Below the pieces are notes generated by a model. It was not told the origin of the DNA, did not search any database, and was given only the letters and a program-made list of their open reading frames with translations. A program made the translations under genes and the position numbers. Source: Peredibacter starrii (GTDB taxonomy: Bacteria; Bdellovibrionota; Bacteriovoracia; Bacteriovoracales; Bacteriovoracaceae). Taken from it: DNA of 64,000 bases. The DNA is taken from positions 2,108,001 through 2,172,000 of the forward strand of contig NZ_CP139487.1 in the NCBI RefSeq assembly GCF_034259205.1. Direction: 5' to 3'. Below are positions 1-64,000 of this stretch, one piece after another; within the stretch, counting starts at the first letter, position 1; each line of letters opens with the position of its first letter.

Positions 1-289
1 GAAGTTTTTTCTCAAACGTGTTGATACGTTTTAAGTCATCACCCAAAGTATTCATCTTCATTTGGAAAAGTTGAATCTGTTCTTTGAGCTGACGGTTTTC
101 AATTGAAAGATGTTTGTTTTCGTAAACCTGCTGAAGAATTTTCCAATAATCGTAGGCCAGCACGCCAATTAACATGACCAGCATCACTGACATGAAGGCG
201 AGAGACTTAAATAAAACAGTTGGTATACGATAGGTCTTAACCCCTTTTTGTTTTTCAGGGACGACCATCACGGTGTAGTACTTATCCAT
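1..289 (-). CDS. M23-type murein endopeptidase, N-terminal part (runs off left edge)
   Basis: The reading frame starts at the ATG at 289 and is still open at base 1, giving 96 residues. It has a short basic cytoplasmic N-terminus, one membrane helix (about residues 26-46) and then a coiled coil rich in K, E and Q that ends in a RINTFEKKL-like segment. This is the layout seen before the LytM/M23 zinc peptidase domain of cell-wall endopeptidases in Bdellovibrio relatives, where the coiled coil holds the peptidase in the periplasm. The catalytic domain lies outside the window, so the family call rests on the N-terminus alone. A TAAAAT-like hexamer sits about 7 nt before the ATG and no Shine-Dalgarno is visible. 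Confidence 0.65.
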   Translation of the reverse strand, partial: MDKYYTVMVVPEKQKGVKTYRIPTVLFKSLAFMSVMLVMLIGVLAYDYWKILQQVYENKHLSIENRQLKEQIQLFQMKMNTLGDDLKRINTFEKKL

Positions 290-355
290 GCCAAATATTT
301 TAAGCGCAGATACCTTGAATGGGAATACAAAACATTGAAAAGATTGGATTAAGAA

Positions 356-1102
356 CTAGGCCTGGGCCACGGCCAGAATAACCGAAATATTATCCTGCCC
401 GCCATTGTCGTTTGCCTGCTGAATGAGCTCTTTTACGGTCTGTTCAACGTCAGATAACTGGCAACGAGATGGGTCAGAAATGTTTCTCTGCACGATATGC
501 AGGATGTCTCCATCGCTCACTTTGCCGTGCAATCCGTCAGAGCAGATTAAAAAAATATCATTTTTGCAGACGCGGTAGTTAAAAACATCTACCTGAACGT
601 CCGGTTCAAAGCCCACAGAGCGGACCAGAACGTTCTTTTGTGGATCTTTCACCGCCTCTTCACGGGTGTAGATTCCCATGTTGAGTTTTTCCTGAACAAA
701 AGAGTGATCGCGGGTGAGTTGGAAAATATTCTGGTTATTAACCATGTAGACGCGGGAATCCCCGACGTTTCCGATCACCAATTGAGGTCCGGCAAATTGA
801 ACGGCCGATACTGTTGTACCCATGCCATGAAGTTCCGGTTGTTCTTCGGCCTTCTTTAAAATCGAGCGATTAATTTCCTGGATAAGATTTTTCATCATGG
901 TCTGAGGATCCTGAGAATTATTTTTTCCCAGATATTCACCCATGACTTTTACAGATAGTTGAGAGGCGATGTCGCCACCATTATGTCCACCCATGCCGTC
1001 AGCGACTGCAAAAAAGTGATGGGCATGGTCTAAACAAATTGAATCTTGATTCGTTTTTCTTTTACGCCCAATATCTGTGGCACCAGCACAAAGAATACCC
1101 AT
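356..1102 (-). CDS. PP2C-family protein serine/threonine phosphatase
   Basis: This 248-residue protein has the full set of PP2C metal-site motifs: KTNQD near residues 16-20, DGMGGHNGG at 35-43, GDSRVY, CSDGLHG in the middle, and GGQDNIS near the C-terminus. The family dephosphorylates Ser/Thr residues using two Mn/Mg ions. The length is that of stand-alone bacterial Stp/PrpC enzymes, with no sensor domain or membrane helix, so it is cytoplasmic. It lies divergently from prkA, with 215 bp between the two starts. That position suggests, but does not show, that it counteracts the PrkA kinase. Confidence 0.92.
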   Translation of the reverse strand: MGILCAGATDIGRKRKTNQDSICLDHAHHFFAVADGMGGHNGGDIASQLSVKVMGEYLGKNNSQDPQTMMKNLIQEINRSILKKAEEQPELHGMGTTVSAVQFAGPQLVIGNVGDSRVYMVNNQNIFQLTRDHSFVQEKLNMGIYTREEAVKDPQKNVLVRSVGFEPDVQVDVFNYRVCKNDIFLICSDGLHGKVSDGDILHIVQRNISDPSRCQLSDVEQTVKELIQQANDNGGQDNISVILAVAQA

Positions 1103-1239
1103 AATGGCCTTGTTAAAATTTGTGATGTTTTAATCATAGAATGAACCATGTTTTAGTCAAACAATAATCTTAGTCACTTGTGAATGACTGACAAAATCCC
1201 TCGGAAAGAACTGCCGTTTTCCCACCTTGTTGTATTCGT

Positions 1240-1268
1240 TTGGAGAAGTTACCCTTAGTAGGTACAAT
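1240..1268 (+). promoter_or_regulatory. candidate sigma70-type promoter for the prkA operon
   Basis: The -10-like hexamer TACAAT (1263-1268) matches 5 of 6 consensus bases. A weak -35-like TTGGAG (1240-1245) lies 17 bp upstream. The transcript would begin near 1275 and give a leader of about 43 nt before the prkA start, which has the strong ribosome site GGGAGGAAG. The -35 is poor, so an alternative sigma factor is also possible. Confidence 0.35.
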
Positions 1269-1317
1269 AAATTAAGGGTCTTCGGATCCGCTTTAATTCG
1301 CCTTAGGGAGGAAGTCC

Positions 1318-3381
1318 ATGGCAAGCTCCAATTTCGATATCCAGTCTTTCATTTCCCAGCACTACAATCCAAAAGATTTCTCTCACCTGCACTGGCAAGG
1401 AAGTTTTCAAGAGTACGTAGATCTTGTGATGAAAAATCCTAAGATCGCTCGTAATTCTTTCCAACGTATCTATGACATGATCATGAGCTACGGTACTTCT
1501 CAGTACACTGAATATAAAAAAGAAGTAACTCGTTACCACTTCTTTGATGATCCATTTGAGAATGGAAAAGATGCCATTTTCGGTATCGATGTTCACTTAA
1601 TGAAAATGGTGAATTTCTTCCAGTCGGCAGCTCTTGGTTACGGAACTGAGAAACGTGTACTTCTTCTTCACGGTCCGGTAGGGTCGGCGAAGTCCTCAGT
1701 CTCTCGTCTTCTTAAAAAAGGTCTTGAGCACTATTCTCGTACAGACGAAGGCGCACTTTATACTTACGAGTGGGTCGATGATGAAGGTTCTGCCATTCTT
1801 GGTGGCCAGAAAGTTTTCGCATCTCCAATGCACGAAGAGCCTTTAAAACTTTTACCTCCTGAAGTTCGTGAAAGATTCCTTGCCGAATTATCAAAGGTGA
1901 ACAAGTCTCCGTACAAAGTAAAAATCAAAGGTGAAGTGAACCCGGCCTGTCGCTTTATCCTGAATGAATACATGATCAAGTACGATGGTGATTGGAACAA
2001 AGTGATGAAGCACATCCGTGTGAAACGCTTGATCCTTTCTGAAAAAGATCGTCGTGGTATTGGTACATTCCAACCAAAAGATGAGAAGAACCAAGATTCA
2101 ACAGAATTAACAGGTGATATCAACTACCGTAAAATCGCGATCTATGGATCAGACTCTGATCCACGTGCCTTCAACTTTGATGGTGAGTTCAACATCGCCA
2201 ACCGCGGTATCGTTGAGTTCATCGAGATGCTGAAACTTGACGTAGCATTCTTGTACGATCTACTAGGTGCTTCTCAAGAGCAATCGATCAAACCTAAAAA
2301 GTTTGCTCAAACAAACATTGACCTTGTGATTCTTGGCCACACCAACGAGCCAGAGTACAGAAAACTTCAATCTAACGAATTCATGGAAGCTCTTCGTGAC
2401 CGTACGGTTAAGATCGACGTTCCCTATATTACTCGTCTGGATCAGGAAGCTCGTATTTATAGAAAAGACTATAATAAAGAGACAATTCCCAACATCCACA
2501 TTGCTCCTCACACGCTTGAAATGGCGTCTACCTGGGCGATCCTTACTCGTCTTGAAGAGCCGAAGAAATCTGACCTTACAAAGCTTCAGAAGCTGAAACT
2601 TTATAACGGTAAGACTCTTCCTGGTTACAACGAAGACAACGTAAAAGAACTTCGTAAAGAAGCAGTTCGTGAAGGTCTTGAAGGTATTTCTCCACGTTAT
2701 ATCCAGGATAAAATCTCGAACGCGCTTGTGAAGAACGGACACGTTGGATGTCTTAACCCATTCATGGTTTTCAATGAACTTGAATCAGGACTTAAGCACC
2801 ACGCGCTTGTAAATTCTCCAGAGCAGATGGATCACTACCGTGAGATGCTGGCAGTTTGTCGTCAGGAGTATGAAGATATCGTGAAGAACGATGTTCAAAA
2901 AGCGATCTCAGTTGATGAGTCTGCCATTCAAACTCTTTGTGCTAACTACGTTGATAACGTTAAGGCCTACACACAGAAAGAAAAAATCCGTAACAAATAC
3001 TCTAACAAGTTAGAGGAAGCAGATGAGCGTTTCATGCGTTCAATCGAAGAGAAGATCGATATTCCTGAGTCTCGTAAAGACGATTTCCGTCGCGAGCTTA
3101 TGAACTACATCGGTGCTCTTGCCATCGAAGGCAAGCAATTCGATTACAAAATGAATGAGCGTCTTCACCGTGCTCTTGAGCTTAAACTTTTCGAAGATCA
3201 GCGCGATACAATCAAGCTAACAACGATCATCTCGAACGTGGTTGATAAACAAACCCAAGAGAAGATTGAAGTGGTGAAGAGCCGCTTGATTAAGAATTTC
3301 AACTACTGTGACATCTGTGCCACAGACGCGTTGAACTTCGTGGCTTCTATTTTCGCTAAAGGCGACTCTATTAAGTCGTAA
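1318..3381 (+). CDS. prkA: PrkA-family serine protein kinase (AAA+ type)
   Basis: This 687-residue protein has a PrkA AAA domain with Walker [10 protein letters not shown] at residues 119-127, followed by the long PrkA C-terminal kinase-like domain. It is slightly longer than E. coli YeaG (about 640 residues). PrkA proteins are cytoplasmic ATP-dependent kinases/AAA proteins linked to stress, nutrient starvation and, in Bacillus, sporulation. The start at 1318 has a strong GGGAGGAAG ribosome site. It is the first gene of a three-gene operon (prkA, DUF444, spoVR) in the same order as E. coli yeaG-yeaH-ycgB-type modules. A PP2C phosphatase gene lies divergently upstream. Confidence 0.95.
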
Positions 3382-3392
3382 GAGGAAAGAGA

Positions 3393-4511
3393 GTGGATCA
3401 TCCGATTAAGCGAGACCATGCCAGATTTCGGAAGATTGTTAAGGGTAAGATCCGAGATAATCTCCGAAAGTATGTGTCACAAGGTAATCAAATCATTCCT
3501 AAAGGGACCGACCAATTCACGGTCCCTATGCCTTCCATCGATATTCCTCGATTCCGTTTTGGTGATAAGTCTCAAGGCGGGATGGGACAGGGACAAGGTG
3601 AAGCTGGCGATCCAGTAGATGGTCAGCAGGATCCTAATGGTCAACCTGGCCAGGGTGAAGCAGGTGAGGGAGAAGGGAACAAGGAACTCGAGGTAGAACT
3701 TTCTCTGGATGAGCTTGCGCGTATTCTAGGGGAGGAACTTGAACTTCCGAATATTGAACCCAAAGGAAAGAAGTCGCTTCAGAGTGTGGTAGACCGTTAC
3801 ACAAATATCGGAACGACCGGACCTGATTCTCTTCGTCACCTACGTCGTACTTACAAGCAAGCGCTTAAGCGACAAATTGCGACCGATTCATATGATCCAG
3901 AAAATCCGGCGGTGATTCCTATCCGTCGTGACTTCCGTTACCGTGCATCTGATACGAAAGTAGAGATGCAAAACGCAGCGGTTGTGATTTATATGATGGA
4001 CGTTTCCGGTTCAATGGGTGATGAGCAGAAAGAGATCGTTCGTACAGAATCTTTCTGGATCAATCTATGGCTTAAGTCACAATACAAAGACATCGAGATC
4101 CGTTATATCATTCACGATGCCACTGCTAAAGAAGTGGATGAGAACACGTTTTTCAGAACTCGTGAATCCGGAGGTACTCTCATTTCTTCTGCCTATAATC
4201 TCTGCAAAGAGATCATTGAAAAAGACTACAACCCGAATGAGTGGAACATCTATCCGTTCCATTTTTCAGACGGTGATAACTGGTCAGCAGATGATACAAA
4301 GCTTTGTCTTGAACTTTTAGATAAGGTCATTCTTCCAGTTTCAAATAACTTCTGTTACGGGCAAGTGGAAAGCCGTTACGGTTCGGGCCAATTCTATAAA
4401 GACTTGGCGGCGAAGTACGGAACAACTTCCGATAAACTCACCCTGAGTAAGATTAAAAACAAAGAAGGAATCCTGGACTCAATTAAAGAGTTCTTAGGTA
4501 AAGGAAAATAA
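3393..4511 (+). CDS. DUF444 / YeaH-YhbH family protein with VWA-like domain
   Basis: This 372-residue protein starts at a GTG (3393) preceded by AGGAAAGAG, 11 bp after prkA. It has a basic N-terminal part, a Gly/Gln-rich low-complexity linker (about residues 61-96), and then a von Willebrand A-like domain with MIDAS motif DVSGS at 203-207. This is the DUF444 family, which is almost always encoded next to PrkA and SpoVR. Its biochemical role is unsettled, but the MIDAS suggests metal-dependent binding of a partner, plausibly within a PrkA AAA/VWA assembly. Its stop overlaps the start of spoVR (ATGA), which indicates translational coupling. Confidence 0.9.
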
Positions 4512-6022
4512 TGAACCGCTCGAAGCCCATCACTGGTGAACTTCTAGCTCTCAAAAATGAAATCGAAGGCTACGCCATTGAGTACGGTTTGGATTTCTTT
4601 CCACAGGTTTTTGAAGTTTGTGATTACGATACGATCAATATTCTGGCCGCTCAAGGCGGTTTCCCATCACGTTATCCTCACTGGAAATTCGGGATGGATT
4701 ACGATCAGCTCTCAAAAGGCTATGCTTATGGATTACAAAAAATCTATGAGATGGTGATCAATACCGACCCTTGTTACGCCTATCTTCTTCAGGCAAACAA
4801 TTGGGTGGATCAGAAAATCGTGATGGCCCACGTTTATGGCCATAATGATTTCTTTAAGAACAATGCCTGGTTCTCAAACACCAATCGCAAGATGATGGAT
4901 GTCATGGCCAACCACGGAACGAAGATCCGTCGTTATATGGAACGTTATGGCCAGGATGCAGTTGAGTCTTTCATTGATAAGGTTCTCTCTCTGGAAAACC
5001 TTCTGGATATTAACGAGCTATTTGAAACGACTTCATTAAAGCGCCGTCGTGAAGAGCAAGTGGTTCAGCAGCGTGCAGAGAATGAAGATGATGGTTATCT
5101 GATCGATGACCGTTCACAAGCTCTGAAATCTTTCATGCGTACCAAGGCCCGCCTGAATAAAAAAGAAGAGGCCAAACGCGAAGACGACGAGGATATGGTA
5201 GTGGCCGAAAAGCCCCTGACCCATAAAACGAAAGACGTTCTTGGTTATCTTATTCAGCATGCTCCAATCGAAGAGTGGCAGGCCGATATCATTGGTATTT
5301 TAAGAGAAGAGGCCTATTACTTCCTCCCTCAGCGAATGACTAAAATCATGAACGAAGGTTGGGCAAGTTACTGGCACTCAACCATCATGACTCAAAAGGC
5401 CCTGGACGCTTCTGAGATCGTGGATTTCGCAGATAAGCACGCAGGTGTTATGGCCATGAGTCGTCAGAACATCAACCCTTATAAGGTTGGTATCGAGCTT
5501 ATGCGTGATATCGAATACCGCTGGAACCGTGGTATGTTCGGTAAGGAATACAACGAATGTTCAAATATGGCGGAAAAGCTTCGTTGGGACACTAAACTTG
5601 GTAAGGGTAAAGAGAAGATTTTTGAAGTTCGTAAATCTCACAACGATATCTCTTTCATTGATGAGTTCCTGACGCCTGATTTCTGCGAACGTCAGCAGCT
5701 TTTCACTTATAAGTACAATCCACGCACTGGCCGTTTTGAAATCGATTCTAAGGACTTCCAGGCAATTAAGCAGAAGCTTCTGTCTCAGCTCACCAACTTT
5801 GGTCAACCGATCATTGAAGTGGAAGACGGGAACTACATGAACCGTAAAGAATTGCTTCTAAGTCACGTTCACTACGGTGTGGATCTGGACGTAGGTTTTG
5901 CCAATGAAACCTTACGAAATCTGTACGCTATTTGGCGTCGACCAGTTAATCTTAAAACCAAATATGAAGATAAAGATGTCATCTTTCACTTTGATGGCAA
6001 AGAGTTCAAGCCTCAACATTAG
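4511..6022 (+). CDS. SpoVR family protein
   Basis: This 503-residue protein has the conserved SpoVR N-terminal domain, including YPHWKFGMDY, a long central helical part with HVYGHNDFFKNN near residues 108-119, and the usual C-terminal domain. Family length is about 470-510. SpoVR is needed for spore cortex formation in Bacillus, but the family is widespread in non-sporulating bacteria, where it travels with PrkA and DUF444; its molecular activity is unknown. The start ATG overlaps the upstream stop by 4 bp (ATGA). The last codons and stop form part of the terminator hairpin. Confidence 0.93.
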   Translation: MNRSKPITGELLALKNEIEGYAIEYGLDFFPQVFEVCDYDTINILAAQGGFPSRYPHWKFGMDYDQLSKGYAYGLQKIYEMVINTDPCYAYLLQANNWVDQKIVMAHVYGHNDFFKNNAWFSNTNRKMMDVMANHGTKIRRYMERYGQDAVESFIDKVLSLENLLDINELFETTSLKRRREEQVVQQRAENEDDGYLIDDRSQALKSFMRTKARLNKKEEAKREDDEDMVVAEKPLTHKTKDVLGYLIQHAPIEEWQADIIGILREEAYYFLPQRMTKIMNEGWASYWHSTIMTQKALDASEIVDFADKHAGVMAMSRQNINPYKVGIELMRDIEYRWNRGMFGKEYNECSNMAEKLRWDTKLGKGKEKIFEVRKSHNDISFIDEFLTPDFCERQQLFTYKYNPRTGRFEIDSKDFQAIKQKLLSQLTNFGQPIIEVEDGNYMNRKELLLSHVHYGVDLDVGFANETLRNLYAIWRRPVNLKTKYEDKDVIFHFDGKEFKPQH

Positions 6023-6040
6023 TTGAGGCTTTCTGTTTTA
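6008..6040 (+). terminator. rho-independent terminator overlapping the spoVR stop codon
   Basis: A perfect 10-bp stem, AAGCCTCAAC (6008-6017) with GTTGAGGCTT (6022-6031), closes an ATTA loop and is followed by a U-rich tract. The left arm encodes the last residues of SpoVR, and the stop codon TAG (6020-6022) spans the loop and the first base of the right arm. Confidence 0.85.
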
Positions 6041-6116
6041 ATTCCCTATAAATTTTTCTTAAGCCCTAAGTAGTTTTTCCGAGAAGCTATGTGAACTCAT
6101 TGAGGAGAACACGTGT

Positions 6117-7622
6117 ATGCTTAAACGAGCAAGTCTTAAGGGAAAATTACTATTAGGTTTTTTAACCATTGCCGCATTCGTGGTGGTTGTTGCATTGATG
6201 GGCTATTTCTCGATGCAAGCAGTATACCGAGATTTCAACTTCATCAGTACCACAGTCACTAAAAATCTTAAACGTGTAACGAAGCTCTATAACTATGGTA
6301 ACGAAGCGAACCGTTACCTCATGCGTGCTTATATGTCTCGTGAAGAGAAGAACGTTAAACGTCTTTTGAAATCTGCTAACGATAACATCAATAAGTTTGA
6401 AGGTGTTCGTAAAGAGTATCTTGCTGATGAATTTTCTCCAGGTGAAAAAGAAATGGTAGAGAAGTTCTTCAAAACCTGGGACGAGTTTATGATCTATGCT
6501 CGTCAGTTTGAAGCACTGGTAGATACTATGCAGCCTGAAAATCTAGAAAAAGCGATTGATCTTCTGGATGGACGTTACCGTGAAATTCGCCTTGATATGT
6601 ATGCTCAACTTGAAGCACTGGATGCCTTCCACACTAAGCTTGGTGAAGAAAAACACGCCGCCGCTGTAAAGGCCTATACCGAATCAAATTGGATCAACCT
6701 TGTTTCATCTCTCGCCTGTATCTTGTGTGCCATTGTGATGGGCTTTTTCATCGCAAGAAAAATCACTACTCTTATTGATTCAATCACATTTGAAATTGAT
6801 AGTTCATCTTCTCAAGTAGCACAGGCCTCGGAACAATTAACTTCAGCATCTTCTCAGCTTTCACAAGGTGCCACTGAGTCCGCTGCTTCTCTTGAAGAAA
6901 CAGTTTCTTCGCTTGAAGAGCTCTCTTCAATGGTAAAGCTGAACTCAGATCACGCTAAAGAGGCCAATAATCTTTCTCAGGAGTCCCTTACTTCTGCGGA
7001 AGATGGTGAACAAGAAATCAGAAAACTGATTGGTTCAATGGAAGAAATGGCGAAGTCTTCTAAAAAGATCGAAGAGATCATTAACGTGATTGATGACATC
7101 GCTTTCCAGACCAACCTTCTTGCCCTAAACGCCGCAGTTGAAGCTGCCCGTGCGGGTGAACAGGGTAAGGGGTTTGCAGTGGTTGCCGATGCCGTGAGAA
7201 ACCTCGCTCAGCGTTCTGCTTCTGCCGCCAAGGACATCAATGGTCTTATTAAAGAAAACGTTGAAAAAACTCGTTCAAGCTCAGTGGTTGCCGGAACTTC
7301 AGGAGAGTCACTAACGAGAATTGTGGGCGCAGTTAAAAAGGTTGCGAGTCTTAACTCTGAAATCTCTGCCGCCTCTCAGGAACAGGCAAACGGTATTGAA
7401 CAGATTACTAAAGCAATGAACCACCTTGATGCCGCCATTCAGTCGAATGCTTCGTCATCTGAAGAAGTGGCCTCATCCGCTGCTGAGATGTCTTCTCAAG
7501 CAGAATGCTTAAAGCAGCAAGTAGTGAGCTTGAAGCGCTTCGTGTCCGGTGGTGAAGGCCCAACGGGCGAAGTGGTGGAGTTCTCGACTAAAGGACAAGA
7601 CCCTCTAAGAATGGTTTCTTAA
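6117..7622 (+). CDS. methyl-accepting chemotaxis protein
   Basis: This 501-residue chemoreceptor has membrane helix 1 at about residues 9-32, a roughly 155-residue periplasmic all-helical (four-helix-bundle type) sensor, membrane helix 2 at about 189-211, and a long cytoplasmic coiled coil. The highly conserved hairpin tip that binds CheA/CheW ([20 protein letters not shown]) is intact. No C-terminal CheR-docking pentapeptide is visible. The start at 6117 has a GAGGAG site 9 nt upstream. No chemotaxis kinase genes are nearby, so it is an orphan receptor. Its 3' end overlaps the convergent hydrolase gene by 18 bp. Confidence 0.95.
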
Positions 7623-8357
7623 ATCTGAATGTAGAAAAAAATCTTCAATACTGGACATGAAAAGTGTCCAGTCATTGGGGAGAAAATAATCGGGATGAAA
7701 CAAGATATGATGACTCCCGAGACCTTTGTTTAGATAGCCTCGCTCATAGAAAATCACTTTTGTTTCATTTTTCTTTTCTACTTCTTCCTTCAGAGTTTCC
7801 GCATCTACCAGTTCATCTTTAGGATCAATCATAACCATGGTTGGAATCTGAAAAGACCTCTCGAGTTTATGGAGAGTTACCATTCCCTTTAAAAGCATCC
7901 TGTATTCGGCCACTGTGAGAAACTCATAGCGACGGAACTCTTTGGGAGATAGGCTTTTTACCCACAGAAAAGCGGGAAGAAAGGCCAATAGAGATCTTAC
8001 CGTGCCTTGGCGATGGGTATAGAGGGCCGGAGCTAAAAGGGCCTGTTTTAAAGGTTTATTGGTGGGATTCTTCTCCATCCATAGCTGAAGATAAAGGGCC
8101 CCATGAGAAAAGGCGATGACATAGTAGGGCCTGTCTCCAAGTGCCTTCATTTTCTGATCAAAAAGCGCCAGGGAAGATTCAAAATCCCGCGCTTCTTTTC
8201 GGTTATCATCGTGGCCCGGAAGAATCAGGAATTCAGTTTCAAATCCTCGGGACTCGAAATGCTGCATGATAGGTTTGAAACTGTCTGAGTTATTATTCAG
8301 ACCATGAATAAAAAGAATTCTAGGGCGACTTTGGGATAAGCTGTATGAGTTTGTCAT
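7605..8357 (-). CDS. alpha/beta hydrolase
   Basis: This 250-residue protein has a typical alpha/beta-hydrolase layout: the oxyanion strand LFIHGL at residues 15-20, the nucleophile elbow FSHGA with Ser84, an acidic candidate in DPKDELVD (Asp178 or Asp181), and a C-terminal GSHHILFH supplying the catalytic His (216 or 217). No signal peptide is present, so it is probably cytoplasmic. It resembles monoglyceride-lipase or carboxylesterase members, but the substrate cannot be told. It starts 38 bp inside the end of the upstream TPR gene on the same strand, so the two are probably co-translated. Confidence 0.82.
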
Positions 8358-9750
8358 CCATCTCTTCTATATCAAGTTGGTTCACGTAAACCGTTTCTTT
8401 TAATGGCTGGTTCAGATCCTCTTTAATGAGTTTTTCCCATTCCTTCTTGTCTGCGAGTTTATCATCTCGTCTTACAGTCAGAGGAAAAGAGTCCCACTGA
8501 CTCAGCTGAAAAAGGACCCAGCAATTAATGATGTCATATTGTGAACAACTTAGAGAGGCCTGTTTTTTCATATTGTCTGGCTGATTTTGCATTAAGGCCG
8601 TAAAGCTTCCTAATTGCGTCACTTCTAAATCTGTTCCGCGACGTGAGCGCTGTGCAATGGCCTCAAGGACCTTATTCGCGCCACTGTAATCACCTTTTTG
8701 CATTAAGAAGGCCGCATTCAACGTCATCTTATTAATTTGTGTTTGCGGTGAGGCCATCACTCGTTCCGCGTAAACACTTCCGCCTTCCCAGTCACCCAAT
8801 AACCAGGCAAGAGGAAGGAGTCGTTCAAGGGCATTTTGTGAGTTTTGTTTTTGTTCCAAGGCAAGTTTGAACTGTGCATAGGCGAGTTCATACTTATTTC
8901 TTAGAACGTAAAGATTCCCTTTGATGTTTTCGGCATTGGGAGATTTCAGGTCCTCGAGATACTTATAAGACTTTGCCAGAGCTCCGGTGCGGAAAAGAAT
9001 TTGTCCTGCAAGTTCTCTGATCTCTGGATCCTGAAGTTGTTCCACAGTTAATTCCGGAATTTGATCTAACAGAAGCTGCTCTTGATTAAGATACAAAGAG
9101 AGCTTCATCATGACCTTGGCCTCATCTCGGTCGAAGGCAGCAAGTCTCACGAATTTAAAGGGCACGGCCGTCACACCTTTTACGGGTGCAATTTTTAATT
9201 GAACTAAAGTGTCGAGCCACGCCATATTGAGGGCCTTTAAATTATAGGCGTTCTCCACACGGCACCGGTTCCAGTCATTTTCAAGCTCAGTGGTCTTATT
9301 CAGCACGATTTCATTCAGCACTTTCAGAGTGCAAATCTTAGAGTATTGAGGAATGTTCTGAAGTTCAGGTTGGCTGAGATAGTGGAAAGATTTTGCAAAT
9401 TCACCGTCAATGAAATGCAGAATGGCGAGATAGCGATGAACCACTGGTTTTAATTTTGTCTGAGTGAAGGTGAGTTTCAACAAATGGGCACGTGCCATTC
9501 TGATATCACCATTAATCAGGTAGTACTTAATTTTTTTTAGCTCTTCAGTTTGAAGACGTCTCTCACTGAATAACACGCGATTCAGTTCTTCTAGATCGTA
9601 AATGCTTGGAGGAGGTGATAATTCTCCTCGGCGACTCAAGAGATCGGGCGTGGAATAGCTCACCGACCCCCCATCAGTCCTGATAGGAAGATCAATTTCA
9701 GCAGCTCGAACCTGCCCAAACGCTAGAAGACCCAAAATCAATAACTTCAT
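8320..9750 (-). CDS. secreted TPR-like helical repeat protein
   Basis: The frame is open further upstream, but I choose the ATG at 9750 because it begins a clear signal peptide (MKLLILGLLAFGQVRA, then AEIDLP), giving 476 residues. The mature part is almost all helical and shows degenerate tetratricopeptide-like units, for example around ALAKSYKYLEDL and ELAYAQFKLALEQ. TPR proteins are scaffolds; no enzymatic motif is seen. It is likely periplasmic. It overlaps the downstream hydrolase gene by 38 bp and is divergent, with 52 bp between starts, from the secreted protein at 9803. Confidence 0.75.
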   Translation of the reverse strand: MKLLILGLLAFGQVRAAEIDLPIRTDGGSVSYSTPDLLSRRGELSPPPSIYDLEELNRVLFSERRLQTEELKKIKYYLINGDIRMARAHLLKLTFTQTKLKPVVHRYLAILHFIDGEFAKSFHYLSQPELQNIPQYSKICTLKVLNEIVLNKTTELENDWNRCRVENAYNLKALNMAWLDTLVQLKIAPVKGVTAVPFKFVRLAAFDRDEAKVMMKLSLYLNQEQLLLDQIPELTVEQLQDPEIRELAGQILFRTGALAKSYKYLEDLKSPNAENIKGNLYVLRNKYELAYAQFKLALEQKQNSQNALERLLPLAWLLGDWEGGSVYAERVMASPQTQINKMTLNAAFLMQKGDYSGANKVLEAIAQRSRRGTDLEVTQLGSFTALMQNQPDNMKKQASLSCSQYDIINCWVLFQLSQWDSFPLTVRRDDKLADKKEWEKLIKEDLNQPLKETVYVNQLDIEEMDDKLIQLIPKSP

Positions 9751-9802
9751 AGTAAACCTATCGAAATATTTTCCGATAAGTTTAAAAAGATATGTAAATA
9801 AT

Positions 9803-11437
9803 ATGATTAAATTTGTCGGGTTTCTTTTATTCATCATGAGCTTTTCCGCTATGGCCTTAGTGCCAGTGGAGGGTATTCTCATGGGTGAGGCCCAGACCGA
9901 TATTCAAACTGATCCGCTCCTGAACGTCTTCAGCGACATCTATGATAAAACCAAGCTCGGTGAAAATAAGAAGGTTAAGCTTTACCACAGTACCTTTGAA
10001 GGTGGTCAGCTATTGGTGGAAAGTTGTGGGTATCTGGCCCCTTCTCAGTACGCGACACCTTGGCAGGAAAAACAGGCCAAGCGCTCTGTGGCCGCGACAC
10101 TTCAGTACATCGGTATTGATACCAGCATTAAGGCCATTGGTGCCTATGCTAAGAAGATGGAAATCAGTGACAGTGAGTATAAGCGACTCACGAATAATCT
10201 TCTAAAAAACTATTGCTCAAAAAATATCACCATTTTTTCGTTACGAAATTTAGAGCAATCTTTTCAGCATTATTTTCAAAACCCTCGCATGGAAATGATT
10301 CCTTCAGTGGAATCTTCTCCCTTCGCCACCAATATGGTTAAGACCTCAACTGAAAAAGAAGCGGCGAGATCTCGTGAGTTCGATCAGGTCATTAAAAATT
10401 TTCGTGCTTTCTGCTCTTGGGGCGGAGAAGTCGAAGATTATCGAATGCTCACTCCTTACTTGAATAACCGTTACATCATGTCTTTTGTTTTTAAAAACAT
10501 GTCGGGTGTTCAGGACCAAATGGTTGGAAAAGAGCAAAAGATCAAACTTGTACCGGATGATTCAACCGTTCAAGTTGCCTGTACTGATCTCATCTGTCGT
10601 AAAGAGAATCTAACAACGTTTAGACAAAAGTTTCCTCTAAGTGTGGGCTCAACAGGAGTCTCTACCGATCTTGCTAAACTCTATTGTCATCACTTTAGAT
10701 TTCAAAATGAGCCTCAGGGTACAATCCCTGAAGTGAAGGCCTGGATCAAAGCCCAGGAAATTGAAGACCCTATTTTTGAAACATCTCAGTTTATTTCTCT
10801 TATGACTGGTATGCCGGATCTTTTCTTTGGCATTGATTCCTATCAGGACATGCCACTTCTTCTTCGGAGCAGTGTGGATGAGAGATGGAATCTATGGGCT
10901 AAACAAGTGTTAAATTCATTCTCAAAAGACATGCTCTATGAAGAGGCACTTAAAGTAAAAGTTGTGCCTCGTACTGATCGAGTCGCCCTTGCCACCAAAG
11001 GTTTTGAAGTTGATCTTTCAGTCACGATGGGTGAGATGGATCGCATGATGCAGGACCATGATAAGCTTGGTCTTACCTTTGAATTAAAGCTCACTAAAAA
11101 CTATATGCGCTCTCTCAAGACTAAATGGCATGCTCTCGCTCAGGAAGTAGATTTGGAAGGGCAGAAGAAGTTAAAAGAAGATGTGGCCCGCTACATCGAC
11201 ATACAGCTTCGCGACAAATCAAAATATTTTACCCAAAGAATGTGGAACGAAGACTTTTCACGCTTAGTTGCTGAAGAGCTGATTAACCAATCTCTGATTT
11301 ATCGTGGTCCTATCTTTGATTCTTATCAGGAAGAAGTCTTAAAAGTTCCTGTGAGATTCTCTTATGGGTTATTTGCATTGAGTTACTTGCGTTATAAGGC
11401 CGATGCAGCATCTGGCCGACTTAAACTAAATCTATAG
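9803..11437 (+). CDS. secreted protein of unknown function
   Basis: This 544-residue protein starts with a signal peptide (MIKFVGFLLFIMSFSAMA). I do not recognise a family. The mature part has a handful of cysteines, including a CTDLICRK segment near the middle, and no repeats, membrane helices or catalytic signature that I can identify. It is transcribed divergently from the TPR gene across a 52-bp gap, so the two may share regulation. No good ribosome site precedes the ATG. Confidence 0.7.
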   Translation: MIKFVGFLLFIMSFSAMALVPVEGILMGEAQTDIQTDPLLNVFSDIYDKTKLGENKKVKLYHSTFEGGQLLVESCGYLAPSQYATPWQEKQAKRSVAATLQYIGIDTSIKAIGAYAKKMEISDSEYKRLTNNLLKNYCSKNITIFSLRNLEQSFQHYFQNPRMEMIPSVESSPFATNMVKTSTEKEAARSREFDQVIKNFRAFCSWGGEVEDYRMLTPYLNNRYIMSFVFKNMSGVQDQMVGKEQKIKLVPDDSTVQVACTDLICRKENLTTFRQKFPLSVGSTGVSTDLAKLYCHHFRFQNEPQGTIPEVKAWIKAQEIEDPIFETSQFISLMTGMPDLFFGIDSYQDMPLLLRSSVDERWNLWAKQVLNSFSKDMLYEEALKVKVVPRTDRVALATKGFEVDLSVTMGEMDRMMQDHDKLGLTFELKLTKNYMRSLKTKWHALAQEVDLEGQKKLKEDVARYIDIQLRDKSKYFTQRMWNEDFSRLVAEELINQSLIYRGPIFDSYQEEVLKVPVRFSYGLFALSYLRYKADAASGRLKLNL

Positions 11438-11505
11438 ACACCTTTCAAATATCTTTTCTCTAAGGTACCCTTGACTTAATTTTAACCGCTCCCATCTTGT
11501 CAGAT

Positions 11506-12543
11506 ATGCCGAAGAAAAACTCTAAAACTGAAGTCACTCCTGAAATCATTGTAGATTCTAAGAATAAAAAGAATCTCAAAAAGAAAGATGATGTGATCGA
11601 AGTCAACATTGACGGTGATGAAGATTTTCTGGACCCGAAAGGGCCTTCGGAAGCTCTTGTCCCTAAAATGGTTGAGTCTCTTCCAGTTCTAAAAAAATCC
11701 ACCGATTTAAAAGTTCAGGATCCTCTGGCAGTTTATCTTAAAGAGATTGCCCGACATAAGCTTCTGACAATCGAAGAAGAGAAAGAACTTACTGCTGAAC
11801 TTTTGCGCACAGGTGATATTGAAGTCGCAAAGAAATTAGTTCTCGCGAATCTTCGTCTTGTGGTGAAGATCGCCCTTGAATACAAGAGTGCCTACAAAAA
11901 TGTGATGGACTTGATTCAAGAAGGGAACATCGGTTTGATGAAGGCGGTTTCTAAATACGATCCTAGTAAGGGAGCGAAGCTTTCTTATTACGCGAGCTGG
12001 TGGATTCGCTCTTATATTTTAAAATTCATTCTCGATAACTTCCGTCTTGTTAAAATCGGAACAACTCAAGAGCAGAAAAAACTTTTTTATAACCTCATGA
12101 GAGAAAAACAACGTCTCATGAATATGGGTATTAATCCGGACGTAAAACAACTTTCAGAAAATCTCGGAGTGTCTGAGAAGGCCGTGATTGAAATGGATCA
12201 GCGCCTTGGTTCTAGTGGCCAGGAAGTAAGTCTGGATAAACCCCTGGATAATGACGGGGGGAGTCAGACTCTTAGTGACCTCATTGGTGACGATGAAGAG
12301 GCCCTGGATAGTCGTCTGGCCGATCTCCAGAATTTAGAAATTCTCCGCGAGCAATTGGGTGAGTTCGTGAAGGGGCTCAAGCCTCGCGATCAGGAAATCT
12401 TTAAAAAACGGTTACTTAGCGAGATTCCCGAGAGTCTTCAGAGTATCGCCGATCAATACGGGGTTTCGAGAGAGAGAATTCGTCAGGTGGAAGAGCGACT
12501 GATCGAACAATTAAAGATTTACATGTCTGAATTTCTTAGATAA
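11506..12543 (+). CDS. rpoH: RNA polymerase sigma factor, RpoH-like
   Basis: This 345-residue sigma70-family protein has region 2 (LVVKIALEYK, DLIQEGNIGLMKAV, SYYASWWIRSYIL), an RpoH-box-like segment EQKKLFYNLMREKQRL typical of sigma-32 proteins, and a region 4 helix-turn-helix near the end (SLQSIADQYGVSRERIRQVE). RpoH directs heat-shock transcription. A charged, probably disordered N-terminal extension of about 60-70 residues precedes the conserved part. An in-frame TTG at 11497 is an alternative start; I prefer the ATG at 11506. Neither has a Shine-Dalgarno. TTGACT at 11471-11476 could be a -35 for a very short or leaderless transcript. Confidence 0.85.
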   Translation: MPKKNSKTEVTPEIIVDSKNKKNLKKKDDVIEVNIDGDEDFLDPKGPSEALVPKMVESLPVLKKSTDLKVQDPLAVYLKEIARHKLLTIEEEKELTAELLRTGDIEVAKKLVLANLRLVVKIALEYKSAYKNVMDLIQEGNIGLMKAVSKYDPSKGAKLSYYASWWIRSYILKFILDNFRLVKIGTTQEQKKLFYNLMREKQRLMNMGINPDVKQLSENLGVSEKAVIEMDQRLGSSGQEVSLDKPLDNDGGSQTLSDLIGDDEEALDSRLADLQNLEILREQLGEFVKGLKPRDQEIFKKRLLSEIPESLQSIADQYGVSRERIRQVEERLIEQLKIYMSEFLR

Positions 12544-12618
12544 AACCACATATAAGTTCATAATTTAACGAGGAAATGGAAGCAATCACGCCCATCCATT
12601 TGTACCTTGTACTTGGTT

Positions 12619-12633
12619 CCAACGTAAGGTTGG
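12619..12633 (+). promoter_or_regulatory. small hairpin in the rpsO leader
   Basis: CCAAC (12619-12623), loop GTAAG, then GTTGG (12629-12633) lie 24 nt before the rpsO start, just upstream of its AGGAG ribosome site. In many bacteria S15 represses its own translation by binding a structured leader. The hairpin position fits that role, but I cannot show S15 binding from sequence. Confidence 0.3.
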
Positions 12634-12657
12634 TGCTAGGGCATAGGAGAAAAGAAA

Positions 12658-12924
12658 ATGATTACAACAGCAAAAGCAGCAGAACTAGTAAAGAAGTTCG
12701 GTGGATCTGAGAAGAACACAGGTTCAGTAGAAGTTCAGGTAGCTCTTCTTACAGAGAGAATTAAAAACCTAACTCCGCACTTCGAGAAAAACAAAAAAGA
12801 CCACTCTGGTATGAGAGGTCTAATGAAGATGATCGGTCAACGCCGTTCACTTCTTAAGCACTTGAGCGCAACTGATGAAGCTCGTTATAACAAGCTCATC
12901 GCTGAGCTAGGTCTACGTAAGTAA
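12658..12924 (+). CDS. rpsO: 30S ribosomal protein S15
   Basis: This 88-residue protein is S15 over its full length, with GSVEVQVALLTERIKNLTPH followed by the conserved HSGMRGLMKMIGQRRSLLKHL segment. S15 binds 16S rRNA early in 30S assembly. It has a good AGGAGAA ribosome site. The order rpsO then pnp is common in bacteria. Here a strong terminator separates the two genes, so pnp probably relies partly on its own promoter or on read-through. Confidence 0.98.
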   Translation: MITTAKAAELVKKFGGSEKNTGSVEVQVALLTERIKNLTPHFEKNKKDHSGMRGLMKMIGQRRSLLKHLSATDEARYNKLIAELGLRK

Positions 12925-12930
12925 TAATGT

Positions 12931-12961
12931 GAAGAGGGGCCTGTGGCCCCTCTTCTTTTTT
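12931..12961 (+). terminator. rho-independent terminator after rpsO
   Basis: An 11-bp perfect stem, GAAGAGGGGCC (12931-12941) and GGCCCCTCTTC (12945-12955), has a 3-nt loop and is followed by a run of T. Confidence 0.92.
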
Positions 12962-12992
12962 GAAGGTGAGACGAGAGAGCTCGAGTATTTTA

Positions 12993-13037
12993 AGAGATAA
13001 ACAGTAAGTCGAAATTTTCCACTTCCTCTTTATCTCT
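12993..13037 (+). promoter_or_regulatory. long stem-loop in the pnp leader
   Basis: AGAGATAAA (12993-13001) pairs perfectly with TTTATCTCT (13029-13037) around a 27-nt loop, about 95 nt before the pnp start. In enterobacteria the pnp leader carries hairpins cut by RNase III that mediate autoregulation. The location invites the same idea here, as an inference only. Confidence 0.35.
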
Positions 13038-13131
13038 CAAACTCCCGACTCAAATCAATCCTTCCAGATAACATTAAAACAAAACATATAAAGGCATGAC
13101 CTTTGTCGTGCCCGATTTTTTAGGAGAACCT

Positions 13132-15255
13132 ATGTTGAATAACAAAAAAGAATTCAAGATGAATTACGGTGGTAAGGAAATCACCCTCGAGACTGGTCGT
13201 CTTGCTAAGCAAGCGGATGCTGCAATCCTCGCTTCATGCGAAGGCACGCAAGTTCTTGTGACTCTTACTTGCGCAAAAGAAGTAAATGATGGCCAAGACT
13301 TCTTCCCACTTCTTGTTGACTATAAAGAAAAATTCTACGCTGCCGGAAAATTCCTTGGCGGTTTCTTAAAGCGTGAAGGTCGTCCATCAAACGCAGAAAT
13401 TCTAATCATGCGTCTTATCGACCGTCCTCTTCGTCCGCTTTTCCCAGAAGGCTTCATGAACGAAACAATCCTTATGGCACAAGTTGTGTCTCAAGGTGCT
13501 GGTGATTCAGAAGTTCTAGCTGGTCTAGGAGCTGCAGCAGCTCTAGCGATCTCAGACGTTCCTTTCAATGGACCAATGGGTTACGCAAAAGTTGGTAAAG
13601 TTGATGGTAAACTTATCCTTAACCCAACGAAAGCTGAGTGGGACGCTGGTGCCCTTGGTCTTCTAGTTGCTGGTTCTGCAGAAGCAGTTCTTATGGTTGA
13701 AGGTGAGTCGAATGAAGTTTCAGAAGCAGAAATGCTTGAAGCGATCGTATTCGGTCACAACAACATTAAAGAATTCTGTAAGCTTCTTGATAAAATGACA
13801 AAAGAAGTAGGCGTGAAGAAGCGTGAGTTCACTCCTGTGACTCCAAACGCTGCTCTTATGACAGCTGCCATGAGCGAGTTCTCAACAGAAGCTCGTAAAG
13901 TTCTTTCAACTAACGTTAAGCAAGAGCGTTCAAATGCTACAAACGCTTTCCGTAAGCACATTAAAGAAGCTCTTAAAGCAAATCCTGCTAAATTTGGTCT
14001 AACTGAAGAAACAGATTTCGGTAAAGAAGCAGCTAAAGTTACTGACGAAGTTCTTTATAAAATGATGAGAGCTGACATTCTTAACGAGAACAAGCGTATC
14101 GCTGGCCGTGGTCTGGCAGTTGTTCGTGCAATTGAAACTGAAACTTCAGTTCTTAATTCAGTTCACGGTTCTGCACTTTTCACACGTGGTGAAACTCAAG
14201 TTCTTGCTGCCGTTACAATCGGTGGTAAAGAAGGCGAGCAGATGTATGACTCTATCCACGGTGTTGGTTATGATAAATTCTACCTTCACTACTCTATGCC
14301 ACCGTTCTCAGTTGGTGAGGCGAAAGGTTACAGAGGTGTTGGCCGTCGTGAAATCGGTCACGGTAACCTTGCTGAGCGCGCTCTTAAAAAAGCAATGCCT
14401 TCTCAAACAGAATTCCCATACACAGTACGTGTTGCCTGTGAAGTTCTAGAATCAAACGGTTCTTCTTCAATGGGTTCAGTATGTTCTGGTTCAATGGCGC
14501 TTATGGACGCTGGTGTTCCTCTTAAAGGACCGGTTGCTGGTGTGGCCATGGGTCTAATCAAAGAAGGCGACAAGTATAAGATCCTTACAGACATCCTTGG
14601 TGATGAAGATCACCTTGGTGATATGGACTTCAAACTTGCTGGTACAGCTGCTGGTATTACTGCAATTCAAATGGATATGAAAATTGCTGGTATCTCTGAG
14701 CAAATCTTCCGCGAAGCTCTTGCTCAAGCGAAAGAAGGCCGTACTCACATTCTTGGCGAGATGGCGAAAACTATCTCTACAAACCGTATTGGTTTCAAAG
14801 CCGGTGTTCCTCAAATCAAATCGTTCAAAATTGCTCCGGATAAAATCGGCGCTCTTATTGGACCTGGTGGTAAGAACATTAAAGCCCTTCAAGAAAACTT
14901 CAAAGTTACTATGGATGTTGCTGAAGACGGTACAGTTAAAGTTCTTGGTGTTGACGTTCAGAAGATCGATGAAGTTATCGCTCTTGCGGACATGCAACTT
15001 AACGGTCCTAAGATCGGTGCGATCTACAAAGGTACTGTTGTTACAATCAAAGAATACGGCGCATTCGTTGATATCGTTCCTGGACTTGCTGGTCTTGTGC
15101 ACGTTTCAGAAATCGCTGATGAGCGCGTGAATGATCCGAATGATTACCTAACTGAAGGTCAACTTCTAGATGTTAAAGTTCTTGAAGTAGATCGTTTTGG
15201 CAAAATCAAGCTTTCTGCTAAAGCAGTAGCTCCGGTTGCTAAAAAAGCGAAGTAA
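13132..15255 (+). CDS. pnp: polyribonucleotide nucleotidyltransferase (PNPase)
   Basis: This 707-residue PNPase has two RNase PH domains separated by a helical linker, then a KH domain (IAPDKIGALIGPGGKNIKAL) and a C-terminal S1 domain (GAIYKGTVVTIKEYGAFVDI). It degrades RNA 3' to 5' phosphorolytically and is a core exoribonuclease of the degradosome. I start it at the ATG at 13132, which has TAGGAGAACC just upstream, rather than at an in-frame ATG 36 bp earlier with no ribosome site. The dut gene follows after 2 bp. Confidence 0.97.
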   Translation: MLNNKKEFKMNYGGKEITLETGRLAKQADAAILASCEGTQVLVTLTCAKEVNDGQDFFPLLVDYKEKFYAAGKFLGGFLKREGRPSNAEILIMRLIDRPLRPLFPEGFMNETILMAQVVSQGAGDSEVLAGLGAAAALAISDVPFNGPMGYAKVGKVDGKLILNPTKAEWDAGALGLLVAGSAEAVLMVEGESNEVSEAEMLEAIVFGHNNIKEFCKLLDKMTKEVGVKKREFTPVTPNAALMTAAMSEFSTEARKVLSTNVKQERSNATNAFRKHIKEALKANPAKFGLTEETDFGKEAAKVTDEVLYKMMRADILNENKRIAGRGLAVVRAIETETSVLNSVHGSALFTRGETQVLAAVTIGGKEGEQMYDSIHGVGYDKFYLHYSMPPFSVGEAKGYRGVGRREIGHGNLAERALKKAMPSQTEFPYTVRVACEVLESNGSSSMGSVCSGSMALMDAGVPLKGPVAGVAMGLIKEGDKYKILTDILGDEDHLGDMDFKLAGTAAGITAIQMDMKIAGISEQIFREALAQAKEGRTHILGEMAKTISTNRIGFKAGVPQIKSFKIAPDKIGALIGPGGKNIKALQENFKVTMDVAEDGTVKVLGVDVQKIDEVIALADMQLNGPKIGAIYKGTVVTIKEYGAFVDIVPGLAGLVHVSEIADERVNDPNDYLTEGQLLDVKVLEVDRFGKIKLSAKAVAPVAKKAK

Positions 15256-15257
15256 TA

Positions 15258-15716
15258 ATGACGATCGAAGTGAAAGTAAAAACCCTAGATCATTACGACT
15301 CTAGCTTTGAACTTCCATTTTACGCCACTGAGGGTGCTGCTGGGGCCGATGTACGCGCCAGCATCCCTGAAAAAAAGTCTATTTCGATTAAACCAGGGGA
15401 ACGAGTTCTCGTTCCCACTGGTCTTTCGATGGAAATTCCATTTGGCTATGAAGTTCAAGTGCGTCCTCGCTCTGGTCTTTCGCTAAAATCTCCTCTGATG
15501 ATCGTAAACGCTCCCGGCACAATTGATTGTGACTACCGTGGGGAAGTTTGCATTATCGTCGGAAATTTCGGGAAGGAAGACTATGTAGTTGAGCACGGTC
15601 TTCGTATCGCTCAGTTAGTGATTGCTCCTGTCATTCAGGCAAAGTATTCGGTTACGACTACATTGAATGAAACTCAGAGGGGAGCAGGTGGCTTCGGCTC
15701 TACCGGCACTAGATAA
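15258..15716 (+). CDS. dut: dUTP diphosphatase
   Basis: This 152-residue trimeric-type dUTPase has all five motifs: GAAGADVRA (motif 1), RPRSGLSLK (2), APGTIDCDYRGEV (3, with the catalytic Asp), GLRIAQLVI (4) and RGAGGFGSTG (5, the flexible C-terminal P-loop-like arm). It hydrolyses dUTP to dUMP, keeping uracil out of DNA and feeding thymidylate synthesis. It begins 2 bp after the pnp stop codon, so it is surely co-transcribed with pnp. Confidence 0.97.
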   Translation: MTIEVKVKTLDHYDSSFELPFYATEGAAGADVRASIPEKKSISIKPGERVLVPTGLSMEIPFGYEVQVRPRSGLSLKSPLMIVNAPGTIDCDYRGEVCIIVGNFGKEDYVVEHGLRIAQLVIAPVIQAKYSVTTTLNETQRGAGGFGSTGTR

Positions 15717-15735
15717 CTCTTACAAAGGATGTATC

Positions 15736-16017
15736 ATGGAATTGAAAGTTCCTTACGCTCAGATTACAGATAAGAAACAAGGCTATGAAGAGGCCAAAAA
15801 GCTTATTCCTGAAGTGATTGCAAAATTTGGTGTGGCTGCAGACGTTCATAATGATGACGCCACTTCAACACTAAAGGCCAAGGGCTCTGGATTCGAAGCA
15901 AAAATCGAATTTAAGGATTCTGAAGCAGTTGTTAACGTTGACCTAGGTTTCCTTCTTAAGCCTTTCAAAGGCAAGATTTTGGAAACTATTGAAAAGCAGA
16001 TTAAGAAAGTTGTATGA
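15736..16017 (+). CDS. small polyhydroxyalkanoic acid system-like protein
   Basis: This 93-residue protein starts at the ATG at 15736, preceded by AAAGGATG; an earlier in-frame ATG inside dut is unlikely. The pattern of a short helical N-terminus, then alternating strands (TLKAKGSGFEAKIEFKD, AVVNVDLGFLL) and a C-terminal helix after KPFKGK matches the PHA_gran_rgn family of small proteins, some of which are encoded near PHA synthesis genes. No PHA synthase is in this window, although a PHB-depolymerase-like esterase lies at 57.9 kb. It overlaps the ferredoxin start by 4 bp (ATGA). Confidence 0.6.
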   Translation: MELKVPYAQITDKKQGYEEAKKLIPEVIAKFGVAADVHNDDATSTLKAKGSGFEAKIEFKDSEAVVNVDLGFLLKPFKGKILETIEKQIKKVV

Positions 16018-16583
16018 GCGATTATAAATGTACTTTATGGCCGTCAGGAGAAATCCTGGAGCTTAACGGTGAGGACACACTCCTTAACCAGCTTAAGAAG
16101 GCCGGCAAAAAAATTAAGTCCAGCTGCGGAGGCTGTGCTACTTGTTCGGACTGCACCATTATCGTGAAGTCTGGCGAGATGAATCTTACGCCGCAAACTT
16201 TTGAAGAACTACGTCTCTTAGGAAACGTCTTCCATATCACTAAAGAAAGGCTCTCATGCCAAACGAAAGTGACTGGAGATGTGACTTTGGATATCTCCGC
16301 ACACGAGAAAAACACATTTACTGGTAAAAACGAGAAGGTAACAGTGCCAAAAAGCACCACAACTCGCCTGAAAAAGCGCGAAGACATCGAAAAAGAAGCT
16401 ATTGAAAGTAAGGAAAAAAACCAAGATAAACCGTCAGACACTTGGTATCGTCATTGGGAAAAAGAAGAAGGTGCGGACGCGGCCGGCTCCGGTGCGAGCA
16501 ACAAGCCTAAAAAGCTTGGAGGCAACAAACGTGTGAAGCCTTTCAACTTCAATGACACTGATAAAGAAGAAAACGATAAATAG
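16014..16583 (+). CDS. 2Fe-2S ferredoxin with charged C-terminal extension
   Basis: This 189-residue protein has an N-terminal 2Fe-2S ferredoxin domain of about 95 residues. Likely cluster ligands are Cys38, Cys44 and Cys47 in SSCGGCATCSDC and Cys82 in LSCQTK; Cys41 is an extra cysteine in the loop. The domain is followed by about 90 residues of Lys/Glu-rich, probably disordered sequence that ordinary ferredoxins lack. It is translationally coupled to the upstream small gene. It probably carries electrons in the cytoplasm, with an unknown partner. Confidence 0.88.
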   Translation: MSDYKCTLWPSGEILELNGEDTLLNQLKKAGKKIKSSCGGCATCSDCTIIVKSGEMNLTPQTFEELRLLGNVFHITKERLSCQTKVTGDVTLDISAHEKNTFTGKNEKVTVPKSTTTRLKKREDIEKEAIESKEKNQDKPSDTWYRHWEKEEGADAAGSGASNKPKKLGGNKRVKPFNFNDTDKEENDK

Positions 16584-16609
16584 CCCAACCCTTTTTAAGG
16601 AGTCAACGC

Positions 16610-18001
16610 ATGTCACAAGCCGCCGCAGCTGCATCGGTTGAAGCAGTAGACAACAAATTCCCATCTCAGATTAAGTACATCGTAGGTAACGAGGCCTGCG
16701 AACGTTACTCATATTACGGGATGAGATCAATTCTCACAGTATTCATGATTCAAGTTCTTCTTATGCAAGAAGCTGAAGCAACATCAACATACCACTTGTT
16801 CGCAGGTGCTTGTTATTTGTTCCCACTTCTTGGTGCTTTCATCTCAGATAGAATTTGGGGTAAGTACAAGACGATTCTTTATCTTTCACTTGTATACTGT
16901 GCTGGTCACGCTGTACTTGCTGTTTGGGAAAACAAAATGGGTCTTTACTGGGGTCTAGGGCTTATCGCTCTGGGTTCTGGTGGTATTAAGCCATGTGTAT
17001 CTGCTCACGTAGGTGACCAGTTCAAGGCGAACCAACAACACCTTCTTAAGAAAGTTTACGAGTTGTTCTACTTCATGATCAACTTCGGTTCATTCTTCTC
17101 AACAATCCTAACTCCATGGACACTTAAAGCTTACGGTCCTTCTGTTGCTTTCGGTATTCCAGGTGTTCTTATGGCAATCGCGACTTTCATCTTCTGGATG
17201 GGCCGTAACGAATTCGTTCACGTTCCACCTTCGAAGTCAGATGGTCACGGTCTTGTGAACGTAATCTCTTCAGCGTTCAAGTTTTCATCATCTCGTAAAG
17301 CTGGTGAATCATTCCTTGATGGCGCTCTTAAAGAGCACTCAAAAGAGCAGGTTGAGGCAGTTAAAGCGGTATTCGATATCGCTAAACTTTTCGCTTCAAT
17401 CACAATCTTCTGGGCCCTATTCGATCAACACGGTTCTTCTTGGGTAATCCAAGCTATGAACATGAACCTTAATTTCATGGGTATGGAATTCGAAGCTTCT
17501 CAAATTGCTGCTTGGAACCCAATCATGGTTATGGCCCTTATTCCACTTTTCTCAATGGTGGTTTACCCAGTCCTTGATAAAGTAGGGATCACATCTACGC
17601 CAATTAAGCGTATGACTCTTGGTATGTTCGTTGCTGCAGTTTCTTTCGCCCTTATCGGCGGTCTACAAATGTGGATGGATTCTTCAGCTGATAAGATCAA
17701 CGTTATGTGGCAGTTCTTCCCGTACCTAGTAATCACTATGGCGGAAGTAATGATTTCAATCACTGGTCTAGAGTTCGCTTATACTCAAGCTCCGCGTGCA
17801 ATGAAATCGTCAATCATGTCGATCTGGTTGTTAACTGTATTCTTCGGTAACTTGATTACTGCTTACGTTTCAAAAGTTAACTTCTTCCCAATCGCTTCTA
17901 CTGGATACTTCATGTTCTTCGCTGTTCTTATGGCGATTTTCGCAGGTATCTTCTGGTACATGGGTACTCAGTACAAAGTTAAAAACTACATGGAAAAATA
18001 A
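16610..18001 (+). CDS. POT-family proton-dependent peptide transporter
   Basis: This 463-residue membrane protein has about 12-14 predicted helices. The conserved POT signature NEACERYSYYGMR lies near residues 26-38 (the ExxER-type proton/peptide motif), followed by GAFISDRIWGKYKT and the GSGGIKPCVSAHVGDQF segment of the PTR2 family. It imports di- and tripeptides with protons across the inner membrane. The ribosome site is AAGGAG. Peptide uptake fits well with the many exported peptidases encoded further right. It ends at a strong bidirectional terminator. Confidence 0.93.
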   Translation: MSQAAAAASVEAVDNKFPSQIKYIVGNEACERYSYYGMRSILTVFMIQVLLMQEAEATSTYHLFAGACYLFPLLGAFISDRIWGKYKTILYLSLVYCAGHAVLAVWENKMGLYWGLGLIALGSGGIKPCVSAHVGDQFKANQQHLLKKVYELFYFMINFGSFFSTILTPWTLKAYGPSVAFGIPGVLMAIATFIFWMGRNEFVHVPPSKSDGHGLVNVISSAFKFSSSRKAGESFLDGALKEHSKEQVEAVKAVFDIAKLFASITIFWALFDQHGSSWVIQAMNMNLNFMGMEFEASQIAAWNPIMVMALIPLFSMVVYPVLDKVGITSTPIKRMTLGMFVAAVSFALIGGLQMWMDSSADKINVMWQFFPYLVITMAEVMISITGLEFAYTQAPRAMKSSIMSIWLLTVFFGNLITAYVSKVNFFPIASTGYFMFFAVLMAIFAGIFWYMGTQYKVKNYMEK

Positions 18002-18030
18002 TCTGTTCGAAAGAATGGTTTAAAATGGAA

Positions 18031-18057
18031 GGCCCCTCGGAAGAGGGGCCTTTTTTT
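18031..18057. terminator. bidirectional terminator between the POT transporter and the lipoprotein gene
   Basis: GGCCCCTC (18031-18038), loop GGAA, then GAGGGGCC (18043-18050) and seven T. The T run contains the stop codon of the convergent gene. The A-rich stretch on the other side is weak, so it works best for the plus strand. Confidence 0.85.
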
Positions 18058-19636
18058 ATTGAGCTTCTTCTTGTGATAAATCTTCGTTAGGAAACCAGTT
18101 AGGGTTGAAGTACCCTTGAGAGTAAACTCCAGAAGGAACCGGACGATATATTACAGGGCTACTGAGTCCATCGCGTTCCATCGAAATAATATCTTCCCAG
18201 TCATACCAGTCATTAAAGCGGTTGATGATATCAGGGTCACCTGGAACTTCCCACTCATCCGGAATGTCCTGACGAGAGTTACTGCCTTTGTGGATATCAG
18301 AAATGAGTTCCACATCAGAAGTTGCCGGCATCAAGCGGTCCCAGTCACGAACCATCACTCTAATGCGCGCTTTAATATCCATGGCAGTGTCTAAGCAGTA
18401 GTAGGTGTAGTATGGGTTTACATTTGAGTGTGTTCCAAAAAATGGATCGGCCGCATGAGGTCTAGCAATATATTGGTTCGTCGCTGTAGATACAGTGTTC
18501 CAGTAACTACCAACTAGTGTTGAATCCAGGTTAATAAGTCTAGTTCCATCCAGGGCCATATTTTGAGAGTAGTAATCAATTAGACGAGGTTCAATCACCT
18601 TTCCAAAAATAGGATCTGACCAGCTTGCCTTGTAAGTAGGTGTGTAAGGAAACACACTGCTACCATAATCAACCATGGCCGAAGCCAGATCACGACGGAA
18701 GTTTACATACATAAGGTTTTGTCTTCTATCATCCAAAGGAGCAGGGAATTTATATTCTTTCTCGTAAGCAGCATCCCAAGTCGTTTGGGTAATTACCGTG
18801 CCTTTGGAAGTATTATCTAGAGTCGGTTCAAGACGGATGGCACCTTGAACACAGTTGTTACGCTTACCACCACAACGAATTATTCTTGAACTCCTTGCTA
18901 CACTTGTAAGAGTAGATTCAACAGAATATGAAGCTGTAAAAGTGTTAACTGTAATTGTTCCCACGTCACAATTTTCTTCATTCATGTCTTTGTAATTGAA
19001 CCGACAAAACTCTTCATCATTTTCAACGGTAAACGGAAGACGATTCGCAACTGGGATATGAGGATTTGTCTGATCAATAAGAATTTGACCACAGACAACT
19101 GTTCCTCCACCAGCATATGAAGGGTTTACACCATTAGCGAGGGCAGCGGTTTGCATATGTCCTGATGTTGTATCTGTGTTACCACATAAAAACTCAGTAT
19201 ACGTTGCACTCGAATCACCCGGCTGACGATTATAATAAGAATAAGGCGCATACCCAATAAACTCACAAGTATTCGGACTGGCCGAAACTTTCCAACTCAT
19301 ACCACCAGCATTAAGTGAAAGTTCTTCCGCTTCCATATAACAAGTAATATCGTGAACGGCCGGACTGCCACGATAAGCATCATTAGACAGCGGAGTATTT
19401 CTTCTCACTTCACATTTCGTATTGGCATTACCAGCACCAGTTTTATGAAGCTTATAATTCAACATGAGATGTGATGTGTTTTCGAGAGCGAAGTAGTATT
19501 CGGAAGGAACTACTGTTGGCCCTTCTGTACTTGGATCAGAAGAGTTACCACCCTGTAGTTCAGGTGAAACTTTTTCGTTACAACTCGCGAGTGAAACCGC
19601 GATTGCTAATAGAGAAAGTTTTGAAATTATTTTCAT
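18056..19636 (-). CDS. lipoprotein of unknown function
   Basis: I start at the ATG at 19636 because it begins a lipoprotein signal peptide with a lipobox (AVSLASC, Cys at residue 18), giving 526 residues. The mature protein is rich in Tyr, Asn, Thr and Cys, with many cysteines spaced as in disulfide-bonded exported proteins, and has a Ser/Gly/Pro stretch just after the lipid site. I recognise no domain. It is probably anchored to the outer membrane or exposed at the surface. It stands alone, between a POT transporter and an outer-membrane barrel gene on the other strand. Confidence 0.75.
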   Translation of the reverse strand: MKIISKLSLLAIAVSLASCNEKVSPELQGGNSSDPSTEGPTVVPSEYYFALENTSHLMLNYKLHKTGAGNANTKCEVRRNTPLSNDAYRGSPAVHDITCYMEAEELSLNAGGMSWKVSASPNTCEFIGYAPYSYYNRQPGDSSATYTEFLCGNTDTTSGHMQTAALANGVNPSYAGGGTVVCGQILIDQTNPHIPVANRLPFTVENDEEFCRFNYKDMNEENCDVGTITVNTFTASYSVESTLTSVARSSRIIRCGGKRNNCVQGAIRLEPTLDNTSKGTVITQTTWDAAYEKEYKFPAPLDDRRQNLMYVNFRRDLASAMVDYGSSVFPYTPTYKASWSDPIFGKVIEPRLIDYYSQNMALDGTRLINLDSTLVGSYWNTVSTATNQYIARPHAADPFFGTHSNVNPYYTYYCLDTAMDIKARIRVMVRDWDRLMPATSDVELISDIHKGSNSRQDIPDEWEVPGDPDIINRFNDWYDWEDIISMERDGLSSPVIYRPVPSGVYSQGYFNPNWFPNEDLSQEEAQ

Positions 19637-19814
19637 AATCATTCCTTCGAGAAAACCTATATTCCCTTCCAACTCTTCGGAAGGACGAAAAGAAAATTGA
19701 GAGGGCGTAGTTTTTTACTCCTCTTTTTTTCCTCGTCAGGTTAGACTCATCCTAAGTACTTTTATTTTACAACAAAGCTCTGTTTTTCAGACTAAGAAGG
19801 TCGGAAAATTCAAG

Positions 19815-20684
19815 ATGATTAATTCCACTCTAAAATATCAATCACTTCGACTCTATATATATCTTTACTTGCTTTTTTTAGTCATGTTCTTGTGCCCGAA
19901 AATCTGGGCTGCTCAGACGGCAATGGTCCTCGCTGACCGTGCGATAATTTATTCTGATACAGAGATGACTAGTCCGATCGGGTATATTTCTCGAGGGAAA
20001 AAAGTAAAAGTCGGGGAGATACCAAGGAATCGTGCTCAGGTATACCCTATCGTTATTTCGGGAAAATTGGCCTTCATCCGCGTGATTGATGTAACGACTG
20101 AGAAAGAATCCATGGATTCTACTCGTCTTTCTGCTGAACGTTTCCAGAAAAGCACTCGCAAAGAATACAAATCAAAGTTTGTTGTTTCATATCTCACGTT
20201 CCTTTCACAGGTTTCACTTGAAAACTCGAATTCCGCTCTGGCCGATGGGGATGCTCTTCAGTGGCATGGGATTTCTTTTAAGGGTGAGGCAATGCTCTGG
20301 AAGTCATGGGATCTTCAGATTCTTCTGAACTATCTTCAAACCATTAAAGGCGAAGAGACTTTCCGAATTGTTGAATTCGGTGCTGGTGGTGCTTACCGCT
20401 TGATCCAATCGAGTAAATTCCTTCTGAGATTAGAGGGCCAGTTACTTGCCATTCCTTTCTCAAACTATTCTTACGGCGATGATTTCCGAGTGAATGGTTA
20501 CGGTCTTACGACCGGTGCGGGTGTGAATGCCAATTACTACTTTAACGAGAATTGGTCTTTTGAAGGGTCTCTAGGTCTCTTCTATACAAAGACCTTCGGC
20601 TACGATGCTCCGGCACCATACAAGACGATTGAACCTACATTTATGGGGACTCGAGTAACTCTTGGTCTAAGCTACACTTATTAG
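19815..20684 (+). CDS. putative outer-membrane beta-barrel protein with N-terminal SH3-like segment
   Basis: This 289-residue protein has a signal-like hydrophobic stretch (about residues 12-32), a short region of SH3-like character (residues 35-95), and then about 170 residues of alternating amphipathic strands. These include GVNANYYFNENWSFEGSLGL and a C-terminal strand TLGLSYTY ending in an aromatic residue, the hallmark of BAM-inserted barrels. The specific function is unknown. It overlaps the convergent membrane-protein gene by 18 bp. Confidence 0.65.
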   Translation: MINSTLKYQSLRLYIYLYLLFLVMFLCPKIWAAQTAMVLADRAIIYSDTEMTSPIGYISRGKKVKVGEIPRNRAQVYPIVISGKLAFIRVIDVTTEKESMDSTRLSAERFQKSTRKEYKSKFVVSYLTFLSQVSLENSNSALADGDALQWHGISFKGEAMLWKSWDLQILLNYLQTIKGEETFRIVEFGAGGAYRLIQSSKFLLRLEGQLLAIPFSNYSYGDDFRVNGYGLTTGAGVNANYYFNENWSFEGSLGLFYTKTFGYDAPAPYKTIEPTFMGTRVTLGLSYTY

Positions 20685-21236
20685 TTTCTTTAGCTTCTCA
20701 AGATCAGCTTTTCTTGAATGACGATCCACTAGAATCTTCTGGCCAGTTTTGCTTTTGAAATAAAGAACAAAGTATCCCTTGTTCTGGAAACCAACGTTGC
20801 TTTCATTGGCATTGATCTTGGCCACATTCGGAGAGTCGATGAAGGCCTCAATCGTTAACTCATCAGTTGATTCAACTTCAAATTTTTCAGTGAAAAAGGG
20901 AATACCAAAAACTCTGTGTTGGAGAGTCAGTGTCTTGCCTTTTTTAATGATGCGTTTTTCGTAAAAAAAGAAGCTAAAGATAAACACTGGCATGAGACCA
21001 ATGAAAGTCAGAAGTGTATAGCCAAGAGTTGCATCAGTTTCGTCACCCAGTTCAATGAGTTTGAGCACCGGTGCTTTGATCGCCAGGAACATGAAGAAGA
21101 TCACGGCCACAATGCAAATGGCGTAAATCCAAAATATGTAAGGTAGTCCATAGGTTTTAAGTGTGATTGATCCGTCTTTTTTATCAACAAAATCAGTTTC
21201 ATCTTCACCAACAGGAAACACATACATAAGGCCCAT
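20667..21236 (-). CDS. membrane protein of unknown function
   Basis: This 189-residue protein has two membrane helices (about residues 32-55 and 70-92) followed by a soluble beta-rich domain of about 95 residues that might have a PH-like fold. No family is recognised. It is the last gene of a probable three-gene operon read leftward from 23886: App1-like phosphatase, C45-like hydrolase, then this gene. It lies 12 bp after the hydrolase stop. Confidence 0.65.
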   Translation of the reverse strand: MGLMYVFPVGEDETDFVDKKDGSITLKTYGLPYIFWIYAICIVAVIFFMFLAIKAPVLKLIELGDETDATLGYTLLTFIGLMPVFIFSFFFYEKRIIKKGKTLTLQHRVFGIPFFTEKFEVESTDELTIEAFIDSPNVAKINANESNVGFQNKGYFVLYFKSKTGQKILVDRHSRKADLEKLKKLISVA

Positions 21237-21248
21237 GGACTCGATCCT

Positions 21249-22796
21249 TTACTTACTATGGGGAGAAAATACGTCTAAAAGTTCAAGGCGAGGATAAAGG
21301 AGTTTCATCCAAGTGGCAAATAATGGTTTAGGTGCAAGCTTCTCTTGTTGGAAGAGGTCTCGGTAACTGTCCTGAACGTCGTTCGTGGTCACCGTTGGGG
21401 CCAGCTCGAGACGCTTTTCCAGTCGCATAATAAGCAGTACCCACTGGTCCTTTAAGGACTCAGGTAAATTCAATTTTTTGACCTTTTTATAAATCAGGGC
21501 CAGTTCCTTAGAATTCGAAACAAACTTGAAGTCCCAGAGATAAAGATAGAAGCGGATGATTTCTTTCCATGTGGAATTAGGCATTAAAGCCAGGGCCATC
21601 TGGAGCTCGTGATAGGCGATATCATACTCGCCCTGATCAAAGGCACTTTGGGCCCTTGAAGCGCGCTTCCAGGCCTCTTCAAAAGGTTTTAAAGCGTGTG
21701 CCTTCTTGATGACTTTACCTTCGCCGTTGTCGGCCAATGAAAATTGAATGATCTCATCCGACTTAACCATCGCGTCTGTCCCTTCTTTCACATCCAGAAG
21801 ACCGGTGGTGAGATTCACGTGATAGGCCCCGACAGTTGAAAGTGTAGCCGCCGGGTGAAGCCACTTTTTACTTTTCTGATCTTCTACATCCGTCATGAGA
21901 TCCAAGATGTGTTCATTCTTGGCCGCTTGTAATTTGTCCTTCATCCAGTTCTGACGAGCTTCAGAGAACTTGATGAAGTGATCAAACCCTTGAGCGTCCT
22001 GCTGAAGAGGGATATTTGTAAAAATTAAAGGACTGGTCTCATTTACGTTATAAGATTCAGAATTAAGGGCCGGACCATCCAGATCCATGGCCTGAACCAC
22101 ACCTGATTTTTCTAAAAGAAGAAGTGACCACTTTGTTACGGATACTTTCTTCTTCATCTCCTTTTTTACTTCAGCGAGATTGTTCGCCTCAAAAAGAGTT
22201 TCAAAAGTAATTTTAAAAATGCTTTGCCCGTCTTTGTGATAATTCTTACCAGGCTTATGGTGAAGAGCAAAAGAGAGACCACTTCCATGAAGGCCCTGTA
22301 AGAATAAAGGTGCGAGACCCTCAGAGCTGTAATTCAAGAGGGGAAGTTTCCCTTCTTGTTGCCAAAAATACAAACGAGGGTTCTCTTCGAAAATTCCAAT
22401 CAAGGGGAAATCCAAAAGACGAGAATGGGTAATTCCATCTTTTGATTTCATAAAAACACTGGTGCAGCCAGGAAGAATACTTTTAAGTTCTGGATAAAGC
22501 TGGCCATAGTGAGCGGCCACTTCAAAGAGCGAAAGGAAGCTGAAGTATCTCACGGGATCAATGCCCATGCCTTCAGCGTAGGCAGTCACACACTGATCAA
22601 AGAAGCTTTCTTCTTTTTTCTTCATGAGAATGCGGGCACGCGAAAGAATCTCCTGGCCCACTCTTAAAACAACGTTTTGAGAAAGAAGTTTCATCACTCG
22701 TGCTTCGATCTTTAAGAACGAATCTTTCTCTCGCATTCCAAGCTGATAAAGATTTTCGATGGGGTCACCAATGAGTGGAACGATAACTGTCTTCAT
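21249..22796 (-). CDS. C45-like Ntn-hydrolase (acyl-CoA:6-APA acyltransferase type)
   Basis: This 515-residue protein has a central Ntn-hydrolase-like region. The candidate nucleophile is Cys111 in LPGCTSVF, followed by HSRLLDF, GLHGSGLSFALHHK and later motifs like those of peptidase family C45. In that family the chain cleaves itself just before the Cys to make the active enzyme, which cleaves or transfers acyl amides. The last roughly 130 residues look helical and TPR-like, an unusual extension. No signal peptide is seen. It starts 1 bp after the stop of the App1-like gene, so the two are co-translated. Confidence 0.7.
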   Translation of the reverse strand: MKTVIVPLIGDPIENLYQLGMREKDSFLKIEARVMKLLSQNVVLRVGQEILSRARILMKKKEESFFDQCVTAYAEGMGIDPVRYFSFLSLFEVAAHYGQLYPELKSILPGCTSVFMKSKDGITHSRLLDFPLIGIFEENPRLYFWQQEGKLPLLNYSSEGLAPLFLQGLHGSGLSFALHHKPGKNYHKDGQSIFKITFETLFEANNLAEVKKEMKKKVSVTKWSLLLLEKSGVVQAMDLDGPALNSESYNVNETSPLIFTNIPLQQDAQGFDHFIKFSEARQNWMKDKLQAAKNEHILDLMTDVEDQKSKKWLHPAATLSTVGAYHVNLTTGLLDVKEGTDAMVKSDEIIQFSLADNGEGKVIKKAHALKPFEEAWKRASRAQSAFDQGEYDIAYHELQMALALMPNSTWKEIIRFYLYLWDFKFVSNSKELALIYKKVKKLNLPESLKDQWVLLIMRLEKRLELAPTVTTNDVQDSYRDLFQQEKLAPKPLFATWMKLLYPRLELLDVFSPHSK

Positions 22797-22797
22797 A

Positions 22798-23886
22798 TTA
22801 ACCTACGTAATAAGTCACGAGATGTTTTAAGTTGTTGGCAAAGTCCAGGTTGAAGACACGATTTTGAAGTGACTCCAGCATGTGAGGTTTGCAGCGAATA
22901 TAAATTTTGAGTTTGCCCTTCGGTTGAGCATCACTCATATTTTTCAGCTGATAAAATTTTGAGAGAAAGCGGAAGTGCTGCTGGTTTGTAAGCTTAAAAG
23001 ATTCTTCGCGCTTAATATTGTTCCAGAGTGTCCAAGGGTCATAACGTCCCACCAGAACTGCAGCAAGAGTGAGATAAATTAAGGTATCTGATTCGAAACC
23101 GTCACCAATTAAAACAAGCTCTGAAGGAATACCTGTCATGAGGAGAATATTAACGATGGTATTGAGCTTATAAAAACCTTGAGAGCGCAAATCCTTCGTT
23201 GAAAGATCCCCTTCAAAGAACGAAAAAATATTTCGGTAATCTTTTAAGAAGATATTCCCGGTAAAGATCTGACGAGCGTACAACCAGTCACGGATGGCGT
23301 TCTCATAAAAGTGAGGGGACGCTGATACCACAAAGGGTTGGTAATCTTCTTTAATGAGATCTTTCACGATATCAATTGAGTGATCCACGGGAGGGAAATA
23401 CTGAATTGGGTTTCTTAGAGAAAGATAAAGTTCCTTCATGGACGAGTAACGAGTATCTACCAAAGTCTTATCAAAATCCGTAATGAGAATCTTCTTCGGT
23501 TTTTGAATCGTCGTTGGAATGAAACTTCCAATCAAAAGATCCAGCCCTGGATGGGTCTTCGTTTCATAAAGCCTGAGCTTTGCCACATTCATGGCCTCAG
23601 GCTGAGGAATTTTGAAATTGAAGTTACCAAAGCTATCAGAGTCAAAACTTCTGATTGTAACTTCCTTATCATCACTTGAAAGTCCGACCACCTTCAAACG
23701 AAACTCATTTGAAGAGAGAAGGCCCATACTTTGTATGGGCTTAGTTGGTACAATGTCTTTCAGGTTTTGATTGATCTCATCGAGGATTTCGAAACGTCCT
23801 TGAGATGAATACGTCATCGAAGCACGAATATGAATATATTCATCTGATTCGATTCCTGTAAAATGCACTAACTTTGGACGTCTCAT
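22798..23886 (-). CDS. App1-like HAD phosphatase (DUF2183 type)
   Basis: This 362-residue protein has an N-terminal beta-rich domain of about 130 residues and then a HAD-like phosphatase domain with nucleophile motif DFDKT at 137-141 and a downstream GDGFESD that fits the metal-binding motif. This layout matches DUF2183/App1 proteins; in yeast App1 is a phosphatidate phosphatase. No membrane helix or signal peptide is seen. It leads the operon with the C45-like hydrolase and a membrane protein. It is divergent from acylphosphatase across 60 bp. Confidence 0.75.
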   Translation of the reverse strand: MRRPKLVHFTGIESDEYIHIRASMTYSSQGRFEILDEINQNLKDIVPTKPIQSMGLLSSNEFRLKVVGLSSDDKEVTIRSFDSDSFGNFNFKIPQPEAMNVAKLRLYETKTHPGLDLLIGSFIPTTIQKPKKILITDFDKTLVDTRYSSMKELYLSLRNPIQYFPPVDHSIDIVKDLIKEDYQPFVVSASPHFYENAIRDWLYARQIFTGNIFLKDYRNIFSFFEGDLSTKDLRSQGFYKLNTIVNILLMTGIPSELVLIGDGFESDTLIYLTLAAVLVGRYDPWTLWNNIKREESFKLTNQQHFRFLSKFYQLKNMSDAQPKGKLKIYIRCKPHMLESLQNRVFNLDFANNLKHLVTYYVG

Positions 23887-23946
23887 GATGCCTATTGTAA
23901 CCCGAAGGAGTGGACATCTCCTTCACTTTTTTGAGAAAATACTTCT

Positions 23947-24231
23947 ATGTTACAGATGACACTAATTATTAAAGGTAAAGTTCAGCGTGTGGGTTTTCGC
24001 TACAGCGTTGTAGACTTTGTTCATTCAGAAAAACTTCCTATTGTTGGTCACGTGCGCAATATGCCAGACGGCTCGGTCCATGTGATTGCTCAAGGGGACA
24101 TTGAGGCCCTGAAGGAACTTCATCGTTTTTGCACCAAGGGTCCACCTCGCGCAGAAGTACGTGAAGTCGAGCAGGATCTGATCCAAATTAATAAAGCGGA
24201 ATTCTCAGACTTTGTGGTGTTGGCCGACTAG
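23947..24231 (+). CDS. acyP: acylphosphatase
   Basis: This 94-residue protein has the acylphosphatase signature GKVQRVGFRYSV (with the phosphate-binding Arg) and GHVRNMPDGSV (with the catalytic Asn). It hydrolyses acyl phosphates such as 1,3-bisphosphoglycerate or acetyl phosphate in the cytoplasm. Length and motif spacing are normal. No ribosome site is obvious. It is convergent with the coiled-coil/Hsp20 gene, overlapping it by 4 bp. Confidence 0.95.
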   Translation: MLQMTLIIKGKVQRVGFRYSVVDFVHSEKLPIVGHVRNMPDGSVHVIAQGDIEALKELHRFCTKGPPRAEVREVEQDLIQINKAEFSDFVVLAD

Positions 24232-25388
24232 GCCTTCTTAACAACGTAAGTCATAGTGCCATTCTCATAGCTCGACTTAACTGATTTAGGATCTAGTTGC
24301 GCGTCTGTGGCAAGTCTGGTCGTGAAAGATTCAACTTTATTGATCTTATTAATCACTCCATCAAATGTCTTGTTGGCATCCACATAGCGGCGGTTATAGC
24401 TTAAAACAGCTTCTTTGTTATTGAAGGTAAGTCTTAGGTCTTGCTTAGAGTGTTCAGGTACGTCGACTTGAATTTCAACTCGGTCAGGGTATTGAGTCAT
24501 CTTTGGTTTCAGGGCTTCAAACTTATAGAAAGGATCGTCCATCTTAGAGACGGTTTGAGTAATCTCTTTAGTAAGACTCGACTTAAGATTAGAAACCACT
24601 TTTTGATGTGTATCTTCCAGGGTCTTCAAGTTCGCATTGTTACTATCTAGATTGTCTTTATATTTCTTCTCAAAAAAGCCATCTTGCTCTTTAAGACCTT
24701 TGCGATAGGTCGTATCGCGTTTTTCCATCTCAGTATTATGAACTTCCGTCATCTTCGCCATCTCAGTCTGCTGGCGAGTGTTTGTGGCCATTCTTTCTTT
24801 TTTAAACTGGCCGTCCTGATCGTCCTTTAACTTTTTATAGTTTTTGGTGTCAGTATTGAATCGAGTTGTGAACTCTTCAGTTTGCTTATTAATTTTGTTT
24901 TGGTGGAAGGCCTCTGAGTCACGTTGAACTTCGCCCATTTCGCGAGTCATATCATCAACGCGTTTTTTACCTTCAAGGTTTACATCTCTTGAGGCGGTCG
25001 AGTAGCGATCATTTAGCTCTTCAAGGTAGAGTTCGTGTTCGCTGATCTGGCGTTCACGTTCATCGCTTAACTTTGTTACAATTTTTGCCTTCTCAGCTTC
25101 GGAAGTGACCTTCAAGTCCTTCAACTGCTTATCAGTTAGTTCGCTGGTCTGTTGAAGGTGAGTGCGCATTTCATTCAAAATTTTTTCTTTCTTAGTCGCT
25201 TCTTGATCAATTTGTCTGCGGTTTTGATCTTGAAGATCTACGACTTCACCCGCATGGGCCTTTTGAAGATCGGCCTTATAGTTTTGGTGAGCATTTTCAA
25301 TATTCTTAATTTCTCGGTCGTGACGACGTTTGGCCGTTTCCAGCTGACGAGAATTAATTCTTTCAAGATCTCTGATTCCGCTACTCAT
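24228..25388 (-). CDS. long coiled-coil protein with C-terminal Hsp20 (alpha-crystallin) domain
   Basis: Of 386 residues, about the first 280 are a highly charged coiled coil (K, E, D, Q and R heptads, no Pro). The last 90 or so read like an alpha-crystallin domain: DRVEIQVDVPEHSKQDLRLTF, then YNRRY, and a closing SYENGTMTYVVKK that resembles the AxxxxGVLxV edge-strand motif of small heat-shock proteins. Normal Hsp20 proteins have a short N-terminal arm instead. It may be a structural chaperone or filament. It is the last gene of a three-gene leftward operon with ATGA overlaps. Confidence 0.7.
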   Translation of the reverse strand: MSSGIRDLERINSRQLETAKRRHDREIKNIENAHQNYKADLQKAHAGEVVDLQDQNRRQIDQEATKKEKILNEMRTHLQQTSELTDKQLKDLKVTSEAEKAKIVTKLSDERERQISEHELYLEELNDRYSTASRDVNLEGKKRVDDMTREMGEVQRDSEAFHQNKINKQTEEFTTRFNTDTKNYKKLKDDQDGQFKKERMATNTRQQTEMAKMTEVHNTEMEKRDTTYRKGLKEQDGFFEKKYKDNLDSNNANLKTLEDTHQKVVSNLKSSLTKEITQTVSKMDDPFYKFEALKPKMTQYPDRVEIQVDVPEHSKQDLRLTFNNKEAVLSYNRRYVDANKTFDGVINKINKVESFTTRLATDAQLDPKSVKSSYENGTMTYVVKKA

Positions 25389-25672
25389 TGGACTGGTATC
25401 TCCTTGTCATAAGGATGGTCACAAATTTTTTGACCTCTTCCAGTATAACCCGGACAGATCCAAGTGCGTAGTAGATCTACAGAAACAAATGAACCCCCAT
25501 GATAGCTTTTGTACATCTGGGGGTTCAAAGTTGAGACAATGTATTGGGCCTTTGCCTGGGTGGCAACGGCGTAGGGGTCATTACTCTTCACAATGTACTG
25601 ATAGGCCCGGTATTCGGCCGAAACCGAAAAAGACCCTAGCAAAATGGTGAATAGAGCAATGATTTTGATCAA
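25385..25672 (-). CDS. small secreted protein of unknown function
   Basis: This 95-residue protein has a clean signal peptide (MIKIIALFTILLGSFSVSA, then EYRAYQ). The mature part is about 76 residues, is Tyr-rich and contains two Cys (WICPGY and KICDHP). No family is recognised. Its start overlaps the upstream gene by 4 bp and its stop overlaps the coiled-coil/Hsp20 gene by 4 bp, so all three are translationally coupled although only this one carries an export signal. Confidence 0.7.
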   Translation of the reverse strand: MIKIIALFTILLGSFSVSAEYRAYQYIVKSNDPYAVATQAKAQYIVSTLNPQMYKSYHGGSFVSVDLLRTWICPGYTGRGQKICDHPYDKEIPVQ

Positions 25673-25980
25673 TGGAGTTCTCTCATTTTATCGAGAGCGC
25701 GGTATTCAACCATCTTCATGAATGATAGAACGAATTCTTTACGCTCATCATTTTGAAGGGCCTGAATGGCCGTCTTTTTTCTTTCGATCGACGAATGACG
25801 TTCAATCTGCTTGTAGACCTTGTGAACTGTTTCAGCCGCTCTAGAGAATGACATTCTCTTTACTTCAGAGACATCCGAGAACGATTCAAGAATCCAATCT
25901 TGATAGAACAGAGGAAAATAACCGGAGCTTCCTGCCTCGATTAACTGATCCAAACCTTGTGCTTCCTGCAACTTCCGCAT
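25669..25980 (-). CDS. small cytoplasmic helical protein of unknown function
   Basis: This 103-residue, mostly helical, charged protein has no export signal. It is the first gene of the operon leading into the secreted 95-residue protein and the coiled-coil/Hsp20 fusion. The ribosome site AAAGGAG lies immediately before the ATG. It could be a regulator or an assembly partner, but nothing in the sequence identifies it. Confidence 0.65.
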   Translation of the reverse strand: MRKLQEAQGLDQLIEAGSSGYFPLFYQDWILESFSDVSEVKRMSFSRAAETVHKVYKQIERHSSIERKKTAIQALQNDERKEFVLSFMKMVEYRALDKMRELH

Positions 25981-26058
25981 AAAACTCCTTTTCTCACCTC
26001 CTATCTTACTAGTAGAGTGATATGATGGTTGAGAGGGTAGCTTTTGCCAGGGGGAAAC

Positions 26059-26451
26059 ATGGAAAAGAGAGATGACTACTATATCCCGGAAGAGATTGCC
26101 GAATGGATCGGACTTAAAAAATCAGAATACTTGTCTAAACTAATCATGCAAGTTGAGCCGGATGACTTTGGATTCGAGCGATATCACGAGTTTAACGAAT
26201 TGATCCCCGGAACCATCGAAACTCCAGACAAGGTCTTAGAAGGTGAGGAAGACGGACAAAAAGTCCGCACCTACATTCGGTCATACAATCAAGTGGAAAT
26301 TTTTCATCAAGTTGTTATGGGTGTTGTAGTAACAGACAAAAATACTTCGAGCGAAGTTTTCGTTCCGATTCTGCCATTTGTAACGAAAAAAGATGATTTG
26401 GTGAGATTATTTAGTGTAGGCCAGGTTGTTTCCCGGCCAACACTGAATTGA
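26059..26451 (+). CDS. hypothetical cytoplasmic protein
   Basis: This 130-residue acidic protein has no signal peptide and no recognised family. I choose the ATG at 26059 because AGGGGGAAAC lies immediately upstream; a frame-matching ATG 15 bp earlier has no ribosome site. The C-terminal half looks like a small beta domain. It is divergent from the coiled-coil/Hsp20 operon with 78 bp between starts, so it may share a control region with it. Its stop abuts the convergent lipoprotein gene. Confidence 0.7.
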   Translation: MEKRDDYYIPEEIAEWIGLKKSEYLSKLIMQVEPDDFGFERYHEFNELIPGTIETPDKVLEGEEDGQKVRTYIRSYNQVEIFHQVVMGVVVTDKNTSSEVFVPILPFVTKKDDLVRLFSVGQVVSRPTLN

Positions 26452-27171
26452 TTATTTGATTTTGATGTCTAAGTAAGCGCTCGAATATTTATTTTTGAAA
26501 TTCGTGCAAAGATTTGTCATGTAGGCACGTGCTTCAGCATCACAGGCCACTGTGCTCTTACTGCCGTAAGGACAGCGCGGAACCCAGTAAGCACAGTAAG
26601 TCGAGCTCACACCAGAACAAACGTTTGCGGGCCAGTTTGTATAACCCTGCATACATCCAAAATATTCAGTCAGAAGAGGCTCTTTCATCACAATGATGTT
26701 GTTCAGAGAATAGCCCTCAAATCCTGTTCGGTTTTTATAAAGTTTACCCTGCATAACTTTGTCCGCCTCAGTGTATGTACATTGAGGTTGGCCGATATAA
26801 GTCGAGCTTCCGCTTCCATCTTTGTAAGAAGGAATTAAACACGTTCTATAAGAAGTCGAAGTAAGACTAGATTTAAACTTCACAACGGTTTCGTCCAAAG
26901 TACTTTGGCAAATTCCAATATGGCCCATTTCCGCAGTGAAACCTTTCGAAGAAAGATCACAATTTTCAAAGCCCGTTGATCCCGTTGAAGACCCAGTTGT
27001 TCCACCAGTCGTAGAACCAGTCGTTGATCCAGAAGGAAGAGAGCCAGAAGTATTGTTTGGGTTTCCAGAGTTATAGTCACTGCTATAAGCATTGGTTAAA
27101 CGTGTTCTTTGAGGGGCATCACAACCCACTATAAGAGTGAGAGTCGCCAAAAAAATAATATAGTTTTTCAT
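26452..27171 (-). CDS. lipoprotein with Gly/Ser/Thr linker and Cys-rich domain
   Basis: This 239-residue protein has a lipoprotein signal peptide (lipobox LIVGC, Cys17), followed by a low-complexity linker at about residues 36-68 made of G, S and T repeats, and then a compact domain of about 170 residues with ten or so Cys. The same linker style occurs in the CAP lipoprotein at 60.4 kb. Such linkers usually hold a folded domain away from the membrane. No domain is recognised. It has a ribosome site GGGAC 8 nt upstream. Confidence 0.75.
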   Translation of the reverse strand: MKNYIIFLATLTLIVGCDAPQRTRLTNAYSSDYNSGNPNNTSGSLPSGSTTGSTTGGTTGSSTGSTGFENCDLSSKGFTAEMGHIGICQSTLDETVVKFKSSLTSTSYRTCLIPSYKDGSGSSTYIGQPQCTYTEADKVMQGKLYKNRTGFEGYSLNNIIVMKEPLLTEYFGCMQGYTNWPANVCSGVSSTYCAYWVPRCPYGSKSTVACDAEARAYMTNLCTNFKNKYSSAYLDIKIK

Positions 27172-27292
27172 AACAGTCCCTTTAAAACTGACTGATTCAT
27201 CCTACTATTCGGCAGTTAGAAAATTTTCATGAGTTTTTTCTGTAAGCCGATAAAGAGGTATCCTGATATCCTTGTTGTTTTAAAGGTTTAGA

Positions 27293-28516
27293 ATGCGTTG
27301 GCTGATTGGCCTCTTTTTATTCATCTCACTGGCACTCTTAGGCGGATATATATTCGCCAAAGGCTATCCATATCGTTTGTATTCAAATTGGATGCAGGGG
27401 AAAAATTGGAATAAATACTATTACATTCCAAAATACAAAGAGACCTTCCTAAAACCAGTCGCCATTGAAGAGATCACTCCTTACTTGGAAGACTATAAAC
27501 AACTGTGGAAACCATTCCCACTTAGAAATTCTCTAGTGCCTCTACCGGTCAGGCATCCACTTTTCCAAACAATTCCTTTAGTTGAATTCACGGGAAAAAA
27601 TGCGGCACCTCAGATGGGAATGATTGTTCTCTCACCAAATGGAAGAGAGCTTTCTCGTCTTTATACTCTTCCGACTTCTTTGTATCAGGACCACTCTCAG
27701 GGCCAGGAATTGTTTAAGCTTCCATTCGTGAGAAATAGAATTTTAAAACTTTCAGTGGATAACGTTTGGAAAGATATTTTCTCGCATGAGATCGTGGTGA
27801 AATCCAAGAGCATGGAAGAGATGATTTATGATCTTTATATCTTGCATCTTCGATCGAAGATCCTTCCAAAAGAAACAATTCGCTATGGCCTTATGAAAGG
27901 TGCGAATCAGGCATTGATTGAGCTTGAATCAAAAGACCGTGACTACAGTGTTGAATTAATTTTCACTCAGCAAAATGGCAGTATCTATGCCTATGCTTTA
28001 AAGACCGAAAGAAATAGTGCTGAATCAAAAAAACTGCGCTCAAAGTTTCTGGAAGAAATCACTTTTAGTCCCATTGATGTGGCCATGGGAAAAATCCTCT
28101 ACACAGAGTTTAAGCAGTTGAACTTCGCTCGTCAGGTGGATCAAGAGGGAATGTTATATCTATTCTCTGCCTGGTCTCAGGACGTAGGAAACGTTGAACT
28201 TTTGCGTGAAATGATTTTCTATCTTGAACGAGGCCGCTCAAACACACGTCAGCTTCGAGAGCTTTATACATACTCGCTTAAACAGTATGGTAAGACTTTT
28301 ACCACTCGTAAAATCTTCAGTGAGTCAGATGATCCAAACCTGGTACTTCAAAGAAAAATTGAAATCGAAAATATCGAAAAGAAGCAGCAGGCGGAAATCT
28401 CAAAACAGGCCGTCAATCAGCCAGTGGAATTAACTCCGGACGAGAAGATGAATTTGTATCTTAAAAAAGCGAGAGAAGAAGGTCCGGCCGTCAAAGACGA
28501 CATGACAATTCACTAA
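27293..28516 (+). CDS. membrane-anchored protein of unknown function
   Basis: This 407-residue protein has one N-terminal membrane helix (residues 3-22) that can act as an uncleaved anchor, with the rest probably periplasmic. The C-terminal 60 residues are charged and coiled-coil-like. No domain is recognised. AAAGG lies about 8 nt before the ATG. The 3' end overlaps the convergent N-formylglutamate amidohydrolase gene by 4 bp. Confidence 0.68.
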   Translation: MRWLIGLFLFISLALLGGYIFAKGYPYRLYSNWMQGKNWNKYYYIPKYKETFLKPVAIEEITPYLEDYKQLWKPFPLRNSLVPLPVRHPLFQTIPLVEFTGKNAAPQMGMIVLSPNGRELSRLYTLPTSLYQDHSQGQELFKLPFVRNRILKLSVDNVWKDIFSHEIVVKSKSMEEMIYDLYILHLRSKILPKETIRYGLMKGANQALIELESKDRDYSVELIFTQQNGSIYAYALKTERNSAESKKLRSKFLEEITFSPIDVAMGKILYTEFKQLNFARQVDQEGMLYLFSAWSQDVGNVELLREMIFYLERGRSNTRQLRELYTYSLKQYGKTFTTRKIFSESDDPNLVLQRKIEIENIEKKQQAEISKQAVNQPVELTPDEKMNLYLKKAREEGPAVKDDMTIH

Positions 28517-29328
28517 GAATCGAACTTCTCAAATCCCTTGATTAAAACTTCAGTTAGCATCGGTCTTAGATGGGCCACTTTTTCAGGAACAAGTTCCTTG
28601 GTGGTTTCATCCATATACACGCTGCGATTGATTTCAATCTGGATGTTGTTCGTTCTGAATTGATCCACGTACTCAGTCACATAACCGCCCACGTAAGGAT
28701 CATTTAAACTCGACTCATGACCTTTATCGATCAGAGATTGTTGGAAGAACTGAATAAATTCCGGCGTCGCCGTTTTACCCTTTCGATCACTCACACAAAA
28801 ATCCGGACGATGCATCTTCTGATTTGGATTCTGCTTCATGTGATAGTCAGTTGGCCTTGAAGGCATAGAGTGAAGGTCTACCATCGACACCTTGCCGGCC
28901 TTGCGTTTTTCAAGGTCCTGTAGGGCCGATTTCATGATTTCAAAATAAGGGCGGTGATAAATCTCGATGAACTTCTCGACTTCGGCCGCAGATGGATCTT
29001 TCACCACCAGCTGCTTACCCTGAGTGTTGTTTTTCCAGAACAAGACACAGTTGCCTTCGGCACGGTTTAGGTCCACGCAAACGCGATGAACATGGGCCAC
29101 TAAAACTGCGATCCCGGCACTCTGGAGCGCCTTGATATCCACCAGCTCATTGACCTTGTAATCTACGTCTTCCTTATAGGCCCTTAAATCACCGGAAAGA
29201 TAGGCCTCGAATTCCTTCGGGATATTTTCTCCAGAATGGGGAATTGAAAGCAGACCCCGGTAATGGGTCCCAAGGGGAGCGTAATAGTCAAACAGAGGGG
29301 ATTTTTGAGGATGATCGAGACTAAACAT
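28513..29328 (-). CDS. N-formylglutamate amidohydrolase family protein
   Basis: This 271-residue protein carries the family signature LLSIPHSGENIP near residues 26-37, then VCVDLNRAEG and VDLHSMPSRP, which supply likely zinc ligands and active-site residues. The family cleaves N-formyl-L-glutamate to formate and glutamate as the last step of one histidine degradation route, but many members act on other N-acyl amino acids. No hut genes are next to it, so the substrate is uncertain. It lacks a signal peptide. There is no ribosome site; a TAAATT hexamer ends 6 nt before the ATG. Confidence 0.85.
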   Translation of the reverse strand: MFSLDHPQKSPLFDYYAPLGTHYRGLLSIPHSGENIPKEFEAYLSGDLRAYKEDVDYKVNELVDIKALQSAGIAVLVAHVHRVCVDLNRAEGNCVLFWKNNTQGKQLVVKDPSAAEVEKFIEIYHRPYFEIMKSALQDLEKRKAGKVSMVDLHSMPSRPTDYHMKQNPNQKMHRPDFCVSDRKGKTATPEFIQFFQQSLIDKGHESSLNDPYVGGYVTEYVDQFRTNNIQIEINRSVYMDETTKELVPEKVAHLRPMLTEVLIKGFEKFDS

Positions 29329-29404
29329 GTGAAAAATTTACCATAATTTCTGGGCATTAGTCCATGAAATGGTTTATAAATGGGACACACTCTAAGAGGT
29401 ATTT

Positions 29405-30709
29405 ATGAAGTTTCCCGGACGGCGCAACACCAAGCACTATTTCCCAGTAGAAGATAAACAACGTAGCTCTTTTGATGATGAAATCAATCGTCCAGGGAAT
29501 GTCTATGTGGTGGGGATTGATCAGCTACTCGTTGATATCGAAATCCCCGTGGACGACGCTTTCCTTGAAAAACATAAATTCACCAAAGGTGAGTCATTCA
29601 TTATCGACGATAACCTCGCTGATACGATTTATTGGCAATATAAAAATGCCGGACAAATTACGGGTGAGTTCCCTGGTGGGGCCGTAGGTAATACACTTCA
29701 TAACTTCTCAATTCTTTCTGATTGTCCTTCAGTTGCTCTGGGAACAATTAATAAAAACATCGAACTTGGTGACTACGCTTTTAAATATATTTGTAACACC
29801 AGCTCGAAAGTTAACCTTACTTATCTTCAGCCTTGTCCACGTCCGATGGGCCGTGCTCTTTGTTTCGTGAGCCCTGATCGCGATCGTACGTTTGCCATCA
29901 GCAAAGGTTGTATGAATGATTTGTCTCCGGAATTCATTCCGGTAGACGTGATTGAAAAATCAGCGGCCCTTCTGGTTTCTGCTTATACTCTTCGTGATGA
30001 TAAATCACCGATGTTCAAATCGACTCTGAGAGCTCTTGAAGTTGCGAAGAACGCCAATGTTCCAGTGGTTCTTTCTCTTGGAACAAGTGGTCTTGTGAAT
30101 GAGAAGAAAGATCTTCTTCTGGAAATCATTCCGAAATATATTTCAGTGATTGCCATGAACGAATCAGAGGCCCTGTCTTTGACTGGTATTTCTGATCCGC
30201 TTCTTGCGGCCGAAAAAGTTCTGGATCTTTGTGACATGGTTCTTCTGACCGTTGGTGCCCGTGGTCTTTATATCGGTGCCCTGACTGACAAGGCCCACGC
30301 TCGTGAGACCAAAGAACCACTTCATACGAAGTCCCTGGTTGAGTATAACAAGTATGAGTACTCGCGTGCTCGTCGTCGTGCTGATTGTGATCCTGATCAA
30401 CTTGTAAAAGTTTATTCGCACATTAATCCGTTCCGTGGTGGTCCTCAGATGATTAAGAACACCAATGGAGCAGGGGACGCGGCACTTGCAGCAGTTCTTC
30501 ACGATATCTCGGCAACTCCATACCATAAGAACAAAGTTCCGAATTCTCCAAAGCATGCTTCGAACTACTTAACATATTCATCGATCTCACAGATCAGTAA
30601 GTATGCCAACCGCGTATCGTTCGAAGTATTGAGCCAGAACTCGCCACGCCTTCTTCGCGGTCTTCCTGAGAAAGAGGATGGACTAGAAGAAGCATACTGG
30701 GAAAAGTAA
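29405..30709 (+). CDS. gsk: inosine/guanosine kinase (PfkB family)
   Basis: This 434-residue protein is strikingly similar from end to end to what I recall of E. coli Gsk, which is also 434 residues. Shared segments include MKFPGRRNTKHYFPV, VVGIDQLLVDIE, GGAVGNTLHN, NTSSKVNLTYLQ, AMNESEALSLTG, TNGAGDAALAA (the PfkB catalytic GAGD) and SPRLLRGLPEKEDGLEEAYW. It phosphorylates inosine and guanosine in purine salvage. AGAGG lies upstream of the ATG. The stop codon overlaps the next gene start by 1 base. Confidence 0.96.
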   Translation: MKFPGRRNTKHYFPVEDKQRSSFDDEINRPGNVYVVGIDQLLVDIEIPVDDAFLEKHKFTKGESFIIDDNLADTIYWQYKNAGQITGEFPGGAVGNTLHNFSILSDCPSVALGTINKNIELGDYAFKYICNTSSKVNLTYLQPCPRPMGRALCFVSPDRDRTFAISKGCMNDLSPEFIPVDVIEKSAALLVSAYTLRDDKSPMFKSTLRALEVAKNANVPVVLSLGTSGLVNEKKDLLLEIIPKYISVIAMNESEALSLTGISDPLLAAEKVLDLCDMVLLTVGARGLYIGALTDKAHARETKEPLHTKSLVEYNKYEYSRARRRADCDPDQLVKVYSHINPFRGGPQMIKNTNGAGDAALAAVLHDISATPYHKNKVPNSPKHASNYLTYSSISQISKYANRVSFEVLSQNSPRLLRGLPEKEDGLEEAYWEK

Positions 30710-31689
30710 TGGCCCAGGATCAAACCAAGAAAGAGGCCCTCTTCAATGAAGTGAAGGGGTCCCTCTTTGAGTATTTGGTCGCCAAAGAAATCGCCCGTCT
30801 TGGGAATGAAGAGTTACAGTTCCAGCAAACTCTCGATCGAAATTACCTGAACGTTTTGTCTCAGCAAGACCGTATGGTGAGACAGTTTTATCCCGAGATG
30901 CTTCCGTTCTTAAATCAAGTTTCAAAAAATACCGTGGCCCGTATGGTGGAGTATCTTGGGAAGCTCCCTAAGAATCCAAAGGTCATGGGGAAATTTTCTA
31001 ATTCTGCCATCCACGATGAAATTCATGAAGCAGATCTTCTGGTGAATCATGATGATGTTCTTCTTCCGGTGAGTTTAAAGCTCAATAAGAAGCACGCTTA
31101 TGTGAACACCAAGAGTGGAGGGATAAAGAGCTTCTTTCTTCAGTACTTTCCTTTTCTAGATTCATCGATTCAGGAAAAGTTTAATCAGTTGGTGGATTTG
31201 GAATTTAGCCGAATGGCCTTCGAGCTTCATGCCCTTCATGATCTGGACTACTCAGGGAACTTCGGACTATGGGTCCAAAAGGGTTTCTCAGAGCTTCCAG
31301 GAGAACTTGATCAAGACTCGAGAAACATCTTAAAAAGCTATTACGCTCGTATTGCTCAAGAGATGCACACTATTCTTTCAAACGCTCAGAAACAAAATCC
31401 TGAGGCCTTCGCGGCCTCTCTGGCGCCGCTCATGGGATTTGGTAAGAGTGAAATCCTACAGGTGATTTGTTTTCACGAATTCCCGTCGGGAGAATCTCCG
31501 GATATTGATCTTCACACATACTCTGATCTAAAAAAGTATTTATCTGACGCTAAGATTGGAGAGTTCAATTCGATTGCGAGTGTGGAACTTGATATTGGCC
31601 CATGGTCTTTGCATATCAGAGTGAAGCCCATGAACAAGTTCACAACTACGGCGATTAAAATTAATTGTTCGATTAAAGTGAGAAAATAG
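30709..31689 (+). CDS. unknown protein, possible PD-(D/E)xK nuclease fold
   Basis: This 326-residue soluble protein is translationally coupled to gsk (TAATG). I do not recognise a named family. Residues 107-140 hold EADLLV, then LPVSLKLNK, then YVNTKSGGIKSFF. The spacing of Asp109, Ser122-x-Lys124 and an upstream helix with Glu21 resembles the core of PD-(D/E)xK nucleases of the restriction-endonuclease type, where the Glu before Lys is replaced by Ser. This is an inference from pattern only. There is no methyltransferase nearby. It could instead be a structural relative without catalysis. Confidence 0.6.
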   Translation: MAQDQTKKEALFNEVKGSLFEYLVAKEIARLGNEELQFQQTLDRNYLNVLSQQDRMVRQFYPEMLPFLNQVSKNTVARMVEYLGKLPKNPKVMGKFSNSAIHDEIHEADLLVNHDDVLLPVSLKLNKKHAYVNTKSGGIKSFFLQYFPFLDSSIQEKFNQLVDLEFSRMAFELHALHDLDYSGNFGLWVQKGFSELPGELDQDSRNILKSYYARIAQEMHTILSNAQKQNPEAFAASLAPLMGFGKSEILQVICFHEFPSGESPDIDLHTYSDLKKYLSDAKIGEFNSIASVELDIGPWSLHIRVKPMNKFTTTAIKINCSIKVRK

Positions 31690-31691
31690 AC

Positions 31692-32258
31692 TTAAGCGAC
31701 CCAGTGCTTTTTCACGGTCTCTTGATCCAGAGTCTGAATATCAAAAACATAACCGTTTCTACCTACAAGCGTGTGAGCGCAATCTAACCAAAGAGAAGTG
31801 TGATTTGTGGCGAGATAAATTGTTTTATCTTTGGTCGATTCCATCACGCTCTTCTTAAAACTTTGAAGCATGAAAGGTGAGAACAGATCCTCATTCATAT
31901 CAATCAGAAGATTTTGAGAAGGATTCATGAGTCCCTTCAAAAGACTTGTCATGAATTTTTCCCAAGTCTGAGATTCCTGGGTCAATTGGTGCGGCTGTTT
32001 TAAAAGATTTAACAGGGCCAACCACTCAGGCTTTAGGGTGTGTTCCAGTTCTTTTAAACTCGAAGGGCCGATTTCAATTTGGAGATTGTCCCAGAGAGAA
32101 AGATGCGGATGAAGAGAAGTCTCCGCCTCAATGTAAGAGAAGCTATTTCCCTTCGAAGGACAATTTGTTCTTAGAAGTTGCAATAGATCCTTCAAAACCT
32201 TCCGGTCCTGAGTTTCTTTCTTATAAAGGTATATGCCAAAAGGCTTTTGCGAGTTCAT
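31692..32258 (-). CDS. ABC-ATPase-like protein lacking Walker A
   Basis: This 188-residue protein has a C-terminal half that follows the ABC ATPase pattern. HPHLSLWDNLQIEI resembles the region after the Q-loop. ESQTWEKFMTSLLKGLMNPSQ sits where the signature motif and helix should be, but without SGGQ. NLLIDMNEDLFSP matches Walker B and D-loop, and LATNHTSLW matches the H-loop. No Walker A is present, so it probably cannot bind ATP in the usual way. It may be a decayed transporter component or a regulatory pseudo-ATPase. No permease gene is adjacent. The start is uncertain. Confidence 0.55.
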   Translation of the reverse strand: MNSQKPFGIYLYKKETQDRKVLKDLLQLLRTNCPSKGNSFSYIEAETSLHPHLSLWDNLQIEIGPSSLKELEHTLKPEWLALLNLLKQPHQLTQESQTWEKFMTSLLKGLMNPSQNLLIDMNEDLFSPFMLQSFKKSVMESTKDKTIYLATNHTSLWLDCAHTLVGRNGYVFDIQTLDQETVKKHWVA

Positions 32259-32308
32259 CCATGATAAAGATCGGTTAAATCCACGTGGAACCTTAAAGGA
32301 AACTCACT

Positions 32309-32314
32309 TATAAT
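32309..32314 (+). promoter_or_regulatory. consensus -10 element of a probable leaderless promoter
   Basis: A perfect TATAAT ends 6 nt before the ATG at 32321. Transcription would start at or next to the A of the start codon, which explains why no Shine-Dalgarno is found. The -35 region is weak. Confidence 0.45.
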
Positions 32315-32320
32315 TTACAC

Positions 32321-33535
32321 ATGGACATGAAAAAGAAGCTGGAAGAGGCCTACATACCAGATCAAAAGGCTCGGAAAGAAAAGGTTATCATTGGTTTATC
32401 CGGTGGGATCGATTCCTATGTGACGGCCTATCTTTTGAAGATTCAGAAGTATGATCTCATGGCCGTGACCATCATCAATGACTGGGAAGACTGGAAAGGG
32501 GATTCATCTCAAATTCTGTCCTGTCATATTAATCCAAAAAAACTGGATGCCATAAAAGAGTTCTGTCAAAAGTTGAATATTCCATTACAGGTGATCAAGG
32601 CGGCCGGCGAATTTAAAGACGAAATTATCGATGAGTGGATGGGCCATAAATTGACCGGCACTCTCGCACGACCTTGCTGGAATTGCCATGAACTCAGAAT
32701 GCGCATTCTTCATCAGAAGATGAAAGAAGCGAACGTAAAACATCTGGCGACGGGACATTTCGCAAAACTCTTTCATCAGGAGGCCACTGGTAAAGTGTTT
32801 GTTCATACCTCTAATGATGAAGAGAATGATCAATCAGCTCTTTTGTCTCGCCTGCCACAGGACATTTTAAAAAGTTTAATTCTTCCTCTCTCCGATCTTT
32901 CTCAAAAAGAAGTTTTGAAACTGGCAGAAAACTTCGGTGTGGTTGATTCACCGAAAGAACTTAAGATGCATCAGTGCTTAAGTTGGAAAGAAGAGATGAC
33001 TCCGATCTTTGCTGCGCAAATTCCGGAACGCTTCAGAAAAGAAGGCGAATTAGTCACCGCAGATGGAAGCAGCACCATTGGAAATCATATGGGTGTTTTT
33101 CATCATACATTTGGCGAAAGTTTTGAATTTAGAAATCTTGGTAAAACCACAAAAGGTTTTATTGGAGAATATTCTGGTGCGAATCAATTGATCAAAATCG
33201 AAGAAGAAAGTTATTTTATGCATAATAAAATTCTTCTTACGAACTGCGAGTTTTCAACTGAAAGCTCTTGGGTGGAACCGCAAAAAGGTTTTTTGGTCGT
33301 TTCACCTGAAAAAGTCTACGAGTGCTGGGTCCATCCCAAAACTTTGTCATCTGCTTTTATAGAATTAACCAATCCGGAATTTTTAATTGAAGGTGATCTC
33401 CTGAGTGTGATCAAGAAAAAGGGCAAAAATTCCAAAGTTTTTCTCACGGGCAAGGTTCAGTATGTGCCTCGTGATCCAGAAGTAGTAGAAGGAGAAGAAA
33501 GTGTTCCGAAAGTTGATTATTCCCGCGATTTTTAG
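32321..33535 (+). CDS. MnmA-like tRNA 2-thiouridylase paralogue
   Basis: This 404-residue protein has the PP-loop ATP-pyrophosphatase motif LSGGIDSY near residues 25-32, the CWNCHELRMR segment where MnmA has its first catalytic Cys, ATGHFAKL, and MHQCLSWKE where MnmA has its second catalytic Cys. The active-site Cys pair thus appears to be kept. The rest diverges strongly from the canonical mnmA gene 1.1 kb downstream. MnmA thiolates U34 of Lys, Glu and Gln tRNAs; a paralogue may thiolate another position or a small molecule. It overlaps the next gene by 35 bp. Confidence 0.75.
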   Translation: MDMKKKLEEAYIPDQKARKEKVIIGLSGGIDSYVTAYLLKIQKYDLMAVTIINDWEDWKGDSSQILSCHINPKKLDAIKEFCQKLNIPLQVIKAAGEFKDEIIDEWMGHKLTGTLARPCWNCHELRMRILHQKMKEANVKHLATGHFAKLFHQEATGKVFVHTSNDEENDQSALLSRLPQDILKSLILPLSDLSQKEVLKLAENFGVVDSPKELKMHQCLSWKEEMTPIFAAQIPERFRKEGELVTADGSSTIGNHMGVFHHTFGESFEFRNLGKTTKGFIGEYSGANQLIKIEEESYFMHNKILLTNCEFSTESSWVEPQKGFLVVSPEKVYECWVHPKTLSSAFIELTNPEFLIEGDLLSVIKKKGKNSKVFLTGKVQYVPRDPEVVEGEESVPKVDYSRDF

Positions 33536-34607
33536 TTTATCGTGCTCAGTATTTGCCGGTCGTGCGCCGTCTACATATTTCCAGCTTAAGAGTGATCTTG
33601 GACAGGTCTCGAATAAGAATCTGGTTGAATGGGTGAATACCTTTGTAAAGGTCTCTGCTCCTTCAAGAATGGTAGGAATGCAGGGCCATGAAAAGGCACG
33701 TAACTTTCTCTTGGAGACCATTGAAAAACTGGATCCAAAAAAGTCCGGAAAACTTTCGATGAACTCTCTTTCTCCCGAAGTTGAAACGGTTAAAAAGTTT
33801 TATCAAAAAGATTTTGATGAAAAGGTCGAAGGGAAAATTCCTAAAGGAACTCCTGACTATATGAAGTGGCAGAAGTTCACAGGTTATATGCAGAATCTTG
33901 CCGACTCACAGAAAAACAATCAGGTAGAAAATATTGTATGGGAGAAACCAGGGATCAACACGCACCGAGTGTTGGTAGTGACTGCTCACTACGATACCAT
34001 TTCTCACGATCCTAAAACACTTCTGGTAAAAACCAATGAGGCGATGCCTGGTGCAAACTATAATGCTTCAGGTGTAGCAGTTGCTCTTGGTCTTATTAAA
34101 ACCATGGCGCAATTTGATCTGAATTATTCCGTTCAGGTTGTTTTCTTAGACTGGCAGGGAATTGGTTTTCATGGCTCTGAACTCTATGCTCGTGAACTGA
34201 AGAAAGCTGGTAAAGAAGTTTTGGGTGTGGTGAATCTCGAGATGCTGGGCCAGGATTCGAGCTTCTTTGATAAAACAAAAAAGACCGGCAACATGTCTAT
34301 CTACCTTCGTGACAACGCCGATGAGGCCCGTTGGGTTTCTAAGCTTCTTGAGCACGGAAAGAAAATTACGACCAAGGTCACTTTCGAGGCCAAACCAAAT
34401 GGGTTTGAAAATTCGGACAATTTCCGCTTCTGGGAACAGGGCTTTATGTCCGCTACTTTCTCTCAGAATTGGGAGGACGACTTCAATCCAAAGTTCTACC
34501 AAACGGCCCAGGATACCCCGGAAACGCTTAATCACGAGACTCTCTGGCACGCTTATCAATATGTTGGGGGCGCGGTCATCGGGACTCTTCTGGATTTGAC
34601 CAAGTAA
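33501..34607 (+). CDS. M28-family pseudo-peptidase (zinc ligands lost), secreted
   Basis: This 368-residue protein begins with a GTG start (33501, ribosome site GGAGAAGAAA) and a signal peptide, LIIPAIFSLSCSVFA. The fold pattern is clearly M28 aminopeptidase: VVTAHYDTISHD, PGANYNASGVAVALG, FLDWQGIGFHGSELYA, VVNLEMLGQ and FYQTAQDTPET. Family zinc sites are His, Asp (ADDNASG), Glu (EE), Asp and His. Here the bridging Asp is Tyr, the EE pair is Gln-Gly, the later Asp is Glu and the last His is Gln; only the first His stays. It is therefore probably inactive as a metallopeptidase. It lies between two MnmA-type genes. Confidence 0.85.
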   Translation: MFRKLIIPAIFSLSCSVFAGRAPSTYFQLKSDLGQVSNKNLVEWVNTFVKVSAPSRMVGMQGHEKARNFLLETIEKLDPKKSGKLSMNSLSPEVETVKKFYQKDFDEKVEGKIPKGTPDYMKWQKFTGYMQNLADSQKNNQVENIVWEKPGINTHRVLVVTAHYDTISHDPKTLLVKTNEAMPGANYNASGVAVALGLIKTMAQFDLNYSVQVVFLDWQGIGFHGSELYARELKKAGKEVLGVVNLEMLGQDSSFFDKTKKTGNMSIYLRDNADEARWVSKLLEHGKKITTKVTFEAKPNGFENSDNFRFWEQGFMSATFSQNWEDDFNPKFYQTAQDTPETLNHETLWHAYQYVGGAVIGTLLDLTK

Positions 34608-34614
34608 AAACTCC

Positions 34615-34636
34615 TGCACCCTTCCTAAAGGGTGCA
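34615..34636 (+). repeat. inverted repeat between the M28-like gene and mnmA
   Basis: TGCACCCTT (34615-34623), loop CCTA, then AAGGGTGCA (34628-34636) make a perfect 9-bp stem. No T run follows on the plus strand. It could end transcription imperfectly or be an operator, because it sits directly against the -10 of mnmA. Confidence 0.5.
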
Positions 34637-34644
34637 AAATCCGC

Positions 34645-34650
34645 TATAAA
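34645..34650 (+). promoter_or_regulatory. -10 element of a probable leaderless mnmA promoter
   Basis: TATAAA ends 5 nt before the mnmA ATG and no ribosome site is present. A poor -35-like TTCCTA lies 17 bp upstream, inside the right part of the inverted repeat. Confidence 0.4.
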
Positions 34651-34655
34651 GCGGC

Positions 34656-35840
34656 ATGGATTTTTCTTACCAGCCCGAGCTCTTAAAAGAGTACGGAATC
34701 AATCTAACTCATGAAGAATTTCTGGCCAATGGTCAGAAGACCGTTGTTGTCGGCATGTCCGGCGGCGTGGATTCTTCTGTGTCGGCCTTGATTGTGAAAC
34801 TTCAGGGCTACAAAGTTCTGGGTCTTTTCATGAAGAACTGGGATGAAACAAATCCAGATGGCACATGTCCGGCCGATTTCGATTATCAGGACGTGATCAA
34901 GGTTTGTGAGAAACTTGATGTTCCATATTACTCAGTAAATTTCGTACAAGAGTATTGGGACGGAGTTTTCTCTGAGTTCTTGAATGATTACCGTAAAGGT
35001 CATACACCGAACCCGGACATCCTTTGTAACCGTGAAATTAAATTCAAAGTGTTCTACCAGAGGGCAAAACTTCTGGGCGCTGATTACCTGGCCACGGGTC
35101 ACTACTGTCAGCTTGAGAATGGAGAGTTAAAGAAGGGCGCTGATCTGAATAAAGATCAGACTTACTTCCTCTATGCGGTTCAGAAAGAAGTTTTTAAAGA
35201 TGTGCTTTTCCCGATTGGGCATCTTCCAAAACCAAAAGTACGTGAATTAGCAACAATGTTTGATCTGGCGACTTCGGCGAAGAAAGATTCAACCGGTATT
35301 TGTTTTATCGGTGAGAGAAACTTCAAGAATTTCCTCTCTCAATACATTGAGAGCACGAAAGGAAATTTCATTGATATTAAGAATGGAAAAGTGGTCGGTC
35401 AGCACGACGGCACTTGTTTCTATACTCTGGGCCAGCGTAAGGGCATGGGAGTAGGCGGACCAGGCGAGCCATGGTTCGTGGTTGCGAAGAACTTTGAGAA
35501 GAACGAAGTGATTCTTGCTCAAGGACAAGACCATCCAGCGCTTTATGCTGACGGCCTGACTGCAGTAGAGCTTAATTGGCTCACAAATGCTCCTGAAGGC
35601 ACTTTTAAGTGTAAGGCGAAGGTTCGTTACCGTCAGCCGGAACAGCCTTGTACAGTTACTGTAGAGAATAATAGCGTGAAGGTTGTATTTGATGAGCCTC
35701 AACGGGCCATGACTCCAAGACAGTCAATTGTCTTCTATCAGGGAGAAATGTGTATCGGCGGGGGAATTATTAATGAAATCAGCCCGAACTATCACGAACT
35801 GGGTCAAGGACTACCAGAGTTCCTTTCGGTTAAGGTCTAG
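34656..35840 (+). CDS. mnmA: tRNA-specific 2-thiouridylase MnmA
   Basis: This 394-residue protein has all MnmA hallmarks: PP-loop GMSGGVDSSVSAL near residues 32-44, LGLFMKNWDE, TPNPDILCNREIKF with the first catalytic Cys, LATGHYCQL, KDQTYFLYA, STGICFIGERNF with the second Cys, and the C-terminal beta-barrel (YTLGQRKGMGVGG onward). It installs sulfur at C2 of U34 in Lys, Glu and Gln tRNAs in the cytoplasm. No Shine-Dalgarno is visible, in keeping with a leaderless message. It overlaps the small Cys-rich gene on the other strand by 30 bp. Confidence 0.97.
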   Translation: MDFSYQPELLKEYGINLTHEEFLANGQKTVVVGMSGGVDSSVSALIVKLQGYKVLGLFMKNWDETNPDGTCPADFDYQDVIKVCEKLDVPYYSVNFVQEYWDGVFSEFLNDYRKGHTPNPDILCNREIKFKVFYQRAKLLGADYLATGHYCQLENGELKKGADLNKDQTYFLYAVQKEVFKDVLFPIGHLPKPKVRELATMFDLATSAKKDSTGICFIGERNFKNFLSQYIESTKGNFIDIKNGKVVGQHDGTCFYTLGQRKGMGVGGPGEPWFVVAKNFEKNEVILAQGQDHPALYADGLTAVELNWLTNAPEGTFKCKAKVRYRQPEQPCTVTVENNSVKVVFDEPQRAMTPRQSIVFYQGEMCIGGGIINEISPNYHELGQGLPEFLSVKV

Positions 35841-36026
35841 ACCCTTATTTTGGACCTCAGGTTTCTTTTTAGCTTCAAATCCCTGACATGTACCAAGTCC
35901 GGCCATCGATACGATTTTCGAGGGTTGTTCCTTACATTGGATGCCGAAACGACGGCAGCCATTCGGGGTTTTCTGGTCCCAAGTGATGTAATAATGTCGA
36001 CATTGCGCGCAGTTAGGGTTGCTCAT
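35811..36026 (-). CDS. small CxxC [15 protein letters not shown] protein
   Basis: This 71-residue protein has Cys at 6, 9, 24, 31 and 47 (NCAQCRHYYITWD, GCRRFG, QCKEQ, TCQGF). The CxxC followed by spaced Cys suggests a small metal-binding fold. Similar uncharacterised proteins with a C-x-x-C-x2-Y-x2-T-W pattern occur widely in bacteria, with no known function. It overlaps the end of mnmA on the opposite strand. Confidence 0.7.
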   Translation of the reverse strand: MSNPNCAQCRHYYITWDQKTPNGCRRFGIQCKEQPSKIVSMAGLGTCQGFEAKKKPEVQNKGLDLNRKELW

Positions 36027-36196
36027 AGCTAAATTCTATTGAATTTCCTGCGTGGCGCACAAGCGGGCAACAATTTCCAACATGTACAATCTTTGGCCGG
36101 TGTTAAATTAGACACCATTAAAAGTTTTACATGCACCAGGTCATTTCCACCTAAACCACCAAAAACTGATGCTTAATAGTGTCATAAGGCACTGCT

Positions 36197-36254
36197 CCTA
36201 AGCCGTCAGGAATGGCACAGGGCATGCAACATGAAACTAGGTAAGGCGCTTAGG
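36197..36254 (+). ncRNA. candidate structured leader RNA upstream of the 106-residue protein gene
   Basis: The 245-bp gap at 36027-36271 holds several inverted repeats. CCTAAGC (36197-36203) pairs perfectly with GCTTAGG (36248-36254) and encloses a 44-nt stretch containing GCACAGGGCA, a string also seen in c-di-GMP-I (GEMM) riboswitches. The rest does not fit that class, so this is only a hint. Upstream lies a GGTGT/ACACC hairpin. A 14-codon ORF (36230-36274) runs inside and ends with ATGA over the downstream start. Confidence 0.3.
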
Positions 36255-36271
36255 GCCGTTAAAGGGAAACT

Positions 36272-36592
36272 ATGAACGTGACAGGTAGAGAGCAAGTTGA
36301 AGCAGACACAGTGAATGTGGTTTCGCTCTTTGGAAGAACGGCGGAGATGGCGTCTACGATGATGGATCCGATTCAGGAACTTATCAAAGAAGCCAAAATG
36401 GAAGACTTTGATCTTGAGATTGAGATCGAGGAAGAGAATGAGGTGGTGAAGGCCCCTCGTAAAGTTGTAGATCAGAATCAGTTTCCAGATCAATCGATGT
36501 TTACTCTACAAGAGCAACTATCGAATCTGAAATCGAGCCTTAATCGAATTAGATTTTACTTAGGTGATGTGGAAGATTTGCTTCCAAGATAA
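36272..36592 (+). CDS. small acidic hypothetical protein
   Basis: This 106-residue, very acidic protein has a Glu-rich stretch around residues 50-60 and a predicted C-terminal helix pair. No signal peptide and no family are recognised. It has a clear AAAGGGAA ribosome site. It is flanked by an unusual structured upstream region and by a terminator, so it is a stand-alone transcription unit. Confidence 0.7.
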   Translation: MNVTGREQVEADTVNVVSLFGRTAEMASTMMDPIQELIKEAKMEDFDLEIEIEEENEVVKAPRKVVDQNQFPDQSMFTLQEQLSNLKSSLNRIRFYLGDVEDLLPR

Positions 36593-36598
36593 CAAAAG

Positions 36599-36628
36599 AA
36601 GGGACCCGATTGGGTCCCTTTTAATTTT
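36599..36628. terminator. bidirectional rho-independent terminator
   Basis: AAGGGACCC (36599-36607), loop GATT, then GGGTCCCTT (36612-36620), with T-rich sequence after it. An A run before the stem makes it usable for the convergent gene at 36631 too. Confidence 0.9.
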
Positions 36629-36630
36629 AA

Positions 36631-37161
36631 TTAGTCGATTTTAGTCTTAGCAGCCTTCTTGAAGAAGATACCTACGTGAGTAGAACCTTCGCCACAAACT
36701 GCAGCAGCATCAGCAACAGCTACTTGAAGTGCCATTGTACCGTGCTTATAGAAGTACTTTGTAGGAGCTGCGAATAGTGAATCAAGGTAAGCTTTCCCTT
36801 CAGCACAGTTAGCAACCGGTGAACCATTGATTGAGTAAGCTGTAGAATCAGTCTTAGTGAAGATCATGTTCACGTTATCAGCTTGGCCAACAAGGTTATA
36901 ACGACATTCAGTTCCTTTCTCATAGTAAGAAGCAACGAATTTACCGTTATCAAGTGTGTAATCAGTCGTCATGTAGGTGAAGATGATTGCTTTGTTTTTG
37001 AATTCAGCTGGAACAGCTTGAGTTGCAGTATTAGCAGCGCCACCACAAGTGAAGCCACCGTTTTGAGCTAACCAACGCTCTTGAGCGCCGAAGTTAATGT
37101 CTTGAGCGAAAGCAGAGAATGCAGAAGCAGTAAGAGCTAAACCTAAAATCACTTTTTTCAT
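36631..37161 (-). CDS. secreted protein of unknown function
   Basis: This 176-residue protein has a signal peptide MKKVILGLALTASAFSAFA. The mature part has four Cys (in FTCGG, TECRY, ANCAEG and AVCGEG), which would allow two disulfides. Codon use is regular and the ribosome site GGAGGAAAT is strong, which suggests high expression. No family is recognised. It is probably periplasmic or secreted. Confidence 0.78.
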   Translation of the reverse strand: MKKVILGLALTASAFSAFAQDINFGAQERWLAQNGGFTCGGAANTATQAVPAEFKNKAIIFTYMTTDYTLDNGKFVASYYEKGTECRYNLVGQADNVNMIFTKTDSTAYSINGSPVANCAEGKAYLDSLFAAPTKYFYKHGTMALQVAVADAAAVCGEGSTHVGIFFKKAAKTKID

Positions 37162-37247
37162 ATTTCCTCCATTAGGTTAAATATCTTGTGTGCATAGGTT
37201 TATATCTTCATACTTTCGTTCGGTCAATCAAACATGGTGAAAAAAAA

Positions 37248-38117
37248 TTAATCTAGGCTTAGGAACTTATTATTTTTAACTCTATTACCTAAACTAGACT
37301 TAGATTTTGCAGTGCTCAAAAGAATCTCTTTTATTTCTTTGCCGCTTAAGCGCGGATATTTTTCTTTGAGAATGGCAGCTGCTGCAGACACAACGGGTGT
37401 TGCCGCTGATGTCCCATTATAAAGGCGATAGGTAAGTGGCCTGATGGTCTTATAGACAGTTATCCCATCATCAACTCCTCCGGCAGGGGCCGCAATTTCC
37501 ACTCCTGGTCCCCAGTCCGAATAGATTGCTAATTCGATAGGGAGATTTAATGGAGTCGCTCCTACTATGAGTGCATTGTTTCCTAACTTTTCTGGGATGA
37601 ATTGTTTTCTATTCCCAGCAGCGATCACAAATAAAGTGCGAGCAAACTCTTCGTCGGTGACATTCTTTTTAACTTCTAAAAAGTGCTTTGTTTCGAAGCT
37701 TATAGAGAGATTGATAATTTCGGCGCCACTCTTGATAGCGTAGACAACTGCCGAAATTAGAATATTGTCGTTCGAAACTCCATCCTGTGTGACTTTTAAG
37801 GGAATGATCTCTACATCGCGAGCAAGATTTATGACAACGCTGGCCGATCCTGTTCCATGCCCCTCTGTATCGGCCACATCATTACTAGAATCAATAAAGT
37901 TCCAGCCAGAAAGGATGTTGCCAGGAAAATCCTGAACGAGACCTGAATCAATGATTGCAACTCGCACACCTTGGCCTGTGGGAAGATTTTTATGCCAACT
38001 AATGAGGTTTTTTAAGCGTGCGTTTTGAGGGTCGATATTGGACTGTGCAATTGCACTGCTCATCAATATGGATGAGCAACACAGGGCTACTAAAATAGCT
38101 TTTAGACTTGTGAACAT
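37248..38117 (-). CDS. secreted subtilisin-like serine peptidase (S8)
   Basis: This 289-residue protein has a signal peptide (about 1-25), then a compact S8 domain with all catalytic motifs: VAIIDSGL (Asp), TEGHGTGSAS (His), VIAAGN (oxyanion Asn) and NGTSAATPVVSA (Ser). The segment before the catalytic domain is only about 25 residues, so the usual 70-80 residue inhibitory prodomain is missing and folding must be helped another way or not needed. It probably degrades proteins in the periplasm or outside the cell. A tRNA-Leu gene lies just upstream. Confidence 0.92.
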   Translation of the reverse strand: MFTSLKAILVALCCSSILMSSAIAQSNIDPQNARLKNLISWHKNLPTGQGVRVAIIDSGLVQDFPGNILSGWNFIDSSNDVADTEGHGTGSASVVINLARDVEIIPLKVTQDGVSNDNILISAVVYAIKSGAEIINLSISFETKHFLEVKKNVTDEEFARTLFVIAAGNRKQFIPEKLGNNALIVGATPLNLPIELAIYSDWGPGVEIAAPAGGVDDGITVYKTIRPLTYRLYNGTSAATPVVSAAAAILKEKYPRLSGKEIKEILLSTAKSKSSLGNRVKNNKFLSLD

Positions 38118-38188
38118 GGATGCCTATATATGGCGATTTCTACGTTATGGCATTCTGAATGTGTATGGAGATTTTGAGCTTGAAATAA

Positions 38189-38272
38189 TGGTGCCCAGGA
38201 CTGGACTTGAACCAGCATGCCTCGCAGCGCTACCACCTCAAGGTAGTGTGTCTGCCATTCCACCACCTGGGC
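38189..38272 (-). tRNA. tRNA-Leu (anticodon GAG), CCA encoded
   Basis: The complement of this stretch folds as a class II tRNA. The acceptor stem is GCCCAGG/CCTGGGC, the anticodon stem CTACC/GGTAG with loop TTGAGGT giving anticodon GAG, and the variable arm is long as expected for tRNA-Leu (TGC GAG GCA). The T arm contains TTCAAGT. The 3' end is A followed by a genomically encoded CCA. It reads CUU and CUC codons. Confidence 0.95.
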
Positions 38273-38381
38273 ACAGAAAATGGAAAAGGAAGATTCTAAG
38301 CTAATGGAATCTAAGGCCAGTTGTCTAGAAAATTTTAGGGCAAGGGACTGTTTTTTTTACGAAACTTACAAAGGGTTAAAA

Positions 38382-39128
38382 TCAGCAACCAGGATCTGGC
38401 AAAAACCAATAATTGATCCGGCCCTTTTCATCGAATGCGGGAAAGTAAAAATCTTGGATCTTCACGCGAACTGCATTTTTTTTCGCCTCATAGGAATCTT
38501 CAGCATACTTTTTTGCATCAACTCTAAGTTTGTTGAGCCGAATACCAATGATTCTTTTTCCATTCAAAGTAGTCGCAGGAAGTTCTTCACGCTCAATGAT
38601 CTCTAATTCTTTGTCGGCCTCAGAATAGGGCCTTGAAGTGATCTTGGTGATCTCAGTTAAAGGAATTTTTTTTGATAAATCTTTATCTGCATAAACAAAC
38701 TGAAGTCCTGGTCTGAACTCAATCTCATTCTCTCCAATATCCAGCTTAGGGATTAGATCTTCAATTTTCTTTAAATTAGTTTTGCTCGTTTTGATCCAGA
38801 CTTGCTCACCTGCTGTAGTCGAAACCCGGGCCAAAAGGGTCTGTGGGTTAAGCTCTTTTGTCTCAGTGGTGAAAACGACCATCGTGCAATCGCCGCCCCC
38901 TTGAACACACGCCCCTTGTAGATTTGCTTTTTTATCTAATGCGGCTCCATCATCTTTGAAAGTAGGGGTAGGTAACTCACAGTACCCTCCAGGAATATCA
39001 GTCCCGCAGCTAATACCTCCGACATAAACAGTATCTGCGAAAATGATATCTTTGCTGATGGTGTCTGCCAGGCACATAGATTGAGGTAAGATGGAAATCG
39101 CCAAACCAAGTATAAATTTAGTGTTCAT
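38382..39128 (-). CDS. secreted protein of unknown function
   Basis: I start at the ATG at 39128, where a signal peptide begins (MNTKFILGLAISILPQSMCLA), giving 248 residues; an earlier in-frame ATG would put about 20 residues ahead of it. The mature protein has several Cys (GISCG, GGYCEL, QGACVQGGGDC) and ends in PDPGC. No family is recognised. The gene lies upstream of, and on the same strand as, the tRNA and subtilase. Confidence 0.68.
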   Translation of the reverse strand: MNTKFILGLAISILPQSMCLADTISKDIIFADTVYVGGISCGTDIPGGYCELPTPTFKDDGAALDKKANLQGACVQGGGDCTMVVFTTETKELNPQTLLARVSTTAGEQVWIKTSKTNLKKIEDLIPKLDIGENEIEFRPGLQFVYADKDLSKKIPLTEITKITSRPYSEADKELEIIEREELPATTLNGKRIIGIRLNKLRVDAKKYAEDSYEAKKNAVRVKIQDFYFPAFDEKGRINYWFLPDPGC

Positions 39129-39301
39129 ATGATTATGATCGAAGAAGCCCCGGTTGAAGTCAACTTGTTGTAAAGATTGAAGGGCCAATATCTAGTAGGG
39201 CCAAAGATTTCATTTTCCCCATGAAACTCTGACATAGTCCTAACAACAAAAGCGCCACTCTAGTTGTATAAGCTCCTCATAAAAACACCCCAGGAGGACT
39301 T

Positions 39302-39673
39302 ATGAAAAAGTTTATCGCTCTTTTCGCTCTATCTCTTTCTGTCTCAGCTCTCGCAAACACAATTGATTTTACATTTAAAAAAGACAGCCCAATTTCAGTT
39401 GAGCTTCAGCAGCGTCTTCTGAAAGTTCTCAAAGAACGTTGTCCGGAAATGGTTCAGCCATATGGTCTACGTGAAGTTACAACAGCTGTTCGTATTGATC
39501 GCGTTGATCAAGGAATTATTGATCGTTACTATACAACAACATTCTCTGCTCGTTGGTACTTTGATGGTTATCACCCTTCAACTTCTTATATCGAAGTTGA
39601 AAGCGTTGAGTACAGCTTCCAGAACGGGGACAATCTTGCTGTTCTAAAAATCGACGGCGATCGTTGTAACTAA
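39302..39673 (+). CDS. small secreted protein of unknown function
   Basis: This 123-residue protein has a signal peptide MKKFIALFALSLSVSALA and a strong AGGAGG ribosome site. The mature part has two Cys (ERCPEM and a C-terminal DRCN) that could form a disulfide tying the ends together. It looks like an alpha+beta fold. No family is recognised. It overlaps the convergent S8 peptidase gene by 4 bp. Confidence 0.75.
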   Translation: MKKFIALFALSLSVSALANTIDFTFKKDSPISVELQQRLLKVLKERCPEMVQPYGLREVTTAVRIDRVDQGIIDRYYTTTFSARWYFDGYHPSTSYIEVESVEYSFQNGDNLAVLKIDGDRCN

Positions 39674-40686
39674 TTTAGTTTTTGAATAAGCTTCTCTGGT
39701 GAGAAGACACACTTGGATTTAATGTTCTTACTTCCAGTGATGGTCTTCTCACAAGAAGTTCTAAAAAGACCCACATCATTGAAGCTTAGTTCTGGTTTTA
39801 AAGATTTCGCAACCGCTAAAGTTAAGGCCACCAGCGGAGTTGAATAAGAAGATCCCTTTACAGTTCGGTAACCATCTTTTCCGCCATACCACGCATACAA
39901 TCCAGTTCCATACCAAGCTAGATCTATGTTTGCCCCATAGGCACTCTGGATTTTGGCATCGAAGTTTACGTTCCCAACTGAGATTACTCCCGTTGAATTG
40001 GCCGGTGCTACCGGTTCTTTCACGAGATCTCGTGCCGGATCATTGGAAGCTGAGCCCACCATGAGAATGCCCTTGTCTTGAGCGCGTTTTACTGCCGCCT
40101 GATAGTACGCAAGAGACTTCTGGCGATTGTTATCGATGAATTTGAAAAAGGAATTCGATTCAGCATCCACTCCAATTGACATGGAAATGACCTGAGCTCC
40201 GCGCAGGCGAGCGTAATCAATCGCGTCCGACACTTTCTTCATATAAAGCTCATCAAATGTGCGTGTGTCTGTGGTTACATTAATAGGAATGATTTTAATT
40301 TTTGAGAGTTGATTATCCGTGATGAAGGCCTCAACCAAGGAAGTAATGCCATTCTCATGACCTGTGGCCACGGGAGTATAGAGGCGACCGTTACGGTTAT
40401 TGAAATTCATCCCGTAATAATCATCCTCATAACCATTGTTATCATCATCTAGGAAGTTTCCGTCCTGCTCTTTCTCGTTGATCTTAATGATGTGAGAGAA
40501 AGTATCGGTATGGATGTAGTCACCAATGATGGCCATAGTGACTTCATTTTTTAGTTCGATCTTTTTTAAGAAGTCTAAGCGCTTTGCGATTCCTGGATTT
40601 TTCTTCACGATTTCGGAAGAGTCGTATGAACCCCCGAAGGACACACCTGTAATGAGTAGGGACAAAGAAAGGATCAGTAAACGCAT
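39670..40686 (-). CDS. secreted S8-family peptidase with atypical Asp motif
   Basis: This 338-residue protein has a signal peptide (MRLLILSLSLLITGVSFG). The His motif TGHENGITSL and the Ser motif GSSYSTPLVALTLA are recognisable and GSASND stands at the oxyanion position. The first Asp motif reads AIIGDYIHTD instead of the usual AVxDTG, so the Asp is shifted by one residue, and the His motif lacks the usual HGT. An acidic, [13 protein letters not shown] stretch DGNFLDDDNNGYEDD lies near residues 75-90. The activity is therefore uncertain. Confidence 0.8.
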   Translation of the reverse strand: MRLLILSLSLLITGVSFGGSYDSSEIVKKNPGIAKRLDFLKKIELKNEVTMAIIGDYIHTDTFSHIIKINEKEQDGNFLDDDNNGYEDDYYGMNFNNRNGRLYTPVATGHENGITSLVEAFITDNQLSKIKIIPINVTTDTRTFDELYMKKVSDAIDYARLRGAQVISMSIGVDAESNSFFKFIDNNRQKSLAYYQAAVKRAQDKGILMVGSASNDPARDLVKEPVAPANSTGVISVGNVNFDAKIQSAYGANIDLAWYGTGLYAWYGGKDGYRTVKGSSYSTPLVALTLAVAKSLKPELSFNDVGLFRTSCEKTITGSKNIKSKCVFSPEKLIQKLN

Positions 40687-40803
40687 AGAAACTCCATCTC
40701 ATTATTATAAGATATTTATGCCATAGGTGAGAATGAGAGGAAGTTCTTATAGAGTGTCTAAAATGTGACAGACAAGAATAAAATAGGGGGCTTAAGAGGT
40801 CCC

Positions 40804-40832
40804 TTGACTGGTCGAGCTCTTACATCTACAAC
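40804..40832 (+). promoter_or_regulatory. candidate promoter for the VF530-like gene
   Basis: TTGACT (40804-40809) and TACAAC (40827-40832) are separated by 17 bp. They lie 35 nt before the ATG at 40867. Confidence 0.4.
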
Positions 40833-40866
40833 CATCATACCAATAATAAATCTACCCACTTTGCAA

Positions 40867-41088
40867 ATGAACCAAAAACCCAAAGACCCACTTCACGGAA
40901 AGACCCTGGAAATGATTCTCAAAGAATTAGTGGATTTCTATGGCTGGGAGCAAATGGGGAACATGATCACCATTCGTTGTTTTACTCATGACCCGAGCAT
41001 CAAGTCGAGCCTTGCTTTCCTTCGTAAGACCCCTTGGGCCCGCACTAAGGTGGAGAATCTTTATCTCTACATGCTGGAACAGCTCTAG
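40867..41088 (+). CDS. VF530 family (DUF2132) small DNA[11 protein letters not shown] protein
   Basis: This 73-residue protein is DUF2132/VF530 over its whole length: [22 protein letters not shown], then [20 protein letters not shown] and [16 protein letters not shown] member from Vibrio has a solved structure and a proposed DNA-binding role, but its function is not settled. The start at 40867 fits the family N-terminus; the frame is open further upstream but that part does not look conserved. No Shine-Dalgarno is visible. Confidence 0.9.
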
Positions 41089-41193
41089 CGTTCACTCCAG
41101 TTATCACTTTCCGTTCTGTAAAAGATGCATAAATTTTGATTTAACTCCTGCATCCGTCGTACAAATCTCTCAATTCAAAACCTGGGAGACATC

Positions 41194-41436
41194 ATGAAAA
41201 AGTATTTAGTAGCAGTAACTCTTTTAGCTTCAATGTCGGCATTCGCTGATCCAATTTTAGACTGTGACAAAAACGCACTTGGTGCTGCTCTGGAAGTATC
41301 TCCAGTAGCTCAAATCACTGAAGCATCTGTTGAAGGTGATCTTGAAATTTATACGGTTGAACTAGAAGGCAGAACTGCGGTTCTATCTTTTAACCGTGAT
41401 TGTGACTTCTGGGACATGGAAGTTTCTGAACAGTAA
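41194..41436 (+). CDS. small secreted protein of unknown function
   Basis: This 80-residue protein has a signal peptide (MKKYLVAVTLLASMSAFA) and a mature part of about 62 acidic residues with two Cys (LDCDKN and RDCDFW). The ribosome site is GGGAG. No family is recognised. A strong inverted repeat follows it. Confidence 0.75.
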   Translation: MKKYLVAVTLLASMSAFADPILDCDKNALGAALEVSPVAQITEASVEGDLEIYTVELEGRTAVLSFNRDCDFWDMEVSEQ

Positions 41437-41447
41437 TCTTCACTTCT

Positions 41448-41480
41448 AAGAATCTACTTCCCTGGCGGAAGTAGATTCTT
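41448..41480. repeat. 14-bp perfect inverted repeat (probable bidirectional terminator or processed hairpin)
   Basis: AAGAATCTACTTCC (41448-41461), loop CTGGC, then GGAAGTAGATTCTT (41467-41480). No T run follows on either strand, so it is not a textbook terminator. About 10 bp further right a second, imperfect hairpin with the related core CTTCCGCTGGCGAAAG (near 41488-41503) stands before the convergent gene. Confidence 0.6.
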
Positions 41481-41525
41481 AAGTTCCACTTCCGCTGGCG
41501 AAAGTGATTTCGACCTTTGATAATT

Positions 41526-43121
41526 TCATTTACAGCAATATGGCACATCGTAAGCGACTCCAGCATCCTTCATCCCATTCTGAGCGCATGAAGTAGTAAA
41601 CGCTCTGGTTCCACCAATCCCGCCACAAGAAGCAAGACACTGACCATTTTTCACGCCCCAATTTGGCGCAGGCCGAGTTTTTGGATCACAGATAGGGCCA
41701 CAACAAAATGGGACGTCGTAGGCGAAACCCATATCTTTTAGACCATTTTTTGAACAGGCCGTCTTAGGTGCGACCGTTCCACCAATCTGACCACACGAAC
41801 GCAGACACTGGTTGTTTTTCACTCCCCAGTGTGGTGCAGGTTGAGTCGCGGAATCACAAAGAGGGCCACAGCAATAGGCCACATCGTAAGCAACCCCTAC
41901 GTCACGAAATCCATTACTGGCGCAAGTGGTAGTGAATGCTCTTGAGCCACCAATCTGCCCACAAGAACGCATACACGTTCCGTTTTTCACACCCCAATGA
42001 GGCGAAGGCTGAGTAGCTGGATTACAAATGGCCGCGTTCTTAACTGGTAAGAGAGAAATATCAATTGGGATAAAATACAGACCGCCGGGAAGCGTTCTGG
42101 CGGTGGCAGTTCCGGGCCTATTGATAAAGGCACCAAACACACCCCAGGTTTGCATCACGGGATTATACGCCCACCGAAAGTATTCAATAGGATTATCAGG
42201 AAGGGTATAGACCGTTTGCGAGTAACCATCAAAGGCACCATTCTCCGTCACAGCATTGGCCACACCAATTTCTAAGTTGTAGCAGCCAGCGATATTATCC
42301 ATCGGTGACTTGCAACCATTTTCACCACGGGCCCCGGTGAAAAAGAATTTCCCGGGCCGAATCTCTTTCACATCAAAAAGATCGGCAGTACCGTTAGCAG
42401 TATTCGGATTATAAGTATTAGAAGCGGCACCATCGGAATTAATTCTCGCCATGCTTGGATTAAATTCAATGGAGCGGGAAAGAAGTTTGATCCATTTCCC
42501 CGTCGATTTATCAATGTTGACCTGGGTCCAGCTCAAGTAGGCCTTGCCACTTGTGGTACTGGTCAATTTCGGAACAGAGGCACTTGGAATCAAATTTGGA
42601 TTCGTGCTCGATACACCATCGACATAAACCTTTACCGTGGAGGCCACGACCTGATTTTCTGTATCAACTCGACCCACACAGGCACCAACACTTCCACTAA
42701 ATCCTTCTCCATGACACTCGAAGGCCACATACTTAACACCTCCGATGATGGCGACAGTTGGATCATAAGCTGTGGTGATGGTTCTTCCATCACCAATCTT
42801 TGCCATCGGCATGAAAGCAAATTTCAAGAATGTAAGTGACTTTTTTGCGAAATCAGCGCGATAAAGGGCAACACCCCATCTCTGCCAGGTACATTCATTA
42901 TTAGCATCTTCACCACTCAGACTTGAGTAGATCAAACGTCTTCCCCAAAAAAGTGTTTGGTCAGTGGTGTCTTGTTGATAAGAAGTGGTATTGCAACCTT
43001 GAGTAGACCACGCTTCCGAAGTGGATGTGGTTGCCATAGACGTCTGGTGGCCCTTCACCGTTCCTGTGTTTTGACTAGCATTACAGGCCACACACAAAAT
43101 AAGCAGAATGATTTTTTTCAT
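41526..43121 (-). CDS. lipoprotein with three tandem C-terminal Cys-rich repeats
   Basis: This 531-residue protein has a lipoprotein signal peptide (lipobox ILCVAC, Cys13). Residues about 20-360 form a large beta-rich domain, possibly a propeller, with motifs such as SWTQVN and PGKFFFTGARGENGC. Residues 365-531 are three tandem repeats of about 56 residues, each built as P-x-P-x-WGVKN, SCG-x-IGG, a Cys, then G-x-AYDV-x-(Y/F)-CC. Each repeat has six Cys, so each is probably a disulfide-bonded mini-domain, maybe for binding surfaces or carbohydrates. I do not recognise the family. It is probably exposed at the cell surface. Confidence 0.78.
   Translation of the reverse strand: MKKIILLILCVACNASQNTGTVKGHQTSMATTSTSEAWSTQGCNTTSYQQDTTDQTLFWGRRLIYSSLSGEDANNECTWQRWGVALYRADFAKKSLTFLKFAFMPMAKIGDGRTITTAYDPTVAIIGGVKYVAFECHGEGFSGSVGACVGRVDTENQVVASTVKVYVDGVSSTNPNLIPSASVPKLTSTTSGKAYLSWTQVNIDKSTGKWIKLLSRSIEFNPSMARINSDGAASNTYNPNTANGTADLFDVKEIRPGKFFFTGARGENGCKSPMDNIAGCYNLEIGVANAVTENGAFDGYSQTVYTLPDNPIEYFRWAYNPVMQTWGVFGAFINRPGTATARTLPGGLYFIPIDISLLPVKNAAICNPATQPSPHWGVKNGTCMRSCGQIGGSRAFTTTCASNGFRDVGVAYDVAYCCGPLCDSATQPAPHWGVKNNQCLRSCGQIGGTVAPKTACSKNGLKDMGFAYDVPFCCGPICDPKTRPAPNWGVKNGQCLASCGGIGGTRAFTTSCAQNGMKDAGVAYDVPYCCK
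41529..42029 (-). repeat. three tandem repeats coding for the Cys-rich modules
   Basis: The units run 42029-41862, 41861-41694 and 41693-41529, two of 168 bp and a last one of 165 bp. The encoded units differ at about a third of positions, so the duplications are not recent. Confidence 0.85.
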
Positions 43122-43183
43122 ACGGTACTTATCGGAGCAACACTAAAAGGGAAGAGTCTGTGAGATCAGGTTTTGATGGCAGT

Positions 43184-43591
43184 TTAGCAGCCAAGCTTCT
43201 TCGTGGTCTTCATGGCCTCTTCACGATTAAGCTCTTGAAGGTTAAGCGCCTTCGCCTCTCCACCCACATTCAAATACTCCAGATAATCACCTTGCTTAAA
43301 ATCAGGCTTCAACTGGCAGTTTGGAGTTTGAGAATACACTGAATCTAGAATGTAAGCGCCTTCGCCACTAGCGAGTGTGACATCTGTATGTGAATAGCCA
43401 GTAGTTGTTTTAAGATAGAATGTCAGAATACGTTTTTCGCCGACATGGGCAACGATGAGATAACCTTCACCCAGTCCGCCAGCGCCAATTTGAAAGTATT
43501 TTACGAGGTCATTTTTGCTTGCTCCCAGCTCTTTAAGTTCTGGGTTACAGGCAGCACAAAGGAGAAGGAGAAGTAAACTTAGTTTTTTCAT
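43184..43591 (-). CDS. small lipoprotein of unknown function
   Basis: This 135-residue protein has the lipoprotein signal MKKLSLLLLLLCAAC (lipobox LCAAC, Cys15) followed by about 120 residues of mixed alpha/beta sequence with two more Cys (near the middle and at the C-terminal end). No family is recognised. It lies upstream of the repeat lipoprotein gene on the same strand and the two may be co-transcribed (62-bp gap). Confidence 0.73.
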   Translation of the reverse strand: MKKLSLLLLLLCAACNPELKELGASKNDLVKYFQIGAGGLGEGYLIVAHVGEKRILTFYLKTTTGYSHTDVTLASGEGAYILDSVYSQTPNCQLKPDFKQGDYLEYLNVGGEAKALNLQELNREEAMKTTKKLGC

Positions 43592-43658
43592 GACCCCCTT
43601 ATCGGAGGCTTGGCCGATTTATAGACTCAAATTTTCTTAAATCTACAATTTCATCGAC

Positions 43659-44789
43659 TTACATAATAACTTTGGTGATTTGGGCCAATAGAACCTTCCA
43701 AGGAACCTTGATCGCTACCACTGGAATAAACGGCAGGAGAATAGCTACTAATAGTGGAACCAGGTCTTTAAGGCTGAAAGGAACTAGCCGCATGCTGTGA
43801 ACTCTTGCAATAACGGCGTTATTGGAATCTATACTTTGAAAGTCCTCATCTTGCAGAATATTGTCTTTGGGATCAATTTCACGCACTAACCATTTTCTTT
43901 CAAATGCATGTAATTGCCTTCCCATGAGAGTTCCATACTCAGATATGCCTCGGTGTTTGGCCTCTTTCATGGCCGGGAAGAAAAACAATAAGGGTCCAGC
44001 AAGGAGTAAAAGGAAACCCGCACAAAGGACTCCCAGAATGAATTTAATGTCATTTACATCAATTCCTTCGTAAAGCACCAGATTGAGCATACTTCCGGCC
44101 AGTGAGATCGAAATCGCAAAACACGGCACAATGAAGAACACTAAAAGATGTCCTAGAAAACCTAAACCTCCGGCGTCGTCTCCGTTTGAGGCCTTCAAAT
44201 GAAGTTTCATGCCAGAGACTTTTTTAAGTAAACGACACCACAGACCTGTGCGATAGAGAAAGTAGAAGAGAAAATAAAAATACAATGGTTGGCTAATTAA
44301 ATTGAACCACCAACCAGCGGGCGAAAATCCATCATCGGCCGTTCTCCAGATGGGATTTTCAATATTTTTGAATTGAAAGAGATATAAACCTACGACGGTA
44401 TAAACCAATAATAAAATGATGATCTTCGCAAATTTCGAGTCGCGAAGCTCTCTGGTTCGATTAATCTCATATTTAAGCTTATTGTAATCCTCGGGATCAA
44501 GAATTTCTGCCTCAATGAACTGATAAAAAGATTCTCTCAGCCGCTCTCCGGACTTCATGCTGGAGATAAGGAGCAGTGGGAGTGCGATTAAAAAGCGCAT
44601 ATGAATTGCATAATCAGTCAGGATCGTTTCGCGGGAGGCAAGGAGAGAAAGTAACAAAAGAGGGACCCAAGTAATGAGGACCAAGGTCAAAACTCTGTTC
44701 TTCGTTTTGCTTTTTTTCCACCAGGCATCAAGCACTGGGATGTTTCCGAAAAGATCAATTTGATAACCACTGTTGCTGTCGATGTGCAT
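43659..44789 (-). CDS. multi-spanning inner-membrane protein of unknown function
   Basis: This 376-residue protein has about seven hydrophobic helices (near residues 33-50, 66-80, 119-137, 163-180, 205-230, 240-270 and a C-terminal one at 345-365). A cytoplasmic, charged stretch around residues 280-325 separates the last helix. No transporter signature is recognised. It is divergent from a DUF4239-like membrane protein gene, and the two may work together. Confidence 0.7.
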   Translation of the reverse strand: MHIDSNSGYQIDLFGNIPVLDAWWKKSKTKNRVLTLVLITWVPLLLLSLLASRETILTDYAIHMRFLIALPLLLISSMKSGERLRESFYQFIEAEILDPEDYNKLKYEINRTRELRDSKFAKIIILLLVYTVVGLYLFQFKNIENPIWRTADDGFSPAGWWFNLISQPLYFYFLFYFLYRTGLWCRLLKKVSGMKLHLKASNGDDAGGLGFLGHLLVFFIVPCFAISISLAGSMLNLVLYEGIDVNDIKFILGVLCAGFLLLLAGPLLFFFPAMKEAKHRGISEYGTLMGRQLHAFERKWLVREIDPKDNILQDEDFQSIDSNNAVIARVHSMRLVPFSLKDLVPLLVAILLPFIPVVAIKVPWKVLLAQITKVIM

Positions 44790-44880
44790 AGGCCCTACCT
44801 TTCTTGACTCTGCAATTCTTTCAGCAATAATCCCATTGACGAGTCTAAAGTCTTTTCAACCAATCGACTAAGAGGACCGC

Positions 44881-45654
44881 ATTAATTTATCTGAATATCC
44901 CTTCTACATTAACTTTCTCATCGTTTGGTCTGTTTTATGGATCATATCGGTTATTACTTTCATGTGGGGCAAAAGAGTCAGAGAATCTTCTCCGCTTGAA
45001 ACATTTAAGGTCTCTGAAATTATCACCACCAGTTCCTTTGCGATGCTGAGTCTCATTTTGGGTTTCACTTATTCAATGGCCGTGAGTCGATTTGAACTTC
45101 GAAGAAAGCTCGTCATAGATGAAGCAAATGCCATCAGCTCAACTTATCTTCGAGGAAAAATTATTCACGTTGATGCGGCCAAATATAAGCAACTTTATAG
45201 GCGCTACCTGGATCTTCGAATCGAGTCCTATGACAGCTATGACAATCCTGAAAGGATGGCGGAGATAAAAAAAGAAACTGGGCTTATTCAAAAAGAGATT
45301 TTCACCGACTTTGAGGTAATTACCTTAAAAAATAGAGGGGCCCTCGAGAGTGCTTATCTCTACGCCATGACTGACATGTTTGACAGTGAGTTTGAGCGCT
45401 CTATTGCTTTGGACGTGAACCTGCCGCCCTCCATCTATATGATCATTCTCATGATAGCGATTGTGACTATCGGCATGCTCAATTATGACCGAGGTTACAG
45501 TCAGAAAGAGAGTCATTGGGCCATGACTTTATTCATTATTGTCTTTGCTGTTATTGTCTGCTTCATTCACGATCTTGATCATCCTCATACCGGCGCCGTT
45601 CAAATCAGTCAGGAAGCTCTTCTCATGCTTCGAAATTCATGGGTCGTTCAGTGA
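44881..45654 (+). CDS. DUF4239 (bestrophin-like) membrane protein, probable ATT start
   Basis: The conserved family core LGFTYSMAVSRFELRRKLVIDEANAISSTYLR is followed by a C-terminal helix pair and the DLDHPHTG motif. The first ATG in frame (44962) has no ribosome site and would remove a clear first membrane helix encoded just upstream (YINFLIVWSVLWIISVITF). The frame opens after a TAA at 44869-44871. The only sensible start is ATT at 44881, with AGAGGA 4 nt before it, giving 257 residues. AUU starts are rare (infC is the classic case). A sequencing error or a hidden GTG/ATG is the alternative. Confidence 0.72.
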   Translation: MNLSEYPFYINFLIVWSVLWIISVITFMWGKRVRESSPLETFKVSEIITTSSFAMLSLILGFTYSMAVSRFELRRKLVIDEANAISSTYLRGKIIHVDAAKYKQLYRRYLDLRIESYDSYDNPERMAEIKKETGLIQKEIFTDFEVITLKNRGALESAYLYAMTDMFDSEFERSIALDVNLPPSIYMIILMIAIVTIGMLNYDRGYSQKESHWAMTLFIIVFAVIVCFIHDLDHPHTGAVQISQEALLMLRNSWVVQ

Positions 45655-45761
45655 TTAATTTCTTTCACTGCATCCAGCTGTTTATGACTGTGAACATGAA
45701 GCTCCCGAGTAAGAAAATGTAATACTGACGGGCCTTTTTTTCTCTGATAGCGTCATTGGTT

Positions 45762-47288
45762 ATGAAAACTCTATTTTTATTTTCATTTCTAATCTCTCTG
45801 TCTACTTTTGCAGCTCCGGCTCCACTTGTTCAATCTGAAGGCACGACCTTCATTGGACTCAATGGTCCGAATGATACTGAGGCCTATTTTGGAATTCCAT
45901 ATGCTCAGGCCCCTGTGGGAAATCTTCGCTGGAAGGCCCCAAAAAAAATCAGATTAGGTCAAAGAGTTGTGGCGCAAAGGATGGGGCCGGTCTGTGCACA
46001 GCTTTGGAACATGTTCTCAAACGTAAGTCCAGATTATGAAGGGCAGGCAGTTGGTTCAGAAGACTGTCTTTATTTAAACGTATGGAAGCCTCGTCAAAAT
46101 GCCAATTATAAGCGCCCAGTGTTTTTCTGGATTCATGGTGGATCAAACACTAAGGGCACGGCCAACGATCCCAATTATGATGGTGCTTGGTTTGCTCAAC
46201 ATAATGATGCCATTTTCGTAAGCGTTAACTATCGTTTGGGTCTATTTGCTTCTTTCATTCATCCTTCACTTGAGACCGGCAACAAACTAGATAGCGCCGG
46301 AAACCATGTAACTCTTGATCTCATCATGGCCCTTAATTGGGTGAAGAATAATATTGAAAATTTCGGTGGTGATCCGGATAACGTTGTGATCGCCGGTCAA
46401 TCTGCCGGATGTATGAATGTATGGGGTCTACTTCAAAGCCCGCTCGCAAAGAATTTGTTCAATGGGGCCATTTGTTCGGCCGGTTTACCGAATGCTTATC
46501 CAAAACTCGTGATTGAAGAGCGTTCGGATAATCTTCTCCATGATCTTTTAATTGCAGATAAAATTGCCAAAGATGCGGATGAGGCGAAGGAATGGGTTCG
46601 TAAGCAAGGGCCACAGACGGTCAGAAAGTATCTTCTTTCAAAATCGGCCGCGGAGTTGCTCGCGATTCCTCGTTTTATTGTGCCCACTCAACATGTTTCA
46701 GATGGAACGGTTCTTCCCTTCGATGGTTTAGCATCGGTCATGACTGGAAGATATAATCGCGTTCCAATGATTCTTGGTTCTACTATTGATGAGGCCACTT
46801 ATTTAGTTGGAGCGACGATGTTTAAACCAACTGAGGGTGACCTGTTCCGTATGCTGAATAGTGGTCGCAGCTATCCGCGAAGTGCTATCATCAAAGACGA
46901 GTACCTCTCTACCTTCGATGGCATCACTCGCAGTAGCAGCATTGGACTTTCAAACTCTCTTGAAAGTATTTCCCAGTCCCTTCGTCCCTTTAACTGGAAC
47001 ATCTATAAATATGAATTTACCTGGAAAGAAACTCCTGAGCCTTGGAAGAGCGTCTTTGGAGCTTTCCATGGACTTGATGCGATTTTCTACTTAGGAAACT
47101 TTGTTGAGGACCGTCCACAGTTTGCTAGATTTGCCTGGAGGCCTTCTAATAAAGAAAGTCGTGAAGCACTTCGTGAACACATGTCGCAGTATTTTAAATC
47201 ATTCCTGCATCATGGGAATCCGAATGAAGGCCATAATGGAAAAGAGTGGCGAAGTTTTTCTGGATCAGGGCATACGTTTAAGTTCTAA
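45762..47288 (+). CDS. secreted type-B carboxylesterase
   Basis: The protein from the ATG at 45762 has 508 residues and a signal peptide (MKTLFLFSFLISLSTFA). An upstream in-frame TTG (45756) is less likely. Type-B carboxylesterase features are: GIPYAQAPVGNLRWKAP, SEDCLYLNVWKP, the oxyanion loop FWIHGGS, the nucleophile elbow AGQSAGC (usual GESAGA), the acid in GSTIDEATY, and His in FHGLD. It hydrolyses carboxylic esters outside the cytoplasm. No Shine-Dalgarno is visible. Its terminator has been split by an IS element. Confidence 0.93.
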   Translation: MKTLFLFSFLISLSTFAAPAPLVQSEGTTFIGLNGPNDTEAYFGIPYAQAPVGNLRWKAPKKIRLGQRVVAQRMGPVCAQLWNMFSNVSPDYEGQAVGSEDCLYLNVWKPRQNANYKRPVFFWIHGGSNTKGTANDPNYDGAWFAQHNDAIFVSVNYRLGLFASFIHPSLETGNKLDSAGNHVTLDLIMALNWVKNNIENFGGDPDNVVIAGQSAGCMNVWGLLQSPLAKNLFNGAICSAGLPNAYPKLVIEERSDNLLHDLLIADKIAKDADEAKEWVRKQGPQTVRKYLLSKSAAELLAIPRFIVPTQHVSDGTVLPFDGLASVMTGRYNRVPMILGSTIDEATYLVGATMFKPTEGDLFRMLNSGRSYPRSAIIKDEYLSTFDGITRSSSIGLSNSLESISQSLRPFNWNIYKYEFTWKETPEPWKSVFGAFHGLDAIFYLGNFVEDRPQFARFAWRPSNKESREALREHMSQYFKSFLHHGNPNEGHNGKEWRSFSGSGHTFKF

Positions 47289-47308
47289 AAAAAAGGGCCC
47301 TGATTGAT

Positions 47309-47319
47309 CTGTACCCCAT
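47309..47319 (+). repeat. left terminal inverted repeat core of the IS
   Basis: CTGTACCCCAT here equals the reverse complement of ATGGGGTACAG at the right end. Similarity outside the 11-bp core is weak. Confidence 0.85.
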
Positions 47320-47385
47320 TTTCTAGACAAGCTAAAAAAACCGCTTTTCTAAAAAATGGGCTAAAATCCTTAAAAGGAGCAGATT

Positions 47386-47769
47386 ATGAGGGCCTTTTCT
47401 CTTTCTGAGCGCAAAAAGCTCACAACTAATCCCTACGTTATTAAAATTACCGAAAAATCTATTTCGTTCAGCAATGAATTTAAACGGCTCATGCTCCATG
47501 GAGTAGATGACGGTAGAACTCGTCAACAATTCTTCAATGATACTCTTAGTGTTAACTGCTTCGATAAGAAGTACGTTGACTCCTCACTGAATAGATGGAG
47601 AAGAGAAGAAAAGTTTAAAAATGTACCAAAGAAGCGTGGTCGCCGGAAAGATCCTAATAAAATGACTATCGAGGAGCTCAAAGCCGAACTTGCTCTCCAA
47701 AAGGAGATCAATGCTCAGCTAAAAAAGGCCCAAGGTCTCACCGAAGACGATCCGCTGTTTTTTCTTTAA
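47386..47769 (+). CDS. IS3-family transposase OrfA
   Basis: This 127-residue protein has an N-terminal DNA-binding part with IS-style helix-turn-helix character (about residues 25-80), a basic KKRGRRKD stretch, then a leucine-zipper-like helix (TIEELKAELALQKEINAQLKK). This is the usual OrfA layout for IS3 elements and is thought to guide OrfAB to the ends. The stop TAA (47767-47769) lies just after the T-rich slip site. The ribosome site is AAAGGAG. Confidence 0.88.
   Translation: MRAFSLSERKKLTTNPYVIKITEKSISFSNEFKRLMLHGVDDGRTRQQFFNDTLSVNCFDKKYVDSSLNRWRREEKFKNVPKKRGRRKDPNKMTIEELKAELALQKEINAQLKKAQGLTEDDPLFFL
47758..47764 (+). other. programmed -1 frameshift site of the IS
   Basis: The heptamer TTTTTTC lies at the end of orfA in the frame that lets ribosomes slip back one base and enter the orfB frame (AVFSLIGEAISKDPSLN onward), which stays open into the DDE domain. 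This yields the OrfAB transposase. Confidence 0.6.
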
Positions 47770-47825
47770 TCGGTGAGGCCATCTCCAAAGATCCATCGTT
47801 AAATCGCTCCTATCTTTGTCGTTTA

Positions 47826-48638
47826 ATGTCTGTTAGTCGAAGTGGATTTTATTCCTCTCGAAAATCCTCAGAGGCCCGCCAAGAAAGAGATAGAATGGCA
47901 TGTAAGATCATTAAGCATTATCACGAGAGAAGTAGGAAAAAAGCAGGTATCATCACGCTTGATTTACTCATGCGAAGAGATGGACATGTTATAAACCACA
48001 AAAAGATCGCCAGAATTAAACGAGAGTATGGATTTGAAACAAAAATCCGTCGTCGAAATCCTTATCGCGCAATCCCTTTGAAGTCTGGGGAGCATGTCGA
48101 AATACCAAACTTACTTAAAAGAGACTTCTATCCACCACTTCCAGATCAGGTGTATTCGACAGATATGACTTACTTGTATTATGGAAATTGTGACAAAGCT
48201 TTCTTGTCAGCGACCAAAGACCTTGCGACTAACGAGATCGTCTCTTACAAATTAATGAAAACACCAACAGTATCTGCATTTGCATGCGAGTTCAAAGAAT
48301 TGCTGAGTAAGATTCCAATCGAGAAAAGAACTGATCTAATGATTCATTCAGATCAAGGCTTCCAATATACTAATGAAGAATTTAGAGCAGTTCTGAGGCT
48401 AGCAGGTGTAACTCAGTCGATGTCACGGAGAGGTAATTGCCTAGATAACGCACCAATTGAATCATTTTTTGGTCACTTCAAAGATCTCTTAGAGATTAAA
48501 AAATGTCGATCATATGAAGAGGTTGAAAAGGTGGTATCCAGTACCATCAAATATTATAATGAAGAAAGGCCCCAAAAGGGTTTAAATAAAAAGCCCCCGG
48601 CAGAATACCGAGGGCTATTATTAAGCGGTTTTTTTTAA
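47826..48638 (+). CDS. IS3-family transposase OrfB (DDE integrase core)
   Basis: This 270-residue frame is probably made as an OrfAB fusion through the upstream slip site; 47826 is the first ATG in frame. It has the IS3 HTH_21-like N-terminal part and the rve domain with the DDE triad: STDMTYL (first Asp), HSDQGFQYT (second Asp) and DNAPIESFFGHFK (Glu). The conserved ERPQKGLNKKPPAEYR-type C-terminus is present. It cuts and joins DNA ends during transposition. Confidence 0.93.
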   Translation: MSVSRSGFYSSRKSSEARQERDRMACKIIKHYHERSRKKAGIITLDLLMRRDGHVINHKKIARIKREYGFETKIRRRNPYRAIPLKSGEHVEIPNLLKRDFYPPLPDQVYSTDMTYLYYGNCDKAFLSATKDLATNEIVSYKLMKTPTVSAFACEFKELLSKIPIEKRTDLMIHSDQGFQYTNEEFRAVLRLAGVTQSMSRRGNCLDNAPIESFFGHFKDLLEIKKCRSYEEVEKVVSSTIKYYNEERPQKGLNKKPPAEYRGLLLSGFF

Positions 48639-48649
48639 ATGTACTTTTT

Positions 48650-48660
48650 ATGGGGTACAG
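48650..48660 (-). repeat. right terminal inverted repeat core of the IS
   Basis: ATGGGGTACAG is the mirror of the left-end CTGTACCCCAT. Confidence 0.85.
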
Positions 48661-48680
48661 TTTAGATTGGGCCCCTTTTT

Positions 48681-49109
48681 TTATTTTGTCTTTGTTTTGA
48701 AAACAAAAGGATTCGATTTTCTCTTCATGTCGTTACGAGCTTTCTTAGCAAGCTGACGAGTTACGTATTCAAGATCTTTCTCTGGAGCTTTAGGCTTTGC
48801 CTTGATTTTTACGTCATCAAGGTGAGCAGGTACTCTTTGAACAAATGCGTTCTTATTTGGTGTTGCCCATTTTGCCTTAACTGTTCTTCCATCAAAATTC
48901 TTCTGATCTAGACCTGCGATGGCCGCTTTCGCCTCATCCACAGTTTCCATTTCAACGAAGGCCATTCCGCGTGACTGACTTGTCGTTGGTTCAACCACGA
49001 TCTTAATATTTTTGATCTGTCCGAATTTAGAGAAGATGCTACGGATTCCGTTACGATCGCGCTTGTAGCTTAGGTTAGAGATATAGACGGTAGAGTTAGG
49101 TGTGTTCAT
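48681..49109 (-). CDS. RRM-domain RNA-binding protein
   Basis: I choose the ATG at 49109 because AAGGA stands 4 nt before it; longer in-frame starts lack a ribosome site. The protein has 142 residues: one RRM with RNP2 VYISNL and RNP1 SRGMAFVEM, followed by a basic tail (KIKAKPKAPEK, QLAKKARNDMKRK). It binds single-stranded RNA in the cytoplasm. Single-RRM proteins of this kind are common in cyanobacteria and delta-type bacteria and often respond to cold. Its downstream terminator is the one now split by the IS. Confidence 0.92.
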   Translation of the reverse strand: MNTPNSTVYISNLSYKRDRNGIRSIFSKFGQIKNIKIVVEPTTSQSRGMAFVEMETVDEAKAAIAGLDQKNFDGRTVKAKWATPNKNAFVQRVPAHLDDVKIKAKPKAPEKDLEYVTRQLAKKARNDMKRKSNPFVFKTKTK

Positions 49110-49275
49110 AAAATCCTTGGGCATAATGCTGTTTTTTCGGTGTTTTAACACGGCTGCACCAATATGTCTAAAGGTTGGGCAGGCCATATAGATAATTCCT
49201 ACACGGTCTTTTTACCAACATCCGGGGGGTTAAAGAAGCTACCATCCTTTTATTAAATTATTTCGAGGAGTAGGT

Positions 49276-49704
49276 ATGAAATTTAAAGCAATGACCGCCT
49301 TATTAGCTCTGTCAGTAAGTCTTAGTTCTTTCGCCAATTGTGCTCTTTCAACTAATGACGATGTTGCCGCGGAGATTCTAACTGAGAAGGGTTACCATAT
49401 TGTTGATCGAGCGGACGCTCTTTTTCATATCAAAGTTACGAATGAACTTTCAGTAAGTGATCTTAAATGTAAGCTGGGTGTATGTTCAGCGGACGTAACT
49501 CGTGAAGTTGGTGTTACGGCCTTGAACTCAATCGATATGAGTGGCTTTAATCAGAAGAGTGCTCAAAGTGGAACACAAATCTTCCGCTCAAAAAACAAAC
49601 CTTCAATGCTTGAAAACGATAAGCAGATCAGAGTGATGCTAAATTCATTACATGACCACTTACAGTTTCAGTATAACGATTGTCGTCCTCGCGCTAACGA
49701 GTAA
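49276..49704 (+). CDS. small secreted protein of unknown function
   Basis: This 142-residue protein has a signal peptide (MKFKAMTALLALSVSLSSFA) and a GAGGAG ribosome site. The mature part has four Cys, the first right after the signal peptide (NCALS) and the last near the end (NDCRP). The pattern suggests a disulfide-stabilised periplasmic domain. No family is recognised. It overlaps the convergent SnoaL-like gene by 11 bp. Confidence 0.73.
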   Translation: MKFKAMTALLALSVSLSSFANCALSTNDDVAAEILTEKGYHIVDRADALFHIKVTNELSVSDLKCKLGVCSADVTREVGVTALNSIDMSGFNQKSAQSGTQIFRSKNKPSMLENDKQIRVMLNSLHDHLQFQYNDCRPRANE

Positions 49705-50050
49705 ACCAAACGTATCCAATCAGATCGTCTCTAAAACCATAAATTGCAACGACGTGACTGGGAGCCTGGGCCCCAGTCACTCCTGTGACCCATTCTTCAT
49801 CTAATACTGAATCATTCAAAACTGTTCGAGATCGTAGTTCACAATGAAGCTCTGGATTCTTCTCAAAGCGCTCCCGATACATTTCTTTGAAGGTCTTGAT
49901 ATTATCGCAGGTCTTTTGTGATTCAGCTCCTAAGCGCCAAACCTGGACTTCCGGATGATAGAAAGCCACAAATTTCTCAATGTTTCTTTCGTTGTAGGCC
50001 TCAAGTTGTCCTTGAGCAAGTTCAATCATTCTTTCTTTTGAGATAGTCAT
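49694..50050 (-). CDS. SnoaL/NTF2-like domain protein
   Basis: This 118-residue protein fits the SnoaL-like NTF2 fold: an N-terminal helix (QLEAYNERNIEKFVAFY), then HPEVQVWRL, a helix FKEMYRERF, and C-terminal strands (VLDEEWVTGV, HVVAIYGFRDDLIGYVWF). Members are small ligand-binding proteins or enzymes of varied function. It lies 2 bp after the FG-GAP lipoprotein gene on the same strand, so it is probably in its operon with the SDR gene. Confidence 0.85.
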   Translation of the reverse strand: MTISKERMIELAQGQLEAYNERNIEKFVAFYHPEVQVWRLGAESQKTCDNIKTFKEMYRERFEKNPELHCELRSRTVLNDSVLDEEWVTGVTGAQAPSHVVAIYGFRDDLIGYVWFTR

Positions 50051-50052
50051 TG

Positions 50053-51675
50053 TTAGGGCTCGACAATATTTAAAGTGCTACTAATTTTAGGGTTGGTAAT
50101 GACCTGAGTTTGACCTGAGCTCCAGTTGATCACAATCTTTGAAACCTTCGAGATTTTACCGAGACCAAAATGAAGAACAGGATCATTTTGTTGGTTAAAA
50201 GTTCCTGTTGTTCCTTCCACCTGTCTCATCACCAGACCTTTAGCATGATAAACTCTTACCTGAGTCGTCACAGGAATAGTTCCTGATTTTTTACCGGTAA
50301 GTCGAATTTTAAGGTAGCGATTGTTTGAAGCATCAACGTTTTTGAAAATTCTGAGTCTTGCTGGAATTCCAACTCCCTCGCGACCTGAAACGATGAGGTC
50401 CATTTTTCCATCGTTATTAAAGTCCGCCCAGGCCCCCGCATAGCTATCAAGAACCATTGGCCCACTTTTGCTGACGTTTTCAAATTGAAAATTTCCTTTA
50501 TTTCTAAAAAGAAGAGAATGGGCGTAGTTAAAGTTGTAGACCTGAGAGACATACATGTCGAGGAGACCATCATTATCAAAATCGGCGGCAGTTGAATGGG
50601 ACCATAGCTCATCGCCCTTATATTTTGAAAAATCACCAATCGGCTTTACGGGTAGACCTGAGTTCTTTCTTACATCCACAAAATTGTAGTGAGGAGCACC
50701 GGTATTTTTATAGACCTTTGAATCGTCACACACATATCCGCGATAATCATAAGAGCCTTTTGGAGACATTCCTACAAACTTGTGAACCAGATTAGATACC
50801 CATAAATCAAGATTTCCATCGTTATTTAAATCTGCCCAGACCGACCCGATGGTGTGGCCATAAAGGGGGCCGAAGTTCTTTTTGTGGTAGGAATCATAAT
50901 AGCGTTTCGTATCGTATTCGCCCTGAACATTGAGTTTTTTTGCCACGTCCACCATCTTTCCCCGATTTAATTGGAAAAGAAAATTCTGCCTCAGCCGATA
51001 GTTTGAATAATAGATATCGGGACTTGAGTTGTTGTCAAAATCGGCCCAGGCAATTCCACGTACATAGGCCGGATAGTTATTCATTTCATGCTTATTACTT
51101 ACTTCAAGAAATGATTTGCCGTTCTGGTTTAGGAAAACTTTCGGAGGTACGAAGTTAAATTGATTGTTTTCACTTTTTTCCTGGCGCCCTACAAGAATAT
51201 CCGGGAAGCCATCGCGATTGAGATCACCGAAAGAGATTGTGAAGACATCGTCGGGTAGTTTAAGACCGTATCTTTGTCCCACCTCGTGATACTGATTGTC
51301 CTTTAAGAGATGAACTTGCCCTTTACTCGTTACAATATCTAGATTCCCATCGTTATTAACATCCATAAAAAGAGGTTGGCCTTTTAGGAAGTGCAGATTC
51401 ATTTCTTGAGTTACATCTTCAAAACGAATCGAGTCGCGAGTGGAAATGTTTTTATACAAACGATCTTTGGCAATGAAATCAACTCTGCCATCTTTATCAA
51501 AGTCGCCTATCACAATGGAAGGAGTACTTTCAGATGCGACATCTGATGTCGCAGTTACGTCTTCAAAAATTGGATCATTATTTTCTTTGATGGAGGCGGC
51601 TTCACGAAAAGGATTTTGAGTCGAACAACCAGTAAGCACTGAAAGGAGAGTTGGAACCAGAATCAGCTTCTTCAT
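50053..51675 (-). CDS. FG-GAP/VCBS repeat lipoprotein with C-terminal ASPIC/UnbV domain
   Basis: This 540-residue lipoprotein (signal MKKLILVPTLLSVLTGC, Cys17) has at least seven Ca-binding-type repeats, for example FDKDGRVDF, VNNDGNLDI, LNRDGFPDI, LNNDGNLDL, FDNDGLLDM and FNNDGKMDL, predicted to form a beta-propeller. The C-terminus (RYLKIRLTGKKSG to INWSSGQTQ) is an ASPIC/UnbV domain, as in CRTAC1 proteins. Such proteins are thought to mediate surface contacts and binding. Its start shares one base with the stop of the SDR gene (TAATG), so it is translationally coupled. Confidence 0.9.
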   Translation of the reverse strand: MKKLILVPTLLSVLTGCSTQNPFREAASIKENNDPIFEDVTATSDVASESTPSIVIGDFDKDGRVDFIAKDRLYKNISTRDSIRFEDVTQEMNLHFLKGQPLFMDVNNDGNLDIVTSKGQVHLLKDNQYHEVGQRYGLKLPDDVFTISFGDLNRDGFPDILVGRQEKSENNQFNFVPPKVFLNQNGKSFLEVSNKHEMNNYPAYVRGIAWADFDNNSSPDIYYSNYRLRQNFLFQLNRGKMVDVAKKLNVQGEYDTKRYYDSYHKKNFGPLYGHTIGSVWADLNNDGNLDLWVSNLVHKFVGMSPKGSYDYRGYVCDDSKVYKNTGAPHYNFVDVRKNSGLPVKPIGDFSKYKGDELWSHSTAADFDNDGLLDMYVSQVYNFNYAHSLLFRNKGNFQFENVSKSGPMVLDSYAGAWADFNNDGKMDLIVSGREGVGIPARLRIFKNVDASNNRYLKIRLTGKKSGTIPVTTQVRVYHAKGLVMRQVEGTTGTFNQQNDPVLHFGLGKISKVSKIVINWSSGQTQVITNPKISSTLNIVEP

Positions 51676-52400
51676 TACATTTCCCTTATATCATAAAATG
51701 TTTGATCTACTTTCTCAGGGGACTGCAAAAGGTCATATAGTCCTCGCGCTACCTTATCGGGAGGAAGAAGCTGTCTCTTGTCTTTTAACTCCTTAAATCT
51801 TTCTACATTTTTAAATTTCTGCTTCGACTGCTTTCGAATTGTCGCCTGCATATCCGTGTCCATGACTCCCGGAGCGAAGCTAAGGGCGCGGAAGTTCTTT
51901 CGGTGTTTGAAATCTTCATTCAGGCAATCAGTGAACATTTTTAGTCCACTTTTCGTTGAACAATAAAGTGACCAATTGATAATGGGATGGAGGGCCGCCC
52001 CTGAACTGATATTTGTTATTGTCACTGGACATGTTTTCTTTTTGAAAGTGTTCAGCAGCCAACGTGAAAGGAAAATAGGGGTGGTGAAATTAAGGGCGAT
52101 GTGTTTTTCGATCTCAGTCTGATCAAAATCCTGAATTTCTCCGATGGGTTCAATGGCCGCAGCATTATTAATTAGATGAATGGCCCTTACTTTTTTTACA
52201 TCAATTTTTCCCATGGCCTTCATGAGTTTTGTCTCAAGCCCTTTCCAAGTTGAAAGGTTATGCGAAAGATGAAAATGACTTGGGTGGATAATTGTATTCG
52301 TGCGGGAGATGGAAATAACGAGATGTTTCTCATTGAGTGCAAGCTCTGTGAGCGCCAGGCCAAGACCTCGCGAAGCACCTGTGATGATAAAAAGCTGCAT
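51675..52400 (-). CDS. short-chain dehydrogenase/reductase
   Basis: I choose the ATG at 52400, preceded by GGAAGAC, giving 241 residues that begin directly with the Rossmann strand FIITGASRGLGLAL. It has the NNAA motif (HLINNAAAI), the catalytic Ser in NISSGA, and the YxxxK motif YCSTK. The TGASRGLG loop is typical for NADP(H). It resembles sepiapterin-reductase/YueD-like SDRs, but the substrate is unknown. It leads the operon with the FG-GAP lipoprotein and SnoaL-like gene. Confidence 0.9.
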   Translation of the reverse strand: MQLFIITGASRGLGLALTELALNEKHLVISISRTNTIIHPSHFHLSHNLSTWKGLETKLMKAMGKIDVKKVRAIHLINNAAAIEPIGEIQDFDQTEIEKHIALNFTTPIFLSRWLLNTFKKKTCPVTITNISSGAALHPIINWSLYCSTKSGLKMFTDCLNEDFKHRKNFRALSFAPGVMDTDMQATIRKQSKQKFKNVERFKELKDKRQLLPPDKVARGLYDLLQSPEKVDQTFYDIREM

Positions 52401-52492
52401 ATGTCTTCCTTGAAGCGTTGTTGAATTATGAATGAATTTTATCATGGAACTGGTTTTTTGTTTTCTTAAGTTGTTCCTTGAAGGCTTAAATT

Positions 52493-52498
52493 TTAAAT
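52493..52498 (+). promoter_or_regulatory. -10-like element of a probable leaderless promoter
   Basis: TTAAAT ends 7 nt before the ATG at 52506, with TTGTTC (52471-52476) at 16 bp as a possible -35. No ribosome site precedes the gene. Confidence 0.35.
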
Positions 52499-52505
52499 TC
52501 GCTTC

Positions 52506-53990
52506 ATGGGTGTAATCAGTGAGCTCAATCCTACATTAACGGAAGAGATTCAGCGGGTAGCGCAAATTGGCTACTGGAAATATCTGCTAGATAAAGGTGA
52601 ACTTCAAGGAAGTCAGATCATCTATGATATTCATGAGGTGCCTAAGGGTACTGATATTACCCTGACTGACGCCATGAATTTTTATCATCCTAATTCCCGT
52701 GAGATTTTAGAAAGTCATTTTCAGGCCTGCATTGAGAAAGGCATCCCGTATGATCTTGAAGTGCTGATCCTGACTTTCAAGAAAAACAAAAAGTGGGTGC
52801 GCACGATTGGCCATCCCAAAATAGTGGACGGAAAAGTGACCGAGGTCTATGGAGTCTTTCAGGACATTACACATAAAAAGTCTCTCTATGATGAAATCCT
52901 GGACTCAAAAGAAAGGATGGATTTCATTCTTTCTTCCATTAAGATGGGCGTCTGGGAATGGGACTGTACTAATAATAGGCTCCATTGGGATGACACTATT
53001 TTTGAAATGATTGAGGTCATGCGGGGTGAAATAAAATCCGAGGCCGAATTGTACGATAAAATCATTCATCCCGATGACAGGGAGATGGTCACGGAGGCCA
53101 TTCAAGAATCTCTCAATAAACGTAGCGAGTTTAACCTGCGCTACCGAATTATCACGCCCAAGGGCAATACTAAGTACATCATGGCCCGGGGGAAAGTTTA
53201 TAAAAGAGATGGAATTACTTGGTTCACAGGACTCAGTTGGGACGTGACTCATGAAACCAATCTGCAAGAAACGATCAAGGTTCAGCAGACCAAAATTCAA
53301 ACTTCGGCCAGAATGGCAAGCTTAGGTGAGATGGCAAGTGGCATCGCTCATGAAATAAACAATCCGCTTTCAGTCATTCAGACCCAGGCCGATTTTTTGA
53401 AATTAAAGCTTAAGAAGCATGCTTTGAATGAAGATACGATTCAAACTGGATTAGATAAAATCATCGAGACTTGCGGAAGGATCGTAAAAATCGTCAAAGG
53501 TCTCAGGACCTTTTCCCGTCATGCAGAAAATGATCCAATGACCTTAGTTCAATTAGATGAAGTTCTGAATGATTCAATAAGCCTCATTTCTCAAAAATTA
53601 AATTATTCATCGATTGAAGTGAGTATTGATAAAGAAGACAATTTGATCGTCATGGGTCGACCGGCACAGCTGGGCCAGGTGTTTTTGAATCTTCTAAGTA
53701 ATTCGTTTGATGCCATCGCGACGTTAGATAAAAAATGGATCAATATTGAAGTGAAGCGAGTTGGGGACAAAGTCCGATTACGATTTGTTGATTCGGGAAC
53801 TGGAATTATGGACCCCCATGTCACACATATTTTTCAGCCATTTTACACCACAAAGGATGTTGGGAAGGGAACAGGATTAGGTTTATCTATCTCGAAAGGC
53901 ATCATTGAGGAGCATGGAGGAAAACTTCATTACGACCATTGTTCTAAAAACACCACTTTTGTGATTGAACTCCCCGCAGTAAACTCCTAA
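52506..53990 (+). CDS. cytoplasmic PAS-domain sensor histidine kinase
   Basis: This 494-residue protein has two PAS/PAC units (about residues 10-130, with VYGVFQDITHK, and 135-255, with MGVWEWDC and FTGLSWDVTHE). A short coiled coil and a HisKA domain follow, with phospho-acceptor His282 in GIAHEINNPLS. The HATPase domain has the N box (FLNLLSNSFDAI), G1 (DSGTGI) and G2 (GKGTGLGLSIS). No membrane helix is present, so it senses something inside the cell. No response regulator is nearby, so it is an orphan kinase. Confidence 0.95.
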   Translation: MGVISELNPTLTEEIQRVAQIGYWKYLLDKGELQGSQIIYDIHEVPKGTDITLTDAMNFYHPNSREILESHFQACIEKGIPYDLEVLILTFKKNKKWVRTIGHPKIVDGKVTEVYGVFQDITHKKSLYDEILDSKERMDFILSSIKMGVWEWDCTNNRLHWDDTIFEMIEVMRGEIKSEAELYDKIIHPDDREMVTEAIQESLNKRSEFNLRYRIITPKGNTKYIMARGKVYKRDGITWFTGLSWDVTHETNLQETIKVQQTKIQTSARMASLGEMASGIAHEINNPLSVIQTQADFLKLKLKKHALNEDTIQTGLDKIIETCGRIVKIVKGLRTFSRHAENDPMTLVQLDEVLNDSISLISQKLNYSSIEVSIDKEDNLIVMGRPAQLGQVFLNLLSNSFDAIATLDKKWINIEVKRVGDKVRLRFVDSGTGIMDPHVTHIFQPFYTTKDVGKGTGLGLSISKGIIEEHGGKLHYDHCSKNTTFVIELPAVNS

Positions 53991-54031
53991 AAAAGTTGAT
54001 TTATGGGACTTTTAAGCATAAAAATTCCCCC

Positions 54032-54583
54032 ATGAAAAACATCATTCTAGCTCTTGTTCTTTGTCTGGTTTCTCTTTCAGTTCTGGCCCAGGATTTCGAT
54101 CTTCGCGGATTATGGAAGCGCTCAAACGCTCAGCCTGAAGAAAGACCACTAACATTCATTCAAGTAAATGGTGTTTATCACACTCATTCTCAAGAGCGTT
54201 TCGTTTATCCGAATGGCGCGCTTTCGCATACCATTGATCAATCAGTGAAAGTAACAGTTACTCCTAACGGTGAAGTTAAGGGAACAGTTGATTTCTATGA
54301 TTCTCGTGGTTGTTCATACCGTAATCTAGCAGTAACGGGTGAATTCCAAACTGCTGACCAGATTGGATTCGTTATGACAGTGCCTCGTTACAAAGTTGTG
54401 ACAATCACTGCCGGCAATCATTCTCGTTACCAGCATCCCATTTATTGTGATGCCCACATTCCTTACTACCCATATAGATACCGTTATATCTGCGGTTATG
54501 AGAATCGCCCGCTAAGTGTATCTCGCGAGTGTCAGCTGATTGAGACGGTAGATGTACCGGTTTCTTTACAACGTCAATTTTAG
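54032..54583 (+). CDS. secreted protein of unknown function
   Basis: The start at 54032 opens a signal peptide (MKNIILALVLCLVSLSVLA), giving 183 residues. The mature part has a lipocalin-like feel (DFDLRGLWKRSN opening, then beta strands) and a Tyr-rich tail with Cys residues (IPYYPYRYRYICGY, SRECQL). No family is recognised with confidence. It lies just downstream of the histidine kinase gene, in the same direction. Confidence 0.7.
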   Translation: MKNIILALVLCLVSLSVLAQDFDLRGLWKRSNAQPEERPLTFIQVNGVYHTHSQERFVYPNGALSHTIDQSVKVTVTPNGEVKGTVDFYDSRGCSYRNLAVTGEFQTADQIGFVMTVPRYKVVTITAGNHSRYQHPIYCDAHIPYYPYRYRYICGYENRPLSVSRECQLIETVDVPVSLQRQF

Positions 54584-54617
54584 TGCACTAAGTCCTGTCA
54601 TTTAAATCCGGGCCTAA

Positions 54618-54623
54618 TAGAAT
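54618..54623 (+). promoter_or_regulatory. -10 element of a probable leaderless promoter for the zincin gene
   Basis: TAGAAT ends 6 nt before the ATG at 54630, with CTGTCA (54595-54600, 4 of 6 matches to the -35 consensus) 17 bp upstream. No Shine-Dalgarno precedes the gene. Confidence 0.4.
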
Positions 54624-54629
54624 CAATGC

Positions 54630-55325
54630 ATGAAGAATTGGTTTCTTATCCTTTTATTGTTCTCTACCCAGGCCTTTGCTCATTTAGATGAAGTCGTTCC
54701 CTTTACTGCCGGATCAAAACTTTCGCGTACACGTTTTAGAACTGTCATTCAGATCCTGAAGACCAGATTTGCACCCTTATCTCAAAAAGACGGTCGTGTT
54801 CTCGAATTTTATACCGATTATGAATCTGATTGGGCCCAGGGATTTGCTCGTCGTTGGGAAACTGATCAAGTTCATATCTACGGAGGCCTTGCCGCCATCC
54901 CTAATGTCACGGAAGATTCTTTTGCTCTCGTTGTGTGCCATGAACTGGGTCACCTATATGCAGGAACACCATATTCTGATTCACACAATCGCATCGCCGT
55001 AGAAGGTCAGGCCGATTACTGGGCGACTCTTCGTTGTTTTAAAGAAGTGGTAGGAGAGTTACCTAAGCTCACTCCAAGTAGAAACGCTTCAGAACTTTGT
55101 AAAGATGAAGAGACATGTGCTCGTGCTTTGGATGCGGCCTTGGTATTAACTGCTTTCTATGCAGATAACCGGTCTATTCCTCATCCCAAACTTAGTACTC
55201 CAGATACTTCAGTGGTAACGGAAGTTTTAAAAACTCATCCGGAACCTCAATGTCGATTAGATACTTACAGGGCCGGACTTTTTGGAATGAAACAACCCAC
55301 CTGCTGGATGCCATGGAATATTTAA
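54630..55325 (+). CDS. secreted zincin-type metalloprotease-like protein
   Basis: This 231-residue protein has a signal peptide (MKNWFLILLLFSTQAFA). Its zinc motif HELGH is at residues 104-108, and Glu125 in VEGQADYWA is a likely third ligand, as in gluzincins. Four or more Cys in the second half suggest disulfides. It resembles no named M-family that I can place from memory, though it is close in layout to small M48-like enzymes. It overlaps the start of the DUF4126 gene by 13 bp. Confidence 0.75.
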   Translation: MKNWFLILLLFSTQAFAHLDEVVPFTAGSKLSRTRFRTVIQILKTRFAPLSQKDGRVLEFYTDYESDWAQGFARRWETDQVHIYGGLAAIPNVTEDSFALVVCHELGHLYAGTPYSDSHNRIAVEGQADYWATLRCFKEVVGELPKLTPSRNASELCKDEETCARALDAALVLTAFYADNRSIPHPKLSTPDTSVVTEVLKTHPEPQCRLDTYRAGLFGMKQPTCWMPWNI

Positions 55326-55915
55326 ACACCACAAACATTATTAGTTTTCTCATTGGGATTTCTCTCGCCGCCTGTGCTGGTTTTCGTATTTTTGTTCCCT
55401 TACTCATAAGTTCGATTGCATTTAAAATGGGTTGGATTTCACCAATTGAAAGTCTCAAATGGTTGGGGTCAACTGAGGCCCTAATTATTTTTGCCGTTGC
55501 CGCAATTTTTGAATCTCTGGCCTTTATGATTCCCTGGCTTGATCACGCTTTTGATGTCATGGCCGCACCTCTGGCCGCTGTGGCCGGAATGGTCCTTGCC
55601 TCGGCAGTGATGAAAGATATGCCTCCCTCGCTTCAGATTGGTTTGGGTATTATTGCTGGTGGTGGAACCGCGGGAATGGTGCATGCAACGAGTTCTCTTC
55701 TTCGTTTGGGATCAACCAAAATGACGGGAGGATTGGGAAACCCCATCTTTGCTAAAATAGAAACTCTTATCTCAGGTATCGGCTCACTTCTGGCAATCTT
55801 TCTTCCTATCATTATGATTCTAGGATTAGTGCTCTTCTTCGGAGGGGCCTACTGGATTTTGAAGAAGACCATTCTTAGAAGTAAACCTTCAGACACACCA
55901 AATTTTAAAAACTGA
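55313..55915 (+). CDS. DUF4126 membrane protein
   Basis: This 200-residue protein starts at the ATG at 55313, inside the end of the zincin gene. It has six or so hydrophobic stretches, with the DUF4126 pattern LAACAGFRIFVPLL, a glycine-rich GIIAGGGTAGMVHATSS and the final LILGLVLFFGGAYW. The family is an inner-membrane protein of unknown function. The 13-bp overlap suggests co-expression with the secreted metalloprotease. Confidence 0.85.
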   Translation: MEYLNTTNIISFLIGISLAACAGFRIFVPLLISSIAFKMGWISPIESLKWLGSTEALIIFAVAAIFESLAFMIPWLDHAFDVMAAPLAAVAGMVLASAVMKDMPPSLQIGLGIIAGGGTAGMVHATSSLLRLGSTKMTGGLGNPIFAKIETLISGIGSLLAIFLPIIMILGLVLFFGGAYWILKKTILRSKPSDTPNFKN

Positions 55916-55980
55916 ATTGCTTCTTTTTTGACCCGCTGAATGAAACTCAGATATTTTTTTCTTAAGATCAGGAGGGATCT

Positions 55981-56442
55981 ATGGAAACAAATGTAGAGCC
56001 AATTCCTAAGGGGTATCACTCCTTAACTCCCTATCTCATTGTGAACGATGCCAAGAAGGCGATTCAATTTTATGAGAAAGTGTTCGGTGCCAAAGAACTT
56101 TATCGAATGGATGCACCGAATGGAAAAATCGGACACTGTGAAATTGAAATCGGTGATTCAAGATTCATGCTGGCCGATGAATTTCCAGAGCGGGGAGCAG
56201 TGGCACCAACTCAAGGTGGGCGAGCTTTCTCTTTAGTGCTTTATGTCCCGAATGTGGACGAAATCTTTGATGAGGCCATCGATAATGGCGGAGTCATTGT
56301 TCATCCTGTAAAGGACCAATTTTATGGAGACCGAATGGGAACTTTCCGTGATCCATTTGGACATGAATGGAGTGTGGGAACTCATGTAGAAGACGTATCC
56401 CCTGAAGAAATGGATAAACGATCTAAAGAAATGTTTAGCTAA
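55981..56442 (+). CDS. VOC-superfamily (PhnB/glyoxalase-like) protein
   Basis: This 153-residue protein is PhnB-like: HSLTPYLIVNDAKKAIQFYEKVFGA, then GHCEIEIGDSRFMLADEF, and RMGTFRDPFGHEWSVGTH in the second beta-alpha-beta-beta-beta unit. Such VOC domains bind a metal and act on small molecules or confer resistance; members named PhnB are mostly uncharacterised. A clear AGGAGGGAT ribosome site lies before the ATG. No partner genes are evident. Confidence 0.92.
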   Translation: METNVEPIPKGYHSLTPYLIVNDAKKAIQFYEKVFGAKELYRMDAPNGKIGHCEIEIGDSRFMLADEFPERGAVAPTQGGRAFSLVLYVPNVDEIFDEAIDNGGVIVHPVKDQFYGDRMGTFRDPFGHEWSVGTHVEDVSPEEMDKRSKEMFS

Positions 56443-56557
56443 ACCTGGAATTGTTAAGACTGAGTTATTTTTACAAAACCGTCCTCCCGCTACTTTACGG
56501 GAAAGTAGGTGATTTGTTACTAAGGGGCCCAAAGTAACATTCATTTTGGAGGTTCTG

Positions 56558-56971
56558 ATGAAACATGTTTCATCTCTTCTAGTTCTTTCAGTGTTTTTTC
56601 TTTTAATTACCAATGCCATGGCAGCAACTATCCCTTCAATGAAGGACTGCACTCTGGATCTTTATAAGGCCAATCCTTGGCAATCAACTTACACAGTTGA
56701 GGATTCACGCGTTACCGGAAATAAAGCATCAGAAGTTATTCAAACGATTAAGTTAAACCGCGCTTCAATCAACACTCAAGTTGATATTTTGAATGTGCCT
56801 CGTTACGACATCATCACGAAGAAAGTCCTTCTTGATAAGCGTGGTGTTGATCCGAAGGCCTGCGAAGGTGTTATTTCCGCTCTGAAAGTGACGATCTGTA
56901 CACAGGACGCCGCTGTTGCCGCTTGCGAAACTCGTTGTGAGTTTAAATGGATTGGAGCAGATTGCCGTTAA
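56558..56971 (+). CDS. small secreted Cys-rich protein of unknown function
   Basis: I choose the ATG at 56558, with GGAGG 7 nt before it, giving 137 residues. It has a signal peptide (MKHVSSLLVLSVFFLLITNAMA). The mature part has seven Cys, most in the C-terminal third (KACEG, TICTQ, AACETRCEF, ADCR). No family is recognised. Confidence 0.73.
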   Translation: MKHVSSLLVLSVFFLLITNAMAATIPSMKDCTLDLYKANPWQSTYTVEDSRVTGNKASEVIQTIKLNRASINTQVDILNVPRYDIITKKVLLDKRGVDPKACEGVISALKVTICTQDAAVAACETRCEFKWIGADCR

Positions 56972-57070
56972 TCAAAATTTATCCCCAAGGACCGGCCTCT
57001 ACATAGATGGGCCGGTCTTCTCTGTGGTAGCAATTGGGAAATGAGTCTTACTTACCCAAAAGGAGCTACC

Positions 57071-57418
57071 ATGAAATATCTTTTCTCCGTTCTTCTTTTT
57101 CTAGTAATGTCGCCGGCCTTCGCAGTGACTTGGACTTATCAGGTAAATATCAATAGCAATAAAGGCATTGTTAAAACGTTGGATCCGACTCGAAATGCTT
57201 TCGAAGCGGGAAACCACTATTGTGAAGTTACTCCTGTGGTAGTGAATAATCAGACAGAGTTTCGTTCCCTTAATTGTGGCGTAGGTTCAGGGACGGTAGG
57301 AACAGGTGGTCTTTGTACTCAGAAGGGAGCGAAGAATGCTTCTGTTCAATATGCCATTCTTAATATCAGTGATCCTAAAAACGTCATTAACGTCGTCGTA
57401 GCATGTAAATTTGATTAG
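57071..57418 (+). CDS. small secreted protein of unknown function
   Basis: The start at 57071 has AAAGGAGC upstream and a signal peptide (MKYLFSVLLFLVMSPAFA), giving 115 residues. The mature part is beta-rich with four Cys (HYCEV, NCGVG, LCTQ, ACKFD), probably two disulfides. No family is recognised. A strong terminator follows. Confidence 0.75.
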   Translation: MKYLFSVLLFLVMSPAFAVTWTYQVNINSNKGIVKTLDPTRNAFEAGNHYCEVTPVVVNNQTEFRSLNCGVGSGTVGTGGLCTQKGAKNASVQYAILNISDPKNVINVVVACKFD

Positions 57419-57422
57419 AACC

Positions 57423-57443
57423 GGGGCCCTTGGGCCCCTTTTT
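57423..57443 (+). terminator. rho-independent terminator
   Basis: GGGGCC (57423-57428), loop CTTG, then GGCCCC (57433-57438) followed by five T. Confidence 0.88.
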
Positions 57444-57494
57444 ATTGACCCCCTTTAAGAACCATGGTTTAAGCCGGGTACATAAGGAAATAAG

Positions 57495-57878
57495 ATGAAA
57501 TCAACACTGGTTTTCATTCTCTCACTCACGTCCTTATCGGCCCTGGCACAAAGAATGTGTCCTACCCGAACTTTTGAACTCGTTGCTTGCAGAGAGCAGA
57601 ATTCAATCTCGATTTCAATTTGTGAAAATAAAGATAAAAAATTGGCCATGGTCTACCGTCGTACTCTTCAAGAGAATGTCGAGATTTATGAGACCAAGTT
57701 AGAAGAAAATAATTCTCATTACATCTTTAGAAGAGTCACTGATTCATCTGAGCAAATGGAACTTCAGGTCCAGAAAACCATCGATGATCATGCTCCCGGT
57801 TTCTTTACGTATTCGACACCAACAATCCAGACCCAAATAACCTTTAGATGTCTCACACGTCTACAAACCCAATGGTGA
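57495..57878 (+). CDS. small secreted protein of unknown function
   Basis: This 127-residue protein has a signal peptide (MKSTLVFILSLTSLSALA) and four Cys. The N-terminal mature part reads RMCPTRTFELVACREQNS. No family is recognised. It lies 3 bp upstream of the PHB-depolymerase-like gene, so they form an operon. Confidence 0.73.
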   Translation: MKSTLVFILSLTSLSALAQRMCPTRTFELVACREQNSISISICENKDKKLAMVYRRTLQENVEIYETKLEENNSHYIFRRVTDSSEQMELQVQKTIDDHAPGFFTYSTPTIQTQITFRCLTRLQTQW

Positions 57879-57881
57879 ATT

Positions 57882-58874
57882 ATGAAATGGCTGCTCCCTC
57901 TCACACTTCTTCCTCTCACAGCTTTTGCAAGTTCTAAAATCACTGTCTCGGGCATTTCCTCTGGCGCCTATATGGCCCAGCAGTTTCACACTGCCTTTTC
58001 ATCTGATGTTTCCGGAGTCGGGATTGTGGCCGGAGGCCCCTATTACTGCGCCGGTGGACAGGCGATGCTGGCGATGAATCGTTGTATGAACACAAAAATG
58101 GGTTCACCGATCCCCGAACAATCTGTTTACGCCGCAAAGATCCTTGCGATGAGTGGTCTGATTGATCCAGTTAGTAATGTTGCTAATTCTCGGGTGTATG
58201 TATTCTCGGGCAGAAATGATCAAACGGTTTTCCCGATGGTCGCAGATGCGGCGGTTGAGACTTATCGCCTCTGGGGAGTGAATCCTCGTAACATTCGATA
58301 TGAAAATAAGATGAACGCCGGTCACACTTTTCCTACAGTGGGGTTCGGGAACAACTGTGAGGCGAGTGAAGTTCCTTTTATTTCAAAGTGTGGAAAGGAC
58401 GTAGCAGGAGAAATCCTGAATCATGTGATTGGCCCCTTACACCGTAAGACCGCTCCCAGATCCAATCGCTTTTTTACCATTAATCAATTAGCGGGAATGT
58501 ATTCAGCTGAGGTCGCGATTGCGAATATGGGCCGGAAGGCCTATGCCTATGTTCCGGATGGCTGTGAATACCCGGATGCTAATGGCTGTCACGTGCATGT
58601 GGCCTTCCACGGCTGTAAACAGACCCTGGATGATATTAAAACGACTTTCATCAAAGAGGCGGGGTACAACGCCTGGGCCGAATCAAATCGCATTGTGGTG
58701 GTTTATCCGCAGGCAGTGAAGAGTCCTATGACCAATCCGAATGGTTGTTGGGACTGGTGGGGTTATGCGGGTCAGTTTTACCACACTCAACAAGGTGTTC
58801 AGTTAAAACAGGTCTACAAGATGATTAAAAATATCAAGGAAGGAAGATTAAAGCTTGAGCCGGTGGGAATTTAA
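57882..58874 (+). CDS. secreted PHB-depolymerase-family esterase
   Basis: This 330-residue protein has a signal peptide (MKWLLPLTLLPLTAFA). It shows the extracellular PHB depolymerase pattern: nucleophile VSGISSGAYMAQQ, NAGHTFPT with the catalytic His, and the C-terminal VAFHGCKQTLDD (oxyanion) and PNGCWDWWGY segments. Such enzymes hydrolyse polyhydroxybutyrate or related oligomers. Whether it uses polymer is not certain, since no substrate-binding domain is attached. It follows the small secreted gene by 3 bp and ends at a clear terminator. Confidence 0.88.
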   Translation: MKWLLPLTLLPLTAFASSKITVSGISSGAYMAQQFHTAFSSDVSGVGIVAGGPYYCAGGQAMLAMNRCMNTKMGSPIPEQSVYAAKILAMSGLIDPVSNVANSRVYVFSGRNDQTVFPMVADAAVETYRLWGVNPRNIRYENKMNAGHTFPTVGFGNNCEASEVPFISKCGKDVAGEILNHVIGPLHRKTAPRSNRFFTINQLAGMYSAEVAIANMGRKAYAYVPDGCEYPDANGCHVHVAFHGCKQTLDDIKTTFIKEAGYNAWAESNRIVVVYPQAVKSPMTNPNGCWDWWGYAGQFYHTQQGVQLKQVYKMIKNIKEGRLKLEPVGI

Positions 58875-58883
58875 GAGAGAAAA

Positions 58884-58915
58884 CTGGTGTTGAAGAACTC
58901 AACACCAGTTTTGAA
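58884..58915. terminator. 10-bp stem terminator between convergent genes
   Basis: CTGGTGTTGA (58884-58893), loop AGAAC, then TCAACACCAG (58899-58908) and a short T run. Confidence 0.8.
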
Positions 58916-58922
58916 ATAAGAA

Positions 58923-59342
58923 TTAATTACGTAATTTATAAACGATACATTCAACTTTGTGTTCGAATTGATCATTCATCACAACCACGCGATCGGCCAC
59001 CACAACATATTGCTTGTTGGTTACATCTGCACGAGTGCGAAGCAGGTTTTCATTAAAACCATCATTTGTTCCAACTGAAGTTGAAGATAGAAACTGAGTC
59101 GTTCCCCAGAGTCTGTAAACTGAACCGTATTCTACTAAACGGCTGCGTGTAAGACGGCCATTTGTAGCAGTAACTTTTACGCCATTAGCTTCTTCACGAA
59201 CAGTTACTGAACATCGCTCGTTGGCAAATCGGCCATAATAGGTTCCAACTGGAAGCACCATTGTCAGGGCCTCAGTGGCGTCCATCTCTTGAGCAAAGGC
59301 CCTTCCAGAAACCAGGGCCAGTGCGATTAATAGCATCTTCAT
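58923..59342 (-). CDS. small secreted protein, paralogue of the protein at 59909
   Basis: This 139-residue protein has a signal peptide (MKMLLIALALVSGRAFA). It is clearly related along its length to the protein encoded at 59909-60319: DATE or DATD then LPVG(T/S)Y, TNDG...EN(L/I)LRT and QYVVVAD are shared, with one Cys near the N-terminus and one at VEC. Family unknown. It is the last gene of a three-gene operon. Confidence 0.78.
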   Translation of the reverse strand: MKMLLIALALVSGRAFAQEMDATEALTMVLPVGTYYGRFANERCSVTVREEANGVKVTATNGRLTRSRLVEYGSVYRLWGTTQFLSSTSVGTNDGFNENLLRTRADVTNKQYVVVADRVVVMNDQFEHKVECIVYKLRN

Positions 59343-59363
59343 AAATTCTCCAGCGAGAGTTGG

Positions 59364-59912
59364 TTATTTTACTATTAAACGGTAGCTTCCAAGAGTCTCA
59401 TAACCACTATCAATCACTTCATCAGTACTTACTTTGGTGATGGTGAAAATTGATTGAACGCCGATGACCACTGATTTTTTACCGGCCGGAGCATCGTCGT
59501 ATGAAACGTTAATGGTGTTAAGAGAAGCTGAGAATGTATTGTCAGAGTTCTCTTTAAGTTGTGCTTCTGTGGCCATACGAGCAAGGCCAGTTGTTGCATA
59601 AAGCTTAGGGACAGTTCTCACGATCTTGTACTCAACGCCATCAACGAATACTGTTCTTTCGTAGAAATTAGTGTCACGAACAAATTGGAAACCTTGTTCT
59701 GATTCCACACACTTTAAAAATTCGATATCGATTTTAGTGCTGTCAGCAAGTTTCTTAGCTTTTAAGGGACGGTACACACCGTGAAACTGATGTTGGAATA
59801 CGTCTGCCGCTGATTCACAACGAGCAACAGAACCATCAAAAGTTTTGATCATATCTTGAGCAGATACAACACCAGAGAAAGCAACTACAGCAGCAAGAAT
59901 TAAATTTTTCAT
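59364..59912 (-). CDS. secreted protein of unknown function
   Basis: The start at 59912 gives 182 residues and a signal peptide (MKNLILAAVVAFSGVVSA). The mature part has only two Cys and looks like a beta-sandwich. It lies between two paralogous secreted proteins and overlaps the upstream one by 4 bp (ATGA), so its production is coupled to theirs. No family is recognised. Confidence 0.75.
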   Translation of the reverse strand: MKNLILAAVVAFSGVVSAQDMIKTFDGSVARCESAADVFQHQFHGVYRPLKAKKLADSTKIDIEFLKCVESEQGFQFVRDTNFYERTVFVDGVEYKIVRTVPKLYATTGLARMATEAQLKENSDNTFSASLNTINVSYDDAPAGKKSVVIGVQSIFTITKVSTDEVIDSGYETLGSYRLIVK

Positions 59913-60319
59913 AGATTTACCACACACTCCACGGCCAATTCATAGTTGATATGGTTCACAATAAAGTGGTCGGCCACTACCACGTATTGCTGATTTTCAG
60001 TTACAGGAATTGTTCTTAGGATGTTTTCTCTTGTCCCGTCATTAGTAGATAATTTCTCAGTCGAAAGAAAGTGTCCTGGGAGACGAGCAAAATAAACAGT
60101 ACCACGAGCAACTTCTCTAACACGAACAAGACTGTTATTAGAAGCTGTTACCTGAATCCCGTTAGCAGTTTTCTTTACAGAAACTTTACAAGGCTGATTA
60201 TTGTATGAGCCAGAATATGAACCTACAGGAAGAATCGCAGTGAGAACGTCAGTAGCGTCTGGAACTTGTGCGAATGCAGTTGATGAGAGTAGAACGAGGG
60301 CCGTTACTAGTAATTTCAT
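59909..60319 (-). CDS. small secreted protein, paralogue of the protein at 58923
   Basis: This 136-residue protein has a signal peptide (MKLLVTALVLLSSTAFA) and the strong ribosome site AGGAGACC. It has the same layout as the protein at 58923, with Cys in QPCKVS and VECVV matching its pair. First gene of the three-gene operon. Function unknown. Confidence 0.78.
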   Translation of the reverse strand: MKLLVTALVLLSSTAFAQVPDATDVLTAILPVGSYSGSYNNQPCKVSVKKTANGIQVTASNNSLVRVREVARGTVYFARLPGHFLSTEKLSTNDGTRENILRTIPVTENQQYVVVADHFIVNHINYELAVECVVNL

Positions 60320-60388
60320 AAAGGTCTCCTTTTGAGTTTCGACCTTTATAGTACGTTCGGACCCTCACGATAAGTAAAAATGTAAGAA

Positions 60389-60976
60389 TTATAGCTCTAG
60401 GAAAATCTGGGTCCAGTAATAGGTCCCAGAGGCGCTTTTGGCATATCCAAAGCCAGTGTGAGTCACTCGAGACTGTTCAATATTGGCCCTGTGCCCCGAA
60501 GAATTCATCCAGGCATTAAAAGCTGCCTGAGGAGTCTTCTGGCCATAGGCCACGTTTTCAGCACAAAGATTTCCACCACCTAGAACCGCTCGGGCCTGAC
60601 TACAACGAGATGAGAATCCCGTGTGTCCGAAGGCGACTGTCCCGTTGGCCATGTTCTGACTGTGGGTCTGAGCGATTTTCTCCATTCCAGGGTCATGAAT
60701 TAAGGCCCGGAGACCTAAACTCTGACGGTGATCATTTATCAGGTCCATGAATTCTTCGGTCCAGGTCTGGGTCGGAGTGGTAGTTCCGCCCGTTGTCGTT
60801 CCGGTGGTTGAACCCCCAGTTGTTCCTCCAGTCGTGGTCCCGGTTGAACCACTACTAGATCCTGCAGTCGTTTCATCAACTACCGTTTGGTCAGATGAGG
60901 ATGAGTCCTCGCCAGGATTTTTGTTACAAGCTGTGACTAATAAAAGTGTCGTGAGAAGTAGTGTTGTTGTTTTCAT
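60389..60976 (-). CDS. CAP/SCP-domain lipoprotein
   Basis: This 195-residue lipoprotein (lipobox LVTAC, Cys17) has a Gly/Ser/Thr linker at about residues 37-68 and then a CAP domain. The CAP signature is HSQNMANG with the first His, AENVAYG with Glu, GHRANI with the second His, and YYWTQIF. Bacterial CAP proteins of this type are secreted and their function is mostly unknown. A CSRCSQ-like Cys pair plus another Cys may form disulfides. The linker recalls the lipoprotein at 26.5 kb. Confidence 0.9.
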   Translation of the reverse strand: MKTTTLLLTTLLLVTACNKNPGEDSSSSDQTVVDETTAGSSSGSTGTTTGGTTGGSTTGTTTGGTTTPTQTWTEEFMDLINDHRQSLGLRALIHDPGMEKIAQTHSQNMANGTVAFGHTGFSSRCSQARAVLGGGNLCAENVAYGQKTPQAAFNAWMNSSGHRANIEQSRVTHTGFGYAKSASGTYYWTQIFLEL

Positions 60977-61080
60977 AAATTCATTTTGAATTCATTCGAA
61001 AAACACCGCAATCCGGGGAAAAAAATTGTCTTCCACATTTTCCCAACAGTTTGATACGTTTAGCTTATCAAAGGAAATTT

Positions 61081-62028
61081 ATGAGAGAGTTTTATCCTGA
61101 AATTGAGGCCTATCAAACGGGCCATTTACAAGTGAGTGATCTGCACTCGATTTATTATGAGCAAGTGGGAAATCCTGACGGAAAACCGGTCGTGTTTGTT
61201 CACGGAGGGCCAGGCGGCGGTGTTGATCCATCGATGAGAAGATTCTTTGATCCAAAGGTTTGGAGAATTGTTCTTTTTGATCAACGTGGTTGCGGAAAAT
61301 CAAAACCATTCTCAGAATTAAAAGATAACACCACATGGGACCTTGTAAGTGATATGGAAAAGCTTCGTATGGAGCTTAATATCGAGAAGTGGACGGTATT
61401 TGGCGGATCATGGGGGTCGACCCTGGCCCTTTCCTATGCCATCAATCACGCTAATCGTGTAACGGGACTTATCCTGCGAGGAATTTTCCTTCTTCGTAAA
61501 AAAGAAATCGATTGGTTTTACCAGGATGGCGCGAGCTACTTATTCCCAGATGCCTGGGCAAAATATCTGGAGCCAATTCCTGAAGTGGAAAGACACGATC
61601 TGGTGACTGCATTTTATAAACGTTTAACTTCACCAGTTAAAGAAATCAGAACGACTGCCGCCAAGGCATGGTCTATCTGGGAAGGCTCGACGTCGAAGCT
61701 TTTCTTTGATCCGAAATTTGTAGAGCGTTTTGGTGGAGATGAATTCGCGGATGCTTTCGCCCGTATTGAGTGTCATTATTTCGTGAATAAAGGTTTTTTC
61801 CCTGAAGACGGATGGATTCTCAAGAACGTCGATAAAATCCGTCATATCCCGGCTTGGATTGTTCAGGGACGCTATGATGTGGTTTGCCCTGCGACTTCGG
61901 CCTATGAACTTAATCAGGCCTGGCCTGAGTCTAAACTTCATATCATTCCGGACGCGGGCCACTCGGCCTCAGAACCTGGGATCAAATCGAAGTTAATTGA
62001 AGCGACAGATTTTTTCGGAACGCTATAA
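61081..62028 (+). CDS. pip: proline iminopeptidase
   Basis: I start at the ATG at 61081 with AAAGGA upstream (the in-frame ATG 30 bp earlier lacks a site), giving 315 residues. Motifs of S33 proline iminopeptidase: HGGPGGG, LFDQRGCGKS, the nucleophile elbow GGSWGS, GRYDVVCP (Asp) and AGHSASE (His). It removes N-terminal proline from peptides in the cytoplasm, which would complement the POT transporter and the secreted peptidases. It ends at a good terminator. Confidence 0.96.
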   Translation: MREFYPEIEAYQTGHLQVSDLHSIYYEQVGNPDGKPVVFVHGGPGGGVDPSMRRFFDPKVWRIVLFDQRGCGKSKPFSELKDNTTWDLVSDMEKLRMELNIEKWTVFGGSWGSTLALSYAINHANRVTGLILRGIFLLRKKEIDWFYQDGASYLFPDAWAKYLEPIPEVERHDLVTAFYKRLTSPVKEIRTTAAKAWSIWEGSTSKLFFDPKFVERFGGDEFADAFARIECHYFVNKGFFPEDGWILKNVDKIRHIPAWIVQGRYDVVCPATSAYELNQAWPESKLHIIPDAGHSASEPGIKSKLIEATDFFGTL

Positions 62029-62033
62029 ACAAA

Positions 62034-62062
62034 AAGGGGACCTTTCGGTCCCCTTATTTTTT
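62034..62062. terminator. bidirectional rho-independent terminator
   Basis: AAGGGGACC (62034-62042), loop TTTC, then GGTCCCCTT (62047-62055) and a T run, between convergent genes. Confidence 0.9.
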
Positions 62063-62068
62063 GAAATC

Positions 62069-62569
62069 TTAGAAGTGAATATCGTCGTATTCGCCGCCCA
62101 CGCGAGCAGGGAATTCAGAGTAGTTGTCGTATGAATCACGGTGTGAATCACGACGACCGAACTCATCTTCTACTGCATCTGGGTTCTCAGATACGCCTCT
62201 GTCATCGTAACTAGAACCACTAGAGTAGCCACCACCATCGATACGCTTACGACAAGAAACGTTACCGTTTTTAACAATACATTTTTCGTAAGAAGCTACG
62301 CGCTTATAATCAACCAGGCGACAAGAGTAGTTTCTGTTACAAGTATAGAAACCTTTTACAACTTCATAAACGTGAACGCCCCACTGAACAACAAGTTTAC
62401 CAGCTAGGTAGTTAGTGTTCTTAACAGGCTTTAGAGTTTGGCTTTGAAAAATTACTTTATGGTTCATTGGTCCAAGAGTACGAACTCTTTGAACGCGTAC
62501 GTTTTGAGCATGAGCTACGTTGATGACGAAAAACACAGCTAGTGCGAGAGAAGTAAGGATGTGTTTCAT
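62069..62569 (-). CDS. secreted protein of unknown function
   Basis: This 166-residue protein has a signal peptide (about residues 1-21, ending AHA) and the ribosome site GGAGGAAAC. The mature part has four Cys (TCNRNYSC, KCIV, SCRK) and a C-terminal half rich in Ser, Tyr, Asp and Gly that is probably disordered. No family is recognised. Confidence 0.75.
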   Translation of the reverse strand: MKHILTSLALAVFFVINVAHAQNVRVQRVRTLGPMNHKVIFQSQTLKPVKNTNYLAGKLVVQWGVHVYEVVKGFYTCNRNYSCRLVDYKRVASYEKCIVKNGNVSCRKRIDGGGYSSGSSYDDRGVSENPDAVEDEFGRRDSHRDSYDNYSEFPARVGGEYDDIHF

Positions 62570-62591
62570 GTTTCCTCCGGGTGAATTAATT

Positions 62592-62627
62592 TTAATGCCG
62601 CTTTAGATAAACCATTTATGGCATTAA
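62592..62627 (-). repeat. inverted repeat after the 60-residue gene
   Basis: TTAATGCC (62592-62599) and GGCATTAA (62620-62627) with an inner ATAAA/TTTAT pairing form a bulged hairpin. On the minus strand it is followed by an A/T-rich stretch, so it may end transcription of the small gene at 62678. Confidence 0.45.
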
Positions 62628-62677
62628 TAGAAGGACCTGCTGAAATATTTTCAGAGGAAACACGAAAAAAGATTTTG

Positions 62678-62860
62678 TTATTCTCGATATTGGCCCACGG
62701 CCGGTCTTCTCATCATGGCGATTTTCATTCTGAGATAACCAGAACCAATGCGATAAAGGGCCTTAAATTTGGTCATGTTCATGGTCTTCATCTCTTCCCA
62801 AAGATAGAGAAGCGAGCCCTTGATCATGCGGGATTTTCCTGACTCATTTTTTTTGGTCAT
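62678..62860 (-). CDS. small basic protein of unknown function (60 residues)
   Basis: The ORF is short but has one of the best ribosome sites in the window: GAGGAGG ends 6 nt before the ATG (62860). The protein is basic (many Lys, Arg and Met). It has no signal peptide; a central helical part could be amphipathic. No family is recognised. A hairpin lies downstream. Confidence 0.6.
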   Translation of the reverse strand: MTKKNESGKSRMIKGSLLYLWEEMKTMNMTKFKALYRIGSGYLRMKIAMMRRPAVGQYRE

Positions 62861-62933
62861 ACATTCCTCCTCTTTAACCTTGTTAAAGAAGCAGAAACGA
62901 TGCCATGGGGAAGGGAGAGTAAAATGTGGATTT

Positions 62934-63311
62934 TTAAGTCTGAAACCAGCAGCTCATCTTAATGTCGCGGAAATCTATGCCGTAAGCAGGGACATAAAGT
63001 CTCGACATGACGCCGGTTTTCCGAATTGGATTACTTAGTTTTCCTTCTGCGATATCGCCCTGGCCATTGGCCATGCGGAAGCTCCGAGAAAGAAGACTTA
63101 GATTAACATCATATCCCGTAAATGTGGCCACTTGGCGCCCATCCACGAATACTCCACCTGTAAGATTTTCGAGATAATCGATATCACTCATATAGGCCGA
63201 AAAAGAAACTTTCTTTCCCTGGTGCACTCCTGAACAACCACCTTTTCCCGGGCCTGCGGCAAATGCTAGGGAAGTGGTAGCAAGTAGAAGGGAAAAAACG
63301 AGTTTTTTCAT
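62934..63311 (-). CDS. small secreted protein of unknown function
   Basis: This 125-residue protein has a signal peptide (MKKLVFSLLLATTSLAFA) and AGGAG upstream. The mature part opens with a Gly-rich stretch (AGPGKGGCSG) and has two Cys, the second in KMSCWF near the end. It looks beta-rich. No family is recognised. It is divergent from the S28 peptidase gene, with 139 bp between the starts. Confidence 0.75.
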   Translation of the reverse strand: MKKLVFSLLLATTSLAFAAGPGKGGCSGVHQGKKVSFSAYMSDIDYLENLTGGVFVDGRQVATFTGYDVNLSLLSRSFRMANGQGDIAEGKLSNPIRKTGVMSRLYVPAYGIDFRDIKMSCWFQT

Positions 63312-63450
63312 AAAAGGCTCCTATATATAGGCCACTATAGGCCGGAATCCCATTTGGACCTAGACTCCCTGTAAAATTGTAAGAATAAGCCAGTTGATAG
63401 CTGTCTCTGTGAGTGATATGAAAACCCACCCCAATTTTGAAGGAGACACA

Positions 63451-64000
63451 ATGTCTTTTAAATTTCTTGCACTTGGACTGACTCTCGTGGCATCAGTCAA
63501 CGCTCTGGCCGTTAACCACGGACATTTCTTTCATAAACAATCGCTTCTCATGCAATCAAACTCACCTGAAGGCGCTCACCTAAAACTACGCGCTGATGGA
63601 ACAATGAGATCTGAGGAAGTTGGTTTTTATAATCAAAAACTTGATCACAGAAACCCAAATTCACCTATTTTTAAGCAGCGTTTTTTCGTTGATTCAAAAT
63701 ATGCTTCTGGCCCAGATGCTCCGGTTTTCCTCATCATCTGTGGAGAGTGGAACTGTGGCGGTACAGGTTCTTCTTCATTTGTAGAAAGCATGGCCAAAAA
63801 TATGAAAGGTCACTTGGTGTCTCTTGAGCACCGTTTTTATGGTGAGTCTCTTCCAACCGCTAACCTTACGGCCCAGAATCTTCAGCACCTAAGTTTAGAA
63901 GCTGCCCTTATGGACCTTGCAACTTTCCAGCAAGATCTTATGAAAACCCGGGGCTGGACAGGTAAGTGGATTGTTACTGGTGGTTCATACGCTGGTACTC
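63451..64000 (+). CDS. S28-family secreted serine peptidase, N-terminal part (runs off right edge)
   Basis: The ATG at 63451 has AAGGAG 5 nt upstream and opens a signal peptide (MSFKFLALGLTLVASVNALA). The 183 residues visible follow the S28 (prolyl-carboxypeptidase/DPP7) pattern: VGFYNQKLDHRNPNS, then FKQRFFVDSKY, FLIICGEW, LEHRFYGES and the nucleophile elbow GGSYAGT. S28 enzymes cleave after proline in exported peptides and are mainly eukaryotic, with scattered bacterial members. The remaining catalytic residues lie beyond the window. Confidence 0.85.
   Translation, partial: MSFKFLALGLTLVASVNALAVNHGHFFHKQSLLMQSNSPEGAHLKLRADGTMRSEEVGFYNQKLDHRNPNSPIFKQRFFVDSKYASGPDAPVFLIICGEWNCGGTGSSSFVESMAKNMKGHLVSLEHRFYGESLPTANLTAQNLQHLSLEAALMDLATFQQDLMKTRGWTGKWIVTGGSYAGT

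Follow-up and report, generated by a model that had tools for sequence, protein, structure and literature searches.

A probable exported pseudo-aminopeptidase of the M28 fold in Peredibacter starrii, and recurrent loss of the active site among its orthologues

The window analysed here, a stretch of 64,000 nucleotides from the single-contig genome (4.15 Mb) of Peredibacter starrii, contains a gene at positions 33501-34607 of the + strand which probably encodes an exported pseudo-aminopeptidase, dead as a peptidase and acting by ligand binding in a re-tooled pocket. With the general base, the bridging ligand and both Zn1 ligands all gone, the protein is, on the established M28 mechanism, very unlikely to be active as a peptidase, and the strong selection on the pocket and its scaffold suggests that a ligand is bound where the substrate once was.

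The M28 gene, its fold and its active site

The open reading frame encodes 368 amino acids from a GTG start, with the Shine-Dalgarno-like sequence AGGAGAAG just 5′ of it. Residues 1-19 (33501-33557, + strand) were recognised by eye from the N-termini of the orthologues as a Sec signal peptide, with probable cleavage after VFA, likewise by eye. A short hydrophobic N-terminal segment of similar kind was seen by eye in almost all orthologues, in line with the original prediction of an exported protein, and from the signal peptide the product is predicted to be exported. A lipoprotein identity was rejected, as no lipobox cysteine after the signal is conserved among the orthologues. A promoter scan of the locus gave 4 promoter-like sites against 5.3 in shuffled sequence, none of them on the + strand.

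Residues 144-355 matched Pfam Peptidase_M28 (PF04389) with 82.5 bits (cut-off 21.3, E 4e-23). An AlphaFold2 model built with 24 orthologues had a mean pLDDT of 87 and a pTM of 0.88; its lower-confidence parts were the active-site loops at residues 171-190 and 321-340, with block means of 62-75. The best Foldseek matches in the PDB were structures of the Vibrio (Aeromonas) proteolyticus aminopeptidase (VpAP), with TM scores of 0.77-0.80 normalised on the target and E 1.7e-14, and VpAP was the nearest PDB relative by sequence as well. The Pfam score and the Foldseek matches place the protein in peptidase family M28 by homology, and, together with the predicted structure, they bear out the clear M28 fold signature first noticed in the sequence. 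By contrast, the match to DUF4910 (PF16254) remained below the cut-off (13.7 bits against 26.6, E 0.028).

In VpAP, Zn1 is bound by D117, E152 and H256, and Zn2 by H97, D117 and D179 (PMC7522609). Aligned with VpAP, the protein keeps the Zn2 ligand His97 as His163 (33987-33989; this and all following codons on the + strand) and has Glu247 (34239-34241) at the Zn2 ligand Asp179. The bridging ligand Asp117 is replaced by Tyr187 (34059-34061; Y or F in the genus), the catalytic base Glu151 by Gln219 (34155-34157; invariant Gln in the genus), the Zn1 ligand Glu152 by Gly220 (34158-34160; G, S or A in the genus) and the Zn1 ligand His256 by Gln334 (34500-34502; invariant Gln in the clade of genera g1, g5 and g25, to which the window belongs). 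Where an active M28 peptidase has the ligands H, D, E, D/E and H, the protein has H163, Y187, G220, E247 and Q334; the catalytic Glu is missing, and the active-site Asp, D99 in VpAP, is kept as D165. Every one of these letters agrees with the original prediction (His, Tyr, Gly, Glu, Gln, and catalytic Glu to Gln), but its statement that only the first His remains did not hold, since H163 and E247 are both capable of binding metal. Glu247 is not a loss, because Glu is the ancestral letter: it occupies this position in 11/11 relatives whose other site residues are intact, of which two lie outside the class, and also in L003, an intact paralogue in the same genome. On the alignment, the private Zn2 ligands (His163 and Glu247) thus remain, while the Zn1 half and the catalytic Glu are lost.

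These assignments were stable. The HYDT, GAxxNASG, DWQG, NLEM and QTxxDT motifs aligned without gaps within the genus and with the outgroups, two separate alignments gave identical site states, and no intact zinc sites appeared elsewhere in the protein in the alignments. His345 was considered as a substitute ligand; it is common in the clade but is Gln in some members and Leu or Phe elsewhere, and the sequences do not support this role. A fold that is kept, catalytic residues that are replaced and purifying selection together make up the pattern of an M28 pseudoenzyme.

The Vibrio proteolyticus leucine aminopeptidase (MEROPS M28; PDB 1amp, 1rtq) shares with the protein its fold, motif order, overall site architecture, active-site Asp (D99) and GAxxNASG turn; the identity in the fold alignment is 15-17%, and the bridging Asp, the catalytic Glu, the Zn1 Glu and the Zn1 His of VpAP are absent. 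Nicastrin is a characterised non-peptidase homologue of family M28. Transferrin receptors 1 and 2 are non-peptidase homologues of the same family (PMC4000134). Like the protein described here, these receptors and nicastrin have the M28 fold without peptidase activity, and a binding role is theirs; they differ in being eukaryotic membrane proteins, whereas this one is bacterial and exported, and its site loss recurs inside a single bacterial family. The glutaminyl-peptide cyclotransferases, which were among the structure-search matches and have the same fold, retain the zinc-binding residues plus the active-site Asp and Glu (PMC4000134), whereas here Gln replaces that Glu and the Zn1 ligands are lost. 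A glutaminyl cyclase identity was rejected on these grounds, as the Asp, Glu and His of the zinc set and the catalytic Glu read Y187, G220, Q334 and Q219. CA_C2195, of the DUF4910 type to which the protein is weakly similar, is an M28-like protein from a bacterium and has other residues in place of the two invariant catalytic ones; it differs in carrying DUF2172 and winged-helix domains and a mono-zinc set of His189, Asp195 and His324 (PMC4000134).

Conservation within the genus and loss across the family

The window belongs to genus g1. All of the same-genus orthologues readable at all six site positions (23/23) had the pattern H, Y (one F), Q, G (one S, one A), E and Q. The search of relatives for the same substitutions therefore found them to be common to the genus, and a sequencing error, a frameshift or chance was ruled out by the genus-wide pattern; relatives with intact ligands do exist, but the change is fixed throughout the genus and is not an error. 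Pairwise dN/dS within the genus was 0.04-0.07, although most dS values were high or saturated; the only same-genus pair with an unsaturated dS (L011/L012, dS 0.25) gave 0.044. The mean entropy in the genus was 0.125 bits for the six site positions against 1.02 for the mature protein, and random sets of six positions matched this conservation in 0.2% of draws. Only positions 187, 219 and 334, which all belong to the former catalytic site, were fixed for different letters in the clade of the window and in the intact set, while D165, N188, D217 and D338 were invariant across all three groups compared. Changes fixed at the former and constancy at the latter indicate a pocket that was altered and then kept on a fixed scaffold. 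The view that the gene encodes a repurposed pseudoenzyme and is not in decay is supported by the low dN/dS, the conserved replacements in the pocket and the synteny described below.

The search was extended to 129 genomes of the order, with distant paralogous matches set aside, and orthologues were detected in about two thirds of them. A tree was built with the site columns removed; of its 81 in-family orthologues, 72 lacked one or more of the six site residues. The complete site was found in the other nine (9/81; genera g2, g13, g14, g18 and g29) and, as H-D-EE-E-H, in both outgroups from elsewhere in the phylum (G129 and G346). From these five in-family genera and two outgroups, the ancestor of the gene is reconstructed with a complete H-D-EE-E-H site. 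On the assumption that no complete site was ever restored, a minimum of 6 (with weak forks collapsed) to 9 independent losses is required; since the deep branching of the tree is weak, exactly how many losses took place, and in what order, is uncertain. Genus g18 contains both states, intact in L034 and broken in L063. The degenerate site is not unique to this gene, as had been implied, since its loss is family-wide and recurrent. Nearly all orthologues had an open frame; one (G023) contained a single in-frame TGA.

The losses took two opposite forms. In g1, g5 and g25 the Zn2 pair was kept and the Zn1 pair lost (26/26 rows), whereas g3, g16, most of g17, g44 and g48 displayed the mirror image, with the Zn1 pair kept and the Zn2 pair lost. 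With H163 and E247 kept and Tyr a possible third ligand, a mononuclear metal site is possible and a metal-free state is unproven. A single metal bound through H163, E247 and Y187 might have a structural use, capture metal or serve a different reaction. The invariance of both private Zn2 ligands in the genus and the retention of the Zn2 pair in all of these 26 rows are consistent with such a site; in human GPAA1, the M28-like site has been proposed to include a metal-binding Tyr and, at site 4, a Glu (PMC7522609), and the mono-zinc CA_C2195, which lacks the peptidase residues, has been crystallised (PMC4000134). However, one member of the genus (L030) has at position 187 a Phe, which cannot bind metal, His163 adjoins D165 and may be kept for structure, and the retention of the opposite half in other branches means that no single metal site is conserved in the family. 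A one-metal protein is on balance unlikely, though it is the alternative to which we give most weight.

Paralogues and the MnmA locus

Three further M28 genes with strong family matches were found in the same genome, and the two that were aligned (L002 and L003) were site-complete, so that catalytic activity can be supplied elsewhere in the genome. L003 (G000:C1:2628820-2629788) is an exported paralogue with an intact H-D-EE-E-H site. Matches of the L003 type (E below 1e-60) occurred in 14 g1 genomes and in members of g5, g10, g11, g22, g28, g34 and g46, and only where the linked M28 gene was of the Tyr/Gln type, went undetected or was truncated at a contig end. This co-occurrence may reflect compensation or shared ancestry; phylogeny confounds the two, many of these genera clustering on the MnmA tree. 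The same distribution would fit a scaffold or regulator that pairs with an active M28 paralogue, for example of the L003 type, or with an envelope protein, its own pocket being vestigial, and pseudopeptidases are known to act as regulators of active cousins (PMC11266112). A vestigial pocket should drift, whereas in the genus Q219 and Q334 never vary and Y187 hardly does. At least 10 g1 genomes, several of them incomplete, gave no L003-type match at E below 1e-60, and the co-occurrence may come from shared ancestry only. A regulatory partner of an intact paralogue ranks next after the one-metal protein and is doubtful, as is, more generally, a scaffold with a vestigial pocket.

The gene lies between two MnmA-type genes on the same strand. 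Upstream, an MnmA-like paralogue (32321-33535, + strand) ends within it, so that 35 bases are shared, as the predicted overlap had it; directly downstream follows the canonical MnmA, a tRNA 2-thiouridine synthase (34656-35840, + strand). The order MnmA-like, M28, MnmA was found in 39 genomes of 14 genera in which both flanks could be read, and MnmA lay directly 3′ of the M28 orthologue wherever the flank was readable. The intergenic stretch from the M28 gene to MnmA contains two stem-loops (34612-34654). The first and strongest (34612-34639) resembles a terminator only when read on the minus strand and would not stop transcription coming from the M28 gene. A short minus-strand ORF (31692-32258) was noticed between the p30709 gene and the MnmA-like gene; most loci of the genus have a counterpart in the corresponding position, with 35-64% identity.

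The SGGxDS PP-loop of the MnmA-like paralogue is broken in several same-genus copies of the L010-L060 set (for example TTSIES in L014 and SGGICS in L019). In most copies outside the genus both catalytic cysteines are missing, yet the gene is retained beside a true MnmA. The paralogue is a probable second pseudoenzyme family, and two derived, probably non-canonical proteins, MnmA-like and M28, are thus encoded side by side 5′ of a normal MnmA.

The M28 gene was absent, with MnmA-like and MnmA then adjoining, in g10, g11, g43, g46, one g13 genome and G091, which is of the same genus as the window. In a phylogeny of MnmA, the clade surrounding the window held only M28 genes of the Tyr/Gln type or none. 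The absence from several close genera and from G091 indicates that the function is dispensable in some lineages. Slow decay of a gene retained only through its place in a co-transcribed MnmA-like/MnmA unit might account for such clean absences and for the repeated loss of catalytic residues across the family, but it is highly improbable given a dN/dS of 0.04-0.12 in all measurable orthologue pairs, the open frames and kept signal peptides, and a clean removal that is evidently tolerated, so that retention by linkage alone is not needed.

The altered pocket and its significance

The pseudo-aminopeptidase reading may be depicted as follows. In the lineage of g1, g5 and g25 the bridging Asp would have changed to Tyr and the Zn1 His to Gln, with the Zn1 Glu and the catalytic Glu also lost, so that neither the general base nor the Zn1 half of the site would remain. 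Selection would have held the other parts of the domain, the scaffold of the pocket included. The protein would act in the cell envelope or outside the cell and bind a ligand in the former substrate pocket, in which Y187, Q219 and Q334 would now provide hydrogen bonds rather than metal ligands; as a guess, the ligand is most simply the N-terminus of a peptide. From the residues present, we infer that peptidase activity and the dinuclear zinc centre are both absent, whereas ligand binding in the old pocket as the new function is a guess. A binding protein and a decoy are both plausible roles, which these results do not separate. Less probable, and at a level with the regulatory partner, is an aminopeptidase that early acquired a second, non-catalytic job, after which separate lineages dropped either zinc half and kept the scaffold, in one pathway with the degenerate MnmA paralogue of the overlapping gene.

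The family of the host is related to the predatory Bdellovibrio. A literature search of incomplete coverage found no paper pairing Bacteriovorax with peptidase M28 or MnmA. As of 2014, more than 550 non-peptidase M28 homologues were listed in MEROPS, few of them characterised (PMC4000134), so proteins of this type were already known; the search turned up no earlier description of this bacterial family, of its site loss, recurrent and two-sided, or of its conserved locus. The best-known M28-fold pseudopeptidases come from animals. In this bacterial set, one conserved locus is occupied by orthologues that range from intact through partly dead to fully dead, with an intact and a broken copy (L034 and L063) in one genus, and they form a natural series for following the role of an aminopeptidase fold without catalysis and the order in which a two-metal site is taken apart. 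The automatic annotation as 'M28 peptidase' probably misstates the function of most copies of this orthologue.
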